Origin: Planctomycetes bacterium syqfu
GTDB taxonomy: Bacteria > Planctomycetota > Phycisphaerae > Phycisphaerales > Phycisphaeraceae
Reading direction: 5' to 3'
Assembly (NCBI GenBank): GCA_020974905.1
Contig: CP087563.1
Span: 6,820,001-6,884,000 of the forward strand
Length of the DNA: 64,000 nucleotides
The notes below the pieces were generated by a model. The model made no database searches. It saw only the letters and a list, made by a program, of their open reading frames with translations, and was not told the origin of the DNA. Both the position numbers and the translations under genes were made by a program. This document shows, piece after piece, positions 1-64,000 of the stretch; position 1 is the stretch's first letter; each line of letters starts with the position of its first letter.

Positions 1-551
1 CCAACAAGTGTGTTGAATATCACCAAGCTCTGGGTTGCAAGTACACTGCCATCGGCGGCTTCTTCCCGCAGGAAAATCAGTACGATCCCCAACTCTGGAT
101 CGACTTTGCCAAGGAATACAACGACATCGTTGCCAAGCTTGCTGAGCATGGCCTGACCGCCGGCTATCACAACCACAGCCACGAATGGATCAAGTGCACC
201 AACGGCAAGACCCCGATCGAACTGATCCACGAAAACTCCAACGACAACGTCTGGTTTGAAATCGACGTGTACTGGGTCACCCACGGTGGTGGCGATCCCT
301 GTCAGTGGCTTGAAAAAGTCGCCGGCCGTTGCCCCGTCCTGCACTACAAAGACATGGGGATCGATCACGAACGCAATCAGTTTATGTGTGAAGTCGGTGC
401 TGGTAACCTCAACTGGGAACGCATCATCGAAACCACCAAGAAGATCGGCACCGAGTATGCCATGGTCGAACGCGACAGCGGTAAGCTCGATCCGTTTGAC
501 TCCTTGGAAGTCAGCCTCAAGAACCTTCAGGCCATGGGCCTCAAGCCGTAA
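1..551 (+). CDS. Sugar phosphate isomerase/epimerase (5'-truncated)
   Basis: The reading frame is open from base 3 to a TAA at 549-551, so the gene starts before the window. About 182 residues are visible. They read as the C-terminal part of a xylose-isomerase-like TIM barrel: GYHNHSHEW, then WFEIDVYWVTHGG and HYKDMG, which are the metal- and substrate-binding strands of this family. Such proteins interconvert or epimerise keto sugars or inositols in the cytoplasm; the substrate cannot be read from sequence. A strong hairpin terminator follows directly, so this is the last gene of its transcript. The family call is firm and the exact reaction unknown. Confidence 0.88.
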   Translation, partial: NKCVEYHQALGCKYTAIGGFFPQENQYDPQLWIDFAKEYNDIVAKLAEHGLTAGYHNHSHEWIKCTNGKTPIELIHENSNDNVWFEIDVYWVTHGGGDPCQWLEKVAGRCPVLHYKDMGIDHERNQFMCEVGAGNLNWERIIETTKKIGTEYAMVERDSGKLDPFDSLEVSLKNLQAMGLKP

Positions 552-583
552 TCTGATTGCGGTATAAAACAGATTCATCCTTG

Positions 584-623
584 CCAAGGCCGTGTTCACA
601 CCGAACGCGGCCTTGGTTTTTTT
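584..623 (+). terminator. Rho-independent terminator
   Basis: CCAAGGCCG (584-592) pairs with CGGCCTTGG (608-616) and is followed by seven T. It lies 33 bp after the stop of the isomerase/epimerase gene. Confidence 0.9.
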
Positions 624-765
624 ATATTTATTTTCAGGCAGTAAATCGAATGAGAGTTTGTGTTTAGCGTGAATGGTGATTGCTCTTGAGATGACTTGTA
701 ATTGATTATCAGATTCTTAAAAGTATAATATTAATGTTATAGTTTTTAGTTAAGTGTGTTATATT

Positions 766-1815
766 ATGGCAAAGCAACTTGAAGTCATCAATTTGGTGCG
801 TTCGCGGATCCGGCATGGTGATTATCTGCTTAATGGGGTTCCCGGCGAAAGACGTTTAGCCGAGGAGGCTGGCGTGAGTCATATGACTGCCAGAAAAGCC
901 GTTCAAACGCTCATTGACGAAGGCTTGTTGTCACGGAGCACGGGTGGTCGACTTCAAGTGGTCCGGCCTGAGGCGCATCGAGATATGTCGCCACGACAGT
1001 TGGCGGTGTTGATTCCAAATTTTCACTCGTCTGTTTTCGAGATGATGCTTGGGGAAATCAAGAATGCCTGCCAGGCTTACCGGATGAATGTCCGGCCGGT
1101 GCATTACGTTCATTGGAATGATCAGATTGTCCAGAATGCGTTGGATGCCTTTGACGGTGTGATGTTCATCCCGCTTGCTACACCGATGCCAGATCGTGTT
1201 TTGCGGCAGGTCTCCAACGCGAAATGTCCGGTGGTCTGTTTGATGCGGGATATGTCCGAGCATGGCATCCCCTCGCTGATTAAAACGCCGGTTCACTGGA
1301 TGGACCGACTGCTTGAGCATTTGCATGGCCTGGGGCATCAACGCATAGATTGTCTGAACACGCAACCTGTCGAGTCCGTTATCGAAGAACGGTTGGAGCA
1401 CTGGCAGAACTGGTGTCAAAAAAACAAGGTCGATGGGTTGATTTACAACCAGCCGGTTCAATCGTTTCAGATGCCCGCGGAACTGGCCTACGAAGTCGTT
1501 GACAGCATGATTCAAAGCAGGCAACCACTCATGTCGGCCTTGCTGTGTACCACGATGAATGTGGCCATGGGCGCGATTCGCGCCTTTGAAGACCATGGCA
1601 TCAAAGTCGGCAAAGATGTCGCGGTGGCAACCATCACCGGCGAAGGTTGGGAGCGATGGACCATTCCTCGTATCACGTCGTTGCAATGGGTTGATACCAC
1701 GCCACAGATGGCGCGATGTGTTGATTGGATCGTCAAGGGCGGTGGGGATTGGCCCGGTGATAAATGTCTCATGCCATCGGACCCGGTGTTGTTTATCGGT
1801 GATTCAACCGGATAA
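766..1815 (+). CDS. GntR-type winged-helix regulator with LacI-like sugar-binding domain
   Basis: A transcription factor of about 349 residues. Residues 1-66 form a GntR winged helix (GERRLAEEAGVSHMTARKAV, then DEGLLSRSTGGRLQVV). The rest resembles the periplasmic-binding-protein fold of LacI/GalR regulators, with VAMGAIRAFEDHGIKVGKDVAV and a late TSLQWVDTTP segment as in LacI C-termini. This AraR-like architecture usually senses a sugar. I chose ATG 766; an in-frame GTG lies at 754, and neither has a clear Shine-Dalgarno. It is 54 bp upstream of, and co-directional with, a prepilin-like gene and then a secreted glycoside hydrolase, which suggests local control of that pair. The effector is unknown. 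Confidence 0.85.
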   Translation: MAKQLEVINLVRSRIRHGDYLLNGVPGERRLAEEAGVSHMTARKAVQTLIDEGLLSRSTGGRLQVVRPEAHRDMSPRQLAVLIPNFHSSVFEMMLGEIKNACQAYRMNVRPVHYVHWNDQIVQNALDAFDGVMFIPLATPMPDRVLRQVSNAKCPVVCLMRDMSEHGIPSLIKTPVHWMDRLLEHLHGLGHQRIDCLNTQPVESVIEERLEHWQNWCQKNKVDGLIYNQPVQSFQMPAELAYEVVDSMIQSRQPLMSALLCTTMNVAMGAIRAFEDHGIKVGKDVAVATITGEGWERWTIPRITSLQWVDTTPQMARCVDWIVKGGGDWPGDKCLMPSDPVLFIGDSTG

Positions 1816-1869
1816 GTCGGCTATATCGGTGGGGGGAATGAACGCGTTATATTCAAACAGGAGAGACGC

Positions 1870-2544
1870 ATGGGTCGTATGAACCGTCATTATTCAACGC
1901 GTAGTGCGTTTACCCTGATCGAACTGCTGGTGGTGATTTCGATTGTTGCATTACTCATTTCGATCCTGCTTCCCGCTTTGAAAGACGCGCGGCAAGCGGC
2001 TGAGCGGATGAAGTGTCTGGCCAATCAACGCCAGATCGGATTGGCGGTCACCAGCTATGCGCATGCCAATGATGATTATATTGTCTGGGGCAAAATTGAT
2101 GGCATGAGTTGGACGCAACAAAAGGCGCCGGTTCCTGCTCACTTTGGCTATGACAAATGGGACGCGGATAAATTCACAGCGTTCAACGCGCCAACCGTAT
2201 TGAACTGTCCATCATCCAGGTGGAACAACCCAGGTGATCATGCCGACTTTATGGCCAATGAGACGTTGTTGAGAAATGTGACGGACACACGCCCCATGGT
2301 CAGAACCAATGTGATCATTTCACCCGCCAGTACAGTGGTGATGTTTGACCGCAAGGGAGGTAGTACGCCTGGTGTCGGACCACCACCTGATGGTTATGGT
2401 GTGTTCTGTCGGTACGCCAATTACAAGGGATCGGATAGTTGGCGGATTTTGTCTACCCGTCATCATGAAGCCCACAATTGTCTCTGGTTTGATGGGCATG
2501 CCAACTCTGTTCCCAACGGCATGTTAACGTCAGAGAATTTTTAG
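1870..2544 (+). CDS. Prepilin-type (H-X9-DG class) secreted protein
   Basis: 224 residues with a type IV prepilin N-terminus: a short basic leader, a likely cleavage between Ala13 and Phe14, then [20 protein letters not shown] and [24 protein letters not shown]. The C-terminal part carries [19 protein letters not shown], matching the H-X9-DG motif of planctomycete and lentisphaeral pseudopilins. It is expected to be processed by a prepilin peptidase and exposed on the inner membrane or beyond. AGGAGAG lies just before the ATG. It sits between a sugar-type regulator and a glycoside hydrolase. Two paralogues with the same kind of neighbours occur at 6009-6788 and 38597-39313. Its molecular role is not established. 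Confidence 0.9.
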
Positions 2545-2633
2545 ACTCGTAAATTGAATGTTTTTTTGTGATGTTACTTCTGAATGAAATCAGATGTGGC
2601 TGCAGGTTGTCTATTGCATTGAAGGATTGTGTT

Positions 2634-4634
2634 TTGAAACGAATGATGAAAATGTTGTGTCTGATAGTGATGCTATTAACGTGCTTGCCAATCACGGCAC
2701 AAGCTCAGCAGTCCATTGCGGATTTACAGGCGATCAAACCGGTGCCGTGCTTTGGGGTGTGTACGCATCTGTATCGTCGGGATCAGGGATGGAAGGTTGA
2801 GAAGCTCATCCCAATCATGCAGAAAATGGGCGTTTCGGTGATTCGTGATGGGATCATCTGGCGTCGCACCGAAACCGTCAAGGGTGAATATACACTGACG
2901 CCTGAAACCGACCAGTGGATCAAGGCCATCAGTCAAACGGATATCAAAGTCATCTTGGTGCTTGCCTATGGCAATCGGCTTTATGACAACCCGCTTGATG
3001 TCGAAGCTTATGTCAACTTCGTTACCTGGATTGCTGAGAAGTTCAAGGATCATCCCAATATTCTGGCGTTTGAAGTCTGGAATGAACCGAACAATTTTCA
3101 GTTCCGAAAAGAGTACGGTGGTCAATGGCAAGGTCGAGACAACGCGCCTTGGATCACGCCGTTTGCCGAGTTGGTGCAAAAAGCGACTGCTGCGATCAAG
3201 AAGGTCGATTCGGATCGCCTGGTCATTTCCGGGGCAGGCAATCCACCAGCCTCACAGTACATGATGGCACGTCATCCCGAAGCCTTCGAGCAACTTGATG
3301 GGTTGACCAGTCATCCCTATACCTTCCGTCTTCCCCCGGAAATAGTCCCTTGGGGTGGTCCCAAACTTGATGCACGCGATGGTATTGCCAGTGCCGATTC
3401 GGATCATACGCTGACGTCCATGTGGCAGATTTTTCAGGATGGCATGAAGAAGAATCTCTCCAAACAAATGCCCATCTGGGTGACGGAAGTGGGCTACACC
3501 ACATTCAATCACACCGCCAAGCCCGGACTCAGTGCTGGCTTTACCGAGTCGGCACAGGCTGCTTATCTGGTCCGTGGGTTGGTGGCAAACCTGGCGCATC
3601 CTGATGTGAAAGTCTGGTGTGTTTACGACCTGATGAACGATGGTATCGATCCTTTGCACGGTGAATCACAGTTCGGCATCGTGCGTCATGAACGCGAAAA
3701 CCTTGAGCCCAAGCAAGCCTTCTTTGCTTTGCGTCGGACGGCAGATTTACTGGGGGCAAACTGGCAAGCATTGGAAGAACCTTTGGCATACCTGATCGAC
3801 GATTCACGCGAATTAGATCAAGGTGGTCCCTGGCAACAACTACCTGTCGACAGCTTTGTGACCGACAAAAACAACTATGTTTATTGGTTTAAAACCGACA
3901 CCGGCTACGTGACATTTCTCTGGAAGGGGGGACGGATCAATACCGAATTCAATCCACCACTGGTCAGCTTCCCGACGTTGACAGTGCCAACGGATACGCA
4001 AATCACGATCACGGATCTGGTTAGCGGTAAGCAACTTGATGGCATGGTCGAACGGAGTGGTAATCATGTGACGTTAAACCATGTTCCCATGTTTGGGCAT
4101 CCTATTGCGATCCATTGGCAAACGTCCGGCACCATCCTTGCGGTCCAGGCACCCAAAGAAACGACAGTCCAATTACCTTTGACTGACGAAGGTGGTAAAT
4201 GGAAATTCACCAATGGGCCCGAATTCAAAGGTGCCAAAGGCGACATGGCATTGCCGACTGACAAAGAGCAGCCATTAACACTCAATTTCGACTTTACCGG
4301 TGGTGGCGCGTACGTTGCAGCGATCAAACATCTGGATCCCAAACTCAATGTTTCCACCTTGAATATTGATCTGGATAGCCAGAGCAGTAAGACTACCCTG
4401 CGCGTTTTCGACAAGACGGGCCAGGTCTTTCAATACAGCCTCACAGGCAAGGGCGGTGCCATTGAACTCGGTAAAACCAAACCCAATGTGGTGTTCGGCG
4501 GCGCAAAGGATAAACAGGTCCATCATCCCATTCGAACCCTCTGGATTCTGGCAGGCAATATGCGAAATGGCACCAAGCAAGGTCAGCTAAAGCTCAATGC
4601 CATCACAGCAACCCTTGGGCCTGTTGCCCGGTAA
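2634..4634 (+). CDS. Secreted clan GH-A-type glycoside hydrolase
   Basis: About 666 residues. The best start is TTG 2634, with GAAGGA seven bases upstream; a longer frame opens at 2568. A signal peptide (MKMLCLIVMLLTCLPITAQA) precedes a TIM barrel. FEVWNEPNNF holds the likely acid/base Glu151 and MPIWVTEVGYTTF the likely nucleophile Glu285, the spacing and context of GH5/GH39-like clan GH-A enzymes. After about residue 360 come beta-rich domains. The enzyme should hydrolyse a polysaccharide outside the cytoplasmic membrane; the substrate is not readable. It is the third gene of a regulator, prepilin, hydrolase series. The clan call is strong and the family number uncertain. Confidence 0.85.
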   Translation: MKRMMKMLCLIVMLLTCLPITAQAQQSIADLQAIKPVPCFGVCTHLYRRDQGWKVEKLIPIMQKMGVSVIRDGIIWRRTETVKGEYTLTPETDQWIKAISQTDIKVILVLAYGNRLYDNPLDVEAYVNFVTWIAEKFKDHPNILAFEVWNEPNNFQFRKEYGGQWQGRDNAPWITPFAELVQKATAAIKKVDSDRLVISGAGNPPASQYMMARHPEAFEQLDGLTSHPYTFRLPPEIVPWGGPKLDARDGIASADSDHTLTSMWQIFQDGMKKNLSKQMPIWVTEVGYTTFNHTAKPGLSAGFTESAQAAYLVRGLVANLAHPDVKVWCVYDLMNDGIDPLHGESQFGIVRHERENLEPKQAFFALRRTADLLGANWQALEEPLAYLIDDSRELDQGGPWQQLPVDSFVTDKNNYVYWFKTDTGYVTFLWKGGRINTEFNPPLVSFPTLTVPTDTQITITDLVSGKQLDGMVERSGNHVTLNHVPMFGHPIAIHWQTSGTILAVQAPKETTVQLPLTDEGGKWKFTNGPEFKGAKGDMALPTDKEQPLTLNFDFTGGGAYVAAIKHLDPKLNVSTLNIDLDSQSSKTTLRVFDKTGQVFQYSLTGKGGAIELGKTKPNVVFGGAKDKQVHHPIRTLWILAGNMRNGTKQGQLKLNAITATLGPVAR

Positions 4635-4667
4635 ACACACCATTCGACATCCAATCTGACATTCTCG

Positions 4668-4694
4668 ACACGCAGATTCGTTCTGCGTGTTTTT
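4668..4694. terminator. Hairpin terminator between convergent genes
   Basis: ACACGCAGA (4668-4676) pairs with TCTGCGTGT (4682-4690) and is followed by four T. It ends the hydrolase transcript and lies just before the end of the opposing LacI gene. Confidence 0.8.
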
Positions 4695-4719
4695 AATTGT
4701 CGCATCGTGGTGGTCTGTT

Positions 4720-5817
4720 TTAAGTCGTGAGTTGTTTGACTGAATCGCCCAACACCAACTCCGGCTGGATCATGGCAATGGTGTTTTGCATATCACGAAT
4801 TGCATTGCGTCCGCCTTTGAGCATATGCATCATTACTTTACCTGCCTGCAGGCCCATGTCGAAGATGCGATGATCGATGGTGGTCAAGCGTGGCGTGAGA
4901 TATTCGTGAAACAACGCATCGTATCCCGTCAGACTTAAATCTTCGGGAATGCGAAGCCCAGCTTGCAGGATCGCGCGGTGGGCGCCGATGGCAATGATGT
5001 CACTGTAGCAAATCACAGCGGTGAAGTCGAAAGGCTTTTTCAGGCGTTTGGCAACGTGCTGGCGAGCAGTCTCTATGAGATTGGGTTCGTAGAAGTCTTC
5101 AGGCTTTGTCGGTTCAGGATAGGGGCAAAACTCACACTGACAACCCTTGCTTGCCATCACCTTGAGCATGTGCCGTTCACGTTCAACAAAACGATTAGGG
5201 CGCGTGGTGTCGGCACTGACCCAGAGCATTTTTCGATGCCCCTGATCATAGAGATGTTCAATGAGTTGGGTAATGCCGTCCATCTCATCAAAGAGGATCG
5301 TCGGGATGCAGGTGGGTTGGCGTTCTTCGAGACTGATGATTGGGATGTTGAGCGACTCTTCCATGAGCTTCTTGGCCTGCGTGTCGGATGAGAGTTGCAA
5401 GGCGATCATGCCATCAATGCGTTTGCTCTTGGTCGCTCGGATGCCACGTTCGATGGCAGAGCGTTCAGGTGAGGGCCAGATTTGCATCAGGTAATAGCCG
5501 TGGGGCGTTAATGCGGTCTGAATGCCATCAGCAATCTGGTGGAAGTAGTACCGGCTTGAGCGTCTGGGGTTTGCCAACTGATCAGGATTGTCGACCAGTT
5601 CGATGACCAGGCCGACGGTTTGCGTTTTGCCGGTACGGACGGTGCGCATCTGGTAGTTGGGGACATAGCCCAGATCTTCAGCGGCCTGATTCACGCGGCG
5701 GACACAATCCTTGGAGATACGGTCAAATTGCTTGCCATGGTTGAGCACCACACTGGCGGTGGTGACAGAGACTCCGGCGGCGGTGGCGACATCAGCAAGT
5801 TTGGGGGATTCAGGCAT
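4720..5817 (-). CDS. LacI-family transcriptional regulator
   Basis: About 365 residues. The N-terminal helix-turn-helix reads KLADVATAAGVSVTTASVVL with the usual hinge region (GYVPNYQMRTVRTGKTQTVG), then a sugar-binding domain with DFTAVICYSDIIAIGAHRAI and PEDLSLTGYDALF near the C-terminus, and LTTIDHRIFDMG after it. I used the ATG at 5817, ten residues inside a longer frame, because the HTH normally starts there. The gene is divergent from a prepilin-like gene and a 933-residue hydrolase, so a repressor acting on the shared 190-bp intergenic region is the simplest model. Inducer unknown. Confidence 0.9.
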   Translation of the reverse strand: MPESPKLADVATAAGVSVTTASVVLNHGKQFDRISKDCVRRVNQAAEDLGYVPNYQMRTVRTGKTQTVGLVIELVDNPDQLANPRRSSRYYFHQIADGIQTALTPHGYYLMQIWPSPERSAIERGIRATKSKRIDGMIALQLSSDTQAKKLMEESLNIPIISLEERQPTCIPTILFDEMDGITQLIEHLYDQGHRKMLWVSADTTRPNRFVERERHMLKVMASKGCQCEFCPYPEPTKPEDFYEPNLIETARQHVAKRLKKPFDFTAVICYSDIIAIGAHRAILQAGLRIPEDLSLTGYDALFHEYLTPRLTTIDHRIFDMGLQAGKVMMHMLKGGRNAIRDMQNTIAMIQPELVLGDSVKQLTT

Positions 5818-6008
5818 AATGGTCTCAATGCAAAAACATAACTGCAATTGATTTTAGGCAGTGTTATCGCATGATCAAATGGTTTTTGCAGAACTTTTTC
5901 TGTTTTACCAACTATTTTTGCATACAAGGAAGTAGAAAATCACTATTGGCTGCATTAATGTTTTTTCATTAGGACTGAGAAACGCTTTTGTCTACAATGG
6001 AGTTGCCC
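5818..6008. promoter_or_regulatory. Divergent promoter region of the second CAZyme module
   Basis: This AT-rich gap separates a LacI-family gene from the prepilin/hydrolase pair and must hold both promoters. No unambiguous LacI-type palindrome stood out by eye, so the operator position is left open. Confidence 0.4.
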
Positions 6009-6788
6009 ATGTTCAACTGCTACATCACACGCAAGGCTTTTACGCTTATCGAACTGTTGGTGGTCATCAGCATTGTGTCATTGCTGGTGGCGATCCTGTT
6101 ACCGGCTTTGGCATCCGCACGGTCTGCGTCCCGCAGTTCCCAATGTCTGGCCAATATCAAAAGCCAAATGCTGGCGATCCAACTTTATGCATCAGACTTT
6201 GGCGATTATGTGCCACCCTACTACATCCGTCGCCCATCGGCTTCGTGGCCCGGCCCCAAAGGATATCCAAGCTATCATGACGCTAAACTTTCCGATGGGA
6301 TTCTCCTGGGGCAGTACACACAAAACGAAACACTGGCCAATGGGAGCCAGACTCAGTTTGCCTACATCCGCGAAGGTAGTATTTGGGAGTGTCCCGATCG
6401 GCCGGTGACATGGACGGGCCAGATGCAGTCACATTATGCCGGTGCGGATACGGTTTTCGCCAAGTGCGATTCAATTTTGTTATGGTCAGAGATGTGGCGA
6501 ATATCAGATATTTTGATACCGTCCAAGTTAATCGGGACGGCCGATGCCGGTAGTACCAGCTACCATCCTGGTTTCAGTGGAACGTTTAACATGGCCACGG
6601 ATGAGCAAATCCATGCCTATGGGAATTACTCCACCGGATCGATCTATTACGTCGGCAATATCCGTAAACGTCATCATCTTCGCAAGACTTGCAACATGGG
6701 TTTCTTTGACGGACATGTTTCAAATTTCGCGAATCTGAATGATGAATATGTTGCTGGACGATTGGATATTAAACGTCCCAACTATTAA
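6009..6788 (+). CDS. Prepilin-type (H-X9-DG class) secreted protein
   Basis: About 259 residues. The chosen ATG (6009) has GGAG six bases upstream and gives a short leader, MFNCYITRKA, before [20 protein letters not shown] and LPALASARSASRSSQCLANIK. Starts at 5988 (TTG) and 5997 (ATG) would lengthen the leader. The C-terminus has KRHHLRKTCNMGFFDGHVSNF, the H-x(9-10)-DG signature also seen in its paralogues at 1870 and 38597. It should be a pseudopilin-like protein handled by a prepilin peptidase. It lies 64 bp upstream of a large secreted hydrolase and divergent from a LacI regulator. Function unproven. Confidence 0.9.
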   Translation: MFNCYITRKAFTLIELLVVISIVSLLVAILLPALASARSASRSSQCLANIKSQMLAIQLYASDFGDYVPPYYIRRPSASWPGPKGYPSYHDAKLSDGILLGQYTQNETLANGSQTQFAYIREGSIWECPDRPVTWTGQMQSHYAGADTVFAKCDSILLWSEMWRISDILIPSKLIGTADAGSTSYHPGFSGTFNMATDEQIHAYGNYSTGSIYYVGNIRKRHHLRKTCNMGFFDGHVSNFANLNDEYVAGRLDIKRPNY

Positions 6789-6852
6789 TTCTTAACCAAG
6801 TGCATTCGTATTTAACCTGCAGGCCAGTTCCACTTTTCGATCAGGAGATGTG

Positions 6853-9651
6853 ATGTTCAATCATCGAAATTTTTTTTGTCGGTTTTCCACGCTTTGTATG
6901 CTGCTGTTGATTGTCAGTTCAAATATTCATGCCCAGCAACTCACGGTGTTCACCAAAGGTCCGCAAATCAAAGTAGTCGACGAACATCTCAAGCCGATTT
7001 TGGAAATCGCTCCAGGCATGTGGGGACCGGGTTGGAAATATCAATCGTTTCGAGGTGACTATCAAGACAAAGGCAATCGCTATGTCGGTTCCTTTGGTGG
7101 CAAAGTACGCGGGACCAATGCGCCTTTTGATTTTGATGTTGTTCTTCAAGTGCTTGATAAACGCCAATTCAAAATCACCGCCAAATTGCAGGCCGTTGAG
7201 GATACTGATTTAACCATGGCCATAATGGCAATCAATATCGCCAAATCGATTGCTGGTAAAGAACGTCTGAATTTGATCCGAACAGATGGGCAGAAAAAAA
7301 TTGATTTACCATTGGGGCGTGGCGATCTTGGTGATGGGATCACGCAATTGAAGTTTGCTGATGATCAGGGCAATGATTACATCATCCGATTTACTGAGCC
7401 GGCACGCGCAGGGATGGATCGGCAGGTACGTGTCTCATTGGCAGGTAGTCATCTCAAGGCCAATGTCATACACACGGCTGAAATGACAGTGCAATTGCCG
7501 TTTGATACACAGTTCGCCATGTCACCCGATGCCGTCACCATGCCGGAGAACTGGGAGGACTGGTTTATCTGGGATGCATCTGCTGACATGTCTCAAAATA
7601 GCATGTTTGACATGAGCTCGTGGTTGGATAAACCTGCTGGCAAATATGGTCGGGTCACGCGCGACAAAGACCAGCTGATCTACAATGGCAACCCAATCCA
7701 ATTTTGGGGTATCAATATTTGCTATTCCAATACTTTTCCTGAACATGAAGTTGCTCAACAGAAAGCAAAGTTCTACGCTCGCTATGGCATTAACTCCGTA
7801 CGGTTTCACAAGTTTGCTGATGGATCGACATGGAATGGTTTGCTTGATCCAAACAGTTACGTGAAGTTCAATCCAGAACGCTGCGAAAAAATGGATTACC
7901 TTGTCAACCAGTTCAAGGAGCAGGGCATCTTCGTCAAGCTCTCAGCCAACTTTGGACGGGCACGATTACTTAAGGACGATTTGAATCGTGTGCCCTATTT
8001 CAAGGAGTTGGGTGCTGTCAAACGGGGTGTACTCGACCCGGGAAATGGCGCAATTTTTCTCTCACGTGAACTGCAGGACATTCAAATCGAGCAATGTACT
8101 AATTTTCTCAAGCGAACCAATCAATACACCCGCATGACCTATGCACAAGATCCAGTGGTTATGGTTGTGGAATTGATCAATGAAGATTCTGCCTTGTTTT
8201 ATGGTACATTTGGTGCTTTGCGTCGCTCATCAACACTAAAGGAACGCGCTGGAGAAGCTTTTGGTAAATGGCTTCGCAAACGCTACGGCAGTATCGACAA
8301 TCTCAAAAATGCATGGGGGAATGTGCTCAACAGTTTTGCAGCAGAAAAGGTGACAGGGGAAACATGGGATGGCAAAATCTATCCTGCAGGTAATCCATGG
8401 TTCTATGAGCCTCAGCAGCTGGCTGGTTTGATGAAACCACGCAAACAACGCCTGCTCGACACCATGCTCTTTCTCTACGAAATCCAAAACGACTTCTATG
8501 ACCGTTTTGTCAAAGCCATCCGCGACACAGGCTACGAAGGCCAAATCATGGCTTCCAACTGGCAGGCAGGTAGCGCCTTCAGTCATTTCTACAACCTACA
8601 TTCTGATTCGCGCATAGGCTTGATTGATCGGCATAACTATTTCGGTGGCGTTGGAACCATGGTCAGCAATCCAGGCAGTGGCAGCCTCAGTAGTGGCATG
8701 CAGCAAGTCGCCGATCGTCCCTTCATGCTCTCTGAATGGATTCATACCTTCCCCAATGAGTTCGGCGTCGAAGGCCCAGCAATCATCGGTGCCTATGGTA
8801 TGGGGCTAAACGGGTGGGATGTTTCATACATGTTCCACAATGGTGATGACGGGCGCTTTCGGGATCGCCTGGGGTACAAGACATGGGATGTCATTGCACC
8901 TCAAGTCTTTGGTGTCTTCCCGGCGGTTGCAAGACAGGTCATTCGTGGAGATGTCAAGCAATCAGAGATGGTCTTTAACCGCAATGTACATGTTCCCTCC
9001 ATGGCAGATGGCAAACTGGGGTTCGATGATAAAGTTCAGCAAGGCTATGACGACAAGGTCTTCTCAAGCAAGACGGTCCCCGCACAAACATTGGCGATCG
9101 GACGAAGCGTCATCGACTTTACTGACACGTTCAAGCCTACACCTACCGTCGATATCAGCCCGTTTATCTCTGATAACAAGATACGGTCTTCAACAGGCCA
9201 GTTGGCATGGCAAACCGGTGAACATGTCCGTGATGGGTATTTCACCATCAACACGCCCGGCACACAGGCTGTCGTCGGCTTTGCGGATGGCAATACCCAA
9301 CAACTTGATGATGCATCCATCACAACACATACGCCTTTTGCAGCAGTCTATGTCTCCGCCCTGAATGCCGATGGACAAATCAATTCAGATAAACAGCTGC
9401 TCATCACTGCTATCGCGCGTGTCCGGAACACCGGCATGAAGTACATGGCTGGCCAACTCATCGACAAGGGCAAGGGCCCCATGCGAGTTGAACCTGTCAA
9501 GGCAACCATCAAACTCAAGCGATCTGGTGGCACATTATTTGCCTTGGATCAAGATGGTTGCCGCACCGGTCAGAGTTATTCCATCAATCATGGCCAGGTT
9601 CAGATTGATACGGCCAAAGACAAGACGTTTTACTACTTGATTGAGTATTAA
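6853..9651 (+). CDS. Large secreted clan GH-A-like glycoside hydrolase
   Basis: 932 residues from ATG 6853 (AGGAG five bases upstream; a GTG lies three bases before). A signal peptide ends near SSNIHA/QQ. Residues about 30-220 form a beta-rich domain. The middle is a TIM barrel: NPIQFWGINICYSN, GINSVRFHKFADG, then VVMVVELINEDS with likely acid/base Glu444 and RPFMLSEWIHTF with likely nucleophile Glu628. The last 250 residues are beta-rich. The architecture matches uncharacterised planctomycete cellulase-family hydrolases acting on marine or plant polysaccharides; the substrate is unknown. It is the last gene of the second regulator, prepilin, hydrolase module and is followed by a terminator. 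Confidence 0.85.
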   Translation: MFNHRNFFCRFSTLCMLLLIVSSNIHAQQLTVFTKGPQIKVVDEHLKPILEIAPGMWGPGWKYQSFRGDYQDKGNRYVGSFGGKVRGTNAPFDFDVVLQVLDKRQFKITAKLQAVEDTDLTMAIMAINIAKSIAGKERLNLIRTDGQKKIDLPLGRGDLGDGITQLKFADDQGNDYIIRFTEPARAGMDRQVRVSLAGSHLKANVIHTAEMTVQLPFDTQFAMSPDAVTMPENWEDWFIWDASADMSQNSMFDMSSWLDKPAGKYGRVTRDKDQLIYNGNPIQFWGINICYSNTFPEHEVAQQKAKFYARYGINSVRFHKFADGSTWNGLLDPNSYVKFNPERCEKMDYLVNQFKEQGIFVKLSANFGRARLLKDDLNRVPYFKELGAVKRGVLDPGNGAIFLSRELQDIQIEQCTNFLKRTNQYTRMTYAQDPVVMVVELINEDSALFYGTFGALRRSSTLKERAGEAFGKWLRKRYGSIDNLKNAWGNVLNSFAAEKVTGETWDGKIYPAGNPWFYEPQQLAGLMKPRKQRLLDTMLFLYEIQNDFYDRFVKAIRDTGYEGQIMASNWQAGSAFSHFYNLHSDSRIGLIDRHNYFGGVGTMVSNPGSGSLSSGMQQVADRPFMLSEWIHTFPNEFGVEGPAIIGAYGMGLNGWDVSYMFHNGDDGRFRDRLGYKTWDVIAPQVFGVFPAVARQVIRGDVKQSEMVFNRNVHVPSMADGKLGFDDKVQQGYDDKVFSSKTVPAQTLAIGRSVIDFTDTFKPTPTVDISPFISDNKIRSSTGQLAWQTGEHVRDGYFTINTPGTQAVVGFADGNTQQLDDASITTHTPFAAVYVSALNADGQINSDKQLLITAIARVRNTGMKYMAGQLIDKGKGPMRVEPVKATIKLKRSGGTLFALDQDGCRTGQSYSINHGQVQIDTAKDKTFYYLIEY

Positions 9652-9693
9652 ACGATGGGCATACATCATCCGCTACGTATGTGAAACACAAAT

Positions 9694-9728
9694 AAAAAAA
9701 CGCAGACCGTCAATGGCCTGCGTTTTTT
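9694..9728. terminator. Bidirectional terminator
   Basis: CGCAG (9701-9705) pairs with CTGCG (9718-9722), flanked by a run of A on the left and T on the right. It lies between convergent genes and can serve both. Confidence 0.85.
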
Positions 9729-9751
9729 GTTTTGGATCAAAGACAAATGAA

Positions 9752-10201
9752 TCAGTTTTTGTATTTGCCGTGTCCATTTTTCATCAGTGAGTTCATCTCG
9801 TCGACGCAGGCAGCGGCCTTGTCGTTCTCACCCTTGAGGATGGCGATTTCCATGTCGAGGAACTGCTTGATGAGGTCAGCCATCATGCTGCGATACTGAA
9901 TCACATCTTCCTTCTTGGTGATGTGTTCTTCTTCGTTGGCATGCATGGCGATGATCGCTGACTTTTGCATACGCTCCAGATTCTTGAGCGTGGTTTCGTC
10001 GAATTTTTTGCTGCGGGCATCCCGGCGGAGTTGCCGAAAGGCGCTGCCGATAATTTTCATGTTTTGTTCAAGCACTTCATGTTCTTCGCCATGTTCGTGC
10101 TTGTCTGAATCGGCTCTTGCAATTTGTGTGGTTGAAATGGTAAACGTCAATGCGGTAATCAGGCTAACAATCACAAGGCCGAGAGTCAGTTTCGAAGTCA
10201 T
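9752..10201 (-). CDS. Periplasmic cytochrome b562-like protein
   Basis: 149 residues with a signal peptide ending near IARA/D, then a His/Glu-rich start and a four-helix-bundle pattern. EVLEQNMKIIG resembles the first helix of cytochrome b562, and the C-terminus NGHGKYKN resembles its last helix. The candidate axial ligands Met48 and His144 are 96 residues apart, against 95 (Met7 to His102) in E. coli cytochrome b562, so haem b binding is plausible. No CxxCH motif for covalent haem is present. Related family members bind copper or act in periplasmic stress. It lies 125 bp downstream of the DUF1501 gene on the same strand. The fold is fairly sure; haem binding is inference. Confidence 0.72.
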   Translation of the reverse strand: MTSKLTLGLVIVSLITALTFTISTTQIARADSDKHEHGEEHEVLEQNMKIIGSAFRQLRRDARSKKFDETTLKNLERMQKSAIIAMHANEEEHITKKEDVIQYRSMMADLIKQFLDMEIAILKGENDKAAACVDEMNSLMKNGHGKYKN

Positions 10202-10326
10202 GTGCGAATTCCTTTAGAGTTTGGGTAGTGCTTGCCGACGGCGTATCGGCATCCAATAAAACTACAGCATGATACCTTGCTGCGTTGCAGGCGTTAAGTA
10301 GATTGTCCGTAAAAGAGAATTTGGAT

Positions 10327-11628
10327 TTACAGATCAAGCACACCGTCGATGACCTTGCCCTTGTTGGCAACGGTGAACGGGCGGCGGGTAGGGGAATAGA
10401 CAATTTTTTCGGTGTCGATCCCAACGGCGGCAGCAATGGTGGCATTGAAGTCCGCAATCGAAATTTTGTCCGACTCAACATTGGCAGCATTCTTGTCTGT
10501 CTTGCCAACGATCTGCCCACCCTTGACGTTGGCGCCTGCAAGCATGCAGCTAAACGCCTTGGGATAGTGATCGCGACCATCGTTGCCATTGATTTTTGGG
10601 GTACGCCCGAACTCGGTGGCAAGGACCACGAGCGTACGGTCGATGAGTCCCAACTGCGTCAGGTCGGTCATCAGGGCGCCCAATGCCTGATCCAGACGCG
10701 GGATCAATTCCGAGCCGCGACGGAACATGTCATCATGCATGTCCCAGCCACCCAGTGAGACTTCCACGAAGCGCACATTGTTTTGCACCAGGCGACGAGC
10801 AAGCAGACAGCCTTGGCCAAATGAGTTGTTGCCATAGAGATTCCGCACCGCACGTGACTCTTTGTTCAGGTCGAATGCTGCAAGGTCTTCGGATTGCATG
10901 AGTGTGATCGCATCGTTGTACATATCGTTGTAGGCTTTGACCTGCGACTGGTCATAGCGACTGGAGAACGCACGATCCAAACGCGAGGCAAGTTTGAGAC
11001 GACGGGAGAATTGTTCATCATCGACATCGCTGGGCAGTTGACTGTTTTGCAGCCCCTTGTTCGGATCGCCAATGATCAGTGGTCCGAGTTTGGGTTCCAT
11101 GAAACCCGAAGACTTAAAGCCCGAGCCGATGACGATATTGCCCGGCAGCTTCTGGTTGGTCCGCCCCTGCATGTTCATGATCCAAGTGCCCATGCTTGGG
11201 TGCGTGATCGTCCCCAATGCCGAGTAACTGGTGTGCATGAGATAGTATGCCTGCTCATGAGCACCTTGCGTGGAGGACATCCCGCGAATGATCGCTGCCT
11301 TGTCACAGTGCTTGGCAAAGTTGGCCATATGCTGTCCGACGCGGATGTCCGGCACGTTGGACTTAATGACTTCCGTCGGACCCTGCACGTCGGTCCCGGG
11401 TTTGGGATCGAGTGTGTCGATATGACTCATCCCACCGTTCATGTACAGGTAAATCACGTTGATCGGATCAGTGCTATTACGCTTGGACAGGTTGCTGCTT
11501 GCAGCGGAGACTTTGTTTGTTGATGTACGAGACAGGGCGCTGACACCCAGGAAGGTGCCTGCCATTTTCATGATGAAGCTCCGACGGGTCGGTTCATCAA
11601 GATTCTGCGTGAGTTCTTTGAAATCCAT
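10327..11628 (-). CDS. DUF1501 family protein (Tat-exported)
   Basis: About 433 residues from ATG 11628. The N-terminus has a twin-arginine signal (TRRSFIMKMAGTFLGVSAL). The body has the alkaline-phosphatase-superfamily-like features of DUF1501: YLYMNGGMSHIDTLDPKPG, GGWDMHDD near the middle and VLATEFGRTPKINGNDGRDHYP near the end, whose Asp/His residues are likely metal ligands. These proteins are numerous in Planctomycetes and are almost always paired with a DUF1549/DUF1553 protein, as here (82 bp upstream). Their reaction is not established; a role in extracellular sulfated or complex glycan breakdown has been suggested from gene context. Confidence 0.92.
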   Translation of the reverse strand: MDFKELTQNLDEPTRRSFIMKMAGTFLGVSALSRTSTNKVSAASSNLSKRNSTDPINVIYLYMNGGMSHIDTLDPKPGTDVQGPTEVIKSNVPDIRVGQHMANFAKHCDKAAIIRGMSSTQGAHEQAYYLMHTSYSALGTITHPSMGTWIMNMQGRTNQKLPGNIVIGSGFKSSGFMEPKLGPLIIGDPNKGLQNSQLPSDVDDEQFSRRLKLASRLDRAFSSRYDQSQVKAYNDMYNDAITLMQSEDLAAFDLNKESRAVRNLYGNNSFGQGCLLARRLVQNNVRFVEVSLGGWDMHDDMFRRGSELIPRLDQALGALMTDLTQLGLIDRTLVVLATEFGRTPKINGNDGRDHYPKAFSCMLAGANVKGGQIVGKTDKNAANVESDKISIADFNATIAAAVGIDTEKIVYSPTRRPFTVANKGKVIDGVLDL

Positions 11629-11710
11629 GAGGTGATCCAATCTTTAAAGCATCCGTGATGGCAAAGTCACAGTGATGGTTTGATCATGTTTGATCGGAAA
11701 GTTTCGGTGT

Positions 11711-13855
11711 TTACTGCACGAACATAAATTCACGTGTGTTCAAAAGCGCCCAGACGATATCCTGGAAGGCTTCGTCCTTGGCAACATCCCTCAGTTCGCT
11801 TTGGACCAGTGACACTTCACTGGCAGTGGGCTTGCGGGTGAGGATGCTGACCCAGACGGTTTCGAGTTTATCCCGACCACTGCCGGCCTTTTTGACTTGT
11901 TCAAGCAGGATCGAATCGCGGCGCATGATCCGTTGGAACAACGTGCCGTTCATCAGAGACAGGATTTGCGGGATGGATGAATCGTCATAGCCGTTGTTGG
12001 TGATCTCGCGATCGGATTGGCCGAACATTCTCAGGAAATGACCGGGGCGTGCGGGTTGCTCCATTTCTGATGCGCGGACCATGTCACGCGGGACGCCACG
12101 CCATCGCGGGTCATCATCGACTTTGCCCTTGTTTTGCTGACGGCGTTTTTTACCCATTTCAATCAGGTCACTGTATTCCTTGCGCAGGTCCTGCATGTCG
12201 GATTTGAGTTTGTTTTCTTTTGATGTGTTTTTGCTGTTGCGTGCCTGACGCATGTCGCGTTCAATTTCTTTACGCTTGTTATCAAACTCGCGTCGGCGGA
12301 CCATCACATCAGCGGACTCTTTGACCAGTGTGAACAAGGCGTCAGCATTCATGTCCATGTATTCGTTGAATTTATCATAGTCATAGCCACGTCCGCCGGT
12401 GACATCGCCTTGTCGTTCGTCGATGTCCTGAACCGCCAGCGTGAGGATGGAGTCCCAGATTTGGGCTGCGGTCATCCGACGGAGAACCGGGTCGGGGAAG
12501 TGGTAGGGCTTGGTGTTGTCCCATTGCTCCATGGAGGCTTGACGCTGATAGGTCTGCGTGTTGTAGATCATGCGTTGAAATTGCTTGACGTCATATTTCA
12601 GATCGATCATGGTCTGGACCAGGTAGTCCATCAATTCCGGATTGCTCGCTTCGGTGTCGTTTTTGATGTCATCTGTCGGTTCGATCAGGCCGACACCAAA
12701 AGCATCCTTCCAGAGTCGATTGACGATGACGACGGTAAAACGCGGGTTCTTGGTGTCGGTAAGCCACTTGGCAAAGACTTCCGGTCGTGAGTGTCCCTTG
12801 GGAACTTCTGCCAGATCACCGAAAATCGTACGGGGTTGGACGATGTCCTTGGGCTTGGCATCATCGTACTTGTAATCATCGGGTAAACGCAGGTCCTTGT
12901 TGCGCACGAACACCGGGTATTGCAGCGGTTCGAGCATGTTCCGTGCTGCACGATTCATCATGATGCGCTCTGGGTCATCCTTGTCTTTATCCTTGGTCTG
13001 TTTGCGGATCTTGTTGTAAAGCGCTTTGAGATTGTCATGCTTCCATCGGGCATTGGTGGTGTGAATGCCATAGGTGTAGGCCGACATCTCGTGGAACTCC
13101 ATCTGCGTCCAGATGTCAAAGGGATGATCGTGACATTGGGCGCAGCCGACCTGCGTGCCCAGGAAGACGCGCGTGGTGTTGGACATGTTGTCCAGGGGCA
13201 TGCCCATGTCGCGCTGGTAGTATCCGACAGCCCCGTTGTTCCAGACGTAGCCCTCAGCAGTGAGCATTTCGTAGACCATCTGGTTATAAGGCTTGGAATA
13301 CTTGACCGAGTCCTTGATCCAGTTGATCCACGGTTCACCAATTGCGCGATCGTGACGCGACTTGATGCGCAACAGATCCGCGTAGAAGTTGAACATGTCA
13401 CTGGTATAACCCTTGGAGTCGAGCAGGTAATCCACCAGATCGCTGCGACGGTTCTTGTCACGTCGTTTGTCAAAGGCCTCAACTTCTTCATAAGTCGGGA
13501 TGCGCCCGGTGATGGCAATGTAGTACCGGCGGAGCATGGTGTCGTCATCAGCCGGTGGGTTGGGGCGGACACGATGCTTCTTGTAGTTGACCTGGATCAG
13601 ATCGTCGACCTTGTCACTGATCGCCCGAATGTCACGCAGCGGGACATCCTTGACGGACTTGACGGGGATCGCCGGCTGGGAGGTCGCAGGTTGCGATGTT
13701 GCGGGTTGAGAGGTTGGCGCTTTGGTGTTGGCAGCCATCATGGTCTGAGCCTGCGACTGACGCTCGCCGAGCATCATGTTGCACAAGGCCAGGCTGAGGA
13801 TGGCAACCAGTGAGAATCCAATGAGCGAACGACGGTGGGGGGTGGCGTTTGGCAT
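11711..13855 (-). CDS. DUF1549/DUF1553 (PSD1-family) secreted protein
   Basis: 714 residues with a signal peptide and then an Ala/Thr/Ser/Pro linker of repeated TSQPA units (about residues 48-66). DUF1549 follows: LRRYYIAITGRIPTYEEVEAF, then VGCAQCHDHPFDIWTQMEF with a CxxCH motif. DUF1553 fills the second half (FTVVIVNRLWKDAFGVGLIEPTDD, LVKEFQR-type helix, PSLMNGTLFQ-like LSLMNGTLFQRI and a final ILTRKPTASE). No separate N-terminal cytochrome c domain is present, unlike many PSD1 proteins, although CAQCH could itself bind haem. It precedes the DUF1501 gene and probably shares its transcript. Biochemical activity unknown. Confidence 0.92.
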   Translation of the reverse strand: MPNATPHRRSLIGFSLVAILSLALCNMMLGERQSQAQTMMAANTKAPTSQPATSQPATSQPAIPVKSVKDVPLRDIRAISDKVDDLIQVNYKKHRVRPNPPADDDTMLRRYYIAITGRIPTYEEVEAFDKRRDKNRRSDLVDYLLDSKGYTSDMFNFYADLLRIKSRHDRAIGEPWINWIKDSVKYSKPYNQMVYEMLTAEGYVWNNGAVGYYQRDMGMPLDNMSNTTRVFLGTQVGCAQCHDHPFDIWTQMEFHEMSAYTYGIHTTNARWKHDNLKALYNKIRKQTKDKDKDDPERIMMNRAARNMLEPLQYPVFVRNKDLRLPDDYKYDDAKPKDIVQPRTIFGDLAEVPKGHSRPEVFAKWLTDTKNPRFTVVIVNRLWKDAFGVGLIEPTDDIKNDTEASNPELMDYLVQTMIDLKYDVKQFQRMIYNTQTYQRQASMEQWDNTKPYHFPDPVLRRMTAAQIWDSILTLAVQDIDERQGDVTGGRGYDYDKFNEYMDMNADALFTLVKESADVMVRRREFDNKRKEIERDMRQARNSKNTSKENKLKSDMQDLRKEYSDLIEMGKKRRQQNKGKVDDDPRWRGVPRDMVRASEMEQPARPGHFLRMFGQSDREITNNGYDDSSIPQILSLMNGTLFQRIMRRDSILLEQVKKAGSGRDKLETVWVSILTRKPTASEVSLVQSELRDVAKDEAFQDIVWALLNTREFMFVQ

Positions 13856-14226
13856 GGCAATTGAGGTGTGGGCATGAGGTGTCGATACAGCGTTTTATTC
13901 TAAAAGTTATCGGCCTGTTGGCCAGACTTTTTTTAGTCTTTTTCTAAAACAGTGATTTATAAAAATACTTTAAAGTATGATGTTTATAATCATTCTGATG
14001 TTGAAACCCGCTTGATTGCCTAACGTTTGTCATCGGAGATTCATTGCATTTGGGTGACAAAAATATAGGGTTGGCCGGTGAAAATCACCAATCGGGCCAG
14101 AATGTCGCAGATATTCAGATAAAGGTGTATGCTTTAAAGGGTTAGAGTTTGTATTTTTCATTGTTCTGATACAATGCTGCTTCAAACAACAAAGGGTTGT
14201 TTGCGATACATCACAAAGGAACACAC
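13856..14226. other. Divergent intergenic region
   Basis: This gap separates the DUF1549 gene (leftward) from the mscS-like gene (rightward). It is AT-rich around 13920-13990, with TATAAT-like boxes. TTGTAT and TACAAT about 15 bases apart near 14148-14175 could form the promoter of the rightward gene. No RNA gene or repeat was recognised. Confidence 0.4.
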
Positions 14227-15102
14227 ATGCTGCTGACACTTGGGCAGGAAGCTGCCACCGAAACGGCGAAGGGATCGGATTTGATGACGCTGATCCAGGA
14301 TAATGGACTGCTGTTATTCAATGAATATGGTTTACCCGCGATCACTGCCTTGTTGATTCTGTTTATCGGCTTTCTGATTGCCGGCTGGGTGTCGGTTTCG
14401 ACTTTAAAAGCCTGTCAGAAAACCAAGCTTGATCTGACACTGAGCAAGTTCATTGCCCGGATGGTCAAGTGGTTGATTTTGCTGTTGACGGGTATTTTCA
14501 TTCTCGGTGAGTTTGGCATCAATACGGCGAGTTTCGCGGTAGTGCTCGGTGCTGCCGGCTTGGCGATTGGTCTTGCTTTTCAAGGCACATTATCCAACTT
14601 TGCTGCCGGGATCATGCTGTTGGTCTTCCGCCCGTACAAGGTGGGGGATGTCGTGACGGTTTCGGGGACCACGGGTAAAGTGGATGAAGTCGAACTTTTC
14701 ACCACCACGCTGGACACGCCGGACAACCGTCGGTTCATCATCCCCAACTCCGCGATCTTCGGCTCGGTGATTGAGAATATCACTTACCATCCCCGTCGCC
14801 GCGTGGACGTTGCTGTGGGCGTTTCCTACTCTGCAGACATTGACAAGACCCGTCAGGTTTTGATCGCCGCTGCCAACGCGATTGAGAAGACGCTCGATGA
14901 TCCAGAGAAGGTGATCATGCTCACGGGTCTTGGCGCCAGCAGTGTGGACTGGGTGGTCCGTGTCTGGGCCAACACGTCGGACTTCTGGGCGGTGAAGGAA
15001 GAGCTGACCCGCGCGATCAAGATGCATCTGGACGAAGCGGGTATCAGCATCCCGTTCCCGCAGATGGATATTCACCTGGACAAGATCGACAGCGAAGACT
15101 GA
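14227..15102 (+). CDS. mscS: Small-conductance mechanosensitive channel (MscS family)
   Basis: 291 residues; AAGGA six bases before ATG 14227 fixes the start. Three membrane segments are visible (about 33-55, 74-95 and 98-125). The pore helix AAGLAIGLAFQGTLSNFAAGIML is followed by the beta domain signature FRPYKVGDVVTVSGTTGKVDEVELFTT and RRFIIPNSAIFGSVIENIT. The length equals that of minimal E. coli MscS, so this should be a tension-gated inner-membrane channel releasing solutes on hypo-osmotic shock. A terminator follows at 15136, so it appears monocistronic. Confidence 0.95.
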   Translation: MLLTLGQEAATETAKGSDLMTLIQDNGLLLFNEYGLPAITALLILFIGFLIAGWVSVSTLKACQKTKLDLTLSKFIARMVKWLILLLTGIFILGEFGINTASFAVVLGAAGLAIGLAFQGTLSNFAAGIMLLVFRPYKVGDVVTVSGTTGKVDEVELFTTTLDTPDNRRFIIPNSAIFGSVIENITYHPRRRVDVAVGVSYSADIDKTRQVLIAAANAIEKTLDDPEKVIMLTGLGASSVDWVVRVWANTSDFWAVKEELTRAIKMHLDEAGISIPFPQMDIHLDKIDSED

Positions 15103-15135
15103 TTAACCAGGTTGGACATTTCAATATACCCTTGG

Positions 15136-15166
15136 CCGCACCTGTGTTTTTCAGGTGCGGTTTTTT
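15136..15166 (+). terminator. Rho-independent terminator after mscS
   Basis: CCGCACCTG (15136-15144) pairs exactly with CAGGTGCGG (15152-15160) and is followed by six T. Confidence 0.92.
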
Positions 15167-15324
15167 ATTGGACGTTGCAGAGATACAATCGCACAAAATA
15201 ACCCCCAGTCGTTACAGAAGGCAACTATTGATTAAGAATCTATCAATTACACTTCATGTATTTGTACTTGCGATCCTGGATTGGCGATTTGTAATGATAG
15301 AAACCGTTTTATGAAAGGTTCCTC

Positions 15325-15795
15325 ATGCCTGGCGATTATATGTTGCTTAATCAAGGTCAGATTGCTGTTGAATATTGGGAAGGGCAGATCACCTACGACA
15401 TGCTCATGGCCAATGAACAGGCCATCTCCAGCGATCCGGATATCCAGAAGGGATCAATCTATCTCGTGGACATGCGCAAGGCCACCACGGATGTGACCAT
15501 GGAGCAGGTGCGTGAAATTGCAGATGTCACCATCCACGGTGAATACGGCATCCGTTACAGCAAGGCAGCGATCGTTTGTACGGAAAATCTGACATTCACC
15601 CAATCCCAGATGTATGAGTTGAGTGTCTGCCAGCATGGGCTGAGTATCATCACCTTCACCAGTCTGCCGATTGCCTGCCGTTGGTTGAATGTGGATATTG
15701 ACATGATCGAGCATGCGATTGAAAAATTACAGCATCACCTTCTGCCGCATGCCACTGAATCAATTGATGGTAAAAAGCCCGTCAAGATCGTCTGA
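15325..15795 (+). CDS. SpoIIAA/STAS-like small protein, copy 1
   Basis: 156 residues, no signal or membrane segment. The pattern is that of SpoIIAA-like (STAS/SEC14-type) proteins: an N-terminal strand pair (IAVEYWEGQIT), a central strand and loop (SIYLVDMRKATTDV), a helix, a strand AAIVCTENLTF, a helix with QSQMYELS, and the terminal SIITFTSLPIACRWL, where a Phe-x(n)-Ala-x-x-Trp-Leu ending closes the fold. Such proteins are usually single-domain and of unknown role; some act in signalling or lipid binding. It is followed after 73 bp by a clear paralogue. The C-terminal 30 residues are extra. The fold assignment is moderate and no function is known. Confidence 0.75.
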   Translation: MPGDYMLLNQGQIAVEYWEGQITYDMLMANEQAISSDPDIQKGSIYLVDMRKATTDVTMEQVREIADVTIHGEYGIRYSKAAIVCTENLTFTQSQMYELSVCQHGLSIITFTSLPIACRWLNVDIDMIEHAIEKLQHHLLPHATESIDGKKPVKIV

Positions 15796-15868
15796 TGTCG
15801 TTGGCAGGTGAGTCATCCCATGTGCCGATCGTATCGTCTTTCAGAGATGGGGCATTTAGGAGTTGAAT

Positions 15869-16312
15869 ATGCCAGGTGAATATGAAGTGATCCATGATGG
15901 ACAGTTGGTGGTCGAGTTTTGGGCCGGTGCCATCACAGGTGAAGAAATTCTCGAACATGAGAAGATTCACCTTTCGGATCAATCGATCAAGAAAAATGCC
16001 AAGTGTCTGGTGGATATGCGAAATATCACTTCGGAACTGAGCATGAAGGATATTCAAGAAGTCGCGGAATTGAATATAGCTTGTCCGGATGGTCCCAAAC
16101 ATCACAAGATTGCCATTGTCTGCACGGATAGCCGCGTCTATCGTCAGTCGCAGATGTATGAATTGTCATTGTTCAAACATGATGTGAGTATTATCACCTT
16201 CACCAGTCTGTCGGTCGCCTGTGCGTGGCTTAAGGTTGATGTGATTGACGTTGAGGTGACGGTGGATCAATTGAAGAACAACCTGGAAGAACAACATTTC
16301 CGCGCAGCATAA
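15869..16312 (+). CDS. SpoIIAA/STAS-like small protein, copy 2
   Basis: 147 residues; AGGAG six bases before ATG 15869 sets the start. It aligns over its whole length with the preceding gene: shared blocks include VEFWAGAIT, KCLVDMRNIT, KIAIVCTDSRV, RQSQMYELS and VSIITFTSLSVACAWL. This is a tandem duplication that has diverged at perhaps half of its positions while keeping the core strands, so both copies are probably used. Both should be cytoplasmic. No partner (anti-sigma factor or kinase) is adjacent, so a partner-switch role is only a guess. Confidence 0.75.
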   Translation: MPGEYEVIHDGQLVVEFWAGAITGEEILEHEKIHLSDQSIKKNAKCLVDMRNITSELSMKDIQEVAELNIACPDGPKHHKIAIVCTDSRVYRQSQMYELSLFKHDVSIITFTSLSVACAWLKVDVIDVEVTVDQLKNNLEEQHFRAA

Positions 16313-16342
16313 AAGACGATGACTCTCTGACCGCGGCATTGG

Positions 16343-17383
16343 TTAATGCTTGAGGGTATCTTCATTGAACTGCTCAAAAACGCGATCAAAGCGATCCGTC
16401 TTCAGTTCATATTCCCAAACTTCAACATAGCGAATTCCCAATTCACGCGCTTGTGTGAACACCGCAGTGTAATCACCATCAGGGAATCGGTGCGTCTGAT
16501 CCGACCGACCGATGACCTGTGCGTAGATGTCACCTGGGAAATTCTTGAGGACTTTGATCAATGCCGGTTGATACTGCGTCTTTCCTGAGATCCACCACAT
16601 GGCAGCTCCCACACGCTGTTTGAGTTTGGGGTCTTCCCACAATTGCGTGATGATCTGCTTGGGGATGGTTGCATCGCCGAGTATCTCGTGGACTTCGATG
16701 GCAATGGCTTTGTTGGTCAATGCGTTGGCGAAGTGACGAGCTGCCGACGTCGCGCCGGCGATGAATTTTTCACCGGTGAGTCCGGTCTTTTTCAAATCGT
16801 CTGGCCAGTTGGCATTGAAATGTCCCTCAATCCCGTTGGCGGTCATCTGGGGCACGTAGACCAAAACCAATGTCGGATCATCGTTGTATTTTTCTGCCAA
16901 TGCATCCGCCAATATCTTCAACCGATCCTGAACCGTCTCGTCCCAGAAGCAGGGCATCTGCGTTGGGATATATCCTTTGGCACGTGTCCTTGCTTTGATG
17001 GTGATGGTGCTTGGATTGAAGGGGGGGGCGGTTAACCATGCGGGTGCGTTGGGGCCTGCGAGGATGGCCAGTGACCACTGTTTGCCTGCTGCGGTGATAG
17101 CTTTGCGTTGCATCTCAATGGACTGAAAATCAAATTGGCCGGGCGTTGGTTCGATCTGTTTCCATGGGACGCGGACGAGTATGCCGTTGATCACGTTGGA
17201 TGACAAAGCATGGCGATCACGCCAACCTGAGCTGGCAAAAACACCGCTGGGTTTATGTGTTTTCGATACGGTGTCTGTTGCCCATATCGGGAGAATGCAT
17301 GGTTGGCAGAACACCACAAGTAAAACAATTGGCAGATACTTCACGCGATGACTCACAGACAATTGGATTAACACCAAGATCAT
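16343..17383 (-). CDS. Secreted TIM-barrel protein, glycoside-hydrolase-like
   Basis: 346 residues. The N-terminus is hydrophobic and signal-like (VKYLPIVLLVVFCQPCILPIWA); a GTG at 17344 would give a more compact signal peptide than ATG 17383. The next part, NGILVRVPWKQIEPTPGQFDF, is typical of beta-galactosidase-like and GH42/GH-A barrels, where this strand and helix open the barrel. LAILAGPNAPAWLTAPPF and LVYVPQMTANGIEGHFN follow. I could not assign catalytic glutamates with confidence, so it may be an inactive relative. It converges on the STAS-like pair and shares a direction with the polymerase delta prime gene 44 bp upstream. Confidence 0.7.
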   Translation of the reverse strand: MILVLIQLSVSHRVKYLPIVLLVVFCQPCILPIWATDTVSKTHKPSGVFASSGWRDRHALSSNVINGILVRVPWKQIEPTPGQFDFQSIEMQRKAITAAGKQWSLAILAGPNAPAWLTAPPFNPSTITIKARTRAKGYIPTQMPCFWDETVQDRLKILADALAEKYNDDPTLVLVYVPQMTANGIEGHFNANWPDDLKKTGLTGEKFIAGATSAARHFANALTNKAIAIEVHEILGDATIPKQIITQLWEDPKLKQRVGAAMWWISGKTQYQPALIKVLKNFPGDIYAQVIGRSDQTHRFPDGDYTAVFTQARELGIRYVEVWEYELKTDRFDRVFEQFNEDTLKH

Positions 17384-17427
17384 GCCTCAAGCATGAACAC
17401 TGTGAGTGTAACGTTTTGAGAAGCGGA

Positions 17428-18567
17428 TTATTGCCAACGCAGCGGTTCGAAGGTTTGCGTGCGGATGGCCTGCTGCCAATGGGCGAACAGGTGATCCATC
17501 ACCAGCGTGAGATTAACGTTGGAACTCAAAGCCTGCTGGGCAATGGTCAGAGAATCGATCAGACTCAGCCAAGGCCCCAGTTGCATCTCATTGGTCACTG
17601 GATCATCCGGCTGGGCGGCCTCAGCGATATGTTGCATCCGACTGCGGGCATACTGGCCAAGCAGATGGAACATCAGGTTGGCTGACATCTTGTTGGCAGC
17701 TTCCTTGGACGCACCGGCATGCGTGTCGACCCAAACTTTTGCCAACGCATCAATTTTTTCACCACAGTCCTGACCGAGCATTGGTGCTGCCTTGCCACGT
17801 GAAATATCCATCACGCCCGGCAGGATATCCCGCGCCCACTGCACCAATTCATATTTCTCCGTCATCTCCGCCAATCCCAGTGAACCATTGCAGAAATGGA
17901 TAAACCATTGTGTTTCACGTTCGGTGAGATTCAGCTCATGCTCCGCTAACCAACGGTTGATAACCTCATCGGGCAATGATCCGAAACTCACCGCCTGACA
18001 GCGACTGCGGATGGTGATGAGCAGTTGGTCAAGCTGGTGGGTGACGAGGATGAAATAGGTGTTGGGGGGAGGCTCTTCGAGTGTTTTGAGCAGGGCGTTC
18101 TGGCCGACCGCTGCCAGCAGGTGCGCTTCGTCGATGATGAAGACTTTGCCATGACGTAGCGACGGACTCTTGGATGCTGCTGAGTCGTGGAACTTGCCAT
18201 CGGACGTTTCACCACCGATGACAAACTCGCGGATGAGGTCCACGGGGATCGACAGCAGCTTGCGACTTCGGACGGTGGCAATGCTGGATTGGGCAGCCAA
18301 CTCCTTCTGGACGACGTGCAGGTCTGGGTGTGCTGCGTCGGGTTGGTTGATGAGGTTGCAGGACTCGCAGCCGTTGCAGGGTTCGCGGTTCCCCGCCAGA
18401 TCGACCTGCGGGCTATGGCAGAGGAGCATCTTGGCAAAGGCGGTGGCGGTGGTGAATTTGCCGACACCTTCGCTACCATGGAAAATCCATGCGTGGTGCG
18501 TTCTGTCGGATGCCAGTGCAGACTGTAGAATAGCCGTGGCTTTGGGTTGACCGAGAATACCTTCCAT
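17428..18567 (-). CDS. holB: DNA polymerase III delta prime subunit
   Basis: 379 residues of the clamp-loader AAA+ family. Near the N-terminus are ILGQPKATAILQSAL and the P-loop FHGSEGVGKFTTA; then CNGCESCN with an earlier Cys, the zinc module of delta prime and DnaX; Walker B VFIIDEAHLL; and LLKTLEEPPPNTYFILVTH with an SRC sensor motif (RSRCQ). It would act with DnaX and HolA to load the sliding clamp. The Walker A lysine is present, whereas E. coli delta prime has lost it. A DnaX assignment is less likely given the length. It is divergent from the OB-fold gene at 18652. Confidence 0.9.
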   Translation of the reverse strand: MEGILGQPKATAILQSALASDRTHHAWIFHGSEGVGKFTTATAFAKMLLCHSPQVDLAGNREPCNGCESCNLINQPDAAHPDLHVVQKELAAQSSIATVRSRKLLSIPVDLIREFVIGGETSDGKFHDSAASKSPSLRHGKVFIIDEAHLLAAVGQNALLKTLEEPPPNTYFILVTHQLDQLLITIRSRCQAVSFGSLPDEVINRWLAEHELNLTERETQWFIHFCNGSLGLAEMTEKYELVQWARDILPGVMDISRGKAAPMLGQDCGEKIDALAKVWVDTHAGASKEAANKMSANLMFHLLGQYARSRMQHIAEAAQPDDPVTNEMQLGPWLSLIDSLTIAQQALSSNVNLTLVMDHLFAHWQQAIRTQTFEPLRWQ

Positions 18568-18651
18568 AGCCGGTCATCTTACCAAGGTTCCCCGCAGGCG
18601 TCAGGCGACAGTCCCTGTTAAGCTATCGGGGGTTTATTGAAAGTGTTTACG

Positions 18652-19476
18652 ATGAATCAACGACGGACATTGGGGCAGGCATGGGTGTGGGCAATCTCAG
18701 GCCTGGCTGTGATTGTGATCGCCGGTGTGTTGGTGTTTGTGATGATGGGGGGGGATAACTCAGAACAGGCATTACCCGATGCCGACATCGTTCAAGTCAC
18801 GCCAGCACCGACTGCAACACAAGACCCAGCCAGTGAACCCCAGCATCAGTCACGTTCAACAACACCTGCCACGCCGCAACCGGTTCTGACGAACTCCGTC
18901 AATCAGTCAGATCGTGTTCCCGTCAACACGTTGGCTCCCAGGACACAGGCAGTCAGCCGTGAGTCTGCCAACAAACAGGCTGCGACGTCCGCTGCCACAT
19001 CACCAAGCCAACCCGTCACGATCACACCTGCCGGACATTACGGCGGTTTTCACGTCAAGCTCTCGCGAACCCCTTGGCCGTTGGAAGGTGAGAAGTTTGG
19101 CAAGCCCATTCCGCCGACCCTGCTGGTTGATGCCGACACCTTGGCCGAGCTTGATTCCATCGGTTCCCTGCAGGCCAGGCCCGGTCAGATCATCCCCTGG
19201 GATCAGGCCCGTCGCTACGTCGGCCAAACCATCACTGTTCAAGGCAAGATTGTGCTTACCAACCGGACCAGCCGTGTCTGTTTTTTGAACTTCACTGAAA
19301 ATTGGCGGGGTCGGTTTTACGTAATCCTGTTTCAGGATGTTCTGGGGAGTTGGCCACAATCGCCGGACAAGTATTTTTTGCACAAGACCATTCAGGTAAC
19401 TGGCAAAGTCACGGAGCGCAAGGGAGTTCCACAGATTCAGGTCAACAAGGCGGATCAGATTAAAATCATTCCCTGA
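18652..19476 (+). CDS. Membrane-anchored OB-fold protein
   Basis: About 274 residues from ATG 18652 (a TTG lies at 18637). One membrane helix (about 13-34) is followed by a long Pro/Thr/Gln-rich linker (about 40-130) and a C-terminal domain: YVGQTITVQGKIVLTNRTS, RFYVILFQDVLG, KTIQVTGKVTERKGVPQIQV. That strand pattern matches an OB-fold of the tRNA-anti/nucleic-acid-binding type. The domain should lie outside the membrane, so the ligand might be nucleic acid or glycan. No enzyme motif is visible. Confidence 0.75.
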   Translation: MNQRRTLGQAWVWAISGLAVIVIAGVLVFVMMGGDNSEQALPDADIVQVTPAPTATQDPASEPQHQSRSTTPATPQPVLTNSVNQSDRVPVNTLAPRTQAVSRESANKQAATSAATSPSQPVTITPAGHYGGFHVKLSRTPWPLEGEKFGKPIPPTLLVDADTLAELDSIGSLQARPGQIIPWDQARRYVGQTITVQGKIVLTNRTSRVCFLNFTENWRGRFYVILFQDVLGSWPQSPDKYFLHKTIQVTGKVTERKGVPQIQVNKADQIKIIP

Positions 19477-19799
19477 AAACATGGCTCGATCACCTGCACG
19501 ATGATTGGATATTAAGTTCGATAAAACCATTTATCAGATGTTCGTTTTTTTCCTTGATACTTTGATCAATCTTGGATACAAAATTATTGCGTGAAACTTA
19601 GGACGGTCGGATTGAGCAGCCCTACATTGGACTGCACCTGAATTGTCGATCTGATCACACTCAGCTTCACATGGGAAATTCAGAAGAGAGATGACCGGGG
19701 GGCTTGGTTCACAGCCCGAGTAACACCTCACCGACTTGGTACTGAAAACATCCTTCCGTGTCATCCATGTCAACGATTTAAAGATCGGGACCATGTGTT
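19477..19799. other. Intergenic region, nothing recognised
   Basis: A 323-bp gap before the response regulator gene. It contains a short minus-strand open frame with no Shine-Dalgarno and unlikely composition. No hairpin terminator, RNA or repeat was recognised. The promoter of the downstream gene must lie here. Confidence 0.5.
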
Positions 19800-20438
19800 A
19801 TGTCAACGACCTCAGATGTACATCAGCAAGCCATCAAACCAACCGTCTTTGTAGTTGATGACGATGCAGCTGTACGTGAATCCATGGCATGGTGGATTGA
19901 GTCGCATGGCTATGATGTCAAGATTTTTGAGTCTGCCCAGATGTTTTTGGATGTGTATCAGCCTCACATGAGCGGCTGTATCGTTCTGGACGTGCGCATG
20001 CCGGGGATGGATGGTTTACAGCTACAGAATCTGCTGCATGAACGCGGCTGTACCTTGCCAACGATTTTCGTCACCGGTCACGCCGAAGTCCCCATTGCCA
20101 TTGCCGCGATCCGTAGCGGTGGTTTTGACTTCCTGGAAAAACCCTTTGACGATGATGTGCTCCTTGAACGCATTGAGCAGGCATTGGCATTGGAAGCCCA
20201 GAGTCGCGATGACCCCAATCGTCATCAGGATGTGTTCAACCGCATTGCTCGTCTGACACCCCAGGAAAAACGGATCATGCAAATGATTTGCCAGGGGATG
20301 ACCAATCGCCAGATTGCCCATGAACTGGAACTCAGCCACAAGACCATCGAAGTCTACCGCACGCGTGTCATGCAGAAAATGGAGGCCAGTAGCCTGCCGA
20401 CCCTGGTGCGGATGCTCGTTGAAAACGGGTTGGGGTAA
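19800..20438 (+). CDS. FixJ/NarL-type two-component response regulator
   Basis: 212 residues. The receiver domain (about 14-130) has the acidic triplet VDDD (20-22), phospho-acceptor Asp64 in IVLDVRMPGMDG, the Thr in IFVTGHAEV and Lys in FLEKPF. The C-terminal LuxR-type HTH (about 148-205) has LTPQEKRIMQMICQGMTNRQIAHEL and HKTIEVYRTRVMQKM. TGHAEVPIAIAAIRSGGFDFLEKPF is characteristic of the FixJ/TtrR/DctR subgroup. No kinase is adjacent, so it is an orphan; the histidine kinase at 52620 is one possible partner within the window, but nothing links them. Confidence 0.93.
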   Translation: MSTTSDVHQQAIKPTVFVVDDDAAVRESMAWWIESHGYDVKIFESAQMFLDVYQPHMSGCIVLDVRMPGMDGLQLQNLLHERGCTLPTIFVTGHAEVPIAIAAIRSGGFDFLEKPFDDDVLLERIEQALALEAQSRDDPNRHQDVFNRIARLTPQEKRIMQMICQGMTNRQIAHELELSHKTIEVYRTRVMQKMEASSLPTLVRMLVENGLG

Positions 20439-21013
20439 CTGTCACTTGTTGGCTGGCTCAGCTTGTAAGTCGATGAATCACTTTCGTGCATGGTTTTCAT
20501 AAGCCGTGACACTCCTGTCAACCTGTTTCATCCATGCAATAAGTTCTTATTTTCGGATGCTCAATTGTGTGGATACGTATGTCAGTCATTCCCGCCTTCG
20601 GACATTATGCACTTCATTTCACAAGTGTTTATATGAACTGCGATTAGTGATGTTTTAGGGGTCGGACTTACTCGACATGATTCGTAGGGTGGGTAGAGCA
20701 AAGCGAAACCCACCAATTCAACGCCATTGCAAGCACCGATGGTGGGTTTCGCTACGCTCTACCCACCCTACGTCAGAAGGCCACGTGCATAATGTCCCTT
20801 TGCGGGAGTAACGATGTAATCACTGTATTGTGCAACTGCTTGAGCTTAACATGCAATTGTCCTGCTCATCTCACCGTCCCTATAATCGTTAAAAAGATCC
20901 AGCGGGTGATAAAAACCTTCGCGTTGGATTTGCCTATGGGCGGATTGCGACTTACATCTTGCCCACAGTATGATGAAGATTGACTCGCACGACGCTATAC
21001 AAAGGGGTTCCTC
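20439..21013. other. Intergenic region with nested inverted repeat
   Basis: This 575-bp gap before rmlA is mostly occupied by the nested inverted-repeat element described at 20587-20812. The last 150 bases should hold the rmlA promoter. No gene was found. Confidence 0.6.
20587..20812. repeat. Nested inverted-repeat (MITE-like) element
   Basis: The outer arms are 20587-20612 and 20785-20812 and share GGACATTATGCAC plus an outer block CTCCCGC/TTCCCGC. The inner arms (20683-20715 and 20739-20772) are long: CGTAGGGTGGGTAGAGC pairs with GCTCTACCCACCCTACG and continues as GCGAAACCCACC against GGTGGGTTTCGC. The inner GGGTGGGTAGAGC sequence is a type of palindrome common in bacterial intergenic DNA. 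The nesting suggests one palindromic element inserted in another, or a composite MITE. Confidence 0.75.
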
Positions 21014-21748
21014 ATGAAGGGTGTGATTCTCGCTGGAGGTTTGGGTTCTCGTCTGCGTCCACTGACAAGTGTGACCAACAAGCATTTGCTCCCGGTTTAT
21101 GACAAGCCGATGATTTACTATCCCATCGAATGTCTGACCAATGCAGGTATCAAGGATATTCTTATCGTCACCGGTGGCGAACATGCAGGCGACTTTCTCA
21201 AGCTTCTGAAAAACGGCAAGGAACTGGGGATCAATCATCTCGAATACGCCTATCAGGAAGGTGAAGGCGGTATTGCCGATGCCCTGAGATTGGCTGAAGA
21301 CTTTGCAGACGGCGATAAAATCTGCGTGATCCTCGGCGATAACATCATCGAAAAGAACATCCGCAAAGCCGCAGGCGATTTCTTTACCCAGAAGTCCGGC
21401 GCCAAGGTACTGCTCAAGGAAGTCGAAGACCCTCAGCGTTTTGGCGTGGTGGCATTGGATGACAACCAGAAAGTCATTGACATCATCGAAAAACCATCTG
21501 ATCCACCGACCAATCTCGCGGTGACCGGGATTTACTTTTATGACGCGGATGTGTTTGCCATGTGTAATTCCCTTGAGCCTTCAGCGCGTGGCGAATTGGA
21601 AATCACCGATGTCAATAACTTCTATCTCAAACGCGGGGACCTGAGTTATGAAGTTCTCGAGGGGTGGTGGACGGACGCCGGGACCTTTGAGTCCTTACAC
21701 CGGGCCTCGAAGTACGTGGCTGAGAGTGGTGCCAATCACGTGGATTGA
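21014..21748 (+). CDS. rmlA: Glucose-1-phosphate thymidylyltransferase (short form)
   Basis: 244 residues, the short RmlA form of about 240 residues as opposed to the 290-residue form. It catalyses dTTP plus glucose-1-phosphate to dTDP-glucose, the first step to dTDP-L-rhamnose. MKGVILAGGLGSRLRPLT is the nucleotide-binding signature, KHLLPVYDKPMIYYPIE binds the sugar phosphate, and VILGDNI and GWWTDAGTFESL complete the active site. It opens a polysaccharide region but is separated from rmlC-rmlD-rmlB by 4 kb. Its 3' end overlaps the convergent membrane-protein frame by about 120 bp. Confidence 0.93.
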   Translation: MKGVILAGGLGSRLRPLTSVTNKHLLPVYDKPMIYYPIECLTNAGIKDILIVTGGEHAGDFLKLLKNGKELGINHLEYAYQEGEGGIADALRLAEDFADGDKICVILGDNIIEKNIRKAAGDFFTQKSGAKVLLKEVEDPQRFGVVALDDNQKVIDIIEKPSDPPTNLAVTGIYFYDADVFAMCNSLEPSARGELEITDVNNFYLKRGDLSYEVLEGWWTDAGTFESLHRASKYVAESGANHVD

Positions 21749-22340
21749 CCCTTGAAAACAAAGCGTTTCGCGACGCAATCAAGGCTTTGACGCCACCGGC
21801 AAACGTGACTGAAGCACTGATCAACCACATCAAACTGATGAGCATCACCGGCCCAACGTGATGGTACATGATCCGATCCACCGCGTGCAGTGAGATCAGC
21901 GGTAAGCAGAATAAACTCAAGCTTGCCATCGTCCCGCCGACCACCAGAATCACCGGCAGACCACGTTTGCGCACCATGTAAAACACCGTCGAATAGACTG
22001 CAATCATCGGCAGAGTAACCAGCACAAATGCCATCGCCTGAAGTTGCCGACGGTTTTCGTAGAGATCCATATCCCGGATCACGTCACGCAACAGATCACC
22101 TGCATCAAAGCGCATGTTCATTTGGAGTTCGATGAGCATGGCCAGTTGCGCAACAAACAGGCCAATCCAAAGCCCCATGCCGTGGCCGGGATCACGACGT
22201 TGACGCCGCAGATAACACAGGTACACCACCAGTCCGCATAGCCCCGAAGTCAATGCAAAACTCAACGTCCCCAGAAGTCGCGTGGGATTCCAGTCATTGG
22301 CATAGGCCAATGTGAATACAAGTTGACTCATTGCAGACAT
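21627..22340 (-). CDS. Four-helix membrane protein of unknown function
   Basis: About 237 residues from ATG 22340 (AGAGGG ten bases upstream). Four hydrophobic segments are clear: LLGTLSFALTSGLCGLVVYL, MGLWIGLFVAQLAMLIEL, MAFVLVTLPMIAVYSTVFYM and the pair VILVVGGTMASLSLFCLPLI with VMLISLMWLISASVTFAGG. A basic, Arg/Pro-rich tail of 45 residues follows and is antisense to the end of rmlA. The tail may be real or may only reflect the absence of a stop. I do not recognise the family. Its place between rmlA and an O-antigen-ligase-like gene suggests, weakly, a cell-surface role. Confidence 0.65.
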   Translation of the reverse strand: MSAMSQLVFTLAYANDWNPTRLLGTLSFALTSGLCGLVVYLCYLRRQRRDPGHGMGLWIGLFVAQLAMLIELQMNMRFDAGDLLRDVIRDMDLYENRRQLQAMAFVLVTLPMIAVYSTVFYMVRKRGLPVILVVGGTMASLSLFCLPLISLHAVDRIMYHHVGPVMLISLMWLISASVTFAGGVKALIASRNALFSRVNPRDWHHSQPRTSRPGVRTQRSRRPSTTPRELHNSGPRV

Positions 22341-22600
22341 TCGCTTTTTTCCCTCTGATGCTGCGTTCTCCATGGCGATTATGACCAGATGAGCCATTGG
22401 GGACAATCAATTGTTGACGTTGCAGATCCATTTTCCTGCCTGTCAGTCCGTATAACCGCGCCAGTCTGAACCATTGGTCAAAAATTCTGCTCTTATGATT
22501 TGCTAAAAAAGGCATTATTCCAACGGTGTGGTAGCACTTGTTGTGAGTCAGTGGTGCGCGCTGCGTGTGCCCGGAATCGAGAGTCTGACGGAGAGACGTG

Positions 22601-23995
22601 ATGATATTGATCATCTTCGGCTTGGCGATGTTGCTGGGTGTCATCCTGTTTTTTGTCCTGCCCCCACGTCGTGCTGCCATGGCGTGTCTGATTGGCGGTT
22701 GGTGTTTATTGCCAACCGCCGACATCGTGAGGCCGGATTTTAATGATCCGGTTATCGCCCAGGCAGATGAATTCACCGTGGCCACAACCACAGGTATCGG
22801 CAGCGCCTTGATCGGACCCTACTGGATCACGCGCTCGACAGTGATCGGCATAACCGTCTTGCTGGGCATGATCCTGGCTGATTTCAAATCGTTACGTCGT
22901 CTCAAACCCAAATGGTTCGACATCCCCATGGCCATCTGGTGCATCGCACCGCTTTTCTCGGGTTTATTCAATCAATTGACGCTCGAACAGACTCTGCTTA
23001 ATACCAGCTACCACCTCATCGCCTGGGGCGGACCCTATCTGGCTGGACGCCTGTATTTTTCCGACATCAAACCCATGCGTGAACTGGGCATCGCATTGGT
23101 CGCCTCAGCCTTGATCTATGCGCCACTGTGCATGGTCGAAGCGGTGTTGGGACCGTTTTGCTACGAACTTCTGTACCAGTATCATCCCTACAGATTTGAT
23201 GGCGTGGAGCGCACGCTGGGATATCGTCCCCTGATGTTGCTTGAACATGGCAATCAACTGGGGATCTGGATACCTGCCATTGCTATGTTGGCGTTTTGGA
23301 TGCATATGTGTCGAACGTTACCCCGAATTATGTTTGTTCCACCTCATGTTGTCGTACTCACGCTGGTTTTTATTTCGTTACTAACCCAATCTTTAGGTGG
23401 TATTGGTTTGATGATGCTGGGCATCATTGTCTTTGCACTGCTAAAACGCGGTGTCAGAATTCCTAAACCAGTCTGGGCGGCTATGGCAGTGTGTATGGTA
23501 GGCGTGGGGGTGTTTGTTGCTGGGGGAGACAAGGTCGTAGGTAAAGTCATTGGTCAGGGAAATGTGACACAACTCAAGGAAGTCTCACGATTACGAACAC
23601 TGGGTTGGCGCATTAACGTAATACGTCGAGGGATGGCACCTGCCACGGAACAACCTTTTATTGGATTTGGCCAATGGGATTGGTGGGAACACAATGAAGA
23701 ATATAAACGGCCGGTTTGGAATCTGATTTTACAGGGACTCGGGCAACACGGTTTGATTGCAGCATTGGCATTGTTGTCTGTCTTTGTGATACCCATCTGG
23801 CAATTCGTTGATGGTTGTCCATTCAAACTCTGGACTGATGTGAACCTTGGTGTGATTGCTGCGATGGCTGTGTTTCTGCTGGTTCTCTTGATTGACAGTA
23901 TGCTCAATCCGGCCTTCCCAACCAGTCTGATCTGTGTGGCAGGGGGCTTGAACACCCTTGGACCATTCCTCAAGCGGGCGCTGAAATCCGTATAG
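22601..23995 (+). CDS. O-antigen ligase/polymerase-like membrane protein
   Basis: 464 residues, GGAGAG five bases before ATG 22601. About ten hydrophobic segments are spread over the chain, with a larger outside loop after FIGFGQWDWWEHNEEY in the last third. GYRPLMLLEHGNQLGIWIPAIAMLAFW and LTQSLGGIGLMMLGIIVFAL resemble the Wzy/WaaL O-antigen ligase family (PF04932), which transfers or polymerises lipid-linked glycans on the outer face of the inner membrane. The family is divergent, so the subclass is uncertain. It lies between rmlA and the rmlCDB block and could use rhamnose-containing glycan. Confidence 0.75.
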   Translation: MILIIFGLAMLLGVILFFVLPPRRAAMACLIGGWCLLPTADIVRPDFNDPVIAQADEFTVATTTGIGSALIGPYWITRSTVIGITVLLGMILADFKSLRRLKPKWFDIPMAIWCIAPLFSGLFNQLTLEQTLLNTSYHLIAWGGPYLAGRLYFSDIKPMRELGIALVASALIYAPLCMVEAVLGPFCYELLYQYHPYRFDGVERTLGYRPLMLLEHGNQLGIWIPAIAMLAFWMHMCRTLPRIMFVPPHVVVLTLVFISLLTQSLGGIGLMMLGIIVFALLKRGVRIPKPVWAAMAVCMVGVGVFVAGGDKVVGKVIGQGNVTQLKEVSRLRTLGWRINVIRRGMAPATEQPFIGFGQWDWWEHNEEYKRPVWNLILQGLGQHGLIAALALLSVFVIPIWQFVDGCPFKLWTDVNLGVIAAMAVFLLVLLIDSMLNPAFPTSLICVAGGLNTLGPFLKRALKSV

Positions 23996-24107
23996 CTGTC
24001 ACAACCGTCTCAGCCCTGATCGTTGGAGAAAAAAAGACTGAGCGTTAATGGGCGATGACTGATCGCCAAGGTACAGAAAAAGTGTCAATATCCCGGAGAA
24101 AAGACAG

Positions 24108-25763
24108 ATGCGCCGCATCCATGTTCAATCCATCATTGAGCGTCTGATGACCGTCCCATCGGTCACATGCCTGTTGGTCTGGGTATGTTTGCTGCTGTCA
24201 CTTTCACCGATGCAGGCAATCGCTCAGGATCGTGACACGTTCCGACCCTTCAGCTTTGTCCTGTTGGGTGATCCGCAAATCGGCTACGGCAACGGCATGA
24301 CGCATGGTAGCTACCAACGTTTTGTCGACCAAGCCAAAGTGCTCAACGCCTTGCCCAGCGACTTTATCATCATGCCCGGTGACCTGGTGCATTCGAACAA
24401 TCCGTATCAGTGGAAATTGTTCATGCAGGGTGTCAAGCAATATGACCGCCAACTCTTTCTGATACCCGGAAATCACGATGTCGAATCATTGGTCGATTTG
24501 CAGCGGTACCGTGATCGGTTCGGTGTGGACTACTATGACTTCGTGGTGCATAACTGCGCTTTTGTCATGATCAATTCCGAGACCGCAAGGGACGATACGA
24601 TTGACCGCGATGAACATGTCGCCCATTGGAATTGGCTGGAAAAAACGTTGGAAGAACATCACATGGCAAACCGTCGCCATATCTTCCTGGTGATGCATCG
24701 ACCGCTGTATCGCTACCAGGTGGACGAGAAAACCGAGTACGAAAACTGGCCTCGTGGTACGCGGGTCAAGATGCTCAAACTCATGGACAAGTACAATGTC
24801 TCAGCGGTCCTTGCAGGTCATCTGCATCAGACGCGTGAATGGGACATGCAGATCAATGGCGCCAAGTCCTACACCGTGGGGGGCACATCCAAGCTTTGGG
24901 ATGAAAAAGGGCATGGTTATCGCGTCTTTCACGTCAATGCCAGCGGGATCACGCAGGAATATCAGGTCTTTGAACCGACTTGGCCTAAGCGTTGGCATTT
25001 TGCAGGTATCATGGGTTATGTCCCAGCGATACTCAAAAATGACATCATGCACTATGGCGTGATGTTGCTTTACGTCATTACGACATTGCTCTGTGTTCGC
25101 ACATGGCGTCATTGGGCCAAAGCAAAGTTCCGTGGCCCCAAACGTTTCTGGGGTGTTGCTTCCGGGATCATGTTTCTGTTGACAGGCAATGAGATCTTCT
25201 CACTGAATGATTTGGCCATGATCTTCGGCGCCCGGTTTGATTACCTGCCGGGGATGTCGGACGGTTTGAAGACCATTCCCATGGCCATCATCGTGCTGTT
25301 GGTGATCGTCTCGCTGGGTGCGACGGTCGTCTACTTCAGACAGATGCACCGTGTTCGTTTTGGATATGTTGCCCTGGCTGCGATCACCGTTGGTATCGGT
25401 CAGGCGATGTTGAGTTTTTCGACTTATGAACCGTGGCTGAGCTGGATGCGTACGTCGTATTGGCTCATGTCTCATACAGGTGTCTGTCTGATCATCTGCT
25501 TGATGGCGGCATTGAGTAGCAAACGTGCGACTCAGAATAGCCATGTCTCTGCTACAATGAGACGACCAAGGCAGATTCAACAAACAACTCAACCCACGCG
25601 CCCGACACCACCTCGGTCGCGACCCAAACCGGTGGCAAAACCGCAGGTGACTCAAGCGCGACGTGAATCCGTTCCACGTCCCAAACCAACAACCAACAGG
25701 CAGCCCACACAGGTGTCTGACGCTTTTATGGCTGCAGTGATTCGATCAGGGAGACGCAAGTGA
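24108..25763 (+). CDS. Membrane-anchored metallophosphoesterase
   Basis: 551 residues. A signal-like helix ends at MQAIAQ. A calcineurin-type phosphoesterase (about 46-300) follows, with all metal-binding motifs: FVLLGDPQIG, IIMPGDLVHS, LIPGNHDVE, FLVMHRPLY and LAGHLHQ. After it come five or so hydrophobic segments (about 305-470) and a Pro/Arg/Gln-rich basic tail. The phosphatase face should lie outside the cytoplasm. The substrate may be a glycolipid phosphate or undecaprenyl-type lipid, suggested only by the neighbours. Its TGA overlaps the GTG start of rmlC (GTGA), so it is translationally coupled to the rhamnose genes. Confidence 0.88.
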   Translation: MRRIHVQSIIERLMTVPSVTCLLVWVCLLLSLSPMQAIAQDRDTFRPFSFVLLGDPQIGYGNGMTHGSYQRFVDQAKVLNALPSDFIIMPGDLVHSNNPYQWKLFMQGVKQYDRQLFLIPGNHDVESLVDLQRYRDRFGVDYYDFVVHNCAFVMINSETARDDTIDRDEHVAHWNWLEKTLEEHHMANRRHIFLVMHRPLYRYQVDEKTEYENWPRGTRVKMLKLMDKYNVSAVLAGHLHQTREWDMQINGAKSYTVGGTSKLWDEKGHGYRVFHVNASGITQEYQVFEPTWPKRWHFAGIMGYVPAILKNDIMHYGVMLLYVITTLLCVRTWRHWAKAKFRGPKRFWGVASGIMFLLTGNEIFSLNDLAMIFGARFDYLPGMSDGLKTIPMAIIVLLVIVSLGATVVYFRQMHRVRFGYVALAAITVGIGQAMLSFSTYEPWLSWMRTSYWLMSHTGVCLIICLMAALSSKRATQNSHVSATMRRPRQIQQTTQPTRPTPPRSRPKPVAKPQVTQARRESVPRPKPTTNRQPTQVSDAFMAAVIRSGRRK

Positions 25764-26253
25764 AAATCATCAAACCCACCATCATCCGAGACAAATCACT
25801 CGACGAAGCGCATGAACATGCCAAGGCCAACAACGAGCCGGTGTTCGTGCCCATGTCTGTTTTTGCCGATGATCGTGGCTGGTCGCATATGAACCTCATG
25901 CAAGGCGTGCTCGGCCCCGAAGGTCAGATCAATATCTCACAGGTCTATCCCGGCACCATCAAAGCCTGGCATCGCCACAAACTTCAAACAGACTTCTGGA
26001 TGTGCCCGGTGGGGCATATCAAGGTCGGTATTTTCCGTGATGATTTCTCGGCCTGGCAATTGGTCATCGGTGAAAAGAACCCGGGCATCATGATCATCCC
26101 GCCAACCCTTTGGCATGGCGTGGCCACCGTCGACCGGAGTCCGCGTTGATGATTTACTATGTCACCCACGCCTACAACATTGCCAATCCTGACGAGGAAC
26201 GCCGTACCTATGACAGTGTCGAAGGTTTTCACTGGGAGGTGGAACACAAATGA
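25760..26253 (+). pseudogene. rmlC: dTDP-4-dehydrorhamnose 3,5-epimerase-like cupin, frameshifted
   Basis: The first frame (25760-26149, 129 residues) holds the cupin core: FVPMSVFADDRGWSHMNLMQGVLG, ISQVYPGTIKAWHRHKLQTDFW and MIIPPTLWHGVATV. It then leaves the conserved path and stops at TGA 26147. In the next frame the natural C-terminus continues: PESALMIYYVTHAYN then NPDEERRTYDSVEGFHWEVE, with a TGA at 26251 that overlaps the rmlD ATG. A single base missing near 26131-26134, where GTC GA CCG GAG would read V-G-P-E if one base longer, joins the two parts. The product would epimerise C3 and C5 of dTDP-4-keto-6-deoxyglucose. An assembly error, a real lesion or two coupled polypeptides (ATG at 26149) are all possible. 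Confidence 0.8.
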
Positions 26254-27125
26254 GCGTTGACTTCCCGCAACCCATTTTGCTCATCGGTTCAGATGGCATG
26301 CTCGGGACGGCCTGGCGTACGGTCCTTGATGAGATGCAAGTCGATTACCGCTGCCCGAGTCTTGCTGAATTTGATTTGACCGATGAAGAAAGTATCAACC
26401 GTCAGGTTACCGATGAGATTCAGTTGGTCATCAACTGCGCGGCTTACACAGCCGTCGACAAAGCTGAAGAAGAGGAAGAACTCGCCACCGTGATTAATGG
26501 CGAAGGGGTTGGCAAGCTGGCGGATCGCTGCAAGCAGGTCGCCGCCAAGCTCGTGCATTACTCCACGGACTACGTCTTCCCTGGTGATGCTGATACGCCG
26601 TATTTACCCAGTGAAAAGCGTAATCCGTGTAACGCCTATGGTCGCAGTAAAGCCGTTGGCGAAGAACTCATCGAACAGTCGGGTTGCAATCATCTGGTGA
26701 TCCGAACCAGTTGGTTGTATGCACCCTGGGCCAACAACTTTGTTTTGACCATTGCCAGGCTTGCTGCTGAGCGTGATGAACTGTCGGTGGTGGATGATCA
26801 GTTTGGTCGTCCCACCAGTTCACAGCATTTGGCACAGGTTTCGGCGGATCTGATTTCTGCTGGTGCTTCTGGTTTTTACCATGTGACGGATGGGGGGCAG
26901 TGCAACTGGTTTGCGTTTGCTCAGCAGATTGTCAAACTCACCGGCGCTGCATGCACGGTCAAACCCTGTGATTCAACGCAATTCCCACGTCCGGCAGTGC
27001 GACCGGCATACAGTGTTCTGGACATCACGAGCACTGAAAAAATCGTTGGCGAATTATCCCATTGGAAAGACAACCTTGCTGCCGTCATTGCTCAGCATCA
27101 AAAGAAAGAGACGATTCCCTCATGA
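26250..27125 (+). CDS. rmlD: dTDP-4-dehydrorhamnose reductase
   Basis: 291 residues; an extended short-chain dehydrogenase that reduces dTDP-4-keto-L-rhamnose to dTDP-L-rhamnose with NAD(P)H. Visible motifs: LLIGSDGMLGTAW (nucleotide-binding Gly-rich loop), FDLTDEESI, INCAAYTAVDKAEEEEELA, the catalytic STDYVFPGD with YGRSKAVGEE (Tyr and Lys) and IRTSWLYAPWANNFV. Length and motif order match the family. It overlaps rmlC at its start and rmlB at its end by four bases each (ATGA), so the three are translationally coupled. Confidence 0.95.
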   Translation: MSVDFPQPILLIGSDGMLGTAWRTVLDEMQVDYRCPSLAEFDLTDEESINRQVTDEIQLVINCAAYTAVDKAEEEEELATVINGEGVGKLADRCKQVAAKLVHYSTDYVFPGDADTPYLPSEKRNPCNAYGRSKAVGEELIEQSGCNHLVIRTSWLYAPWANNFVLTIARLAAERDELSVVDDQFGRPTSSQHLAQVSADLISAGASGFYHVTDGGQCNWFAFAQQIVKLTGAACTVKPCDSTQFPRPAVRPAYSVLDITSTEKIVGELSHWKDNLAAVIAQHQKKETIPS

Positions 27126-28159
27126 GTATTCAATCCATTCTCGTTACGGGTGGCTGTGGTTTTATCGGTTCGAACTTCGTGCGTTTTGTGCTTGAACATC
27201 GCGATGGGATCAAGATCACCAATCTCGATTCGCTGACGTATTCGGGCAATCCTGAAAACCTGGCGGACATCCAGAACGATAGCCGTTACAGCTTTGTTCA
27301 TGGTGATATTCGTGATGAAGCTTTGGTTGCCAAGTTGGTTGCCGAGTGTGATGCCGTGGTTCACTTTGCAGCGGAAAGTCACGTGGACCGTTCGATCCTC
27401 GACTCCAAGCCGTTCATTGAATCCAACGTGTTGGGCACGCAGATTTTGCTTGATGCTGCACGCAAACAGTGGGGGACCGGGACTTCCGGGGGAGGTCGGT
27501 TCATTCATGTGAGCACCGATGAAGTCTATGGCGATTTACCATTAGACAAACCGGAGTTGCTGTTTACCGAGTCAACACCGCTTAACCCACATTCACCATA
27601 CTCGTCTTCCAAGGCAGCCAGTGACCTGTTGGTGATGGCTGCGCATCACACGTTTGGCTTGAATGTGAACATCACCCGTTGCTCCAACAACTTCGGGCCT
27701 TACCAGTTTCCTGAGAAGGTCATCCCGCTGTTTGTTACCAATCTGATTGAAGGCAAGAAGGTGCCGCTTTACGGTGATGGACGTAACGTTCGCGACTGGT
27801 TGCATGTTGATGATCACTGTGAAGCGATTCTCACCGTACTCGAAAAAGGCACCCCCGGTGAAGTCTATAACATTGGGGGCAATAACGAACGCTCCAATCT
27901 TGAACTGACACACATGATTTTAGAAGCGATGGGTAAAGGCAAGGACATGATCCAGCCGGTGACCGATCGCCTGGGACATGACCGTCGCTATGCCATTGAT
28001 CCGACCAAGATCAAAACGCAGTTGGGTTGGCAACCGACCCGCAGCGCCTTGTCGGAGGCATTGGAAGCCACGGTTAAATGGTATGTGGATAATGCCGGTT
28101 GGTGGCAGCGCGTCAAGAGTGGTGCGTACCGCGAGTACTATCAGAAGCAGTATGGTTGA
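27122..28159 (+). CDS. rmlB: dTDP-glucose 4,6-dehydratase
   Basis: 345 residues from ATG 27122, which overlaps the rmlD stop. It makes dTDP-4-keto-6-deoxyglucose from dTDP-glucose with bound NAD. The sequence has ILVTGGCGFIGSNFVRFVL, NLDSLTYSGN, VVHFAAESHVDRSI, the catalytic FIHVSTDEVYGDL with PYSSSKAASDLLV (Tyr and Lys), TRCSNNFGPYQFPEK and VYNIGGNNE: a complete RmlB. It is the last gene of the phosphoesterase-rmlC-rmlD-rmlB unit. Confidence 0.97.
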   Translation: MSIQSILVTGGCGFIGSNFVRFVLEHRDGIKITNLDSLTYSGNPENLADIQNDSRYSFVHGDIRDEALVAKLVAECDAVVHFAAESHVDRSILDSKPFIESNVLGTQILLDAARKQWGTGTSGGGRFIHVSTDEVYGDLPLDKPELLFTESTPLNPHSPYSSSKAASDLLVMAAHHTFGLNVNITRCSNNFGPYQFPEKVIPLFVTNLIEGKKVPLYGDGRNVRDWLHVDDHCEAILTVLEKGTPGEVYNIGGNNERSNLELTHMILEAMGKGKDMIQPVTDRLGHDRRYAIDPTKIKTQLGWQPTRSALSEALEATVKWYVDNAGWWQRVKSGAYREYYQKQYG

Positions 28160-28223
28160 GATCTAGGTTGCTTGATTGCGGTTGCGCCAAAGCATGCAAA
28201 GCAATCATCGATCACATTTCAAA

Positions 28224-28256
28224 TACCGTATCGCTCCTGCGGCACGGGTTGCCTTG
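28224..28256 (+). repeat. Single REP-like palindrome, distant copy
   Basis: ACCGTATCGCTCCTGCGG followed by CACGGGTTGCCTTG matches the conserved CGGGTTGCCTTG half and palindromic stem of the REP copies around the RAYT-like gene at 51304, about 23 kb away. It lies between rmlB and the FKBP gene. Confidence 0.65.
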
Positions 28257-28300
28257 TCACACGTCCAATACATCGATCCATACCCTGGAGGGAATCGGTT

Positions 28301-29482
28301 TTAGTTTGCATCGACGTCAGTTTTGTCAGACTTGTCGGCATCCTCTGACTTGTCGTCTTTTGCTTTTTTCTCAGGCTCAGGCTTCACGATTTCTATCAGA
28401 TCCAAAGTGACATTGAGCGCTTTGCCCGCGCCGTTCTTGCCCGGTTGGAATCCGAGTTGTGGTTTGATGGAGCCTTCACGCACTTCTCCGACGCGCATGC
28501 CCTTGGCCATGATGTACAAGCCATAGGGATCCAGTGTTTCGTTGAGGGATATTTTCAATCCTTTGCCGAATTGGGTATTGAGCAGAATCTTGCCTGTGAT
28601 CGCTTCGATGCGAATAGCAAAGATACCGGTCTGCCCGTCTTGAATGGCTGGACCGTCCGATGTTTTGGTGGTTTTAAAGACAACCCCATCTTCGATCGAC
28701 AGGCAGGTCAGATCAAATGTCAAAGTGCTGTTTGCAGGGATATTGCGTCGAGCTTTGGACCCGTAACCAAACGATGCTGGGATAACGATACGTCGTGTTT
28801 CACCGACTTTGATCCCGATGCTGCCGATGTTCATCCCTGCGATGACATGCGAGGAACCCAGGCCGAAGACAAAGGGCATGGCAAAAGACTGGTTGGCGTC
28901 AAAAACCGTCCCATCTTCGAGCTTGCCGACATATTGTACTTTCAGGACATCACCTTTTTGGGCTTCGCGTTCACCGTGTCCGGCAGCAAGTGTTTCCCAA
29001 CGTACCGGCGTTTGAATCCGATCCATGATGACGTTGACGATGAGGATGCTGCCTGCCGGGACATGTTTGTTGGCTTTGTTGCCAAATCCATAGGCCGGTG
29101 CGAGCATCAGTTTGCGGTGTTCACCAACGCGCATGCCAATGATGCCTTTTTTGATACCGGGCAGAACCTTGGATTGGTTGATCTGAAATTTGAATCCCTT
29201 GTTGGGCTGTGTGGCAGCAAAGTATGTCTTGGCATCCTTGACCTTGGCATTGTAGGCGATGACGACAATGTCATCTTCGACCACCTGTCGGTCACCTTGG
29301 CCTGGTTTGATGATCTGCATGTCCAGGCCGGGGGCGATTTGCGTCCATTGTTCAGGTGGGGTTGGTGCCTGAGATTGATCCGGCTTCTGGGGGTCGGTTA
29401 GCTGCGGTGTCTGGGCCTGGCTAACCGTTGACAGAGTCAGACAACATGCCACGAATAAACTGATGTACAACGGGAATCGCAT
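28301..29482 (-). CDS. Exported FKBP-type peptidyl-prolyl isomerase with tandem domains
   Basis: 393 residues with a signal peptide (ending near VSQA/Q) and a Pro/Gln linker. Two complete FKBP domains follow at about 45-158 and 160-262: each has a VLPGIKKGIIGMRVGE- or VIAGMNIGSIGIKVGE-type core followed by AYGFGNK or SFGYGSK and VPAGSILIVNV or IPANSTLTFDL. A third, weaker repeat (about 270-365) keeps the overall order (GMRVGEVREGSIKPQLGFQPG). A Lys/Asp-rich tail ends the protein. It should assist folding of proteins outside the inner membrane. Its ATG overlaps the stop of the upstream gene by one base, so the two are coupled. Confidence 0.9.
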   Translation of the reverse strand: MRFPLYISLFVACCLTLSTVSQAQTPQLTDPQKPDQSQAPTPPEQWTQIAPGLDMQIIKPGQGDRQVVEDDIVVIAYNAKVKDAKTYFAATQPNKGFKFQINQSKVLPGIKKGIIGMRVGEHRKLMLAPAYGFGNKANKHVPAGSILIVNVIMDRIQTPVRWETLAAGHGEREAQKGDVLKVQYVGKLEDGTVFDANQSFAMPFVFGLGSSHVIAGMNIGSIGIKVGETRRIVIPASFGYGSKARRNIPANSTLTFDLTCLSIEDGVVFKTTKTSDGPAIQDGQTGIFAIRIEAITGKILLNTQFGKGLKISLNETLDPYGLYIMAKGMRVGEVREGSIKPQLGFQPGKNGAGKALNVTLDLIEIVKPEPEKKAKDDKSEDADKSDKTDVDAN

Positions 29483-29931
29483 TACTCATTGCCTTCCGGT
29501 ACATCGGGGGTGTCGGTGGGGGAACCAGCAGGTGTGCGCTGTTCGATGGCAGGCGTGGTCGCGTCATCTGATCCCAGAAAGCGGTCCTTTTGCGTCCATG
29601 CGCCATACGCCAAGGCGCCGAGGATGGCCAGATAAATCAGGCGTCGGGCCCAGGTGCCTTTGCGTTTGCGACCCATGGCATTGTGAACCGGTTGGGCGAG
29701 TTCTTCGCGCTTGTGTTCATCTGCAACAGCGGTTTTCTGTTCCAGTTCGTCGTAGCGCTTTTCGTCTTTCTCCGAGCCGTTACGTGTCAGTGAGGCATAG
29801 TAACCTTCGCCTTGGGATCGCGAGACAACGTAGAAGATTCGGTTTTCCTCATCGCGGACGGATCGACCGATGTCCTTGTCACGGATCTTCACGGGGCGGC
29901 CGCTGTATGGGCTGAGGATCACAATCGGCAT
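29482..29931 (-). CDS. Single-pass membrane protein of unknown function
   Basis: About 149 residues. AAGGAG abuts a possible ATG at 29940 but is nine bases from the ATG at 29931, which I take as the start. Residues 1-60 are polar (VKIRDKDIGRSVRDEENRIFYVVSRSQGEGYYASLTR), an acidic-basic helix follows, then one membrane segment (RRLIYLAILGALAYGAW) and a Thr/Pro-rich tail. The soluble N-terminal part should be cytoplasmic. It is translationally coupled to the FKBP gene. I do not recognise the family. Confidence 0.75.
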   Translation of the reverse strand: MPIVILSPYSGRPVKIRDKDIGRSVRDEENRIFYVVSRSQGEGYYASLTRNGSEKDEKRYDELEQKTAVADEHKREELAQPVHNAMGRKRKGTWARRLIYLAILGALAYGAWTQKDRFLGSDDATTPAIEQRTPAGSPTDTPDVPEGNE

Positions 29932-30196
29932 CTTGGGCATCTCCTTGGTGTGTTAATCGCCAGTGAGCATGATAACCGCAGATCGGGGATTTTGCCGGGT
30001 AGGAATCGGGGGGAGATTGGGGAAAGGGAGGGGGCAAGGCCGATAAATTGAAGCAATTGAATGAAAAAAATTGGTTATCGGGCAGTGGATACGTCCGATA
30101 GTATTTCAAGCGTCTGCTGTTGCTGATCTGGCCGATGAAAGGGAGCCGGAAGACAAGCGTTTTATTCGCTCGACCAGACATGAAAGGAAGTTGGAC

Positions 30197-30394
30197 ATGC
30201 TGCAAGTCAAATCCAAGCAACAGATCATTGAAGCCATCTGTCAGCACAACCGCACAGCGGCTCGTGAGTTCTTGATCAATTTTGAAGAACGCGCGTTGCA
30301 GAACTACCTTGAACGACTGACGACGCTTCAGGGCCACCGTGGCCGTACCAGCATCTGGGTCCGCCCCAGCGACAGCCGCGCCATCACCGCGTGA
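30197..30394 (+). CDS. Small conserved-looking protein (65 residues)
   Basis: A strong AAGGAAG lies six bases before ATG 30197. The product, beginning MLQVKSKQQIIEAICQHN and ending with GRTSIWVRPSDSRAIT, is a compact helical protein with no cysteine, signal or membrane segment. The longer frame that opens at 30071 has no Shine-Dalgarno and its extra residues look random. It is divergent from the membrane protein gene at 29931 and converges on the PilZ-like gene with only 8 bp between stops. Function unknown. Confidence 0.65.
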   Translation: MLQVKSKQQIIEAICQHNRTAAREFLINFEERALQNYLERLTTLQGHRGRTSIWVRPSDSRAITA

Positions 30395-30402
30395 GTTTCA
30401 AC

Positions 30403-31563
30403 TCACTTGGCAAGTTCATGATCATCACTGTTCCACAAACGTGCCAGCATTTCATGCAGGGCGTCGGGTTTGATGGGTTTACTCAGGAATGAGTTACATC
30501 CTGATGCCAGCGAATGTCCCTCGGTATTCAGACTATTATCCGAAGACATGGCGACGATCGGTCCTTCATAGCCGATCTGTCGTAGTTTCATCGATACGTC
30601 AAAGCCGACTTCCTCACCCAGGTAAATATCCAGCAGAACAATGTCGATTTGTTCCTTACTCAGAATGCTCATCGCTTCGGTACTGGTTGTGCAGATGATG
30701 GGTTTGACACTCATCTGCATCAGACGCAGTTCCAGAAGGGTGTTGGCATCGGGATCATCATCGACAATCAAGGCCTTGCGTGCATCGGGAAGCACTTCCT
30801 GGCTTTCATCCATCCATGTGATGACCATGGAGCTGTCAATGGGTTTGTCATACTTGACGTTAACGACATAGACGTTTTCTTCGATCTGTTCACATTTGTC
30901 GATACGCCCTGAAACACTGGTTTGTGTACCGTCCTTACAGGGCAGTCCGACCACACAGATAATCCCGGGTTTAAATCGCAGACCATGGTGGAACGTGATG
31001 TTTTCATCATCAAGCACCTTGGGCGTGACCGCGAATTTCAGGGTCCGGTTCTCCCGTCCCATCATGGCGACGATGATATGTCCTGCACGATCGTCACCGC
31101 GATCGCGCATGTTCTTTTTCATCTGTGACGGTGCCAGCTTCACAAAGCGTGTCAGGTCAATGGGGTGATCGAAAATCATCACGACTTCGTGAATCAGCCC
31201 CTTGATGTGTCTGCTGCGCGTGATATAGCCTTCAATGCAGTAGACCCGGTCGTCATTGATCTGTGGCAGGTAGAGTCTGCAACGCACATCAATGTGCACA
31301 AACTGGCCGTGAATAAACGCAAAGCCACGGTTACTCAAATTCCGAGCAACCACATCGAATTTGACCACTTCACTGTCTTCAGGAAGGACTTCAAGTTGGA
31401 TGTTCTTGGCGCTGTAGTCGACGCGCAGATTACGACGGTCATTGTCGATAATGACATTGGCTGCCTGCTGCTTACCCAGTGCATTGACGAAGCTGACAAG
31501 TTTTTGTCGATCACGATCACCGACATTGAGTGTTTTGATTGTGGGGTTAAGAGTCATGCCCAT
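30403..31563 (-). CDS. PilZ-like domain protein with C-terminal receiver domain
   Basis: 386 residues. The N-terminal 255 residues contain RRNLRVDYSAKNIQLEVL and LSNRGFAFIHGQFVHIDVRCRLYLPQ, resembling the RxxxR and (D/N)xSxxG regions of c-di-GMP-binding PilZ domains, and a second similar beta-barrel stretch (ENRTLKFAVTP, HHGLRFKPG). The C-terminus (about 262-380) is a complete receiver domain: LIVDDDPD, Asp312 in IVLLDIYLG, VAMSSDN and FLSKPI. Receiver domains more often come first. No output HTH is present, so it probably acts by protein contact. ATG 31557 overlaps the TGA of an upstream small frame. c-di-GMP binding is inferred, not certain. Confidence 0.78.
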   Translation of the reverse strand: MGMTLNPTIKTLNVGDRDRQKLVSFVNALGKQQAANVIIDNDRRNLRVDYSAKNIQLEVLPEDSEVVKFDVVARNLSNRGFAFIHGQFVHIDVRCRLYLPQINDDRVYCIEGYITRSRHIKGLIHEVVMIFDHPIDLTRFVKLAPSQMKKNMRDRGDDRAGHIIVAMMGRENRTLKFAVTPKVLDDENITFHHGLRFKPGIICVVGLPCKDGTQTSVSGRIDKCEQIEENVYVVNVKYDKPIDSSMVITWMDESQEVLPDARKALIVDDDPDANTLLELRLMQMSVKPIICTTSTEAMSILSKEQIDIVLLDIYLGEEVGFDVSMKLRQIGYEGPIVAMSSDNSLNTEGHSLASGCNSFLSKPIKPDALHEMLARLWNSDDHELAK

Positions 31564-31802
31564 TCTGCCCGGCCCTCATTGGAATTGGCGAGAGTGCCTA
31601 TAACATTCTTTATCAGTGAAATGTCATATTCCTGTTCAATCCGGTCAACAAAGAAGTCAAAAACAGCCGGATTAGCACGTCGTTGGTGACGACTGTGCGT
31701 TTTGGGAGTCAATAATCGAAAGTGATAGTCCAGATAATCGCACAAAATGACTAGATTTTGGGTAGGGCAGATACCCCAGTCAAAATGAACGGTGTCTATC
31801 AT
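31554..31802 (-). CDS. Possible small protein upstream of the PilZ-like gene
   Basis: 82 residues. The stop codon overlaps an internal ATG (31557) of the next gene as ATGA, and the second half (NPAVFDFFVDRIEQEYDISL and beyond) has normal protein composition. No Shine-Dalgarno precedes ATG 31802. It could be a real coupled gene or a chance frame; I do not recognise it. Confidence 0.35.
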   Translation of the reverse strand: MIDTVHFDWGICPTQNLVILCDYLDYHFRLLTPKTHSRHQRRANPAVFDFFVDRIEQEYDISLIKNVIGTLANSNEGRAEWA

Positions 31803-31983
31803 CGACAGATGTTTTGCAGCATCAATACCCTATCTCCCACCAATCGATTATACACTGGCAAAACAAAGCTTCTGAACGACGTACATTGGCCTGTTTGGCG
31901 GTCAATAGCCGATAAGAATCAAGATTACAATGTGTAATTCAGAGATTGTTTTGTTGTGACCGTTTAAACCATAGAAGTACCTC
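31803..31983. other. Divergent intergenic region upstream of murE
   Basis: An AT-rich gap that should carry the murE promoter and, if the small frame at 31554 is not a gene, extends to 31564 as a 420-bp gap. No hairpin or repeat was recognised. Confidence 0.4.
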
Positions 31984-33516
31984 ATGCTCATCAGTCAGTT
32001 CATCCAAGACCTGCCGATCACGTTCGTTCGTGGAGATCGATCCTTACAAGTTTCCGATGTCTGCGAAGACTCGCGTTTGGCAACCGCCGGTTGTTTATTC
32101 ATCGCTCGAAGTGGGACGCAGACCAATGGGGCGCAGTTTATCACCGACGCCGTTGCCGCAGGCGCCGTTGCCGTACTCTGTGCCCAGGTTCCAGATAACC
32201 TGCCTGAGCATGTCACGGTACTCCATGCCGATTGTGTGGACACAGCCCTGACCGCCACCCTTGCCGATCGCTTTTTCGATCACCCCAGCACCAAACTCCG
32301 ACTCGTGGGTGTGACCGGGACCAACGGCAAGACCACCACCGCCTATCTCATCCGTCGCCTGATCCGTCGCAGTGGCGTGATGTGTGGCATGATCGGGACT
32401 ATCGAAATCGATGACGGCATCCAGCGCACCACCGCTTCACTCACCACGCCCGGCAGTGTCGAACTGGCACGACTGCTTGCCAAAATGGTGGACAACGGAT
32501 GCGCCGCTGCCGTCATGGAAGTCTCCAGTCACGCGCTGGATCAAGGCCGCATTGCTGCACTCAAATTCCACACCGCCGTCTTCACCAATCTCACCGGTGA
32601 TCATCTGGACTACCATGGCACGATGGCCAACTACGCTGCCGCCAAAGCCAAGTTATTCGAGATGGTTTCGGAAAAGGGTTGGGCCATTGTCAATGGCGAT
32701 GATCCCTACGCTCCGCAGATGCTCGAACATTGCAAAGCCCGTCAGCTTCACTGTCATGTCACTGAAACCGCGCCCGTTGAAAAGCCGCAGGACACCGTCG
32801 AAACCGGCAAGTGCATTGCAACGATTTTGAAGATGACATCAGCACGAAGCTTCGCACGCATGGCAGGTCCGTGGGGCAGTTACGAGTTGGATATCCCGCT
32901 CATCGGTCGACACAATTTGTACAACACGATTCAGGCCATTGCCGCTGCCAATACCATCACACCCGTTGCCCGTAAACTCCGGCCGATTCTTGAACAGGCC
33001 AAGGGCGTGCCCGGTCGTCTGGAGTTGGTCACGCTGGATGATGCACCTGATGGCGTGTTGCCTGCGGTCTTGGTGGACTATGCCCATACGCATGATGCAT
33101 TGGAAAATGTACTCTCTGCCATCAAGCCGTTGTGCTTGGGCAAGTTGATCTGCGTCTTTGGTTGTGGCGGAGATCGTGATGCGACCAAGCGACCGAAGAT
33201 GGCAAAAATAGCCTGTGATTACAGTGATATTGCCATCATCACCAACGATAACCCACGCACGGAAAATCCGTTTAAAATCATTGATGACATTCAGGCTGGC
33301 ATCCCCAAACAAACCACCTGTGATGTCCGCGTGATTGATGACCGCAAGGCTGCCATCGAACAGGCTATCGCCTTGGCCGACGCCAACGATACGGTTCTCA
33401 TCGCTGGCAAGGGACACGAAGACTACCAGATTCTGGGGACCGAAAAGACCCACTTTGATGACCGCGAAGTGGCAAGAGATGTTTTGATGAAGAAGGGACT
33501 GGCGACTAGGGACTAG
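31984..33516 (+). CDS. murE: UDP-MurNAc-L-Ala-D-Glu:meso-diaminopimelate ligase
   Basis: 510 residues. It adds the third peptide residue to the peptidoglycan precursor in the cytoplasm. The ATP loop GVTGTNGKTTTAYLIRRL, the UDP-substrate region ASLTTPGSVELARLLAKM, AVMEVSSHALDQGRI (carbamylated-Lys region follows at AKAKLFEM) and FTNLTGDHLDYHGTM are all present. DNPR at residues 422-425 is the diaminopimelate-recognition motif, so the wall is meso-DAP type. The last codons and stop are inside a short repeat tract (CTAGGGACTAG). murF and mraY follow on the same strand. Confidence 0.96.
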   Translation: MLISQFIQDLPITFVRGDRSLQVSDVCEDSRLATAGCLFIARSGTQTNGAQFITDAVAAGAVAVLCAQVPDNLPEHVTVLHADCVDTALTATLADRFFDHPSTKLRLVGVTGTNGKTTTAYLIRRLIRRSGVMCGMIGTIEIDDGIQRTTASLTTPGSVELARLLAKMVDNGCAAAVMEVSSHALDQGRIAALKFHTAVFTNLTGDHLDYHGTMANYAAAKAKLFEMVSEKGWAIVNGDDPYAPQMLEHCKARQLHCHVTETAPVEKPQDTVETGKCIATILKMTSARSFARMAGPWGSYELDIPLIGRHNLYNTIQAIAAANTITPVARKLRPILEQAKGVPGRLELVTLDDAPDGVLPAVLVDYAHTHDALENVLSAIKPLCLGKLICVFGCGGDRDATKRPKMAKIACDYSDIAIITNDNPRTENPFKIIDDIQAGIPKQTTCDVRVIDDRKAAIEQAIALADANDTVLIAGKGHEDYQILGTEKTHFDDREVARDVLMKKGLATRD

Positions 33517-33600
33517 AGACTAGATTAAGACAGGCAAGGCAAAATTGAATCGGCTAAACGTTGCCTTGCCCTGGTCCCTAGTCGCTAGTCCCAAGTCCCT
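33495..33600 (+). repeat. Inverted-repeat tract between murE and murF
   Basis: A perfect inner hairpin CAGGCAAGGCAA (33531-33542) and TTGCCTTGCC (33561-33570) is bracketed by imperfect arms made of CTAGGGAC-type units: GCGACTAGGGACTAGAG on the left, overlapping the murE stop, and TCCCTAGTCGCTAGTCCC on the right. There is no T-run after it, so it is not a standard terminator. Confidence 0.75.
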
Positions 33601-33606
33601 AAACAA

Positions 33607-35070
33607 ATGAGTACCTGGACCCCGACACAACTTCAGACCATTACCTGTGGCACATGGCTCGTTACGCCGGGCAACGATGACGTGGGCGTGCAGGATATCA
33701 GTATCGATTCACGCTCCGTCGGACCCGGCGATGGTTTTTTTGCCATCCGGGGTGATCGCTTTGATGGACATGACTTCTTGCGCTCAGCCATCGAGCAGGG
33801 CGCATCCATGCTTATTGTCGACCGACGCCAACCCGCGATGGACCTGGAAGAACCGCTGGTCCCCGTGCTTCTGGTGGATAACACCGTCCGCGCCTTGCAG
33901 GACCTTGCCCGCGCCTGGCGCGCCAAACTCCGCGAAAAAGGCATCAAAGTCATTGCTGTCACCGGTTCCAATGGCAAGACCACCGCACGCCGCCTGATCC
34001 ATCAAGCACTCAGCCTGCAATCGCGTGGCTATCAAAGTCCCAAGAGTTTTAACAACCACCTTGGCGTCCCGTTGACACTGCTTAATACATCCCTTTCCGA
34101 CCGCTTTGTCGTTGCGGAAATCGGCACGAATCATCCAGGTGAAATCGCTCAACTGGCAGACATCGTCCGACCTGACGTGGCTGTGATCACCAACATCGGC
34201 ACCGCTCACATTGGGCACTTCGGCAGCCGCGAAGCGATCGCAAAAGAAAAAGCAACACTCATCGACTATCTCACCCGAGACGGTTTGGCGGTCATCCCCG
34301 GCGATGAACCGTTGCTTGCGGATATCACCGTCAATGACGAAGCGCAGATCGTCCGCTTCGGTAAGTCTGCCAACTGTGATTACGTTTTGACCGAGTCTCA
34401 AACCACAGCCACCGGTGTTGACTTTGATGTCCAGTATTCTTTGGAGCAGGACGTCTTTGGCAATTGGCAGGTCGAGCACCTGTCGCTGAAAATCCCACTA
34501 CATGGCGAACACAATGCGATGAACGCGATGCTGGCTTTGCCCGTTGCCAATTGGGAATGTATCGACATCACCAAGCCGGAGTTTGCTGCTCACATGCAGA
34601 AAGTCCGGGGCGCGGACATGCGGCTTGAGATCCAGCAGCTTGGTGATCTGACCTTGATCAACGATGCCTACAATGCCAATCCTGATTCGATGAAAGCAGC
34701 ACTCAACACGCTGGCTCACTTTGGTGATCCGTCGCGGCGACGCATTGCGATTCTCGGTGACATGCTTGAACTTGCGGAGATGGGGCCAGCCATGCATGAG
34801 GAACTGGGCGCATGGTTGGGGCGGACCCATGCCAAGCGATTGGATCACGTGATTCTCGTGGGCAAACTCGCAGCGGACATTGCCCAGGGGATCGGCCATG
34901 TCAACCCTGCGATGCAATACACGGCCTATCCACAATTGGATGAGACTGTTCAGAGCAAGATCGCACAAGCCATTGAGTCGGGTGATATCATTCTCATCAA
35001 GGGTTCTCGTGGCAGTGCCCTGGAACGCCTGATCCCAGCTTTGACCACCGCACAGGAGAATGCCGGTTAA
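33607..35070 (+). CDS. murF: UDP-MurNAc-tripeptide:D-Ala-D-Ala ligase
   Basis: 487 residues. It adds D-Ala-D-Ala to UDP-MurNAc-tripeptide. Motifs: ISIDSRSVGPGDGFFAI at the N-terminus, ATP loop AVTGSNGKTTARRLIHQ, SFNNHLGVPLTLL, VVAEIGTNHPGEIAQL, AVITNIGTAHIGHFGSREAIAKEK, INDAYNANPDSMKAAL and ILGDMLELAEMG. These are a full Mur-ligase set in MurF order. It begins 90 bp after murE behind the inverted-repeat tract; no clear Shine-Dalgarno precedes ATG 33607. Confidence 0.96.
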   Translation: MSTWTPTQLQTITCGTWLVTPGNDDVGVQDISIDSRSVGPGDGFFAIRGDRFDGHDFLRSAIEQGASMLIVDRRQPAMDLEEPLVPVLLVDNTVRALQDLARAWRAKLREKGIKVIAVTGSNGKTTARRLIHQALSLQSRGYQSPKSFNNHLGVPLTLLNTSLSDRFVVAEIGTNHPGEIAQLADIVRPDVAVITNIGTAHIGHFGSREAIAKEKATLIDYLTRDGLAVIPGDEPLLADITVNDEAQIVRFGKSANCDYVLTESQTTATGVDFDVQYSLEQDVFGNWQVEHLSLKIPLHGEHNAMNAMLALPVANWECIDITKPEFAAHMQKVRGADMRLEIQQLGDLTLINDAYNANPDSMKAALNTLAHFGDPSRRRIAILGDMLELAEMGPAMHEELGAWLGRTHAKRLDHVILVGKLAADIAQGIGHVNPAMQYTAYPQLDETVQSKIAQAIESGDIILIKGSRGSALERLIPALTTAQENAG

Positions 35071-35118
35071 CACGAGCTTTTTTGACGATTGGCTCGTTGG
35101 CGACCTTGGCCATCACGC

Positions 35119-36318
35119 ATGCTCTACAACATCATCAACATGCTCCGACCCTGGCTCGTGGAGAACGGTCTCTTCGGGTACTGTCGCGTGTGGACTTACA
35201 TTGAGTTCCGCGCGGTCGTCAGTGTGTTGATGGGATTCGGCTTTGTGCTGCTCATGGGTAAGCCCACGATCATGTGGCTCATCAAGCAGAAGATCGGTGA
35301 CAATCCCGAGTTTCACAATAAGTCGCTTAACGAACTGACCAAGAAAAAAGCACATACCCCGACGATGGGGGGGATCATCATCTGTGGTTCGATTTTCTTC
35401 ACCACGATGCTCCTTGCAGACCTTGAGAGTTTTTATGTGCGCATGGCTTTCATCTGTCTGATCTGGCTTGCGGGTGTCGGTTGTGCCGATGACTGGCTTA
35501 AACTTACCACAGCAAGACGCACCCCCGGATCACGAACTGGCCTGTATTCGTGGGAAAAATTGCTCTTCCAACTCGCGCTGGGCGTGATGTTGGGCATCTT
35601 CATTCACCATTATGGCAACACCAAGTGGGGCGATGTCGGACACAATGACATTTTGAGTATGTCCCGAAGTCTGACCTTGCCATTCATGAAAAGTTGGCAG
35701 TGGGATGGCAGTCAATGGATCCCCTCCGACACGCTGATCATCCTGGGGGCATGGACCTTTGTGATCTTCACGACCTTGTTTATTGCTGGAACCTCCAACG
35801 CGGTCAATCTCACCGACGGCATGGATGGCTTGGCCAGCGGGATCACCGGCATGATCGCGTTTGCGTTTATGATCCTGGCTTTGATTGCAGGCAGTGAAGT
35901 CTGGGCCAAGAATCTGCTGGTGCCTTACATCCCGTTGAGTAATGAATTGGCCATCGTCGCTGGTGCGATGTTCGGCGCGTGTCTGGGGTTCCTCTGGTTT
36001 AACGCACACCCGGCAGAGGTCTTCATGGGCGACACAGGCTCGCTGCCATTAGGCGGACTGCTGGCCTATATCGCGGTGGTGATCCGCCAGGAATTCCTGC
36101 TGCTGGTTGTTGGCGGTGTGGTGTACATGGAACTACTTAGCGTGGTCATGCAGGTCGGCTACTTCAAGTTCACCGGCGGTAAACGTATCTTCCGATGTGC
36201 ACCGATCCATCACCATTTCCACATGGGCGGCATCCCCGAAAACCGCGTCGTCATCCGCATGTGGCTGGCAACCGCAGCTCTGGCAGCCCTGGCAATCGCC
36301 ACCATCAAGCTGCGGTAA
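35119..36318 (+). CDS. mraY: Phospho-N-acetylmuramoyl-pentapeptide transferase
   Basis: 399 residues from ATG 35119 (a TTG-started frame opens at 35089). An inner-membrane enzyme with about ten helices that moves phospho-MurNAc-pentapeptide to undecaprenyl phosphate, giving lipid I. KKKAHTPTMGGIIICG, GCADDWLKL (catalytic Asp pair), NAVNLTDGMDGLASG, FLWFNAHPAEVFMGDTGSLPLGG and APIHHHFHMGGIPENRVVIRMW are the family hallmarks. It directly uses the MurF product, and it ends the mur unit. Confidence 0.97.
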   Translation: MLYNIINMLRPWLVENGLFGYCRVWTYIEFRAVVSVLMGFGFVLLMGKPTIMWLIKQKIGDNPEFHNKSLNELTKKKAHTPTMGGIIICGSIFFTTMLLADLESFYVRMAFICLIWLAGVGCADDWLKLTTARRTPGSRTGLYSWEKLLFQLALGVMLGIFIHHYGNTKWGDVGHNDILSMSRSLTLPFMKSWQWDGSQWIPSDTLIILGAWTFVIFTTLFIAGTSNAVNLTDGMDGLASGITGMIAFAFMILALIAGSEVWAKNLLVPYIPLSNELAIVAGAMFGACLGFLWFNAHPAEVFMGDTGSLPLGGLLAYIAVVIRQEFLLLVVGGVVYMELLSVVMQVGYFKFTGGKRIFRCAPIHHHFHMGGIPENRVVIRMWLATAALAALAIATIKLR

Positions 36319-36352
36319 ACCAACCTTCAAATTCAAAGCCGTGTCGCTCCTG

Positions 36353-36581
36353 CCAACCTATTCAATCTTTGCAGTAAGTAGTCTCTTGTTATTGATTTTT
36401 TTGTGTGCGGCCACAATGCAATGACTGCATCGTCACTCCCGCGCAGGCGGGAGTCCAGTGAGGCCTGCAAGCGTCAACAGAATGTCACTGGATTCCCGCC
36501 TGCGCGGGAATGACGGACGTAAGTCATCACAACAACAGTCATCTCAAAATAAGCACTTGCAGCGAAATTTGAATAGGTTGG
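36353..36581. mobile_element. 229-bp MITE-like element with terminal inverted repeats
   Basis: The termini are CCAACCTATTCAA (36353-36365) and its exact reverse complement (36569-36581); the match continues with gaps through CTTTGCAGTAAGT against TTTCGCTGCAAGT. No coding capacity. The centre (36431-36515) is an 85-bp palindromic core also found in the 157-bp elements at 42015 and 45500. It fills most of the 311-bp gap between mraY and the next gene. Confidence 0.7.
36431..36515. repeat. 85-bp palindromic core, copy A
   Basis: The ends are CGTCACTCCCGCGCAGGCGG and its near complement CCGCCTGCGCGGGAATGACG, with TCCAGTG/CACTGGA inside. The reverse complement of copy B (42056-42140) differs from it at only a few central bases; copy C is at 45531-45615. 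All three copies are 85 bp. Confidence 0.9.
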
Positions 36582-36629
36582 CTCCCGCGGCACGGGTTGC
36601 CTTATTTCCAATATGATGAATGATTCACC

Positions 36630-38519
36630 TCACGCCGCCACCCCCGGAATCACCACCAACTGCCCGCCATTCACCGTGAGATTGGCAAGCGATTCCACCT
36701 GTTGTGATTGACCGTTGGCCCCCTGGATGTGACAACGATAAATCCGTGATTCACCTGTGAGTGTGCTGTCATAATTCACAGCGGTGTCCGTGGGGTTGTA
36801 AATCAGCATGGTCGATGTTTCATTGCTGGTGACTACTTTAAGAATGAGCAAACTCTCATGTTCGATCCGCGTCATCTGGACCGGCGATTCACCATCAGGC
36901 CATGCGGTTAAGCCATAACCCAGAGGCGTGTCGGCAGGGATACTCGTGGGATTGTTGTCTGAGAGATGGACCCACAGTTCTTTCTCGTTGAAGGGGGTGA
37001 TTTGCGTGACATGGTTGCCAACGACTTGCAAATTGAGTTTACCTGCGGTGATGCGGTTATTTGCCGAGATGACTGGTTGATCACCCAGCGAGACATAGCC
37101 ACGCGGGACAGCGTTGATCGCGGTGTCGTCTTTCCAACTGATCATCCAACCTGCAATGCCTTTGCCGGTCGCAAACCAGAGTTGGGCGTTGTGATGTCCC
37201 TTGGCAGGCGGCGCACCAGCATTGCCATAGTAGGGCATCCGCGGTTCAAACGTGATCGCGCTAGCAATCCAGTTATCACCGACAATGCTGCGATGCTCAT
37301 GAACCTGTTCAGCGGGGAGAATCATATACGCACCATTGGGGCGCTTATAGGGCTTGTCGTCATTGTCCGGTGAGACCACATCAATGGCAGCGGTTTGCAG
37401 ATACCCATCGAACTTGTAGCGATCAGTTGATCGGACGATGGAAGCGCCGATACCAGTGTCCACGTAGGCTTTGCCGGGCATGACGACCTGGAAGCCGTCG
37501 TGTCGTAGATGCGGTCCGCCGTAGTTGGGATTGTACTTGATCAGGTCGCTACTCAATGTTCCAACGGGGATGGTGCCGTCCCAGAAGTACATCGCGATGT
37601 AGCTGAAATAGTAGGGTTGTTGGGAGAGTAAACGATATTCAGCCAACGCTCGGGCGACAGAATCACGCGCCATGCCTGCAGCGATTTCAATACCATGCAT
37701 CGGGCCGCCGATTTCCCAGCGGTGTTTCCACCACGGTGTTGACGCGCCATCCCACATGCCGTTGGCCTGGACATCATGGGCAAAGCTTGCCATGGACTTG
37801 AGACTTTGTGCGACCAACGGATCTTTGGTGAGCATGTAGTAGCGACCGAGGAACGTGACTTCAAAACCGAAGTACAGCGGTGTCGGCCCGGACTGTCGCA
37901 TGTAGTGAAACGCACCGCCTGGCGTCTGCATGCGTCGGGCACGGACAACGAGTTTGGCTGCGAGGTCCGCATAGCGCGATTGATCATAAAGGATCGAAGC
38001 GACCTGCAAAACGACCGCGGATTGATGCAGCGTGTTGGACGCGACCGACTCCCAGTATTCCCCGGTTTCGTTCATGTCATGGTTCTGTTCAACGAATGGC
38101 TGAAGATCACTTAACCATTTGTTGTATTGGGTGACCGGTGCTGAACCGTCTTTTTTCCAGAGGTAAATCGTCTCCAGCGATTCGGTCAACGCCCAGAGAT
38201 TAAGCTTCTGTTCCAGCTCCTTGGCAACGATCGCATCTGTCGCTGCCAACGCTTTTGTTTTGAGATTGGCATCACCTTTACGCGAACTCTCCGGCGCGGT
38301 GTAGCCCCATGTGAGCCAGAAGGCGCTGTTGCTTTCAAGACCACGCGTGACGTTAAGCTCAGCCAGTTGCACATACGGATTCTCTGCTGGCTGAATCAAA
38401 TCCGGGTTGCCACACCAACTGTCCCCGCCTCGAAAACACTGGGCGGACACTGTTGCGGTGAAGCTGCCAAGCAGGCAAACGGGTAGGATCAACAGACTCA
38501 AAATCAAACGTCGTTTCAC
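36630..38519 (-). CDS. Secreted protein, polysaccharide-lyase-like (unassigned)
   Basis: 629 residues from GTG 38519, which has GGAG seven bases upstream and gives a clean signal peptide (MKRRLILSLLILPVCLLGSF, cleavage near VSA/Q); a longer frame opens at 38588. The first half is mostly helical, with Trp/Tyr-rich stretches such as FHYMRQSGPTPLYFGFEVTF and GGPMHGIEIAAGMARDS. The second half is beta-rich (YMILPAEQVHEHRSIVGDNW, WFATGKGIAGWMISWKDDT). An alpha/alpha-toroid plus beta-sandwich, as in several polysaccharide lyase families, would fit, but I cannot name a family or catalytic residues. It is in a module with a prepilin and a LacI regulator. Confidence 0.8.
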   Translation of the reverse strand: MKRRLILSLLILPVCLLGSFTATVSAQCFRGGDSWCGNPDLIQPAENPYVQLAELNVTRGLESNSAFWLTWGYTAPESSRKGDANLKTKALAATDAIVAKELEQKLNLWALTESLETIYLWKKDGSAPVTQYNKWLSDLQPFVEQNHDMNETGEYWESVASNTLHQSAVVLQVASILYDQSRYADLAAKLVVRARRMQTPGGAFHYMRQSGPTPLYFGFEVTFLGRYYMLTKDPLVAQSLKSMASFAHDVQANGMWDGASTPWWKHRWEIGGPMHGIEIAAGMARDSVARALAEYRLLSQQPYYFSYIAMYFWDGTIPVGTLSSDLIKYNPNYGGPHLRHDGFQVVMPGKAYVDTGIGASIVRSTDRYKFDGYLQTAAIDVVSPDNDDKPYKRPNGAYMILPAEQVHEHRSIVGDNWIASAITFEPRMPYYGNAGAPPAKGHHNAQLWFATGKGIAGWMISWKDDTAINAVPRGYVSLGDQPVISANNRITAGKLNLQVVGNHVTQITPFNEKELWVHLSDNNPTSIPADTPLGYGLTAWPDGESPVQMTRIEHESLLILKVVTSNETSTMLIYNPTDTAVNYDSTLTGESRIYRCHIQGANGQSQQVESLANLTVNGGQLVVIPGVAA

Positions 38520-38596
38520 AATCAATCTCCATGCATTGTGCTTGGAGCGCACAATGATTTTAGGGCAGGAAAATAAGGGGTAAATCAATCAAGCCA

Positions 38597-39313
38597 TCAC
38601 AGTCCACTGGGCGCAGGTGTGTCACGGATCAACCATGGGGATCCCTGTGACCATGAGTGTGTCTTAGGCAGGATTTGGGTTGAGACATTACTCGCTCGGC
38701 CATCCAGAAAACCGATGGCAACACTGCCTGCGGTGTGTCTGGCGATAAGCGTGCCATAGCCCGGATCAGTGTCGGACATGGCAAAGGCCTGGTTACTGCT
38801 GATGTTCAGTCCAAGACGTAAACCGCCGATCGCATCGACGACAAACACCTTGTGGCTGGGCTTGTTGAAGTCCTGTAATTTGTACGCTGCCCAGATGGGT
38901 ACTTCACCACTGCCCCGATCACCCATGTATGCATTGGGCAAGTATGACGGGATGTCGTTAGCAACATTCCCCTCGGGTTTTTCAGGACAATTAAACACGC
39001 CACTTCCCGTCTGCCCGGGTAACGGCATGTACTTACTCTGCGAGGATGTCAGGTAACGTGCGAGTTTGTTGAACGTTGCCTTAACCGGACTCCAGCCATC
39101 GACACTCCAGCCGTGAGGCAGGTAGCCTTTGTTCTCATCCTGATACATGGCGCTGGCCAGCCCAAGTTGACGCATGTTGTTTAAACACATCACACCCCGT
39201 GCTGCTTTGCGCGCACTGGATAAGGCTGGCAGGAGAATCGCAATCAACAACGAGATGATCGAAATCACTACCAGCAACTCAATGAGCGTAAAACCAGAAG
39301 GGCGTCGGGGCAT
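38597..39313 (-). CDS. Prepilin-type (H-X9-DG class) secreted protein
   Basis: 238 residues from ATG 39313 (AAGGA seven bases upstream); the upstream part of the longer frame is the untranslated gap. The leader MPRRPSG is cut before [20 protein letters not shown], then [26 protein letters not shown]. The C-terminus has [20 protein letters not shown], the H-x10-DG form of the motif in its paralogues at 1870 and 6009. It follows a LacI regulator by 55 bp and precedes a secreted enzyme gene by 77 bp, the same order as the other two modules. Role not established. Confidence 0.92.
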
Positions 39314-39368
39314 GTTGGATTCCTTTGTGTGCGCAAGGCTTGATGGCTTGAGAATCAGGACGGTGACA

Positions 39369-40448
39369 TCACGACGGACATGGCGCCACGCTGCAACGCT
39401 CGGTGAATTGAGGCTGAATTCGTAGGCTTTTTTCAGCAATCGTCTCACCTGCAAGACGCGCGCGGAGCATGCTGATCGCAGCAGGGACCATGGCTGCAAA
39501 GTCCGGCTCGACACAATGCAATCGCGGCGGACTTTTCTCAGCATCATCAGGCATGCCATATGTCACGATGCTCAAATCGTCGGGGATACGCAGCCCCATT
39601 TCCATCGCAGCATGCACCATGCATCGCGCATCAGGAACACCCTGTGCCATGACTGCGGTGGGACGGTTCCTGGCCTTGAGTAACTTGCGAGCGTTGATGA
39701 GTTGGTTGTCGATCCACTTGCTGCGAACGTGAGCATCTTCCTTGGTGATGAACTGACGCCACTTGCCATCTGCATCATCCAGATTGAAGTCTCTGACTGC
39801 ACGGTCAAAGGCATCGCGACCAGCCTGGTGGACATGGTAGTTACTGTCCACGCCGAGATACCCGACTTTACGGTGACCCAAAGCAGCAAGGTGTTGCATG
39901 GCTTGGTAGATGCCGCTGCCGGTGTCCTGCCAAACGTTGTATGGGCCGACTTTATCCATGTGGGCACAGGGGAATTTTTCGTCGTTCTCACTGAACCACT
40001 TGGCCATGTCCGGGTCTTGTAATTTGCCACAGACCAGCGCGCCGTCGACCTGTCCGCTGGTGAAACACTCGGGGGCGACTTTGTTTTTACCCGTCTCCAG
40101 ATACTCGATTTCGAAGCCGATTTTCATACGTGAACAGGCAAAGGCAAACTCGGCAATGATCGGGCCATGCGAGCCGGATTGGGAAAGCGTCGACGGATTG
40201 CGCCCTTGCCCGACCACCATGATCATGGCCAGTCGCCCGGTACGTGAAGCGCGGAGAAGTCGGGCAGCAAGCTTGGGGCGATAACCCATTTGATCTGCGA
40301 TGTCGTGAATACGCTGTTTGACATCAGGACTCACGCGCCCGGTGTCATGCAACGCTGAGGAGACGGTGGTCACTGCCACGCCTGCCTGCTTGGCGATGTG
40401 TCGCATGGTGACTCTGCCGGAGATTGTGGGTGCGGACTTGGTGGTCAT
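39369..40448 (-). CDS. LacI-family transcriptional regulator
   Basis: About 359 residues from ATG 40448 (GGGAC upstream; a TTG frame starts at 40466). The HTH is [20 protein letters not shown] with a hinge [19 protein letters not shown]. The sensor domain has [49 protein letters not shown] and [11 protein letters not shown]. It heads the third module (pilin, then secreted enzyme, all leftward) and is likely to control it. It differs from the LacI gene at 4720 throughout, so the modules are probably tuned to different sugars. Confidence 0.92.
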
Positions 40449-40598
40449 GAATGGTGTCCCGGTCAACTTGCAGTATTGTTTGCGGTTACGTTACCGCAAA
40501 AATTGTAGCGCCCAGATTCCAAGAGTCAACCGACATCATCATTTTGATTGATGCATTACGATTCGGAGTCACACGCAACTGAAAAACAATACCATCAA

Positions 40599-40618
40599 CC
40601 GCATCACAAGTGATGCGG
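40599..40618. repeat. Short perfect palindrome beside the insertion sequence
   Basis: CCGCATCAC and GTGATGCGG are separated by AA. It ends one base before the CTAG target site of the insertion sequence and lies about 150 bp upstream of the LacI gene. It has no T-run; it could be an operator or the remains of a terminator. Confidence 0.5.
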
Positions 40619-40622
40619 CTAG

Positions 40623-42012
40623 TACTACAGTTGCGCATCTACAATTGCCGATATCATCAGTCGTTTGATATGACTGGAGGGATGGGCATGGATGCTGCAA
40701 CGGTGAGTCATTGGGCCAATGACTTTTCAGAGATGTGGGAGCAGATCGGCGATTGTTTTGCTCGCAAGGATTTGCGATTTCGGGCGGCGACTTATGTGCA
40801 GGGCCTGCTCGGTGATGTTCATCGCAAGAACAGTTGGCAACTGGCTGAACAAGTCGGACTTCAAACGCCCCACGCTTTTCAACGGTTGTTGGGTCGGGCA
40901 TCGTGGGATGCTCATCAACTGCGCGACCAGGTGCGAAGCTATGCAGTGGATCATTTACTTGGGGATGCGGCCGGCGGGGTGTTGATCGTCGATGAGACGG
41001 GCTTTCTGAAAAAGGGCGACAAGTCGGTTGGCGTGCAACGTCAGTACTCGGGCACGGCGGGTCGAATTGAGAATTGCCAGGTGGGTGTGTTTCTGGCGAT
41101 GGCTTCGTCGCGTGGTCGGGCGTTGATTGATCGGGCGTTGTACCTGCCCAAGGATTGGTGCGAGGATCAGGCACGTCGATCCGAAGCAGGCGTTCCCCCG
41201 GAAGTGAAGTTCGCCACCAAGCCTCAACTGGCGGTGACGATGTTGCGTCGAGCCGCTGGATGCGGGCCTTGAACCGCGTTGGGTATTGGCGGATGAAGTG
41301 TACGGTTCAGACAGTAAAACAAGGCGTTTTTGGAAGATCATGGTCAAGCGTATGTCATGGCGGTGACCTCGCAACAGCAGCTGTGGGTGAACTTCCAACG
41401 GCAACGTGTCGATGCGATCATTGATGATGTGCCTGACGAGCAATGGCAGACGCACAGCATCGGCGAAGGTGCCAAGGGGTCGCGTGTGTATCAATGGGCC
41501 GGCGGCAAGTTCGGCGATCCGATCGAACACGAGCGCGGTGATCTGCAAAACTGGTTACTTGTTCGACGCAATGTGGAGCAACCGACTCAACGAGCTTACT
41601 ATTTTTGTGCTGCTCCGTTGGACGCGACGTTGCAGGACTTGGCGATGGCCGCCGGCCAGCGTTGGGCGATTGAAACATGCTTCCAGACGGCCAAGCAGGA
41701 AGTCGGACTCGATGCGTATGAAGTGCGGCTCGTGGACGGGTTGGCATCGCCATGTCACGTTGTCGATGTTGGCGTTGGCGTTCTTGAGCGTCGTGCGATC
41801 CCAAGTGCACCAGCCCACGGAAAAAGGGGCGTTGATCTGGTCCCGGTAACCGAGCCGGAGATTCGGCGGTTGATGCTGGCAATCGTCTGGCCCCGGTTCA
41901 ACGACGTAGAACGCGCGTTAGCCTGGTCGGCTTGGCGAAGACACCACCAAGCCGTCGCAAAGTATTACCACTACAGGGCGAGAGAACCAGATCATAATGC
42001 GCAACTGTAGTA
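40623..42012 (+). mobile_element. IS701-family-like insertion sequence
   Basis: 1,390 bp. The terminal inverted repeats TACTACAGTTGCGCAT (40623-40638) and its exact complement (41997-42012) are flanked on both sides by CTAG, the kind of 4-bp YTAR target duplication expected for IS701 elements. The only gene is a transposase of IS701 type, broken by frameshifts. It inserted exactly at the left end of the 157-bp element at 42015. Confidence 0.88.
40688..42010 (+). pseudogene. IS701-type DDE transposase, frameshifted
   Basis: GGAGGG six bases before ATG 40688 gives the start. Residues in the first frame include VDETGFLKKGDKSVGVQRQYSGTAGRIENCQVGVFLAMAS, with the first catalytic Asp; the frame stops at 41272. 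The expected continuation LDAGLEPRWVLADEVYGSDSKTRRF, with the second Asp, is in another frame from 41256, apparently after one extra G near 41255. The first frame resumes near 41320 (one T short), carrying ETCFQTAKQEVGLD with the Glu. A stretch near 41741-41840 (WHRHVTLSMLALAFLSVVRS) is again in the other frame, before PVTEPEIRRLM in the first. Four shifts mean no intact transposase unless the sequence has errors. Confidence 0.85.
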
Positions 42013-42014
42013 CT

Positions 42015-42171
42015 AGAGCACATCAAATAATTAATCTCCATGCCATCTCTCATTTCGTCATTCCCGCGCAGGCGGGAATCCAGTGGCATTCTGTTGACGC
42101 TTGCAGATGTCACTGGACTCCCGCCTGCGCGGGAGTGACGAAAAGTGGAGATTATTTATTTGAATTGCTCT
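42015..42171. mobile_element. 157-bp MITE, copy B
   Basis: The ends AGAGCACATCAAATAATTAA and the complement of TTATTTATTTGAATTGCTCT form imperfect terminal inverted repeats about 24 bp long around the 85-bp core (42056-42140). A second element of exactly 157 bp is at 45500-45656. Its left end coincides with the CTAG target site of the adjacent insertion sequence. Confidence 0.8.
42056..42140. repeat. 85-bp palindromic core, copy B (inverted)
   Basis: CGTCATTCCCGCGCAGGCGG at the left end and CCGCCTGCGCGGGAGTGACG at the right. Its reverse complement is nearly identical to copy A at 36431, including the asymmetric centre TGCAAGCGTCAACAGAATG. Confidence 0.9.
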
Positions 42172-42216
42172 CAATGCGGGTGAATGACATGCTGTTGTCG
42201 TAGACGTTATGCGCAT

Positions 42217-42250
42217 AAAAAAAGACTCACCAAAAATCTCGGTAAGTCTT
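42217..42250 (-). terminator. Terminator of tRNA-Leu
   Basis: Reading leftward, AGACTTACC pairs with GGTGAGTCT (one G-T-type mismatch) and is followed by seven T. It lies five bases after the tRNA 3' end. Confidence 0.85.
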
Positions 42251-42254
42251 TGAA

Positions 42255-42341
42255 TGCGGTCGAGAGGAGTCGAACCTCCACGGGGTGTTTAGCCCCACTA
42301 GGACCTGAACCTAGCGCGTCTGCCAATTCCGCCACGACCGC
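42255..42341 (-). tRNA. tRNA-Leu (anticodon CAG)
   Basis: Read on the minus strand the gene starts GCGGTCGTGGCGGAATTGGC and ends TCGACTCCTCTCGACCGC plus discriminator A. The acceptor arm GCGGTCG/CGACCGC is perfect, the anticodon stem CTAGG/CCTAG encloses TTCAGGT (anticodon CAG), and a long variable arm (GGGGCTAAACACCCC) marks a class II tRNA. The T arm has GGTTCGACTCC. CCA is not encoded. It is a single tRNA with its own terminator. Confidence 0.96.
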
Positions 42342-42416
42342 GGTGCAGAGGAGATATCTTAGGGATTGTTTACATTTCGTCAAGTCGGCCAACTGAGAAT
42401 TTCAGCTTTACTGGCT

Positions 42417-42504
42417 TGAGCACAGAGTCACCGAGACACAGAGCCTAAGACAAAGATTTCAATCCGTTTCTCTGTGCATCTCTGAGTTTTTGAGCCTCTG
42501 TGGC
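42417..42504. repeat. Inverted CACAGAG-type repeat downstream of hslV
   Basis: GAGCACAGAGTCACCGAGAC and CTCTGTGCATCTCTGAG with GCCTCTGTGGC form an imperfect inverted repeat. A related copy, CTCTGTGTATCTCAGTGCC, is upstream of hslV at 43138-43181. Both belong to a type of short repeat (CACAGAGnCACAGAG) common in bacterial intergenic DNA. Confidence 0.65.
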
Positions 42505-42535
42505 AAAAGCTGTGGAGCAACTTATGTGGCCGGCT

Positions 42536-43090
42536 TTACAGCTCCAACACCGTGATATGCGTGTTGGTGTAGATGCAGGTTTCGCCGGCAATCTGCATGG
42601 CTTCTTGCACGATCTCTTTAGCGGGCATCTCCGTGTGACGCACCAGGGCGCGGGCTGCTGAGGCTGCGTAATCACCGCCACTACCGATCGCCAGAACACC
42701 GTCGGAAGGTTCGATGACATCGCCACTGCCGGAGATCAACAGGCTGCATGACTTGTCCGCGACGGCAAGCAAACTTTCCAGGCGACGTAACATGCGATCC
42801 GTCCGCCAGAGTTTGGCTAACTCGATGGCTGCTTTCTTGACGTTGGCGGGGGTCTCCTTGAGTTTGACTTCAAACTTCTCAAGCAACGCAAAGGCATCGG
42901 CGGCTGAGCCGGCAAAGCCCACCAACACACCGGCTCCGTCAGCACCAATGTTATCCAGCTTGCGAACTTTCACCGCGTCACCCTTGGCAACAACATGCTG
43001 CATCGTCACCTGCCCGTCACCAGCAATGGCAATCTGATCACCTTTACGGACGGAAAGAATCGTGGTCGCGTGAAACTGGGGCATACTCAT
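42536..43090 (-). CDS. hslV: HslV peptidase subunit of the HslUV protease
   Basis: About 184 residues from ATG 43090 (a frame opens at 43102). The catalytic Thr lies in [26 protein letters not shown], so a pre-peptide of about eight residues must be removed, longer than in E. coli HslV where only Met is lost. [27 protein letters not shown] and [19 protein letters not shown] are the proteasome-beta-like core. It forms the peptidase ring that works with the HslU ATPase; hslU is not next to it or elsewhere in the window. Confidence 0.95.
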
Positions 43091-43137
43091 ACGTAAATCC
43101 ATCTCTATTGTTGGACACAGCGTTAAAACCAGAGCAT

Positions 43138-43181
43138 TGCTCTGTGTATCTCAGTGCCTCTGTGACTCTGTGGTTAAAGCC
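43138..43181. repeat. CACAGAG-type repeat upstream of hslV and rsmH
   Basis: GCTCTGTGTATCTCAGTGCC followed by TCTGTGACTCTGTGG. It lies in the 146-bp divergent gap between hslV and rsmH and is related to the tract at 42417. Confidence 0.6.
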
Positions 43182-43236
43182 AAAAAACACTCGTCATGCC
43201 CAAGATCATAACAGACAAAACGGTTATAGTGTCCAC

Positions 43237-44178
43237 ATGCATCAACAGTCTCGCACATCCGACGAAATCGGCCATATTCCTGTCTTGGCAGATCCCATCA
43301 TGGAACTCTTTGATGTCAAGCCGGGCATGATCTATCTGGACTGCACAGCAGGGCGGGGAGGGCATGCGAGTCTGGTTGCCCAGCAACTCGGTGAGACCGG
43401 TCATGTGATTGCATTGGATGCTGATCCTGCCAACGCTGACTTTACGCGCCAGCGTCTTTCGTCTTACCCCTGTCGGTCCGATGTGTTGCATCGTAACTTC
43501 GCGCAGGTGACGACGGCTTTGGATGAACTGGGTGTGGACAAAGTGGACCTGCTGCTGGCAGACCTTGGCTTTGCGTCCAACCAGATGGACGATCCGACGC
43601 GCGGGATGACGTTTCAGGCCGACGGCCCATTGGACATGCGTTTAAACCCGGATATCCCGACGACCGCAGCGGATTTGGTCAATCGCATGGCCGAGCGTGA
43701 GTTGGCGGATGTGCTGTTCCAGTTGGGTGAAGAGCGGTTGAGTCGACGAATTGCCAGAAAAATTGTGCAAATTCGGGAGAAGGAGCCGATAAAAAGTACA
43801 TTGGGGCTGGCAGATCTGGTGAGTAGCTGCTATCCGCCCAACCAACGCGGTAAACGGGCCCGCATCCATCCTGCCACGCGAACGTTCATGGCATTACGGA
43901 TCGCGGTCAACGAAGAACTGATGGCATTGGAACGATTGCTCGACACCTTGCCACAGATCATCAAACCCGGCGGTGTTGCGGCGATTATCAGCTTTCACTC
44001 ACTGGAAGATCGACGGGTCAAGCAGCGATTTTTGCAATTCGATCAAAATGATTGTGCAAAACGCCTGACGCGTAAACCAATTGTTGCAGATGATGCCCAA
44101 ATAAGGCAGAATCCCAGGAGTCGATCTGCTAAACTAAGGGCCGTGCAATTCGGTTCTCAAGATGCCGGCATGGATTGA
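43237..44178 (+). CDS. rsmH: 16S rRNA (cytosine-1402-N4) methyltransferase
   Basis: 313 residues from ATG 43237 (the frame extends to 43108, but the family starts near HIPVLADPIMELF). It uses SAM to methylate N4 of C1402 in the ribosomal P site. Motifs: YLDCTAGRGGHASL (SAM loop), LLADLGFASNQMDD, RGMTFQADGPLDMRLNPD, RIHPATRTFMALRIAVNEEL and IISFHSLEDRRVKQRF, in family order. In many bacteria it is next to ftsL and murE; here it is 7 kb from the murE-murF-mraY unit and followed by a LysM protein. Confidence 0.96.
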   Translation: MHQQSRTSDEIGHIPVLADPIMELFDVKPGMIYLDCTAGRGGHASLVAQQLGETGHVIALDADPANADFTRQRLSSYPCRSDVLHRNFAQVTTALDELGVDKVDLLLADLGFASNQMDDPTRGMTFQADGPLDMRLNPDIPTTAADLVNRMAERELADVLFQLGEERLSRRIARKIVQIREKEPIKSTLGLADLVSSCYPPNQRGKRARIHPATRTFMALRIAVNEELMALERLLDTLPQIIKPGGVAAIISFHSLEDRRVKQRFLQFDQNDCAKRLTRKPIVADDAQIRQNPRSRSAKLRAVQFGSQDAGMD

Positions 44179-44238
44179 AGTAATATTCGGGGTTGAGACG
44201 CTCAAGGATGAGCGTCATAAGCGAAGGATGGAGCCACA

Positions 44239-45372
44239 ATGACACGTGAAACGAAAGTCGGCCTGCTCGTAGGGATGGGGATCATACTGCTCATCGGCAT
44301 TGTGGTCAGCGATCATCTCTCCAAAGTTCAGCAGCAAACTCCGGCCAACTTCACGGACATGAGTCGTGAGACGTTTGACAGTCTGACGACCAACAGCCGT
44401 TCGAGTACGCTGCCTGACAGTGTCCCTGTTGCCAATCCCGCTCGCGCCGCTTTACAGGGCCAGCCAACACCGCTGCCGCTTCCCGGTGAAGTCATCACAC
44501 CAACGCAACCGAGCATGGTTGAGCAGCCCACGCGGTCACTGTATTCCAACCCGAGCGAATCCCGCTACAACCCGCAGCCGATTCAACCCAGTCGTTTGAC
44601 ACAGCCGGCTGCCCCGACCCGTGCCACCGCGCCTCAGCCGCGTCGTGTTGAAGACATGAGCGAAGAGCATGCCGTTGCCGGTGATGATGTCACCCCGCGT
44701 TTGACCCCACACATGGCCATCGCACTTGAAACACGCACTAACAACAATACACACGAGTTGCCCACCCGCACCGGCACGTATCACAAGGTCACCGAAGGCG
44801 ACAATCTCTACCTCATCGCCCAACGCTACTACGGTGATGGCAAACTCTGGCGCTTGATCCGTGATGCCAATCCGAATCTGGTCTCCACCGAAGGCACGAT
44901 CATGCTCAACAGCCGTCTGCTGATCCCCAGCAAGAAGCAGGTTGATCGAATTCAAAGCGGTGAAGCCGCTGCTAGCGCTGCCCCACGTGAGATCGTGGTG
45001 GAGTCCGGTCAGACGCTTTCTGAACTTGCCAGGATTCACCTGGGTAATGCAGCGGATTGGGACGAGTTGCTCAAAGCTAATCGTGACCGACTCAGTCGCC
45101 CCGAGCAGCTGCGTGCAGGCATGACACTGCGTCTTCCTGCCAAGGCGATTGAACGTGCTGCTGCCCGTCAGCCGGAGACGACCACACGTCGCAGCCAGCC
45201 CAACACGAACACCAGCAAGACCTACACCATCGAATCCGGCGATACGCTCTCAGCCATCGCTGCCAAGACAATGGGGGCTTCAAACAAGTGGTACAAGCTT
45301 TATCAACACAACAAATCGGTCATTGATGATCCAGACAATCTGACCGTTGGCCTCACCATCAAGATCCCCTGA
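44239..45372 (+). CDS. Membrane-anchored protein with three LysM domains
   Basis: 377 residues. One membrane helix (about 7-24, GLLVGMGIILLIGIVVS) anchors a long Pro/Gln/Thr linker (about 35-170). Three LysM repeats follow: YHKVTEGDNLYLIAQRYYGD (about 178-230), IVVESGQTLSELARIHLGN (about 253-300) and YTIESGDTLSAIAAKTMGA (about 330-377). LysM domains bind peptidoglycan or chitin-like glycans, so it links the inner membrane to the wall. No peptidase domain is attached. It follows rsmH by 60 bp and ends at a strong terminator. Confidence 0.9.
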   Translation: MTRETKVGLLVGMGIILLIGIVVSDHLSKVQQQTPANFTDMSRETFDSLTTNSRSSTLPDSVPVANPARAALQGQPTPLPLPGEVITPTQPSMVEQPTRSLYSNPSESRYNPQPIQPSRLTQPAAPTRATAPQPRRVEDMSEEHAVAGDDVTPRLTPHMAIALETRTNNNTHELPTRTGTYHKVTEGDNLYLIAQRYYGDGKLWRLIRDANPNLVSTEGTIMLNSRLLIPSKKQVDRIQSGEAAASAAPREIVVESGQTLSELARIHLGNAADWDELLKANRDRLSRPEQLRAGMTLRLPAKAIERAAARQPETTTRRSQPNTNTSKTYTIESGDTLSAIAAKTMGASNKWYKLYQHNKSVIDDPDNLTVGLTIKIP

Positions 45373-45404
45373 AAACCCCAACAGGGCATCTCCCAATAGG
45401 AAGC

Positions 45405-45443
45405 AAAACCGTGAAGGTCTTCATTGATCTTCACGGTTTTTTT
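45405..45443 (+). terminator. Rho-independent terminator after the LysM gene
   Basis: AAACCGTGAAG (45406-45416) pairs with CTTCACGGTTT and is followed by T. Confidence 0.92.
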
Positions 45444-45499
45444 GTTGGTTCGAATTGCTTGGGCAGGTGTGTGACCCAGCCAAGATGACCGGGCGATAT

Positions 45500-45656
45500 A
45501 GAGCAGTTCAAATCATTAATCTGCACCTTCCGTCACTCCCGCGCACGCAGGAGTCCAGTGATATATGCAGGCGTACACAGAATGCCACTGGATTCCCGCC
45601 TGCGCGGGAATGACGAAGCTTATCGCCGTATGGAAATTACTTAGTTGTATCGCTCT
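45500..45656. mobile_element. 157-bp MITE, copy C
   Basis: The left end AGAGCAGTTCAAATCATTAA matches copy B (42015) and the right end is the diverged complement (GTATCGCTCT). The 85-bp core is at 45531-45615. The length is identical to copy B. Confidence 0.78.
45531..45615. repeat. 85-bp palindromic core, copy C
   Basis: CGTCACTCCCGCGCACGCAG at the left end and CCGCCTGCGCGGGAATGACG at the right, in the same orientation as copy A. The centre is more diverged. Confidence 0.88.
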
Positions 45657-45818
45657 AGCCGAGTCATTCTGACTCGGTTGGTTTGAGACTTCGACTTTCA
45701 ACCGAATGAATCAACCCGCAAATGGCATTATTTCACCATGCCATTATCCGTATTCATCTGTGTGTATCTGTGGCTGAAAATGCCTTGAACACAAGCATGA
45801 ACCGCATCGTCGAGAGTC

Positions 45819-47549
45819 TCACCCCGTCTTGCGGAACCTTTGATTCAACTGCTCGATCATGCTCGGAATCGCATCGGCATCGGTGGGTTTGGCGAAGAGA
45901 TAACCCTGGCCGTAATCACAATCCAGACTCTGTAGATGAGCAAGCTGTTCGAGTTTCTCAATGCCTTCAGCCACCACGACCAGGTTCAGGTTGTGTGCCA
46001 ACGTCACGATGGAGTTGAGGATGGCCGCGAAGCTGTGGTTTTTCTCGACATTGTTGATGAAGCTGCGGTCGATTTTCAGACTGTCCAGCGGGAACTTGTT
46101 CAAGCAGCCCAGCGAGGAATGTCCGGTGCCAAAGTCATCCATAGCCAACTTGAATCCAGTCTCGCGCAGTTGTTCGAGCATCGGCGTGAGGATGGACATG
46201 TTATCCATGATGGTGCTTTCGGTGATCTCCAACGTCACCGCATTGTGTGGCAGGCCTGTCTTCCTGAGAATGTCATCCGCATGTTTCACAAAGTCCGGCG
46301 TGATGAGTTGTCGCTTGGACAGGTTCACGTTCACGCGCAGGTGACGCATGTTCGGATACATCTGACGCCAGAGTTTGAGTTGGCTGGCTGCTTCATACAG
46401 AATCCACCAGCCGATGGGTACGATCAAGCCCGACTCTTCAGCAATGGGGATGAAGGTTAACGGTGAGACCACGCCACGCACCGGATGATGCCAACGGATC
46501 AACGCTTCAAAGCCGGTGAGCTTGCCTGTGGCTAGACAGTGTATGGGTTGGTAGAGCAGTTTGAGTTCGTGCCTTGCCAACGCATGTCGCAGGTCACCTT
46601 CAAGGGTGAGTTGTTCCAGGGATTGCTCGTGCATTTGCTGGTTGAAGCAGCAGGACTGCGACTTGCCGTTTTCCTTGGCATGGTACATGGCGATGTCGGC
46701 ATCACGCAGCAGGCTTTCAGGATTGTCATAGTTGCCACTGCTTAAGACGATACCGATGCTTGCAGAGCAGATCAGTTCGAATTGTTCGATGTGATAGGGC
46801 CCATGCAATTCGGCTTGCAGTTTCTCTGCCAACTCGGTGAGCATCTGATTGCTGAGAGGGTTGTCGATGAGCAGGACAAATTCATCACCACCCATCCGCG
46901 CTGCGGTATAGCCTTTGTGGCCGAGCGTTTCGTCAAGCATGTCCACCATGCTGCGGGTCACACGGATCAGCAGTTCGTTACCCGCTGAATGGCCCAGGCT
47001 GTCGTTGATGACCTTAAAGCGATCAAAGTCCAGAAACAGCACGGCAAATTGATAGTCCGGGTCGGACTTCTGCCGCATGAGTTTGTACTTGAGTTCATCA
47101 AATAAGGCGGTGCGATTAAGCAGTCCGGTCAACGGATCGGTCATCGCCTGGACTTGCAACTTGTTGATGAGGAAGCGCATTTTCAAGGCGGCTTCGACAC
47201 GCGCAATGAGTTCGCGGTTATCAAACGGCTTGGTGATATAGTCCGTCGCGCCTGCATCAAATGCCTTGACCTTGATTTCCGTGTTCAGATCGGCGGTGAG
47301 AAAAATGATGGGGATGTTGGTGGTCAGCGGATTTTTTTTCAGTTCCTCGCAGACCGCAAAGCCATCCATTTCAGGCATGTGAACATCAAGCAGAATCAAA
47401 TCCGGCACATGCTCGGTCGCATACGCAATGCCATCAGGGCCATTGTGAACGCAATGGACATTCAGTTCGATATGCCGCAACCGTGCTTCAATCACACGTG
47501 CAGTCACCACATCGTCATCAACCACCAGTACCTTTGAATCTTCACACAT
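45819..47549 (-). CDS. Receiver-GGDEF-EAL c-di-GMP signalling protein
   Basis: 576 residues from ATG 47549 (AGGA nine bases upstream; a TTG frame opens at 47621). The receiver domain (about 5-122) has Asp55 in LILLDVHMPEMDG. A diguanylate cyclase domain has an intact GGDEF at 220-224, while the usual inhibitory RxxD before it is missing (HKGY). The phosphodiesterase domain has EAL at 348-350, plus NVNLS, LEITES, DDFGTGHSS, KIDRS and GYLFAKP, so both activities could be present. No transmembrane segment. It is likely controlled by a kinase elsewhere. Confidence 0.95.
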   Translation of the reverse strand: MCEDSKVLVVDDDVVTARVIEARLRHIELNVHCVHNGPDGIAYATEHVPDLILLDVHMPEMDGFAVCEELKKNPLTTNIPIIFLTADLNTEIKVKAFDAGATDYITKPFDNRELIARVEAALKMRFLINKLQVQAMTDPLTGLLNRTALFDELKYKLMRQKSDPDYQFAVLFLDFDRFKVINDSLGHSAGNELLIRVTRSMVDMLDETLGHKGYTAARMGGDEFVLLIDNPLSNQMLTELAEKLQAELHGPYHIEQFELICSASIGIVLSSGNYDNPESLLRDADIAMYHAKENGKSQSCCFNQQMHEQSLEQLTLEGDLRHALARHELKLLYQPIHCLATGKLTGFEALIRWHHPVRGVVSPLTFIPIAEESGLIVPIGWWILYEAASQLKLWRQMYPNMRHLRVNVNLSKRQLITPDFVKHADDILRKTGLPHNAVTLEITESTIMDNMSILTPMLEQLRETGFKLAMDDFGTGHSSLGCLNKFPLDSLKIDRSFINNVEKNHSFAAILNSIVTLAHNLNLVVVAEGIEKLEQLAHLQSLDCDYGQGYLFAKPTDADAIPSMIEQLNQRFRKTG

Positions 47550-47871
47550 TACAACGGGTCCTACGGTTTGGACATCTTTCAGTCGTGTTACTTCTGACCT
47601 GAACCGAACCCCGTCCTGCAATGAATGCAGCCCTTGAAATCAATGATCGACGCATCCATGAGCATATATAACACTTTGGTTTGCAATTACCCTTTAACTG
47701 GAAAAACAAGGGTACAGATATTCGCTATAACCGGAACATTCCTGCGCATATGTTATGGGGCCTATACCTGCCTGGTAATGCACACTGTGAAAGCCTCAAA
47801 GCTGTCAATGGCAGTCTCACTTTGTTACCGGTGTTTTCCAGCAACCGCTAGAGCTTGGTAAGATGTCTGGC
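47550..47871. other. Divergent intergenic region upstream of ruvA
   Basis: This 322-bp gap carries the promoters of the GGDEF-EAL gene and ruvA. I see no recognisable riboswitch or terminator; the sequence is moderately AT-rich with no long inverted repeat. Confidence 0.4.
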
Positions 47872-48552
47872 ATGATTGCATCCATTACCGGCAAACTGGT
47901 TTTGACCACCAACGAATCGCTGCACATTGATCTGAGCAACGGACTTGTTTACGAAGTGCATGTCCCGGCATTTGTCGTGACGCGCTTGGCATCACGCGTG
48001 GGGCAGATGGTCACGCTCAAGACGCTACATTATCTGGAATCACAAAATCAGGGCGCGAGCTTTCTGCCGCGTTTGGCAGGCTTTTTGAGTGATGAAGATC
48101 GTGAGTTCTTTGCGTTGTTCACTACCGTCAAAGGCATCGGCAACCGCAAAGCGCTGCGCGCCCTGGCCATGGACACCGGGCAGATCGCCATGGCCATTGC
48201 CGATCGGGATACGGCGTTTTTGCAATCACTGCCGGAGATCGGCAAGCGGACCGCCGAAACCATCATCGCATCACTCAACGGCAAGGTGGACCACTTCGCA
48301 GCATCCGGCAGCTATGCCCAGTCGGCAGCCAAAGACGAAGCTGCCATCGACGCCAATGATGATGCAACGTCCGATACACCTGCCCCCAGCGGCGCGATGT
48401 CGCGCGAGGCTTTGGAAGTGCTCATGCAACTCGGTGAGAATCGCATCCAGGCGATGAACTGGATCAACATGGCATTGGCCGACGAGAAAGACCGACCTGC
48501 TGATGTCACCGCGTTGATCGAACGCTGTTTTCGCATCAAAGCTGGCTCCTGA
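47872..48552 (+). CDS. ruvA: Holliday junction branch-migration protein RuvA
   Basis: 226 residues from ATG 47872 (MIASITGKLV; a second ATG is at 47863). The OB-fold domain (about 1-65) is followed by two helix-hairpin-helix motifs, TTVKGIGNRKALRAL and LPEIGKRTAETIIASL, an acidic linker (about 150-170) and the RuvB-binding domain III (EALEVLMQLGENRIQAMNWI). It binds four-way junctions and recruits RuvB. It is separated from ruvB and ruvC, which are not in the window. Confidence 0.93.
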   Translation: MIASITGKLVLTTNESLHIDLSNGLVYEVHVPAFVVTRLASRVGQMVTLKTLHYLESQNQGASFLPRLAGFLSDEDREFFALFTTVKGIGNRKALRALAMDTGQIAMAIADRDTAFLQSLPEIGKRTAETIIASLNGKVDHFAASGSYAQSAAKDEAAIDANDDATSDTPAPSGAMSREALEVLMQLGENRIQAMNWINMALADEKDRPADVTALIERCFRIKAGS

Positions 48553-48645
48553 AACGCGTTGGAAGCGCATTTTGGCCAATTTTGCATCCTTTTTACCCCT
48601 AATTGGTATAAAATGGTGTAACACGTTCCGGACAGGAGATTTCTC

Positions 48646-49260
48646 ATGGATATCATCTTGGCAATCCTCATGGCGGTGGGACTTTCGGCTGCCTGCGGCT
48701 TTCGCGTCTTCGTTCCCATGTTCGTTTTGAGCATCGCTGCCAACGGCAACCATCTTCAATTGGGTGAGAGTTTCCAATGGATCGGCTCGGACCTGGCGAT
48801 GGTTGTCTTCGGACTGGCAACCGCGCTTGAGATTGGTGCCTACTACCTGCCTTGGCTGGACAACATGCTTGACTCGGTTGCAACACCCGCTGCGGTGGTC
48901 GCCGGTTCGATTGCTGCAGCATCCTGTGTCACCGGTGAGTCCGAACTCATCGGCTGGGTTGGTGCAGCCATTGCCGGTGGTTCCATTGCAGGCGGTGTCC
49001 AACTCACCACGGTCGCAACGCGCATGACCTCGCTGGCAACAACCGGTGGGGCGGGCAACCCCGTGGTCTCCACGGTGGAAGCGACGGTTTCGACAGTGGT
49101 CTCCGTGCTGGCGATTGTCCTGCCGCTGGTCATCATCCTGTTCGTACTTGGCTTTGGTTATCTGGTCTATCGCATCGTCAACCGACGCCGCGCCAAGAAG
49201 CAGGCAGCCCTGGCAACCCAGTCCCCGACGCTGCCCGTTGATCCACCTGCTGCCGTATAA
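48646..49260 (+). CDS. DUF4126-family membrane protein
   Basis: 204 residues; AGGAG precedes ATG 48646. Four to five hydrophobic helices are present. The N-terminus, MDIILAILMAVGLSAACGFR then VFVPMFVLSIAANGNHLQLG, and the stretch YYLPWLDNMLDSVATPAAVVAG are characteristic of DUF4126 proteins, whose function is not known. An Arg/Lys tail follows the last helix. It is 94 bp after ruvA and 146 bp before recN on the same strand. Confidence 0.88.
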   Translation: MDIILAILMAVGLSAACGFRVFVPMFVLSIAANGNHLQLGESFQWIGSDLAMVVFGLATALEIGAYYLPWLDNMLDSVATPAAVVAGSIAAASCVTGESELIGWVGAAIAGGSIAGGVQLTTVATRMTSLATTGGAGNPVVSTVEATVSTVVSVLAIVLPLVIILFVLGFGYLVYRIVNRRRAKKQAALATQSPTLPVDPPAAV

Positions 49261-49405
49261 CACTGCAAACCAACACAACCGCTATTGCGAAATTCCGCGA
49301 ACATTGGATAATACCAGTGTCGGTTTTTGTTCGGTATCGGGTTTCACGTGATCCGATACTCTTCAACTCAACTTTCGCAACCACTTTTTGCAAAGCGGCG
49401 AACGG

Positions 49406-51121
49406 ATGCTCCGCGAATTACACATCTCCAATTTAGCTGTCATTCATGATGTCAACCTCGAACTCTCCGGCGGACTGAACTGTTTCACCGGGCAGACCGG
49501 CGCAGGCAAGAGTCTGATCCTCGGCGCGTTTGAGATGCTCCTTGGGTTGCGCCCTGCAGGCAAAGACATGCTCCGGCCCGGCTCCAAGGAAGCGCGCATC
49601 ACCGGCTTGTTTGAACTCCACGATCAAGAAGTTGTTACGGAAGTCGCAACCATTCTGGATCAGGAAATCGCGGTAGGAGACCAACTGCTATTGGTGCGCA
49701 AGATCACGCCCAGTCGATCCTCCGTTGCGATCAATGGTCAACCGGTCACGGCTGCGATGGTGAAAACCGTTGGCCAGCAACTTGTTGACATTCACGGCCA
49801 GCATGATCATCAATACCTGCTGCGAGCTTCCAATCAATTACTCATTCTCGACCGCTTTGCCGAATGCTCCGATCTGCGCAAGCAATACACGCAGACCTGG
49901 CAGACGCTCAGCGAACTCACCCAACGCCGCGAAGAACTCACCCAATCCAGCACGCTGCGAACCCAGCAGTTGGACCTTTACGAATTTCAGGCAAACGAAA
50001 TTGATGACGCCCAACTGCAGGCAGGGGAGTTTGAAGAACTCTCTGCCCGTCATAAGTGGCTGACCAACGTGCATAAAATCCAGCGTGACTCCGGCCAGGC
50101 GTATCAGGCGCTCTACGACTCAGACGCGTCGGTCATTGAGCGTTTGCAGATGATTGTCCACCTGCTTGGTGAACTCGAAGAACTTGATGAAGAGTTGGCG
50201 GAACCCACGCAGGCCATTCGTGAAGCGACGTTGGCGTTGCAGGAAGGTGCCTTTGATCTTGGGCGGTACATGGATCGGATTGATGCCAACCCGCACGAGC
50301 TTGATGAAGTCGAAGATCGTTTGAACATCATCAATCGCCTGACATCCAAGTATGCACGTAATCAGACGGGCGTTGATCCGGTTGAGGAGATTCTCACTTA
50401 CCGCGAGCAGATTCAAACCGAGATCGAATCGCTGCGGGGCAAGGACGCGGACCTGTCATCGTTGGATAAACAGATCAAACAAGCCAAGGACGATTTAACC
50501 AAACTTGGCGAAAAACTCAGTAAGAAACGCCAGACCGCTGCAAAGAAAATCAAGCCCCTGATTGAAGCGCAACTTGATGAGTTGGGGATGGCAGATGCCC
50601 AGTTCCATGTGGAGTTTTCAGCCGTCGGTGATGACGGTTCGATGCATGGCCTTGAGTCACTGGAATTCATGATCCGTACCAATCCGGGACAACCTGCAAG
50701 ACCGATGCGCAAGATTGCCTCCGGCGGCGAACTTTCGCGCATCATGCTCGCCCTCAAATCCATCCTTGCTGACAGTGACCGCATCAGCGTGTTGGTGTTC
50801 GACGAGATTGATGCCAACATCGGTGGTCGCATGGGCACGATCATCGGCGAGAAACTCCGCAGCCTTGCCAACAGCAGCGATGACGGCTCACACCAAATTC
50901 TCTGCATCACGCACCTGCCTCAGATTGCCGCCTACGCCGACCGACATCTGCACATCACCAAGCAGGTCATGGGCAAAGGCAAGGACCGCCAGACGCAGAC
51001 GACGGTGTTGCACTTGGAAGGGGACAACCGCGTCGACGAACTCGCCGAAATGCTCGCAGGTAAAGATGCGACGGAGACTACAAGAAAGCAAATCCAGGAA
51101 ATGCTGGCGGGCGCCTCGTGA
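49406..51121 (+). CDS. recN: DNA repair protein RecN
   Basis: 571 residues from ATG 49406 (a TTG frame opens at 49388). An SMC-like ATPase for double-strand break repair. N-terminal MLRELHISNLAVIHDVNLEL and FTGQTGAGKSLILGA (Walker A) are followed by long coiled coils (about 150-370, with ELTQRREELTQSS and EELDEELAEPTQAI) and the C-terminal head with KIASGGELSRIMLALK (signature) and ISVLVFDEIDANIGGRMG (Walker B). DIHGQHDHQYLL is the Q-loop region. Length matches the family. Confidence 0.96.
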   Translation: MLRELHISNLAVIHDVNLELSGGLNCFTGQTGAGKSLILGAFEMLLGLRPAGKDMLRPGSKEARITGLFELHDQEVVTEVATILDQEIAVGDQLLLVRKITPSRSSVAINGQPVTAAMVKTVGQQLVDIHGQHDHQYLLRASNQLLILDRFAECSDLRKQYTQTWQTLSELTQRREELTQSSTLRTQQLDLYEFQANEIDDAQLQAGEFEELSARHKWLTNVHKIQRDSGQAYQALYDSDASVIERLQMIVHLLGELEELDEELAEPTQAIREATLALQEGAFDLGRYMDRIDANPHELDEVEDRLNIINRLTSKYARNQTGVDPVEEILTYREQIQTEIESLRGKDADLSSLDKQIKQAKDDLTKLGEKLSKKRQTAAKKIKPLIEAQLDELGMADAQFHVEFSAVGDDGSMHGLESLEFMIRTNPGQPARPMRKIASGGELSRIMLALKSILADSDRISVLVFDEIDANIGGRMGTIIGEKLRSLANSSDDGSHQILCITHLPQIAAYADRHLHITKQVMGKGKDRQTQTTVLHLEGDNRVDELAEMLAGKDATETTRKQIQEMLAGAS

Positions 51122-51174
51122 GTTTTCCAAGACAGTAAAGGCATTATTACCGCAGAGACGCGGCGCTTAAGACA

Positions 51175-51281
51175 AAAGCCGTGACTCTCCTGAGTCACGG
51201 GTTGCCTTGGCGTTGGTGGTGTTCTTGATATTCGTACTCGATTTAGCAAGGCAACCCGTGGCCCGGGAGGACCACGGCTTT
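51175..51281. repeat. Inverted pair of REP-like palindromes (3' side of RAYT-like gene)
   Basis: The first copy (51175-51209) is AAAGCCGTGACTCTCCTG then AGTCACGGGTTGCCTTG. The second copy (51247-51281), in reverse orientation, ends in CGGGTTGCCTTG when complemented. Each is a stem of about 9 bp ending in the shared CGGGTTGCC. They lie just downstream of the gene at 51304. Confidence 0.82.
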
Positions 51282-51303
51282 GGGGGGATGTTGCTTTCGC
51301 GTG

Positions 51304-51816
51304 TCAATGTGTGTCAGGGGGCCAGACGGCAGCGCCCTGGTACACATGTTTGAGAATGTAACCGCGTGCGTTCTCCCAGTGCGATGGGTCAGCAATGGGT
51401 TGGCAGCGACACTTGGTTGCCCAAATCGGTTTGGGAATATCCAGTTGCCTTGTACTCCAACTTTTGACTTTCCCGATGGTGATGCGTGGTTGATGATCCG
51501 GGAATTTTGCAAGTACATGCCAGTGATGGGAGCCAATCGCGATTGCAGCAATTTCAAGTTGATAGTGTTGCAAGGCAGACACCCAGATGTCTAACGCTTG
51601 AAAGCAATGAAACTGTGACAGAAACACTGCATCGTTTTTCATTCGGTTTTGACTGTGTTCGTGTAAGCCTTCGTCGGAGCCGGGAGGGGGTGGTGATTTG
51701 TAATCACCGTCGACATGAATTTTGTGATCTTCGGATCGCCAACCACGTGGATCACCGGGCAGCCATGTGCCGTAGGTGTTGCCGTTGCAGTGATACCAGT
51801 TATCCCACGGAGTCAT
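51304..51816 (-). CDS. REP-associated (IS200-like HUH) transposase-like protein
   Basis: About 170 residues from ATG 51816 (the longer frame runs into a REP copy). It begins MTPWDNWYHCNGNTYGTWLP and has an HUH-type His-Trp-His in IGSHHWHVLAKF and a late GYILKHVYQGAAVW, the layout of Y1-transposase-like RAYT proteins common in planctomycetes. I cannot identify the nucleophilic Tyr with certainty; the expected helix reads GKVKSWSTRQL. It is flanked on both sides by inverted REP-like palindromes, which supports the RAYT assignment. Such proteins nick single-stranded REP DNA. Confidence 0.7.
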   Translation of the reverse strand: MTPWDNWYHCNGNTYGTWLPGDPRGWRSEDHKIHVDGDYKSPPPPGSDEGLHEHSQNRMKNDAVFLSQFHCFQALDIWVSALQHYQLEIAAIAIGSHHWHVLAKFPDHQPRITIGKVKSWSTRQLDIPKPIWATKCRCQPIADPSHWENARGYILKHVYQGAAVWPPDTH

Positions 51817-51830
51817 GTGATCAATGTTAG

Positions 51831-51924
51831 CAGGCGACCCGTGACCTGGGAAGGTCACGGCTTTTAAAATTGATGAATGATCGCAACACAAAGCCGTGAC
51901 TCTCCTGAGTCACGGGTTGCCTTG
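51831..51924. repeat. Inverted pair of REP-like palindromes (5' side of RAYT-like gene)
   Basis: The copy at 51831-51864 is in reverse orientation (GACCCGTGACCTGGGAAGG then TCACGGC) and the copy at 51890-51924 is forward. The forward copy is identical over 35 bases to the one at 51175. Together with 51175-51281 they bracket the transposase-like gene. Confidence 0.82.
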
Positions 51925-51969
51925 ATTGATGTGAATTTTGATTATGAAAATCTCAACTCTGCCCGATGG

Positions 51970-52518
51970 TCACCGGTACAGGCTGCGGGGCGACGTCATG
52001 CGTCGGTTGGAGAGCGATCTGCAATGGGCGACGTTTGCCCTTGGGGGCAGACCGTCTTCGTCGATGACGCGCTGGATGGCCATGATGCCTTCAATGAGTG
52101 TTTCAGGACGCGGGGGGCAGCCTGGGACATAGACATCCACCGGGATGTATTGGTCGATCCCCTGCACGACAGCATAGGTGTCAAACACGCCACCGGTCGA
52201 GGCACAGGCGCCCATGGAGATGACCCACTTGGGTTCTGCCATCTGCTGATAGATGCGCTGGAGCACGGGGAGCATTTTCACACTCACGCGACCTGCAACG
52301 AGCATCAGGTCTGCCTGACGCGGGCTGAATCGCATGACTTCTGCACCAAAGCGGGCAAGGTCATAACGACTGGATGCTGTGGCCATCAGTTCAATACCAC
52401 AACAGGCGGTGGCAAAGGGCATCGGCCAGACACTGCAACGACGGCCCCAGTTCACCGCTTTCTGCAGCGTGGTGCAAAGGAACATGTCATTGTTGGTCAG
52501 AACGGATTCGAGTCCCAT
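51970..52518 (-). CDS. nuoB: NADH-quinone oxidoreductase subunit B
   Basis: 182 residues; AAGGT precedes ATG 52518. This complex I peripheral-arm subunit carries cluster N2. [16 protein letters not shown] supplies Cys39 and Cys40, MGACASTGG Cys105 and VPGCPPRPE Cys134, the four expected ligands. It is normally next to nuoA and nuoCD, but here it stands alone between a histidine kinase and the RAYT locus; nuoI begins 11 kb away. Confidence 0.95.
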
Positions 52519-52619
52519 GGCGATACCTTTTTAAACAACAGCGTTGAGCACATTCTAGTACATTTGGCTGGCGATACCAAACCCATCTTATCCCGCGAAT
52601 CACATGCTCAAAAGACGCT

Positions 52620-54374
52620 TTACGCTTGAGTTGGCGATTGGGGGGACGCCGTCGACGGTGCAGTAGCATTGCTGGCTTCGGAGTTCGGTACTTTCGGGGT
52701 CGGGGCTTCCGGGGTCGGGACTTCCGGGGCCGGGGGTTGAGCGGTTGGGCCGTCAGGTGTGGAGACCACCGCCTGTTCGTGTTCGCCAATAAACACGATC
52801 GGGATCAACAGGCTGAACGTCGAGCCTTTACCCACTTCACTTTCCAGTTCCAACTCACTGTGCAACAGGTTGGCTAATTCCATACTGATGGTCAGCCCCA
52901 GGCCGGTCCCTGAGTGTTCGCGGGTATGCGTCTGGTCCAATTGCGTGAACTTCTCAAAAATCTTTTTCTGATGATCCTTGGGAATCCCCGGCCCGGTGTC
53001 CGCAACACTCACACGGACATGCGTCGGTTCAGCATCAGGGTCCGGCGTGAACGGTGAAGCAGACAACGTGATCGAACCCTCAGGCGGGGTGAACTTCACA
53101 GCATTGGACAGGAAGTTGAAAATGATCTGCTGGAACTTGCCTGCATCGGTCTCGATGAGCGGGATGCTTGATGGGATACGCAGGGTGAGTTTGATCTGCT
53201 TCTGATCCGCCTGGGGGCGAATGAGATTGATCAAACCTTCGCCGGTGTCTGCAAGCGACATCTTGCCCACGCGGATGTCCATGCGACCAGCTTCGATCTT
53301 GGCAAGGTCAAGCAGGTCATTGATCAGGTCAAGCAACTGGCGGCTGGATTGAATGATGTTTGCCAAAAAGCGGCGGCGTTTATCCGACTTGTCATCTTGA
53401 TATTCTTTGATCGTTTCGGTGAGTAACTCTGCAAAGCCGACGATGGAGTTAAGCGGTGTACGCAACTCATGTGACACGTTGGCCAGGAACTCACCCTTGA
53501 GCTTGTTGGCTTCAAAGAGGGCGACATTGGTTTCAGCAAGTTCGCCGAGTTTAAGGTCCAGTGATTTGTTAATGCCCCGCAGTTGGTCTTCATTGCTCTT
53601 GAGGTTTTCGAGCATCTGGTTGAACACCACGGATAGGCGTTCAAATTCATCACCGGTGTTGATGTCGCTGCGAATGTTTAGATCACCTGCTGCCACCTGT
53701 TCAGCGGTGTCACGAAGCACGCGCACCGGCGAGAGAATGATACGCTTGGTGATGTAGTAAAACACGCCGATGGCAAGCAGGGATGCAAATAGACCCGCAA
53801 CGATGATGTAGATCCGGTTAAAGAGTAACTGCTTCTGAGCCAGGTCGGATCGCAGGCGAATGAGCAGCACCATCTCCAGGGGGTTGTTGATGATCTTGCT
53901 GTTTAATGCAGCTTCAAAACCGGCTTCAACCCCGCCACGGATTTTGTACAAGTCCGAATGGCGGATCGCACGGGCATAGCGGTAATAGTGTTCGCCACGT
54001 TCATTGACAATCGGCTTGGCATACTCCGTGGACTCAGGCAGCGTTTCGAAATTCAGGATCGCCTTGCTGACAAAGGCATCGTTGTTCGATGCCAGGTCAA
54101 ACTCGTCTTTGCGGATGAGGGTCAGCGTTAAGCCCTGGTCCAGATTCTCCTGACGATTCATCTCGTCGAACGTCAGCAGGGCGCCGCCGAGTTGGATCAT
54201 GTCACTGAGCCAGGCGTTGGCCAGGTTGCGTGCGTTTTCGTGTTGCTCCTGACGCACCAGTGCGTTCATGCGAACCCAGACCACAGCCAAAGCAGCGGTG
54301 AGAATGATCACCACAGCAGCACCAAATAAAATTTGACACTTGTTGGCAAGACTGACGCGAACGTGCTTGGGCAT
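52620..54374 (-). CDS. Membrane sensor histidine kinase
   Basis: 584 residues. Two membrane helices (about 12-33 and 187-208) enclose an extracytoplasmic sensor domain of about 150 residues. A HAMP domain (SPVRVLRDTAEQVAAGDLNI) and a short coiled coil follow, then HisKA with the phospho-acceptor His in FLANVSHELRTPLNSIVGFAE and an ATPase domain with NFLSNAVKFTPPEG (N box), ADTGPGIP (G1) and HSGTGLGLTIS (G2). The tail is Pro/Thr/Ala-rich with five-residue units (PEVPT, PEAPT, PKVPN) encoded by 15-bp repeats. It starts 12 bp after panD. No response regulator is adjacent. Confidence 0.93.
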   Translation of the reverse strand: MPKHVRVSLANKCQILFGAAVVIILTAALAVVWVRMNALVRQEQHENARNLANAWLSDMIQLGGALLTFDEMNRQENLDQGLTLTLIRKDEFDLASNNDAFVSKAILNFETLPESTEYAKPIVNERGEHYYRYARAIRHSDLYKIRGGVEAGFEAALNSKIINNPLEMVLLIRLRSDLAQKQLLFNRIYIIVAGLFASLLAIGVFYYITKRIILSPVRVLRDTAEQVAAGDLNIRSDINTGDEFERLSVVFNQMLENLKSNEDQLRGINKSLDLKLGELAETNVALFEANKLKGEFLANVSHELRTPLNSIVGFAELLTETIKEYQDDKSDKRRRFLANIIQSSRQLLDLINDLLDLAKIEAGRMDIRVGKMSLADTGEGLINLIRPQADQKQIKLTLRIPSSIPLIETDAGKFQQIIFNFLSNAVKFTPPEGSITLSASPFTPDPDAEPTHVRVSVADTGPGIPKDHQKKIFEKFTQLDQTHTREHSGTGLGLTISMELANLLHSELELESEVGKGSTFSLLIPIVFIGEHEQAVVSTPDGPTAQPPAPEVPTPEAPTPKVPNSEASNATAPSTASPQSPTQA

Positions 54375-54386
54375 ATCGGGATTGTA

Positions 54387-54788
54387 TCAGTCAGCGAGCG
54401 ACTCTGCAGGCACATCCAGCAGACTGTTATAAGTGAGTTTCTGCTGAACCTGATTGTGCTCATCAGCAATCACCGTTTGGGAGATGTGATCGTCGATGTT
54501 CTCTTGAAGCAACATGCCATAGCTGACGATGATCACCTTGTGACCGTTCTCCACCAACTTGGCAGCAGCACCGTTGACAGCGATGATCCCGCTGCCCGGT
54601 TCGCCGCGGAAGACGTAGGTCTCAAAGCGATTGCCGTTGTCGATGTCCAGAACATGCACCGCCTCGTTGGGACGGATGTCCACCGCTTCGAGCAAGTTGG
54701 CATCAATGGTGATCGAACCAACGTAGTCCGGCACGCATTGCGTGACCGTCGCACGATGAATTTTGGCTCGCATCATTTTTCGAAACAT
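54387..54788 (-). CDS. panD: Aspartate 1-decarboxylase
   Basis: 133 residues, including the expected autocleavage site Gly24-Ser25 in DYVGSITIDA, where Ser25 becomes the pyruvoyl cofactor. MRAKIHRATVTQC, NGNRFETYVFRGEPGSGIIAVNGAAA and HKVIIVSYG are family signatures. It makes beta-alanine for pantothenate and CoA. GAGG lies before ATG 54788. It is transcribed with the histidine kinase, which starts 12 bp downstream of its stop. Confidence 0.95.
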   Translation of the reverse strand: MFRKMMRAKIHRATVTQCVPDYVGSITIDANLLEAVDIRPNEAVHVLDIDNGNRFETYVFRGEPGSGIIAVNGAAAKLVENGHKVIIVSYGMLLQENIDDHISQTVIADEHNQVQQKLTYNSLLDVPAESLAD

Positions 54789-55000
54789 GTCACACCTCGG
54801 TCAGGCCAGAAACGTTGGCCTGGAGTCAATTATAAAACCGAATAGTATATCGTCCTATTCCATTCCGGTCGATTAATACTGGAAAATTATTGATATAAAG
54901 TGTTTAGAGGGTTTTGAAAAGCCGTTTTAAGCCTTCCAAACGATTGGATCAAAGCAAACCGCTTGCGGTTTAGCAAGATGGTTGGAAGTAAACGGTTGCA

Positions 55001-55606
55001 TTATTCCTGTTCTTGGGAGTTATCTGGATGTATCCAAATTTTTGCGAGGTTGAGCAAGCCCTGGCGTGTTAGCAATTCTTCTTCTGCTACCGAAATAATC
55101 ATATTCTGTGGGCTAACAATAAACGTGAACGGAATGCTTTGGACTCCTAGTGACAAGGCTTTGGTCGGACCTTTATCTTTAATCCAATGATCTTGAACTA
55201 CCCAACCATTAAACGGATGTTCATCAAGATATTTGGACAAGGCTTCATCGTCTTCATCCACCGACACAAAAACAAAGACAATATTATCATTTTCACATTC
55301 TTTGGCCAACACGTTGAGATACTTGTCTGCTTTTTTGCAGGGGCCGCACCAAGTTGCCCAGAAACTCAGAACGATGATTTTGTTGTTGAAGCTTTCAAGT
55401 TTGAGGTTGTCACGATTGCCTGCCGGGTCCTGGCATATCTTGTCAAAATTGAGTTTGACGATGTCATACAAGGGGGCATATGTCACACCTTCCTTGGTTT
55501 GTATCGTCTTTTGTTTTTGGAACAGGTCGGTGTAACGGCCAACACCAAAACCAGCAGACAGGGTAATTATCAGAAAGATCAAGACAATAATGCTGCGTTT
55601 GAGCAT
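55001..55606 (-). CDS. TlpA/ResA-like thioredoxin-fold protein
   Basis: 201 residues. An N-terminal membrane anchor or signal (SIIVLIFLIITLSAGFGVG) precedes a thioredoxin domain with FWATWCGPCKKADKYL, the CxxC active site, and the cis-Pro region SIPFTFIVSP. It should act outside the inner membrane as a thiol-disulfide reductant. Base composition is visibly richer in A and T than its neighbours, a possible sign of transfer. No cytochrome-maturation genes are beside it. Confidence 0.9.
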   Translation of the reverse strand: MLKRSIIVLIFLIITLSAGFGVGRYTDLFQKQKTIQTKEGVTYAPLYDIVKLNFDKICQDPAGNRDNLKLESFNNKIIVLSFWATWCGPCKKADKYLNVLAKECENDNIVFVFVSVDEDDEALSKYLDEHPFNGWVVQDHWIKDKGPTKALSLGVQSIPFTFIVSPQNMIISVAEEELLTRQGLLNLAKIWIHPDNSQEQE

Positions 55607-55682
55607 GACATCGTTCCCCGTGAATAGGTTTAAGACATTGGGGAATTGTATGGTTCAACCAATGCCGTTAACGATCTGCAAT

Positions 55683-56381
55683 TTACTTCTTGAGCACACC
55701 GCGTTCCAAAAGCACTTGACGATCCGCAAGATCAGCGACTTTTTGATCGTGCGTGACCATGACGATGGTCTGACCCTGCTTGTGCAGTTCAATGAACAGG
55801 TCCAGAATCTGCTGACCGGTGTCGGCATCGAGATTGCCCGTGGGCTCATCTGCCAGCAGTAAGTCCGGCTCATTGAGTAACGCCCGGGCGATGGCAACAC
55901 GCTGACGCTCGCCGCCGGAGAGTTTGTTGGGGCGGTGCTTCAAACGATGCGACATGCCCAGTTGGTCCAGCAGCATCTCCGCACGTTTTTTGCGATCCGT
56001 TGCTGAAAGCGTTGAGCCACTGATCATGCCCGCGATGGTGACGTTTTCCAATGCGGTCAGTTCAGGCAGTAGATGATAGAACTGGAACACAAACCCGACA
56101 TCACGATTGCGATATTGATTGATCGCTTTGCGTGAGAGTTTATAGATGTCCTGATTGTTGTACTGGACATTACCTTTGCTGGGGCGATCCAGACCGCCAA
56201 GCAGATGAAGCAGCGTGCTCTTACCCGAACCGGATGCACCGAGGATCGCAAGCCATTCGCCTTGCTTGACCTTCAGATCAACGCCCTGAAGAATCTCAAG
56301 GATTTCACCACCCGTGCGGTAGGTCTTGTGCAGGTCGGTGCTGACGAGTAGTGTTTTTTGTGCGGTTGCTGTCATAGTCAT
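55683..56381 (-). CDS. lolD: Lipoprotein-release ABC transporter ATPase (LolD-like)
   Basis: 232 residues. ATP-binding subunit of the MacB/LolD group: Walker A LGASGSGKSTLLHLLGGLD, Q-loop FVFQFYHLLPELTALENV, signature NKLSGGERQRVAIARALL, Walker B DLLLADEPTGNLD and the switch His in MVTHDQ. With the permease at 56516 it would pull lipoproteins from the inner membrane for outer-membrane sorting. The two genes are separated by 134 bp containing a long palindrome. Confidence 0.93.
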   Translation of the reverse strand: MTMTATAQKTLLVSTDLHKTYRTGGEILEILQGVDLKVKQGEWLAILGASGSGKSTLLHLLGGLDRPSKGNVQYNNQDIYKLSRKAINQYRNRDVGFVFQFYHLLPELTALENVTIAGMISGSTLSATDRKKRAEMLLDQLGMSHRLKHRPNKLSGGERQRVAIARALLNEPDLLLADEPTGNLDADTGQQILDLFIELHKQGQTIVMVTHDQKVADLADRQVLLERGVLKK

Positions 56382-56397
56382 GAACCGTTTATTTCGT

Positions 56398-56466
56398 GAG
56401 CACCGGATGTGAATCCGGTGCAGGTTTCAGTCGCGTTATCCTGCACCAGATTCACATCTGGTGCTC
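56398..56466. repeat. 69-bp near-perfect palindrome between lolC/E and lolD
   Basis: GAGCACCGGATGTGAATCCG continues to GTGCAGG and pairs with CCTGCACCAGATTCACATC and TGGTGCTC across a 15-base loop. It is not followed by a T-run, so it is more like a REP or an mRNA stability element than a terminator. Confidence 0.8.
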
Positions 56467-56515
56467 AATTGAGAGAACGCTGCCTTGCAAAGGCACGGCT
56501 TGTCAGTTCGAGTCC

Positions 56516-58018
56516 TTACTCATATCGCAAGCTCTCCACCGGGTCCTGAATCGCTGCACGGATCGCCGGGACGATGGCACCGATCACGCTGCTGAGAATC
56601 GCGCAGAAGACGATGATGGTCACTTCCATGCGATCCAACTCTGAGGGGATGCGATCGAAGTAATAAATCTGCGGGTTCCACATTTTAAATCCGAACCACT
56701 GGTAAAGCAGGTCCTGAATTTCGTTGAGATTTAGCACGATGGATGCTGCCAATGCTAACCCGAGCATCGAACCGATGACACCGACTGCCAGTCCGTAGCC
56801 AAGGAAGATGCCGGCGATGCCTTTGCGAGAGGCGCCGATGGCTCGCAGCGTGCCGATGTCTTTGGTCTTCTGCTGGACGATCATGTAAAAGATCACCGCG
56901 ATCATGACGACGGCCACAAGACTGATGATGGCAAAGAGAATCGTGAGCATGCCTTTCTCACGTTCGACCGCACCCAGTAGCGTGGAGTGACGTTCTTCCC
57001 ATGTTTGAATCCACAGTGAAGCCGTGTCGGTGTGTTCATTGAGATAGCCCTGGAGCACGCGTTCGACGGTGGCTTTGACCTGCGCGAGGGGGACGCCTTC
57101 CTTGCCTTTGACCATGAGTTCGGAGACGCGGTCGGATCTGATGGTGGGCTTGCCAACGGGTTCACCGGTTGCCGGGTCGAAGTTTTCCCAGACTTCCTTG
57201 CGGTCCATGTCGAGCATTTTCTGAAGCTGTGCCATGGGGACATAGATTCGGTTGGCATCAATGTCATAAAGACCACTTTTAAACTCGTTGACCAAAGTGA
57301 ACTGAGCTTTGGCAGGTGACAGTGATTGGAACGAACCACCCAACGTCAAAGGCAGAACGGTGATGATCACCGGCGTGCCGATCGCCGAGTTACTGACGTT
57401 GTATTTGCCCTCGGTATCGCGCGTGTTCCATTGGTCCACTGCAATGCCCAGCACGCAGCCTTCCTTGATCTGTTCGTCTTCCCAGATGGATGGGATTTTG
57501 AACGTCATACCTGCTTCATCCAGGTTCAGGTTTTCGTACTGTTTCTTGATATCGTCAAAGCGTTGTTTGAGTGTCGGCGACATTTCGCCACTGGCTGGAT
57601 ACTGTTTTTTCCAGATGTCCAGAAAGTGTTGGTTGGTCCAATACAGCGAAGACTCATAGCTGGTGACCGTGTTAAACGATGCGGGCTCAATGCCGACGAC
57701 TTCGACGGTGCGCGTGGTTTCGTGAATCTTGATATTGATCAGACCATAAGACCGTAGCAGCGGAACCGTCGCTTCAATGTCGGGTTCTGCCAGCAGTCGC
57801 TTGGCAATCTCCTGGTGACCTGCAAAACCGGTCGGACCTGAAAAGATGGTGACCTGCCCGGTGAGAGTCTGGGCCGCCTGTCGCATCATGTTCAGGAAGC
57901 CGCCCATGACACTGATGACGATGATGACCATCGCGGTGCAGAGCGTGACCGCCAATGCCGCAAACATGGGTGCGAGTTTGCGCTTCAGATACTTGGTGAT
58001 GAGTAGTGCAATGTACAT
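56516..58018 (-). CDS. lolC: Lipoprotein-release ABC permease (LolC/LolE-like)
   Basis: 500 residues. One N-terminal membrane helix (MVIIVISVMGGFLNMM), a periplasmic domain of about 300 residues, and three C-terminal helices of FtsX/MacB type (LTILFAIISLVAVVMIAVIFYM, GIAGIFLGYGLAVGVIGSMLGL and VTIIVFCAILSSVIGAIVPAIRAA), ending DPVESLRYE. Between them are the cytoplasmic coupling motif KTKDIGTLRAIGAS. Whether it is LolC, LolE or a fused LolF type cannot be told; only one permease gene is present. It precedes lolD. Confidence 0.88.
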   Translation of the reverse strand: MYIALLITKYLKRKLAPMFAALAVTLCTAMVIIVISVMGGFLNMMRQAAQTLTGQVTIFSGPTGFAGHQEIAKRLLAEPDIEATVPLLRSYGLINIKIHETTRTVEVVGIEPASFNTVTSYESSLYWTNQHFLDIWKKQYPASGEMSPTLKQRFDDIKKQYENLNLDEAGMTFKIPSIWEDEQIKEGCVLGIAVDQWNTRDTEGKYNVSNSAIGTPVIITVLPLTLGGSFQSLSPAKAQFTLVNEFKSGLYDIDANRIYVPMAQLQKMLDMDRKEVWENFDPATGEPVGKPTIRSDRVSELMVKGKEGVPLAQVKATVERVLQGYLNEHTDTASLWIQTWEERHSTLLGAVEREKGMLTILFAIISLVAVVMIAVIFYMIVQQKTKDIGTLRAIGASRKGIAGIFLGYGLAVGVIGSMLGLALAASIVLNLNEIQDLLYQWFGFKMWNPQIYYFDRIPSELDRMEVTIIVFCAILSSVIGAIVPAIRAAIQDPVESLRYE

Positions 58019-58064
58019 GTGGCTGATTAGTTTAGCAGGTTTGTTGAGGTTCGGTGGGTCAGGT

Positions 58065-58104
58065 TTTTAACACGAAGGCGCGAAGGACACGAAGGTCGCG
58101 AAGA
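58065..58104. repeat. CACGAAGG repeat, downstream arm around the GxxExxY gene
   Basis: TTTTTAACACGAAGGCGCG then AAGGACACGAAGGTCGCG. The right arm at 58541-58579 is its inverted counterpart, so the gene at 58113 lies inside an inverted pair. Confidence 0.78.
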
Positions 58105-58112
58105 AAAGAATT

Positions 58113-58532
58113 TTATTTTGATAAGACAATACGTTTGAGGCCAGCTTTGAGTGTTTCATCATTGAAGTTCATCAATAAGCCCAGTTGAATACCAGTTGCT
58201 TTGAGATAGGAAAGCAACTGTGCGGAATGAACCGCAGTCAGTTTTTCGACGGACTTGAGTTCAATGATGATCTTGTGATCAACCACGATATCCATGCGAT
58301 GTTCGCCAATTGCTTTTCCTTTGTACAACACTGGAAAAATCGCTTGGCAGACATGTGAGATATTCCGATGATTCAGTTCGGAACAAAGTGCAGCTTCATA
58401 GATTGATTCAAGGAATCCCGGCCCTAAAGTCCGATGGACTTCGATGGCAGCACTGATTACAGACTTGGCTAATGTTTCGATTTGAACATCAAGCGAAAAT
58501 ACATCCCCGGTATTGTTTCTCGTTTGATTCAT
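58113..58532 (-). CDS. GxxExxY (PDDEXK_3) family protein
   Basis: 139 residues. The signature GFLESIYEAAL fits GxxExxY, and the nuclease-like motif is visible as HRMDIVVDHKIIIELKSVEKL (Asp, then Glu-x-Lys), placing it in the PD-(D/E)xK_3 group. Function is unknown; a nuclease role is suspected from the motif. It is bracketed by inverted CACGAAGG-type repeats, an association I know from many genomes, and it lies between lolC/E and lysS with no other partner. Confidence 0.88.
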   Translation of the reverse strand: MNQTRNNTGDVFSLDVQIETLAKSVISAAIEVHRTLGPGFLESIYEAALCSELNHRNISHVCQAIFPVLYKGKAIGEHRMDIVVDHKIIIELKSVEKLTAVHSAQLLSYLKATGIQLGLLMNFNDETLKAGLKRIVLSK

Positions 58533-58540
58533 AACACTGT

Positions 58541-58579
58541 CTTGACCTTCGTGTCCTTGGTGCTCTTCGCGTTAAAAAT
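58541..58579. repeat. CACGAAGG repeat, upstream arm around the GxxExxY gene
   Basis: CTTGACCTTCGTGTCCTTGG then TGCTCTTCGCGTTAAAAAT, the inverted counterpart of 58065-58104. Confidence 0.78.
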
Positions 58580-58625
58580 CATTACCACCCATTCTCCCCA
58601 AAGGGTGCAATAGGTGATCAAAATT

Positions 58626-60164
58626 TTATGCTTGTGGGCGCATCAGGGGGAAGAGGATGACGTCGCGGATGGTGTGGCTGTTGGTCATGAGCATGATCAG
58701 GCGGTCGATGCCGATACCAAGGCCACCAGCGGGGGGCATGCCCACGCGGAGGGCTTCGAGGAAGTCTTCGTCGACGGTGCGGAAGGTGTTTTCTTCGTCA
58801 TCCATGCCCTTGATCTGCTGACGGAAGTTGGCTTCCTGGACGTCCGGATCGTTGAGTTCGGTGTAGGCGTTGGCCAGTTCCATCTTGGCAATGAAGAGTT
58901 CAAAACGCTCTGCGATTTCAGGTTCATCTGGCTTACGCTTGGTGAGCGGGCAGAGGCTTGCAGGATAGTCGATGACGAAGGTGGGTTGGACGAGATGTTC
59001 CTCGACGGTCTCTTCCCAGACTTCGTTGAGCAATAGATCGTGGTCCTTGCCTGCTGGGTCGATGTGAAGTTGCTTGGCCTTTTCGACAAGCTTGTCATGA
59101 TCGGAGGGGGCAAAGCCGTTGTGTTCTTCGAAGAGCTCCAGATACTTGGCACGGCGGAAATTGCCATAGTCGATTTCAATCTCACCGTAAGGCAGTTTCA
59201 TTGAACCACAGACTTGCTGGGCAACGGTCTGGAAAACCTTCTCGGTGAGATCCATGACGGAGTACAGATCGCCGAAGGCTTCGTACGCTTCGAGCATGGT
59301 GAACTCGGGGTTGTGCGAGCGGTCAATGCCTTCGTTGCGGAAGTTGCGGTTGATTTCAAACACCTTGGGAAGACCGCCGACAAGCAGACGCTTGAGGTAG
59401 AGTTCGGGGGCGATACGCATGTAAAGCTCCATGTCCAGCGCGTTGTGATGGGTCACAAACGGGCGGGCGGCGGCGCCACCGGCAATGGCCTGGAGCATCG
59501 GCGTTTCGACTTCAAGGAAGCCTTCGTCCTGCATCACGTCGCGGACCTTGGAGACGATGTTGCACCGCTTCTGGAAAGTCTGAATGACCTGCGGGTTGGC
59601 ATACATATCCATGTAACGCTTGCGGTATCGCGTTTCGGGGTCCTGCAAACCGTGGAACTTGCCAGGGGGCAGAGCCAGGGACTTGGTTGCCAACTGGAAG
59701 CTGTCATCGCCGGTCGCCCAGCAGGTGACTTCGCCGGTCTTGGTTTTGGCAAGGGGGCCTTGAGCCACCACGATGTCACCCAGGTCAACAAGCTTCTTGG
59801 CAAGGTCGAAACCGGGACGGTCGATGGCCTTCTTGCTCACCGCCAATTGCAGGTCACCGGAGGCATCACGCAGACGCATGAAAATGAGATTACCCATCAC
59901 GCGATGCTGAATGATGCGGCCTGCGATTTTCACAACAGGGCGGTCGTCCGTTTCGCTGTCAGCCTTGTGCGCTTCGTCTGCTGCTTCGTCATATTGATCG
60001 AAAGCAGCCTTGAGACTGATGAGTCCGTCAACGCGCTGACCGAAGGGATCAATGTCCAACTCTTCACGGATGCGATCGAGCTTCTTGCGACGATCAGCAA
60101 GCAGGTCATTGGGGTTTTCTTCGGGTTGGTTGTCTTGTGGGTTGGCGTTGGGCTTGTCGGACAT
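58626..60164 (-). CDS. lysS: Lysyl-tRNA synthetase (class II)
   Basis: 512 residues. An OB-fold anticodon-binding domain (about 70-180, VVKIAGRIIQHRVMGNLIFMRLRD) is followed by the class II catalytic domain: motif 1 VRDVMQDEGFLEVETPML, motif 2 FEINRNFRNEGIDRSHNPEFTMLE and motif 3 GLGIGIDRLIMLMTNSHTIRDVILFP. It charges tRNA-Lys. The N-terminal 30 residues are Asn/Pro/Glu-rich. It is one gene upstream of a REP-like double hairpin, and rplS lies beyond that. Confidence 0.97.
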   Translation of the reverse strand: MSDKPNANPQDNQPEENPNDLLADRRKKLDRIREELDIDPFGQRVDGLISLKAAFDQYDEAADEAHKADSETDDRPVVKIAGRIIQHRVMGNLIFMRLRDASGDLQLAVSKKAIDRPGFDLAKKLVDLGDIVVAQGPLAKTKTGEVTCWATGDDSFQLATKSLALPPGKFHGLQDPETRYRKRYMDMYANPQVIQTFQKRCNIVSKVRDVMQDEGFLEVETPMLQAIAGGAAARPFVTHHNALDMELYMRIAPELYLKRLLVGGLPKVFEINRNFRNEGIDRSHNPEFTMLEAYEAFGDLYSVMDLTEKVFQTVAQQVCGSMKLPYGEIEIDYGNFRRAKYLELFEEHNGFAPSDHDKLVEKAKQLHIDPAGKDHDLLLNEVWEETVEEHLVQPTFVIDYPASLCPLTKRKPDEPEIAERFELFIAKMELANAYTELNDPDVQEANFRQQIKGMDDEENTFRTVDEDFLEALRVGMPPAGGLGIGIDRLIMLMTNSHTIRDVILFPLMRPQA

Positions 60165-60208
60165 TTCAAAGAACTCCGCAGTTAAAGCATTGTTTTAAGT
60201 TTGAATAT

Positions 60209-60284
60209 TAGCCGCGTCGCTACGCGACGCTGGTTTGAGTCTTGCATCTTATCGTTTTGCCAGCGTTGCGTAGCAACGCGGCTA
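60209..60284. repeat. Double palindrome (REP-like) upstream of lysS
   Basis: TAGCCGCGTCGCTACGCGAC and its counterpart GCGTTGCGTAGCAACGCG form a large hairpin over 76 bp; each arm is itself a palindrome (GCGTCGC-TAC-GCGACGC and GCGTTGC-GTA-GCAACGC). Confidence 0.82.
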
Positions 60285-60317
60285 TTGAAAAGTGATGTAC
60301 GACTCAAAAACAGGTCA

Positions 60318-60353
60318 ATAAAAAAGACGCGGAACCGTTAAGGCCGCGTCTTT
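60318..60353 (-). terminator. Terminator of rplS
   Basis: Read leftward, AAAGACGCGG pairs exactly with CCGCGTCTTT and is followed by further T. It is 47 bp after the rplS stop. Confidence 0.9.
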
Positions 60354-60399
60354 GGGAGTGTGGTTGATGGTGTGAGTGGTTAGACCACCCGACACATTT

Positions 60400-60843
60400 T
60401 TATTCAGAGGCTTCCGCGGCAGCTGCAGCCTGTGCTTCGGCTTCGGCTTTGGCGGCTTTCTGGCTACCGATGACAACGGTGGCGTGTTGCAGACCGCGAC
60501 GACGGTCACGCAGACGACGGCTCTTACCAACGCGGTCACGCAGGAAGTAGAGCTTGCTGCGACGTGCATCGCCGTGACGCTTGATCTCGATCTTGGCAAT
60601 CTTTGGGCTGTGGATCGGGAAGATACGTTCGACGCCTTCGTTGGCAACGATGCGGCGGACGGTCACCTTGGTGTTCAAACCAGCGTTTTCGACCTTGATG
60701 ATCACGCCGTTGAAAACCTGGATACGTTCCTTGTTGCCTTCGATGATGCGGTAGTGCACATCAACGGTGTCACCGACATTCAACTTGGGGATATCGGTGC
60801 GAAGCTGGGACTTTTCAATCTGTTCAATGATGCTCTGGCTCAT
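60400..60843 (-). CDS. rplS: Ribosomal protein L19
   Basis: 147 residues from ATG 60843 (TGAGG upstream; a TTG frame opens at 60855). The L19 core (LNVGDTVDVHYRIIEGNKER, VFNGVIIKV, VRRIVANEGVERIFPIHSP and RRSKLYFLRD) ends near residue 120, followed by an extra Ala/Glu/Lys-rich tail of about 25 residues not present in E. coli L19 (115 residues). It lies at the 30S-50S interface. trmD and rpsP, usual neighbours, are not here. Confidence 0.96.
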   Translation of the reverse strand: MSQSIIEQIEKSQLRTDIPKLNVGDTVDVHYRIIEGNKERIQVFNGVIIKVENAGLNTKVTVRRIVANEGVERIFPIHSPKIAKIEIKRHGDARRSKLYFLRDRVGKSRRLRDRRRGLQHATVVIGSQKAAKAEAEAQAAAAAEASE

Positions 60844-60928
60844 AGCAGGCCTCAATGGTTAGGGTTCGTTAAATCAGTTTCGAGTCGGGTACTATAACAA
60901 GTTGTATCACCGGATGCAAGGGGGATGT

Positions 60929-61099
60929 CGGGGTTTGGGGTTTGGGGTTTAGGGGGTGGGGTGTAAAGGGTTGAGAGCAGTCATTGTTTTGTCACTTTAA
61001 GTGATTTGTTTTAAAGATATTGCAAATGATAACGGGTTGGTCGAAGATGCTTTTTGCCTGCCTAGTCCCTACACCCTAAACCCCAAACCCTACACCCTG
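60929..61099. repeat. Inverted G-rich tracts around the end of the glycosyltransferase gene
   Basis: GGGGTTTGGGGTTTGGGG with TTTAGGGGGTGGGG on one side (60929-60972), and CCTAGTCCCTACACCCTAAA followed by CCCCAAACCCTACACCC on the other (61061-61099). The second is the near complement of the first. The G-tracts could fold into quadruplexes. Confidence 0.7.
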
Positions 61100-61102
61100 A
61101 AG

Positions 61103-62971
61103 TCACGAAGCGACCTTGGCCAGCAGTTGAGCCAGGCCGTCGGTGATGACCTGATCCCAGCCCATTTTATCCACGAGCTTGGTGCCGGACTCGATGAGTT
61201 TCTTGCGTTTGGCGTCGGTTTGGGGGACGTCTGCCATGAGTTGGTCGGCGATGCGTTTGGCTTCTTTGAGTTCGATTTTTTCGCGGTCGGCTGCGGTGAT
61301 TTCCAGCAGTTGTTTGATGGACTTGGTGCCACCGGGGACGGTGTAGTTGCCGGTGATGACGTTGGTGACGTTCTTGCCCTTGGTGGTATGACGGACGAAC
61401 CCTTCACAGCCACAGGCATCGGAGATGATGCAGATCGCGCCGCATGCCAGGGGTTCGAGCGGACTGATGCCGAACGGTTCGTAGTTGGCAGCGCCGAATT
61501 CCACGTCGGTTGCAATGCGCAGGCCGGACATGTCCAGTTCTTTGTGACAGTAGGGGCCAACGCGATCCGGACCCCAGCCGAACTGGTTGACCAGGACGAC
61601 CTTCACATTCTTGTGATTGAGGTTGAACTCTGCAGCGTCGTTGGCCAATTCCACTTCAGGGCCACACAAGTCGGGATAGCCTGCCTTGTGATGCAGGGGC
61701 CAACCGTAGCTCTTACACATGTGTTCGACGTCAGCCTTGGAGCGTGTCCCGCCAGCCGAAGTCAGAATGTAGAGCACTGCTTTTTTGTCTTGAGCAACAA
61801 GTTGTTCTTCCATTTCATGACAGACCTGCAGGTCACGCCAAATCGCCTTGGAGATGACGGGGCGGGCAACGTGGGTCATGAGAATGTCAGGTGTGAAACC
61901 AAGCAGCTTTTTGCTGAACTCCTGAAGGTGACCGCGCATCTTGTTTTTCAGTGGCAGGTCAACCTTGTGAGCAGGCAGGCCGTTGTAGACCAGCGTGACA
62001 TCCATGTCATCAAAGTCGTCGGAGAGGAACTTGATTTCGTCACGCGTGCGGTCACCCACAGCGATGATGCCATCGAGTAAGTGCGTGCGTTTGACCAGGG
62101 CATGACGCATCATGTCATCGAGATTGCCGAACACGTCTTCAACGTAGAGACCTTGTGCCTGGGCGGTGTCGAGCACACTGTAGAACATGGTGTCATTGCC
62201 CGGATGATCTTCACAGAGACGACGAGCGGTGGGGCATTCGTGAGCGTGGTAAATGGTGCGGAACTTGTCGCCCCCATCCATGATGCATTTGAGTGCAGCA
62301 GGCATGCCCATGAACTCATGCGAGAAGAGAATGCAGGGGAAGTCGTCATCCTTGAGCAGGGCGTGCAATGCGTAATACGCAGGTTCTGCCAGGCGGACAT
62401 ATTCTTCGTAATCCCAGCCGGATTGGTAACGGGCGCTGTCCAAACCGAACTCTTCCCAAAGGCGAGCTTTGAAGGCATTGGAGCGTGCTTCATTGACATG
62501 CGAGACATCAATGAGCAGCACTTCGGCTTCACCGTTGCGGTGTTGAGAGGGTTGGTCGTACTGGCGGGTACCGTAGGCGATGGAGACGTTAAAGGCCCAT
62601 TCGATCGGTTGGAACTTTGCTGCCAATCCCAGTTCGTCAATGCTGTCGATGCTTGAGTAAAGCACCTTGCCCATATCACCGAGTCGGAGATTGGGATTGG
62701 GGACGTGAACGTGACCGCCCATGGGACCGATGAGAATGGATCGGTCCACGCGGGACTTGTATTCAGGGCTGGTCATCAAACCTTCGAGCACGGTCCCGAT
62801 GCCACCGATCTGTTCGACAGCTTCGTGGGTGACGTGTGCGAGTGTGTAACCTTTGCCTTTGGGGGCAGTGGTTTGGGCAGCGGATTTTTTCGGTGCCGCC
62901 TTGGGTTTGGAAGCTGATTTTTTAGGAGTTGTCGTCGTGACAGTTTTTCTGGCAGCTTTTGACTTGGCCAT
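61103..62971 (-). CDS. Glycogen/starch-synthase-like glycosyltransferase with basic N-terminal tail
   Basis: 622 residues from ATG 62971 (another ATG at 62983). Residues 1-40 are a Lys/Ala/Pro/Thr-rich low-complexity tail (KKSASKPKAAPKKSAAQ) like histone H1 tails. The body resembles GT-B retaining enzymes of the glycogen synthase type: THEAVEQIGGIGTVLEGL (cf. the KxGGL-like loop), FSHEFMGMPAALK, IYHAHECPTARRL, and the nucleotide-sugar site GAANYEPFGISPLEPLACGA with Glu-x7-Glu. It probably transfers glucose to an alpha-glucan or related sugar; donor and product are not known. ilvH is directly upstream. Confidence 0.82.
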   Translation of the reverse strand: MAKSKAARKTVTTTTPKKSASKPKAAPKKSAAQTTAPKGKGYTLAHVTHEAVEQIGGIGTVLEGLMTSPEYKSRVDRSILIGPMGGHVHVPNPNLRLGDMGKVLYSSIDSIDELGLAAKFQPIEWAFNVSIAYGTRQYDQPSQHRNGEAEVLLIDVSHVNEARSNAFKARLWEEFGLDSARYQSGWDYEEYVRLAEPAYYALHALLKDDDFPCILFSHEFMGMPAALKCIMDGGDKFRTIYHAHECPTARRLCEDHPGNDTMFYSVLDTAQAQGLYVEDVFGNLDDMMRHALVKRTHLLDGIIAVGDRTRDEIKFLSDDFDDMDVTLVYNGLPAHKVDLPLKNKMRGHLQEFSKKLLGFTPDILMTHVARPVISKAIWRDLQVCHEMEEQLVAQDKKAVLYILTSAGGTRSKADVEHMCKSYGWPLHHKAGYPDLCGPEVELANDAAEFNLNHKNVKVVLVNQFGWGPDRVGPYCHKELDMSGLRIATDVEFGAANYEPFGISPLEPLACGAICIISDACGCEGFVRHTTKGKNVTNVITGNYTVPGGTKSIKQLLEITAADREKIELKEAKRIADQLMADVPQTDAKRKKLIESGTKLVDKMGWDQVITDGLAQLLAKVAS

Positions 62972-62998
62972 GTTCGAGTCCATTCTTTTTTATTGGGT

Positions 62999-63613
62999 TT
63001 AGCCCGGGGGTAGATCTCCCGGATCGATTGCAGGAGGATTGGCTTGGGGCGAGACGGCAACCTTGGCTTTGGCCTTGCGTGCCGTCGTTGCATTACCGCG
63101 GGACATGGCGATGACGCCGGTGCGTGCCATTTCGATGATGCCGTAGGGCTTGATCATGTCGATGAACGCTTCAATTTTTTCTTCGGTGCCTGACATCTTG
63201 ATCATCAACTGGTCGTTACTCACGTCCACAATCTGGGCGCGGAAGATGTTGGCCAGTTCGATGAGTTCCGTGCGGTGTTCGATGGGGCTTGATTCACCCG
63301 CGGTACTCACCTGCACAAGCATCAGGTCACGTTCGACAAAGGCAGCGTCGAGATAGTCGACGATGCGGACCACGGCCACGAGTTTGGCCAGTTGCTTGCG
63401 GACCTGCTCAAGCGTCGAGTCATCGCCGTTGACGACGATGGTCATGCGTGAGAGTTCTGGATTTTCCGTGCGACCGACAACCAGTGAGTCAATATTAAAC
63501 CCACGGGCGGCAAACATGGAAGCAACTTGTGCCAACACACCTGGTTCATTGGTGACCAGGGCGGCAATCACGTGACGGTAGAGATGTTTTTCTTCTGTGG
63601 TCATAGTCGGCAT
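62999..63613 (-). CDS. ilvH: Acetolactate synthase small (regulatory) subunit
   Basis: 204 residues; ATGs at 63613 and 63604 are both possible. An ACT domain opens the chain (HVIAALVTNEPGVLAQVASMFAARGFNIDSLVVGRTE) and a second ACT-like domain follows (LMLVQVSTAGES). TGVIAMSRG is a family signature. It activates the catalytic subunit and gives valine feedback inhibition. A tail of about 30 residues, Ala/Pro/Lys-rich, is extra. ilvB is not present in the window. Confidence 0.95.
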   Translation of the reverse strand: MPTMTTEEKHLYRHVIAALVTNEPGVLAQVASMFAARGFNIDSLVVGRTENPELSRMTIVVNGDDSTLEQVRKQLAKLVAVVRIVDYLDAAFVERDLMLVQVSTAGESSPIEHRTELIELANIFRAQIVDVSNDQLMIKMSGTEEKIEAFIDMIKPYGIIEMARTGVIAMSRGNATTARKAKAKVAVSPQANPPAIDPGDLPPG

Positions 63614-63845
63614 AGGATAACCGGAGTAAGGGGCGATATCGAATTCTGAGTACCGAAATTTTTGTTTTTCACATCACCCGCTGCCAGCGATCTTCCATCC
63701 CATCAAACATCCGAACTTGTCGAAAGTGATATCGGCTAAGCGGTGAGATTGGATATAAAGCTGAAGTTTGAATTCGATATCTCGGTCCCCGCGCGTTATC
63801 ATCCGACTTTTAGACCGACTCCCGCAACTGTACAGGAATTCAAGC

Positions 63846-64000
63846 ATGCCGGCCGACAGCCCCGCACAAGCCTATTTCCGTAACATTTATGAGACCGTCA
63901 AGAGCCTTGCCATCGGCATGCGCATCACACTCAAATACTGCTTCTCCAAGCATGTGACGGTGCAGTATCCCTACGAGAAAATCGCCTTTGCCCCGCGGTA
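63846..64000 (+). CDS. nuoI: NADH-quinone oxidoreductase subunit I, start only
   Basis: Only 51 codons are inside the window. MPADSPAQAYFRNIYETVKS is followed by LAIGMRITLKYCFSKHVTVQYPYEKI and FAPRY, the N-terminal helix and substrate-arm entry of NuoI, before the two 4Fe-4S motifs that should lie beyond the window. AGGA precedes ATG 63846. The gene continues past position 64000. It opens away from ilvH. Confidence 0.85.
   Translation, partial: MPADSPAQAYFRNIYETVKSLAIGMRITLKYCFSKHVTVQYPYEKIAFAPR

Follow-up and report, generated by a model that had tools for sequence, protein, structure and literature searches.

Insertion sequences (ISs) of the IS3, IS110, and IS4 families are described with all their copies in REPs (PMC1525189). 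ISRm22 of Sinorhizobium meliloti (IS4 family) has 10 of its 10 tabulated copies in REPs, with insertion at the axis of palindromy; its direct repeats are 6 bp long (perfect in six of the nine copies discussed), and its transposase is assigned there to Transposase_11 (PMC1525189). The IS3-family elements ISPsy8, IS1397, and ISKpn1 likewise insert into REPs, ISPsy8 at the symmetry axis of the hairpin with a 3-bp repeat, and ISPpu9, ISPpu10, ISPa11, ISRm19, and IS621 (IS110 family) are likewise REP-specific, with 2-bp repeats for ISPpu9 and ISPpu10 and none for ISPa11 (PMC1525189). REPs of the CGTC type are reported without a dedicated transposase (PMC3733652).

The element described here can be compared with these systems through their published descriptions. 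Like ISRm22, it has all its copies with a readable end in REPs, direct repeats, and insertion at the axis of palindromy; unlike it, it is not a full IS with its own transposase, and its duplication is 8 bp instead of 6 bp (PMC1525189). The IS3-family elements differ in family and in being autonomous, and those of the IS110 family in the use of IS110 enzymes (PMC1525189). REP-targeting is known for full insertion sequences, of which the present case is a miniature and nested variant. A literature search (mostly of titles and abstract openings) did not turn up a MITE that targets REPs and itself contains a REP dimer.

Very probably, the locus records the insertion of a non-autonomous element (MITE) moved by a DDE transposase supplied in trans; the point of insertion would be the centre of a REP hairpin, and the event would have left an 8-bp direct duplication centred on the REP symmetry axis. 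Within this reading, sequence comparison establishes the ends and boundaries of the element and the single REP position that it occupies in either orientation; it also establishes that two loci are filled in one genome and empty in another.

The interrupted REP and the ends of the element

The window is the whole stretch of 64,000 nucleotides that was analysed, taken from the genome G000; G001 is a genome of the same genus, and four genomes of the genus (G000–G003) were searched. In the window, a REP (AAAGCCGTGTC-GCTCCTGC-GGCACGGGTTGCCTT) is split at 36335–36603, and its parts (36335–36353 and 36581–36603) flank the element. The features are:

35089–36318, + strand: mraY-like gene that stops shortly before the REP (Pfam PF00953, PF10555)
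36335–36345, + strand: left part of the interrupted REP, AAAGCCGTGTC (from the sequence; intact REPs have these bases before the loop)
36346–36353, + strand: putative left copy of the 8-bp target duplication, GCTCCTGC (from the junction table; the commonest 8-mer at this place in intact REPs)
36354–36580, + strand: MITE-like element of 227 bp with CAACCTATTCAA ends and imperfect terminal inverted repeats of 26 bp (from the G001 copies L130 and L132 and the terminal-repeat pattern)
36431–36515, + strand: internal CGTC-1-type head-to-head REP dimer, arms 36431–36461 and 36485–36515 (inverted repeat; further genome copies; definition of PMC3733652)
36581–36588, + strand: putative right copy of the 8-bp target duplication, GCTCCCGC, one mismatch (from the junction table)
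36589–36603, + strand: right part of the interrupted REP, GGCACGGGTTGCCTT (from the sequence and the REP pattern)
36630–38588, − strand: convergent open reading frame right of the REP, no Pfam match
28223–28256, + strand: intact REP (at 28224), an empty site whose G001 ortholog is filled (ends of contigs C107 and C157)

With up to three mismatches, the REP pattern has four matches in the window (shuffle mean 0.00). The termini of the element, CCAACCTATTCAA and TTGAATAGGTTGG, form perfect inverted ends of 12–13 bases within the imperfect 26-base repeats. Without mismatches, the 13-mer CCAACCTATTCAA is present at only two sites in the 7.38-Mb genome, both of them ends of the element; with up to two mismatches, the whole genome has no excess over a control pattern (112 + 111 vs. 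119 + 110). In the G001 copies L130 and L132, which are inverted with respect to their REP, the alignment covers 36354–36580 of the window and then stops, so that the element is 227 bp long and begins with CAACC; with L129 (G001) the alignment is two bases longer, to 36582. A first-pass annotation of the window had placed a short element with inverted termini within a REP and read target bases as repeated on either side of it. The sequence bears this out, and the insertion stands; its length of 229 bp gives way to the 227 bp of the two G001 copies.

The element has the traits of a MITE: it is short, has terminal inverted repeats, lacks a transposase gene (only two ORFs of at least 20 aa, of 36 and 20 aa, lie wholly inside it), and is dispersed, with eight loci in G001 and two in G000 that have a readable end. 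Those of G001 are C107 + C157 (one locus), C23, C99, C127, C243, C128, C233, and C98, and in all eight a REP half is present at the identical REP position, in some forward and in others reversed. Those of G000 are the window copy and a copy at 3872863 (right arm lost), both at that same position. The G001 pieces C2, C52, and C239, without readable ends, are left out of the count, and in the G000 partial copies L003, L004, and L005 no end could be read by eye. In G001, one search scored 12 of 324 candidates; a search there with the left arm (12 of 12 candidates scored) and with the end pattern gave no further locus. The arms alone, searched in G000, returned the window copy and only weak further matches. 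A partial copy is common to an orthologous place in the two genomes (L003, G000:1952606, and L140, G001:C52; 92.6% over 1.5 kb), and the element family therefore seems older than the split of the two species.

In type 1 REP-targeting ISs, as defined by Tobes and Pareja (PMC1525189), every copy occupies the same REP position, as do 10 of the 10 readable loci in G000 and G001 together; the transposase of its own that belongs to that definition is lacking, with no ORF longer than 36 aa wholly inside the 227 bp. A single non-autonomous element is found at one point of one REP family, in either orientation, and so appears to target REP hairpins. Tolerance instead of targeting would mean that insertions survive only in REPs between genes, and the window REP does lie between convergent genes. 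Survival alone, however, would allow other intergenic positions, and with all 10 readable loci at the same point of a REP of ∼34 bp, tolerance is scarcely credible as the explanation.

The two flanks of the element in the window, GCTCCTGC (36346–36353) and GCTCCCGC (36581–36588), are identical at seven of eight bases, and in G001:C128 GCGGGAGT is found on both sides. The mismatch falls on the base that varies among intact REPs (30 loci, 32 regex matches, 18 of them with GCTCCTGC and 7 with GCTCCCGC). Over eight bases, the junctions agree at 7 in the window, 8 in C128, 7 in C243, and 5 in C23; in C107 + C157, allowing for one missing G raises the agreement from 1 to 8. In C99, they agree at two of eight, and the right junction is not REP-like. 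Only one junction is readable at three G001 loci. Mostly, then, the duplications track the local REP variant; as the target-site duplication expected of a MITE, they are clear in the window (7/8) and in C128 (8/8), weaker in C23, and absent in C99.

From these junctions, the duplication is best read as 8 bp centred on the symmetry axis of the REP. The first-pass annotation was right about a target duplication, and its length of 6 bp is replaced by this reading; copies without a duplication, which it named as evidence against itself, amount to one (C99, with two of eight bases REP-like at the right junction), beside the three G001 loci with a single readable junction. A length of 6 bp was rejected on the base left of CAACC: at five of five loci (one of them after one missing G is allowed) it is the REP's own next base, C or T, and therefore looks like duplicated target and not like element. 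The first base of the eight agrees at only three of five loci (it disagrees at C243 and C23, and in one of the three it is a G common to the element end), so that the duplication may be 7 bp instead of 8. Equating the duplication with the hairpin loop was also rejected: with RNA parameters, the consensus REP folds into a 9-bp stem with a TCCT loop, and the 8 bp are therefore the loop plus two pairs on each side. Folded as DNA, the intact REP at 28224 gives a weak, shorter stem (z −1.62).

Empty and filled sites

The intact REP at 28224 has a filled ortholog in G001. Contig C107 follows the window over 26018–28163 (91.0% identity) and then enters REP and element, and C157 follows it over 30348–28233 (82.5%) and reaches the element from the opposite direction. 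Neither contig extends through the element, and their join rests on synteny. Contig C98 is collinear with G000:393.0–398.5 kb (90.1%), where the G000 REP is uninterrupted and degenerate; the left REP half of the C98 locus lies past the end of that contig. Two loci are thus filled in G001 and empty in G000, in a comparison that covers two of the eight G001 loci, the other six having no ortholog among the G000 loci fetched. At the 36335 locus, neither G001 nor G003 has the element. Between the same genes, a REP cannot be recognised in G003, where 16 of 34 bases agree and 658 of 1000 shuffles do at least as well; in G001, a decayed remnant of one is the most that may be present (19 of 34 bases, reached by 37 of 1000 shuffles).

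For the element family, the aligned sites establish that the REP came first and the element second. The same order had been proposed from the window sequence, and the interrupted G001 ortholog of the 28224 REP and the empty C98 site support it; at 36335 itself, we infer the order from the family.

REP and element could also be one composite unit copied whole, for instance by a REP transposase, with the apparent duplication a part of the unit. Such a unit would account for the interrupted arrangement in 8/8 readable loci of G001 and 2/2 of G000, and for the window locus, where G001 and G003 have neither the element nor a clear REP. The first-pass annotation had named the recurrence of this arrangement in many REPs as the sign of a single unit, and the recurrence is literally there; both orientations relative to the REP, duplications that mostly follow the local variant, and the two empty sites nevertheless point to target choice and not to a single unit. 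The copies in opposite orientation (L130, L132) moreover lose DNA identity at the ends of the element, and the uninterrupted REPs of G000 at the two loci filled in G001 largely refute a composite unit, which we regard as very improbable.

The filled state could, on the other hand, be ancestral, with precise loss in G000 through the direct repeats of the element. Short direct repeats can recombine and so restore a REP, and the evidence at each of the two loci comes from two genomes only. Yet two exact losses would be needed. Moreover, 7 of the 12 G001 loci examined carry a derived variant of the internal dimer, CTTCCGGGGG (reversed in one of them), against none of 30 dimer copies in G000, a distribution that suggests spread within the G001 lineage. 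Ancestral filling followed by loss is accordingly very unlikely, and insertion into a pre-existing REP is the reading kept below.

The REP dimer inside the element

The segment 36431–36515, which the first-pass annotation does not mention, belongs to an abundant palindromic dimer family. Searched in G000, the whole element gave at least 78 matches (both strands; 40 of 325 candidates scored), mostly to the dimer part. The marks of CGTC-1 REP dimers (a CGTC tag, an 8-bp stem, a 4-nt loop, a CCA tail, and a head-to-head arrangement) are found in it: the right half fits as CGTC ATTCCCGC GCAG GCGGGAAT CCA, and in the left half the stem starts with AC instead of AT. The variant CTTCCGGGGG occurs at the G001 loci L129, L131, L132, L133, L134, L137, and L136; in L136, its reverse complement is in the left half, as if the dimer were inverted.

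We read the dimer as a passenger of the element. The same dimer is also found at the centre of a second, distinct miniature element, whose ends are close to TAGAGCAATTCAAATAATTAATCTCCA. At a score of at least 18/27, ends of this type are present on both sides of 8 of 29 copies and on one side of 4 of 29 (control stretches reach at most 17), counts that lean upward since some of the scored copies had served to draw up the consensus. In the window, 41990–42200 (L007) is a miniature element with ends near TAGAGCACATCAAATAATTAATCTCCA, the shell of those 8 of 29 copies, and with the same CGTC-type dimer at 42055–42141, and 45531–45616 is a more diverged dimer copy, 78%–83% identical to G001 copies over 65–91 bases.

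The CGTC-1 dimers of H. neapolitanus sit inside 41-bp palindromes and resemble the present case as a CGTC dimer within another palindrome; unlike here, they are not known from that account as the core of a REP-targeting mobile element (PMC3733652). In the present genome, CGTC REPs lie at the centre of two miniature elements whose ends are unrelated, which offers a concrete way for these REPs to spread.

The candidate transposase and the insertion sites of its relatives

A full-length IS with the same termini, which the earlier annotation suggested seeking, was not found intact in G000–G003 (end pattern, up to three mismatches): the pattern returns only the ends of the copies described above, and the relatives in G000, L039 and L190, are decayed. 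Matching ends were also absent when 16 DDE_Tnp_1 loci of G000, G001, and G003 were scanned in a simple way. The link to a transposase passes through L039 (G000:4780292), which has ends similar to those of the element and no dimer. Its left end is 84% identical to G000:2413714–2413775, and this segment adjoins a DDE_Tnp_1 match at 2413815–2414243 (162 aa tested, 23.8 bits, cut-off 23). From this we infer an enzyme of the DDE_Tnp_1 kind, akin to the decayed fragment at G000:2413.8–2414.3 kb; as no intact IS with these ends was found in G000–G003, the link runs through decayed intermediates. The Transposase_11 family, to which the ISRm22 enzyme is assigned, is presumably the one later named DDE_Tnp_1.

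The L190 fragment has no match in the genome contigs or plasmids searched, nor to the NCBIfam IS5, IS982, IS1182, IS4, or IS701 models; by eye, the left flank of its IS end resembles a REP half. Of 400 genomes of the order, 29 contain matches to the G000 DDE_Tnp_1 fragment, G000 and G052 among them; the relatives are 34%–43% identical to it. Both relatives tested remain below the curated NCBIfam cut-offs (L192, best 65.8 vs. 130 for IS982; L198, 28.3 vs. 270 for IS1182). For L192, 831 plasmid records match, all below 60% identity, three of them from Sinorhizobium; the 25 matches listed, which do not include these three, are at 22%–27% and are named IS982 or unnamed. L198 has no match in plasmids, only G052's own copies in genome contigs, and none among solved structures at E up to 1. 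The longest frame of L194 seems not to be its transposase.

Among the 29 relative loci (L192–L220), boundaries could be set for 11 by an end motif or an inverted repeat, the other 18 being left out of the hairpin test; with extra copies, 17 insertions were scored. A flank stem score of at least 8 is reached by 11 of the 17, whereas 5,000 random splits reach it in 1.4% of cases; in 9 of the 11, the stem is symmetric about the junction. The mismatched-flank control is not clean (mean 5.66, maximum 40), probably owing to flanking repeats common to some copies. A strong flank stem is missing in six (L192, L195, L205, L206, L207, and L226), and L207 has neither stem nor duplication. In G052, GAATAC is found on both sides in three of four copies, with one mismatch in the fourth; in G091, the same four bases (TCGC or GCGA) are on both sides in three of the four copies examined (nine matches in total).

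These insertion sites of distant relatives suggest that the transposase would recognise the REP palindrome. A broader proposal is tentative, and we hold it rather doubtful: a Planctomycetota DDE_Tnp_1 subfamily might recognise the geometry of a hairpin or cruciform and not its sequence, related enzymes inserting into the dyad centres of palindromes whose sequences are unrelated (both REPs and terminator-like hairpins) and leaving axis-centred duplications of 4 to 8 bp, and their MITEs, carrying CGTC-type REPs, would be one route of spread for a repeat without a dedicated transposase. The element keeps to a single REP family, and many distant relatives of the candidate transposase are found at the centres of unrelated palindromes; recognition of sequence and of structure can therefore be separated by experiment.

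Other REPs show arrangements of their own. Identical REP variants (CTCTCCTGAGTCACGGGTTGCCTT) occur in the window at 51185–51208 and 51900–51923, 715 bp apart. Among L061–L090, several REPs have, by eye, a second, inverted hairpin type some tens of bases away, like paired REPs; the second hairpin of L063, for example, is CAACCCGTAACCCAGGAGGGT.
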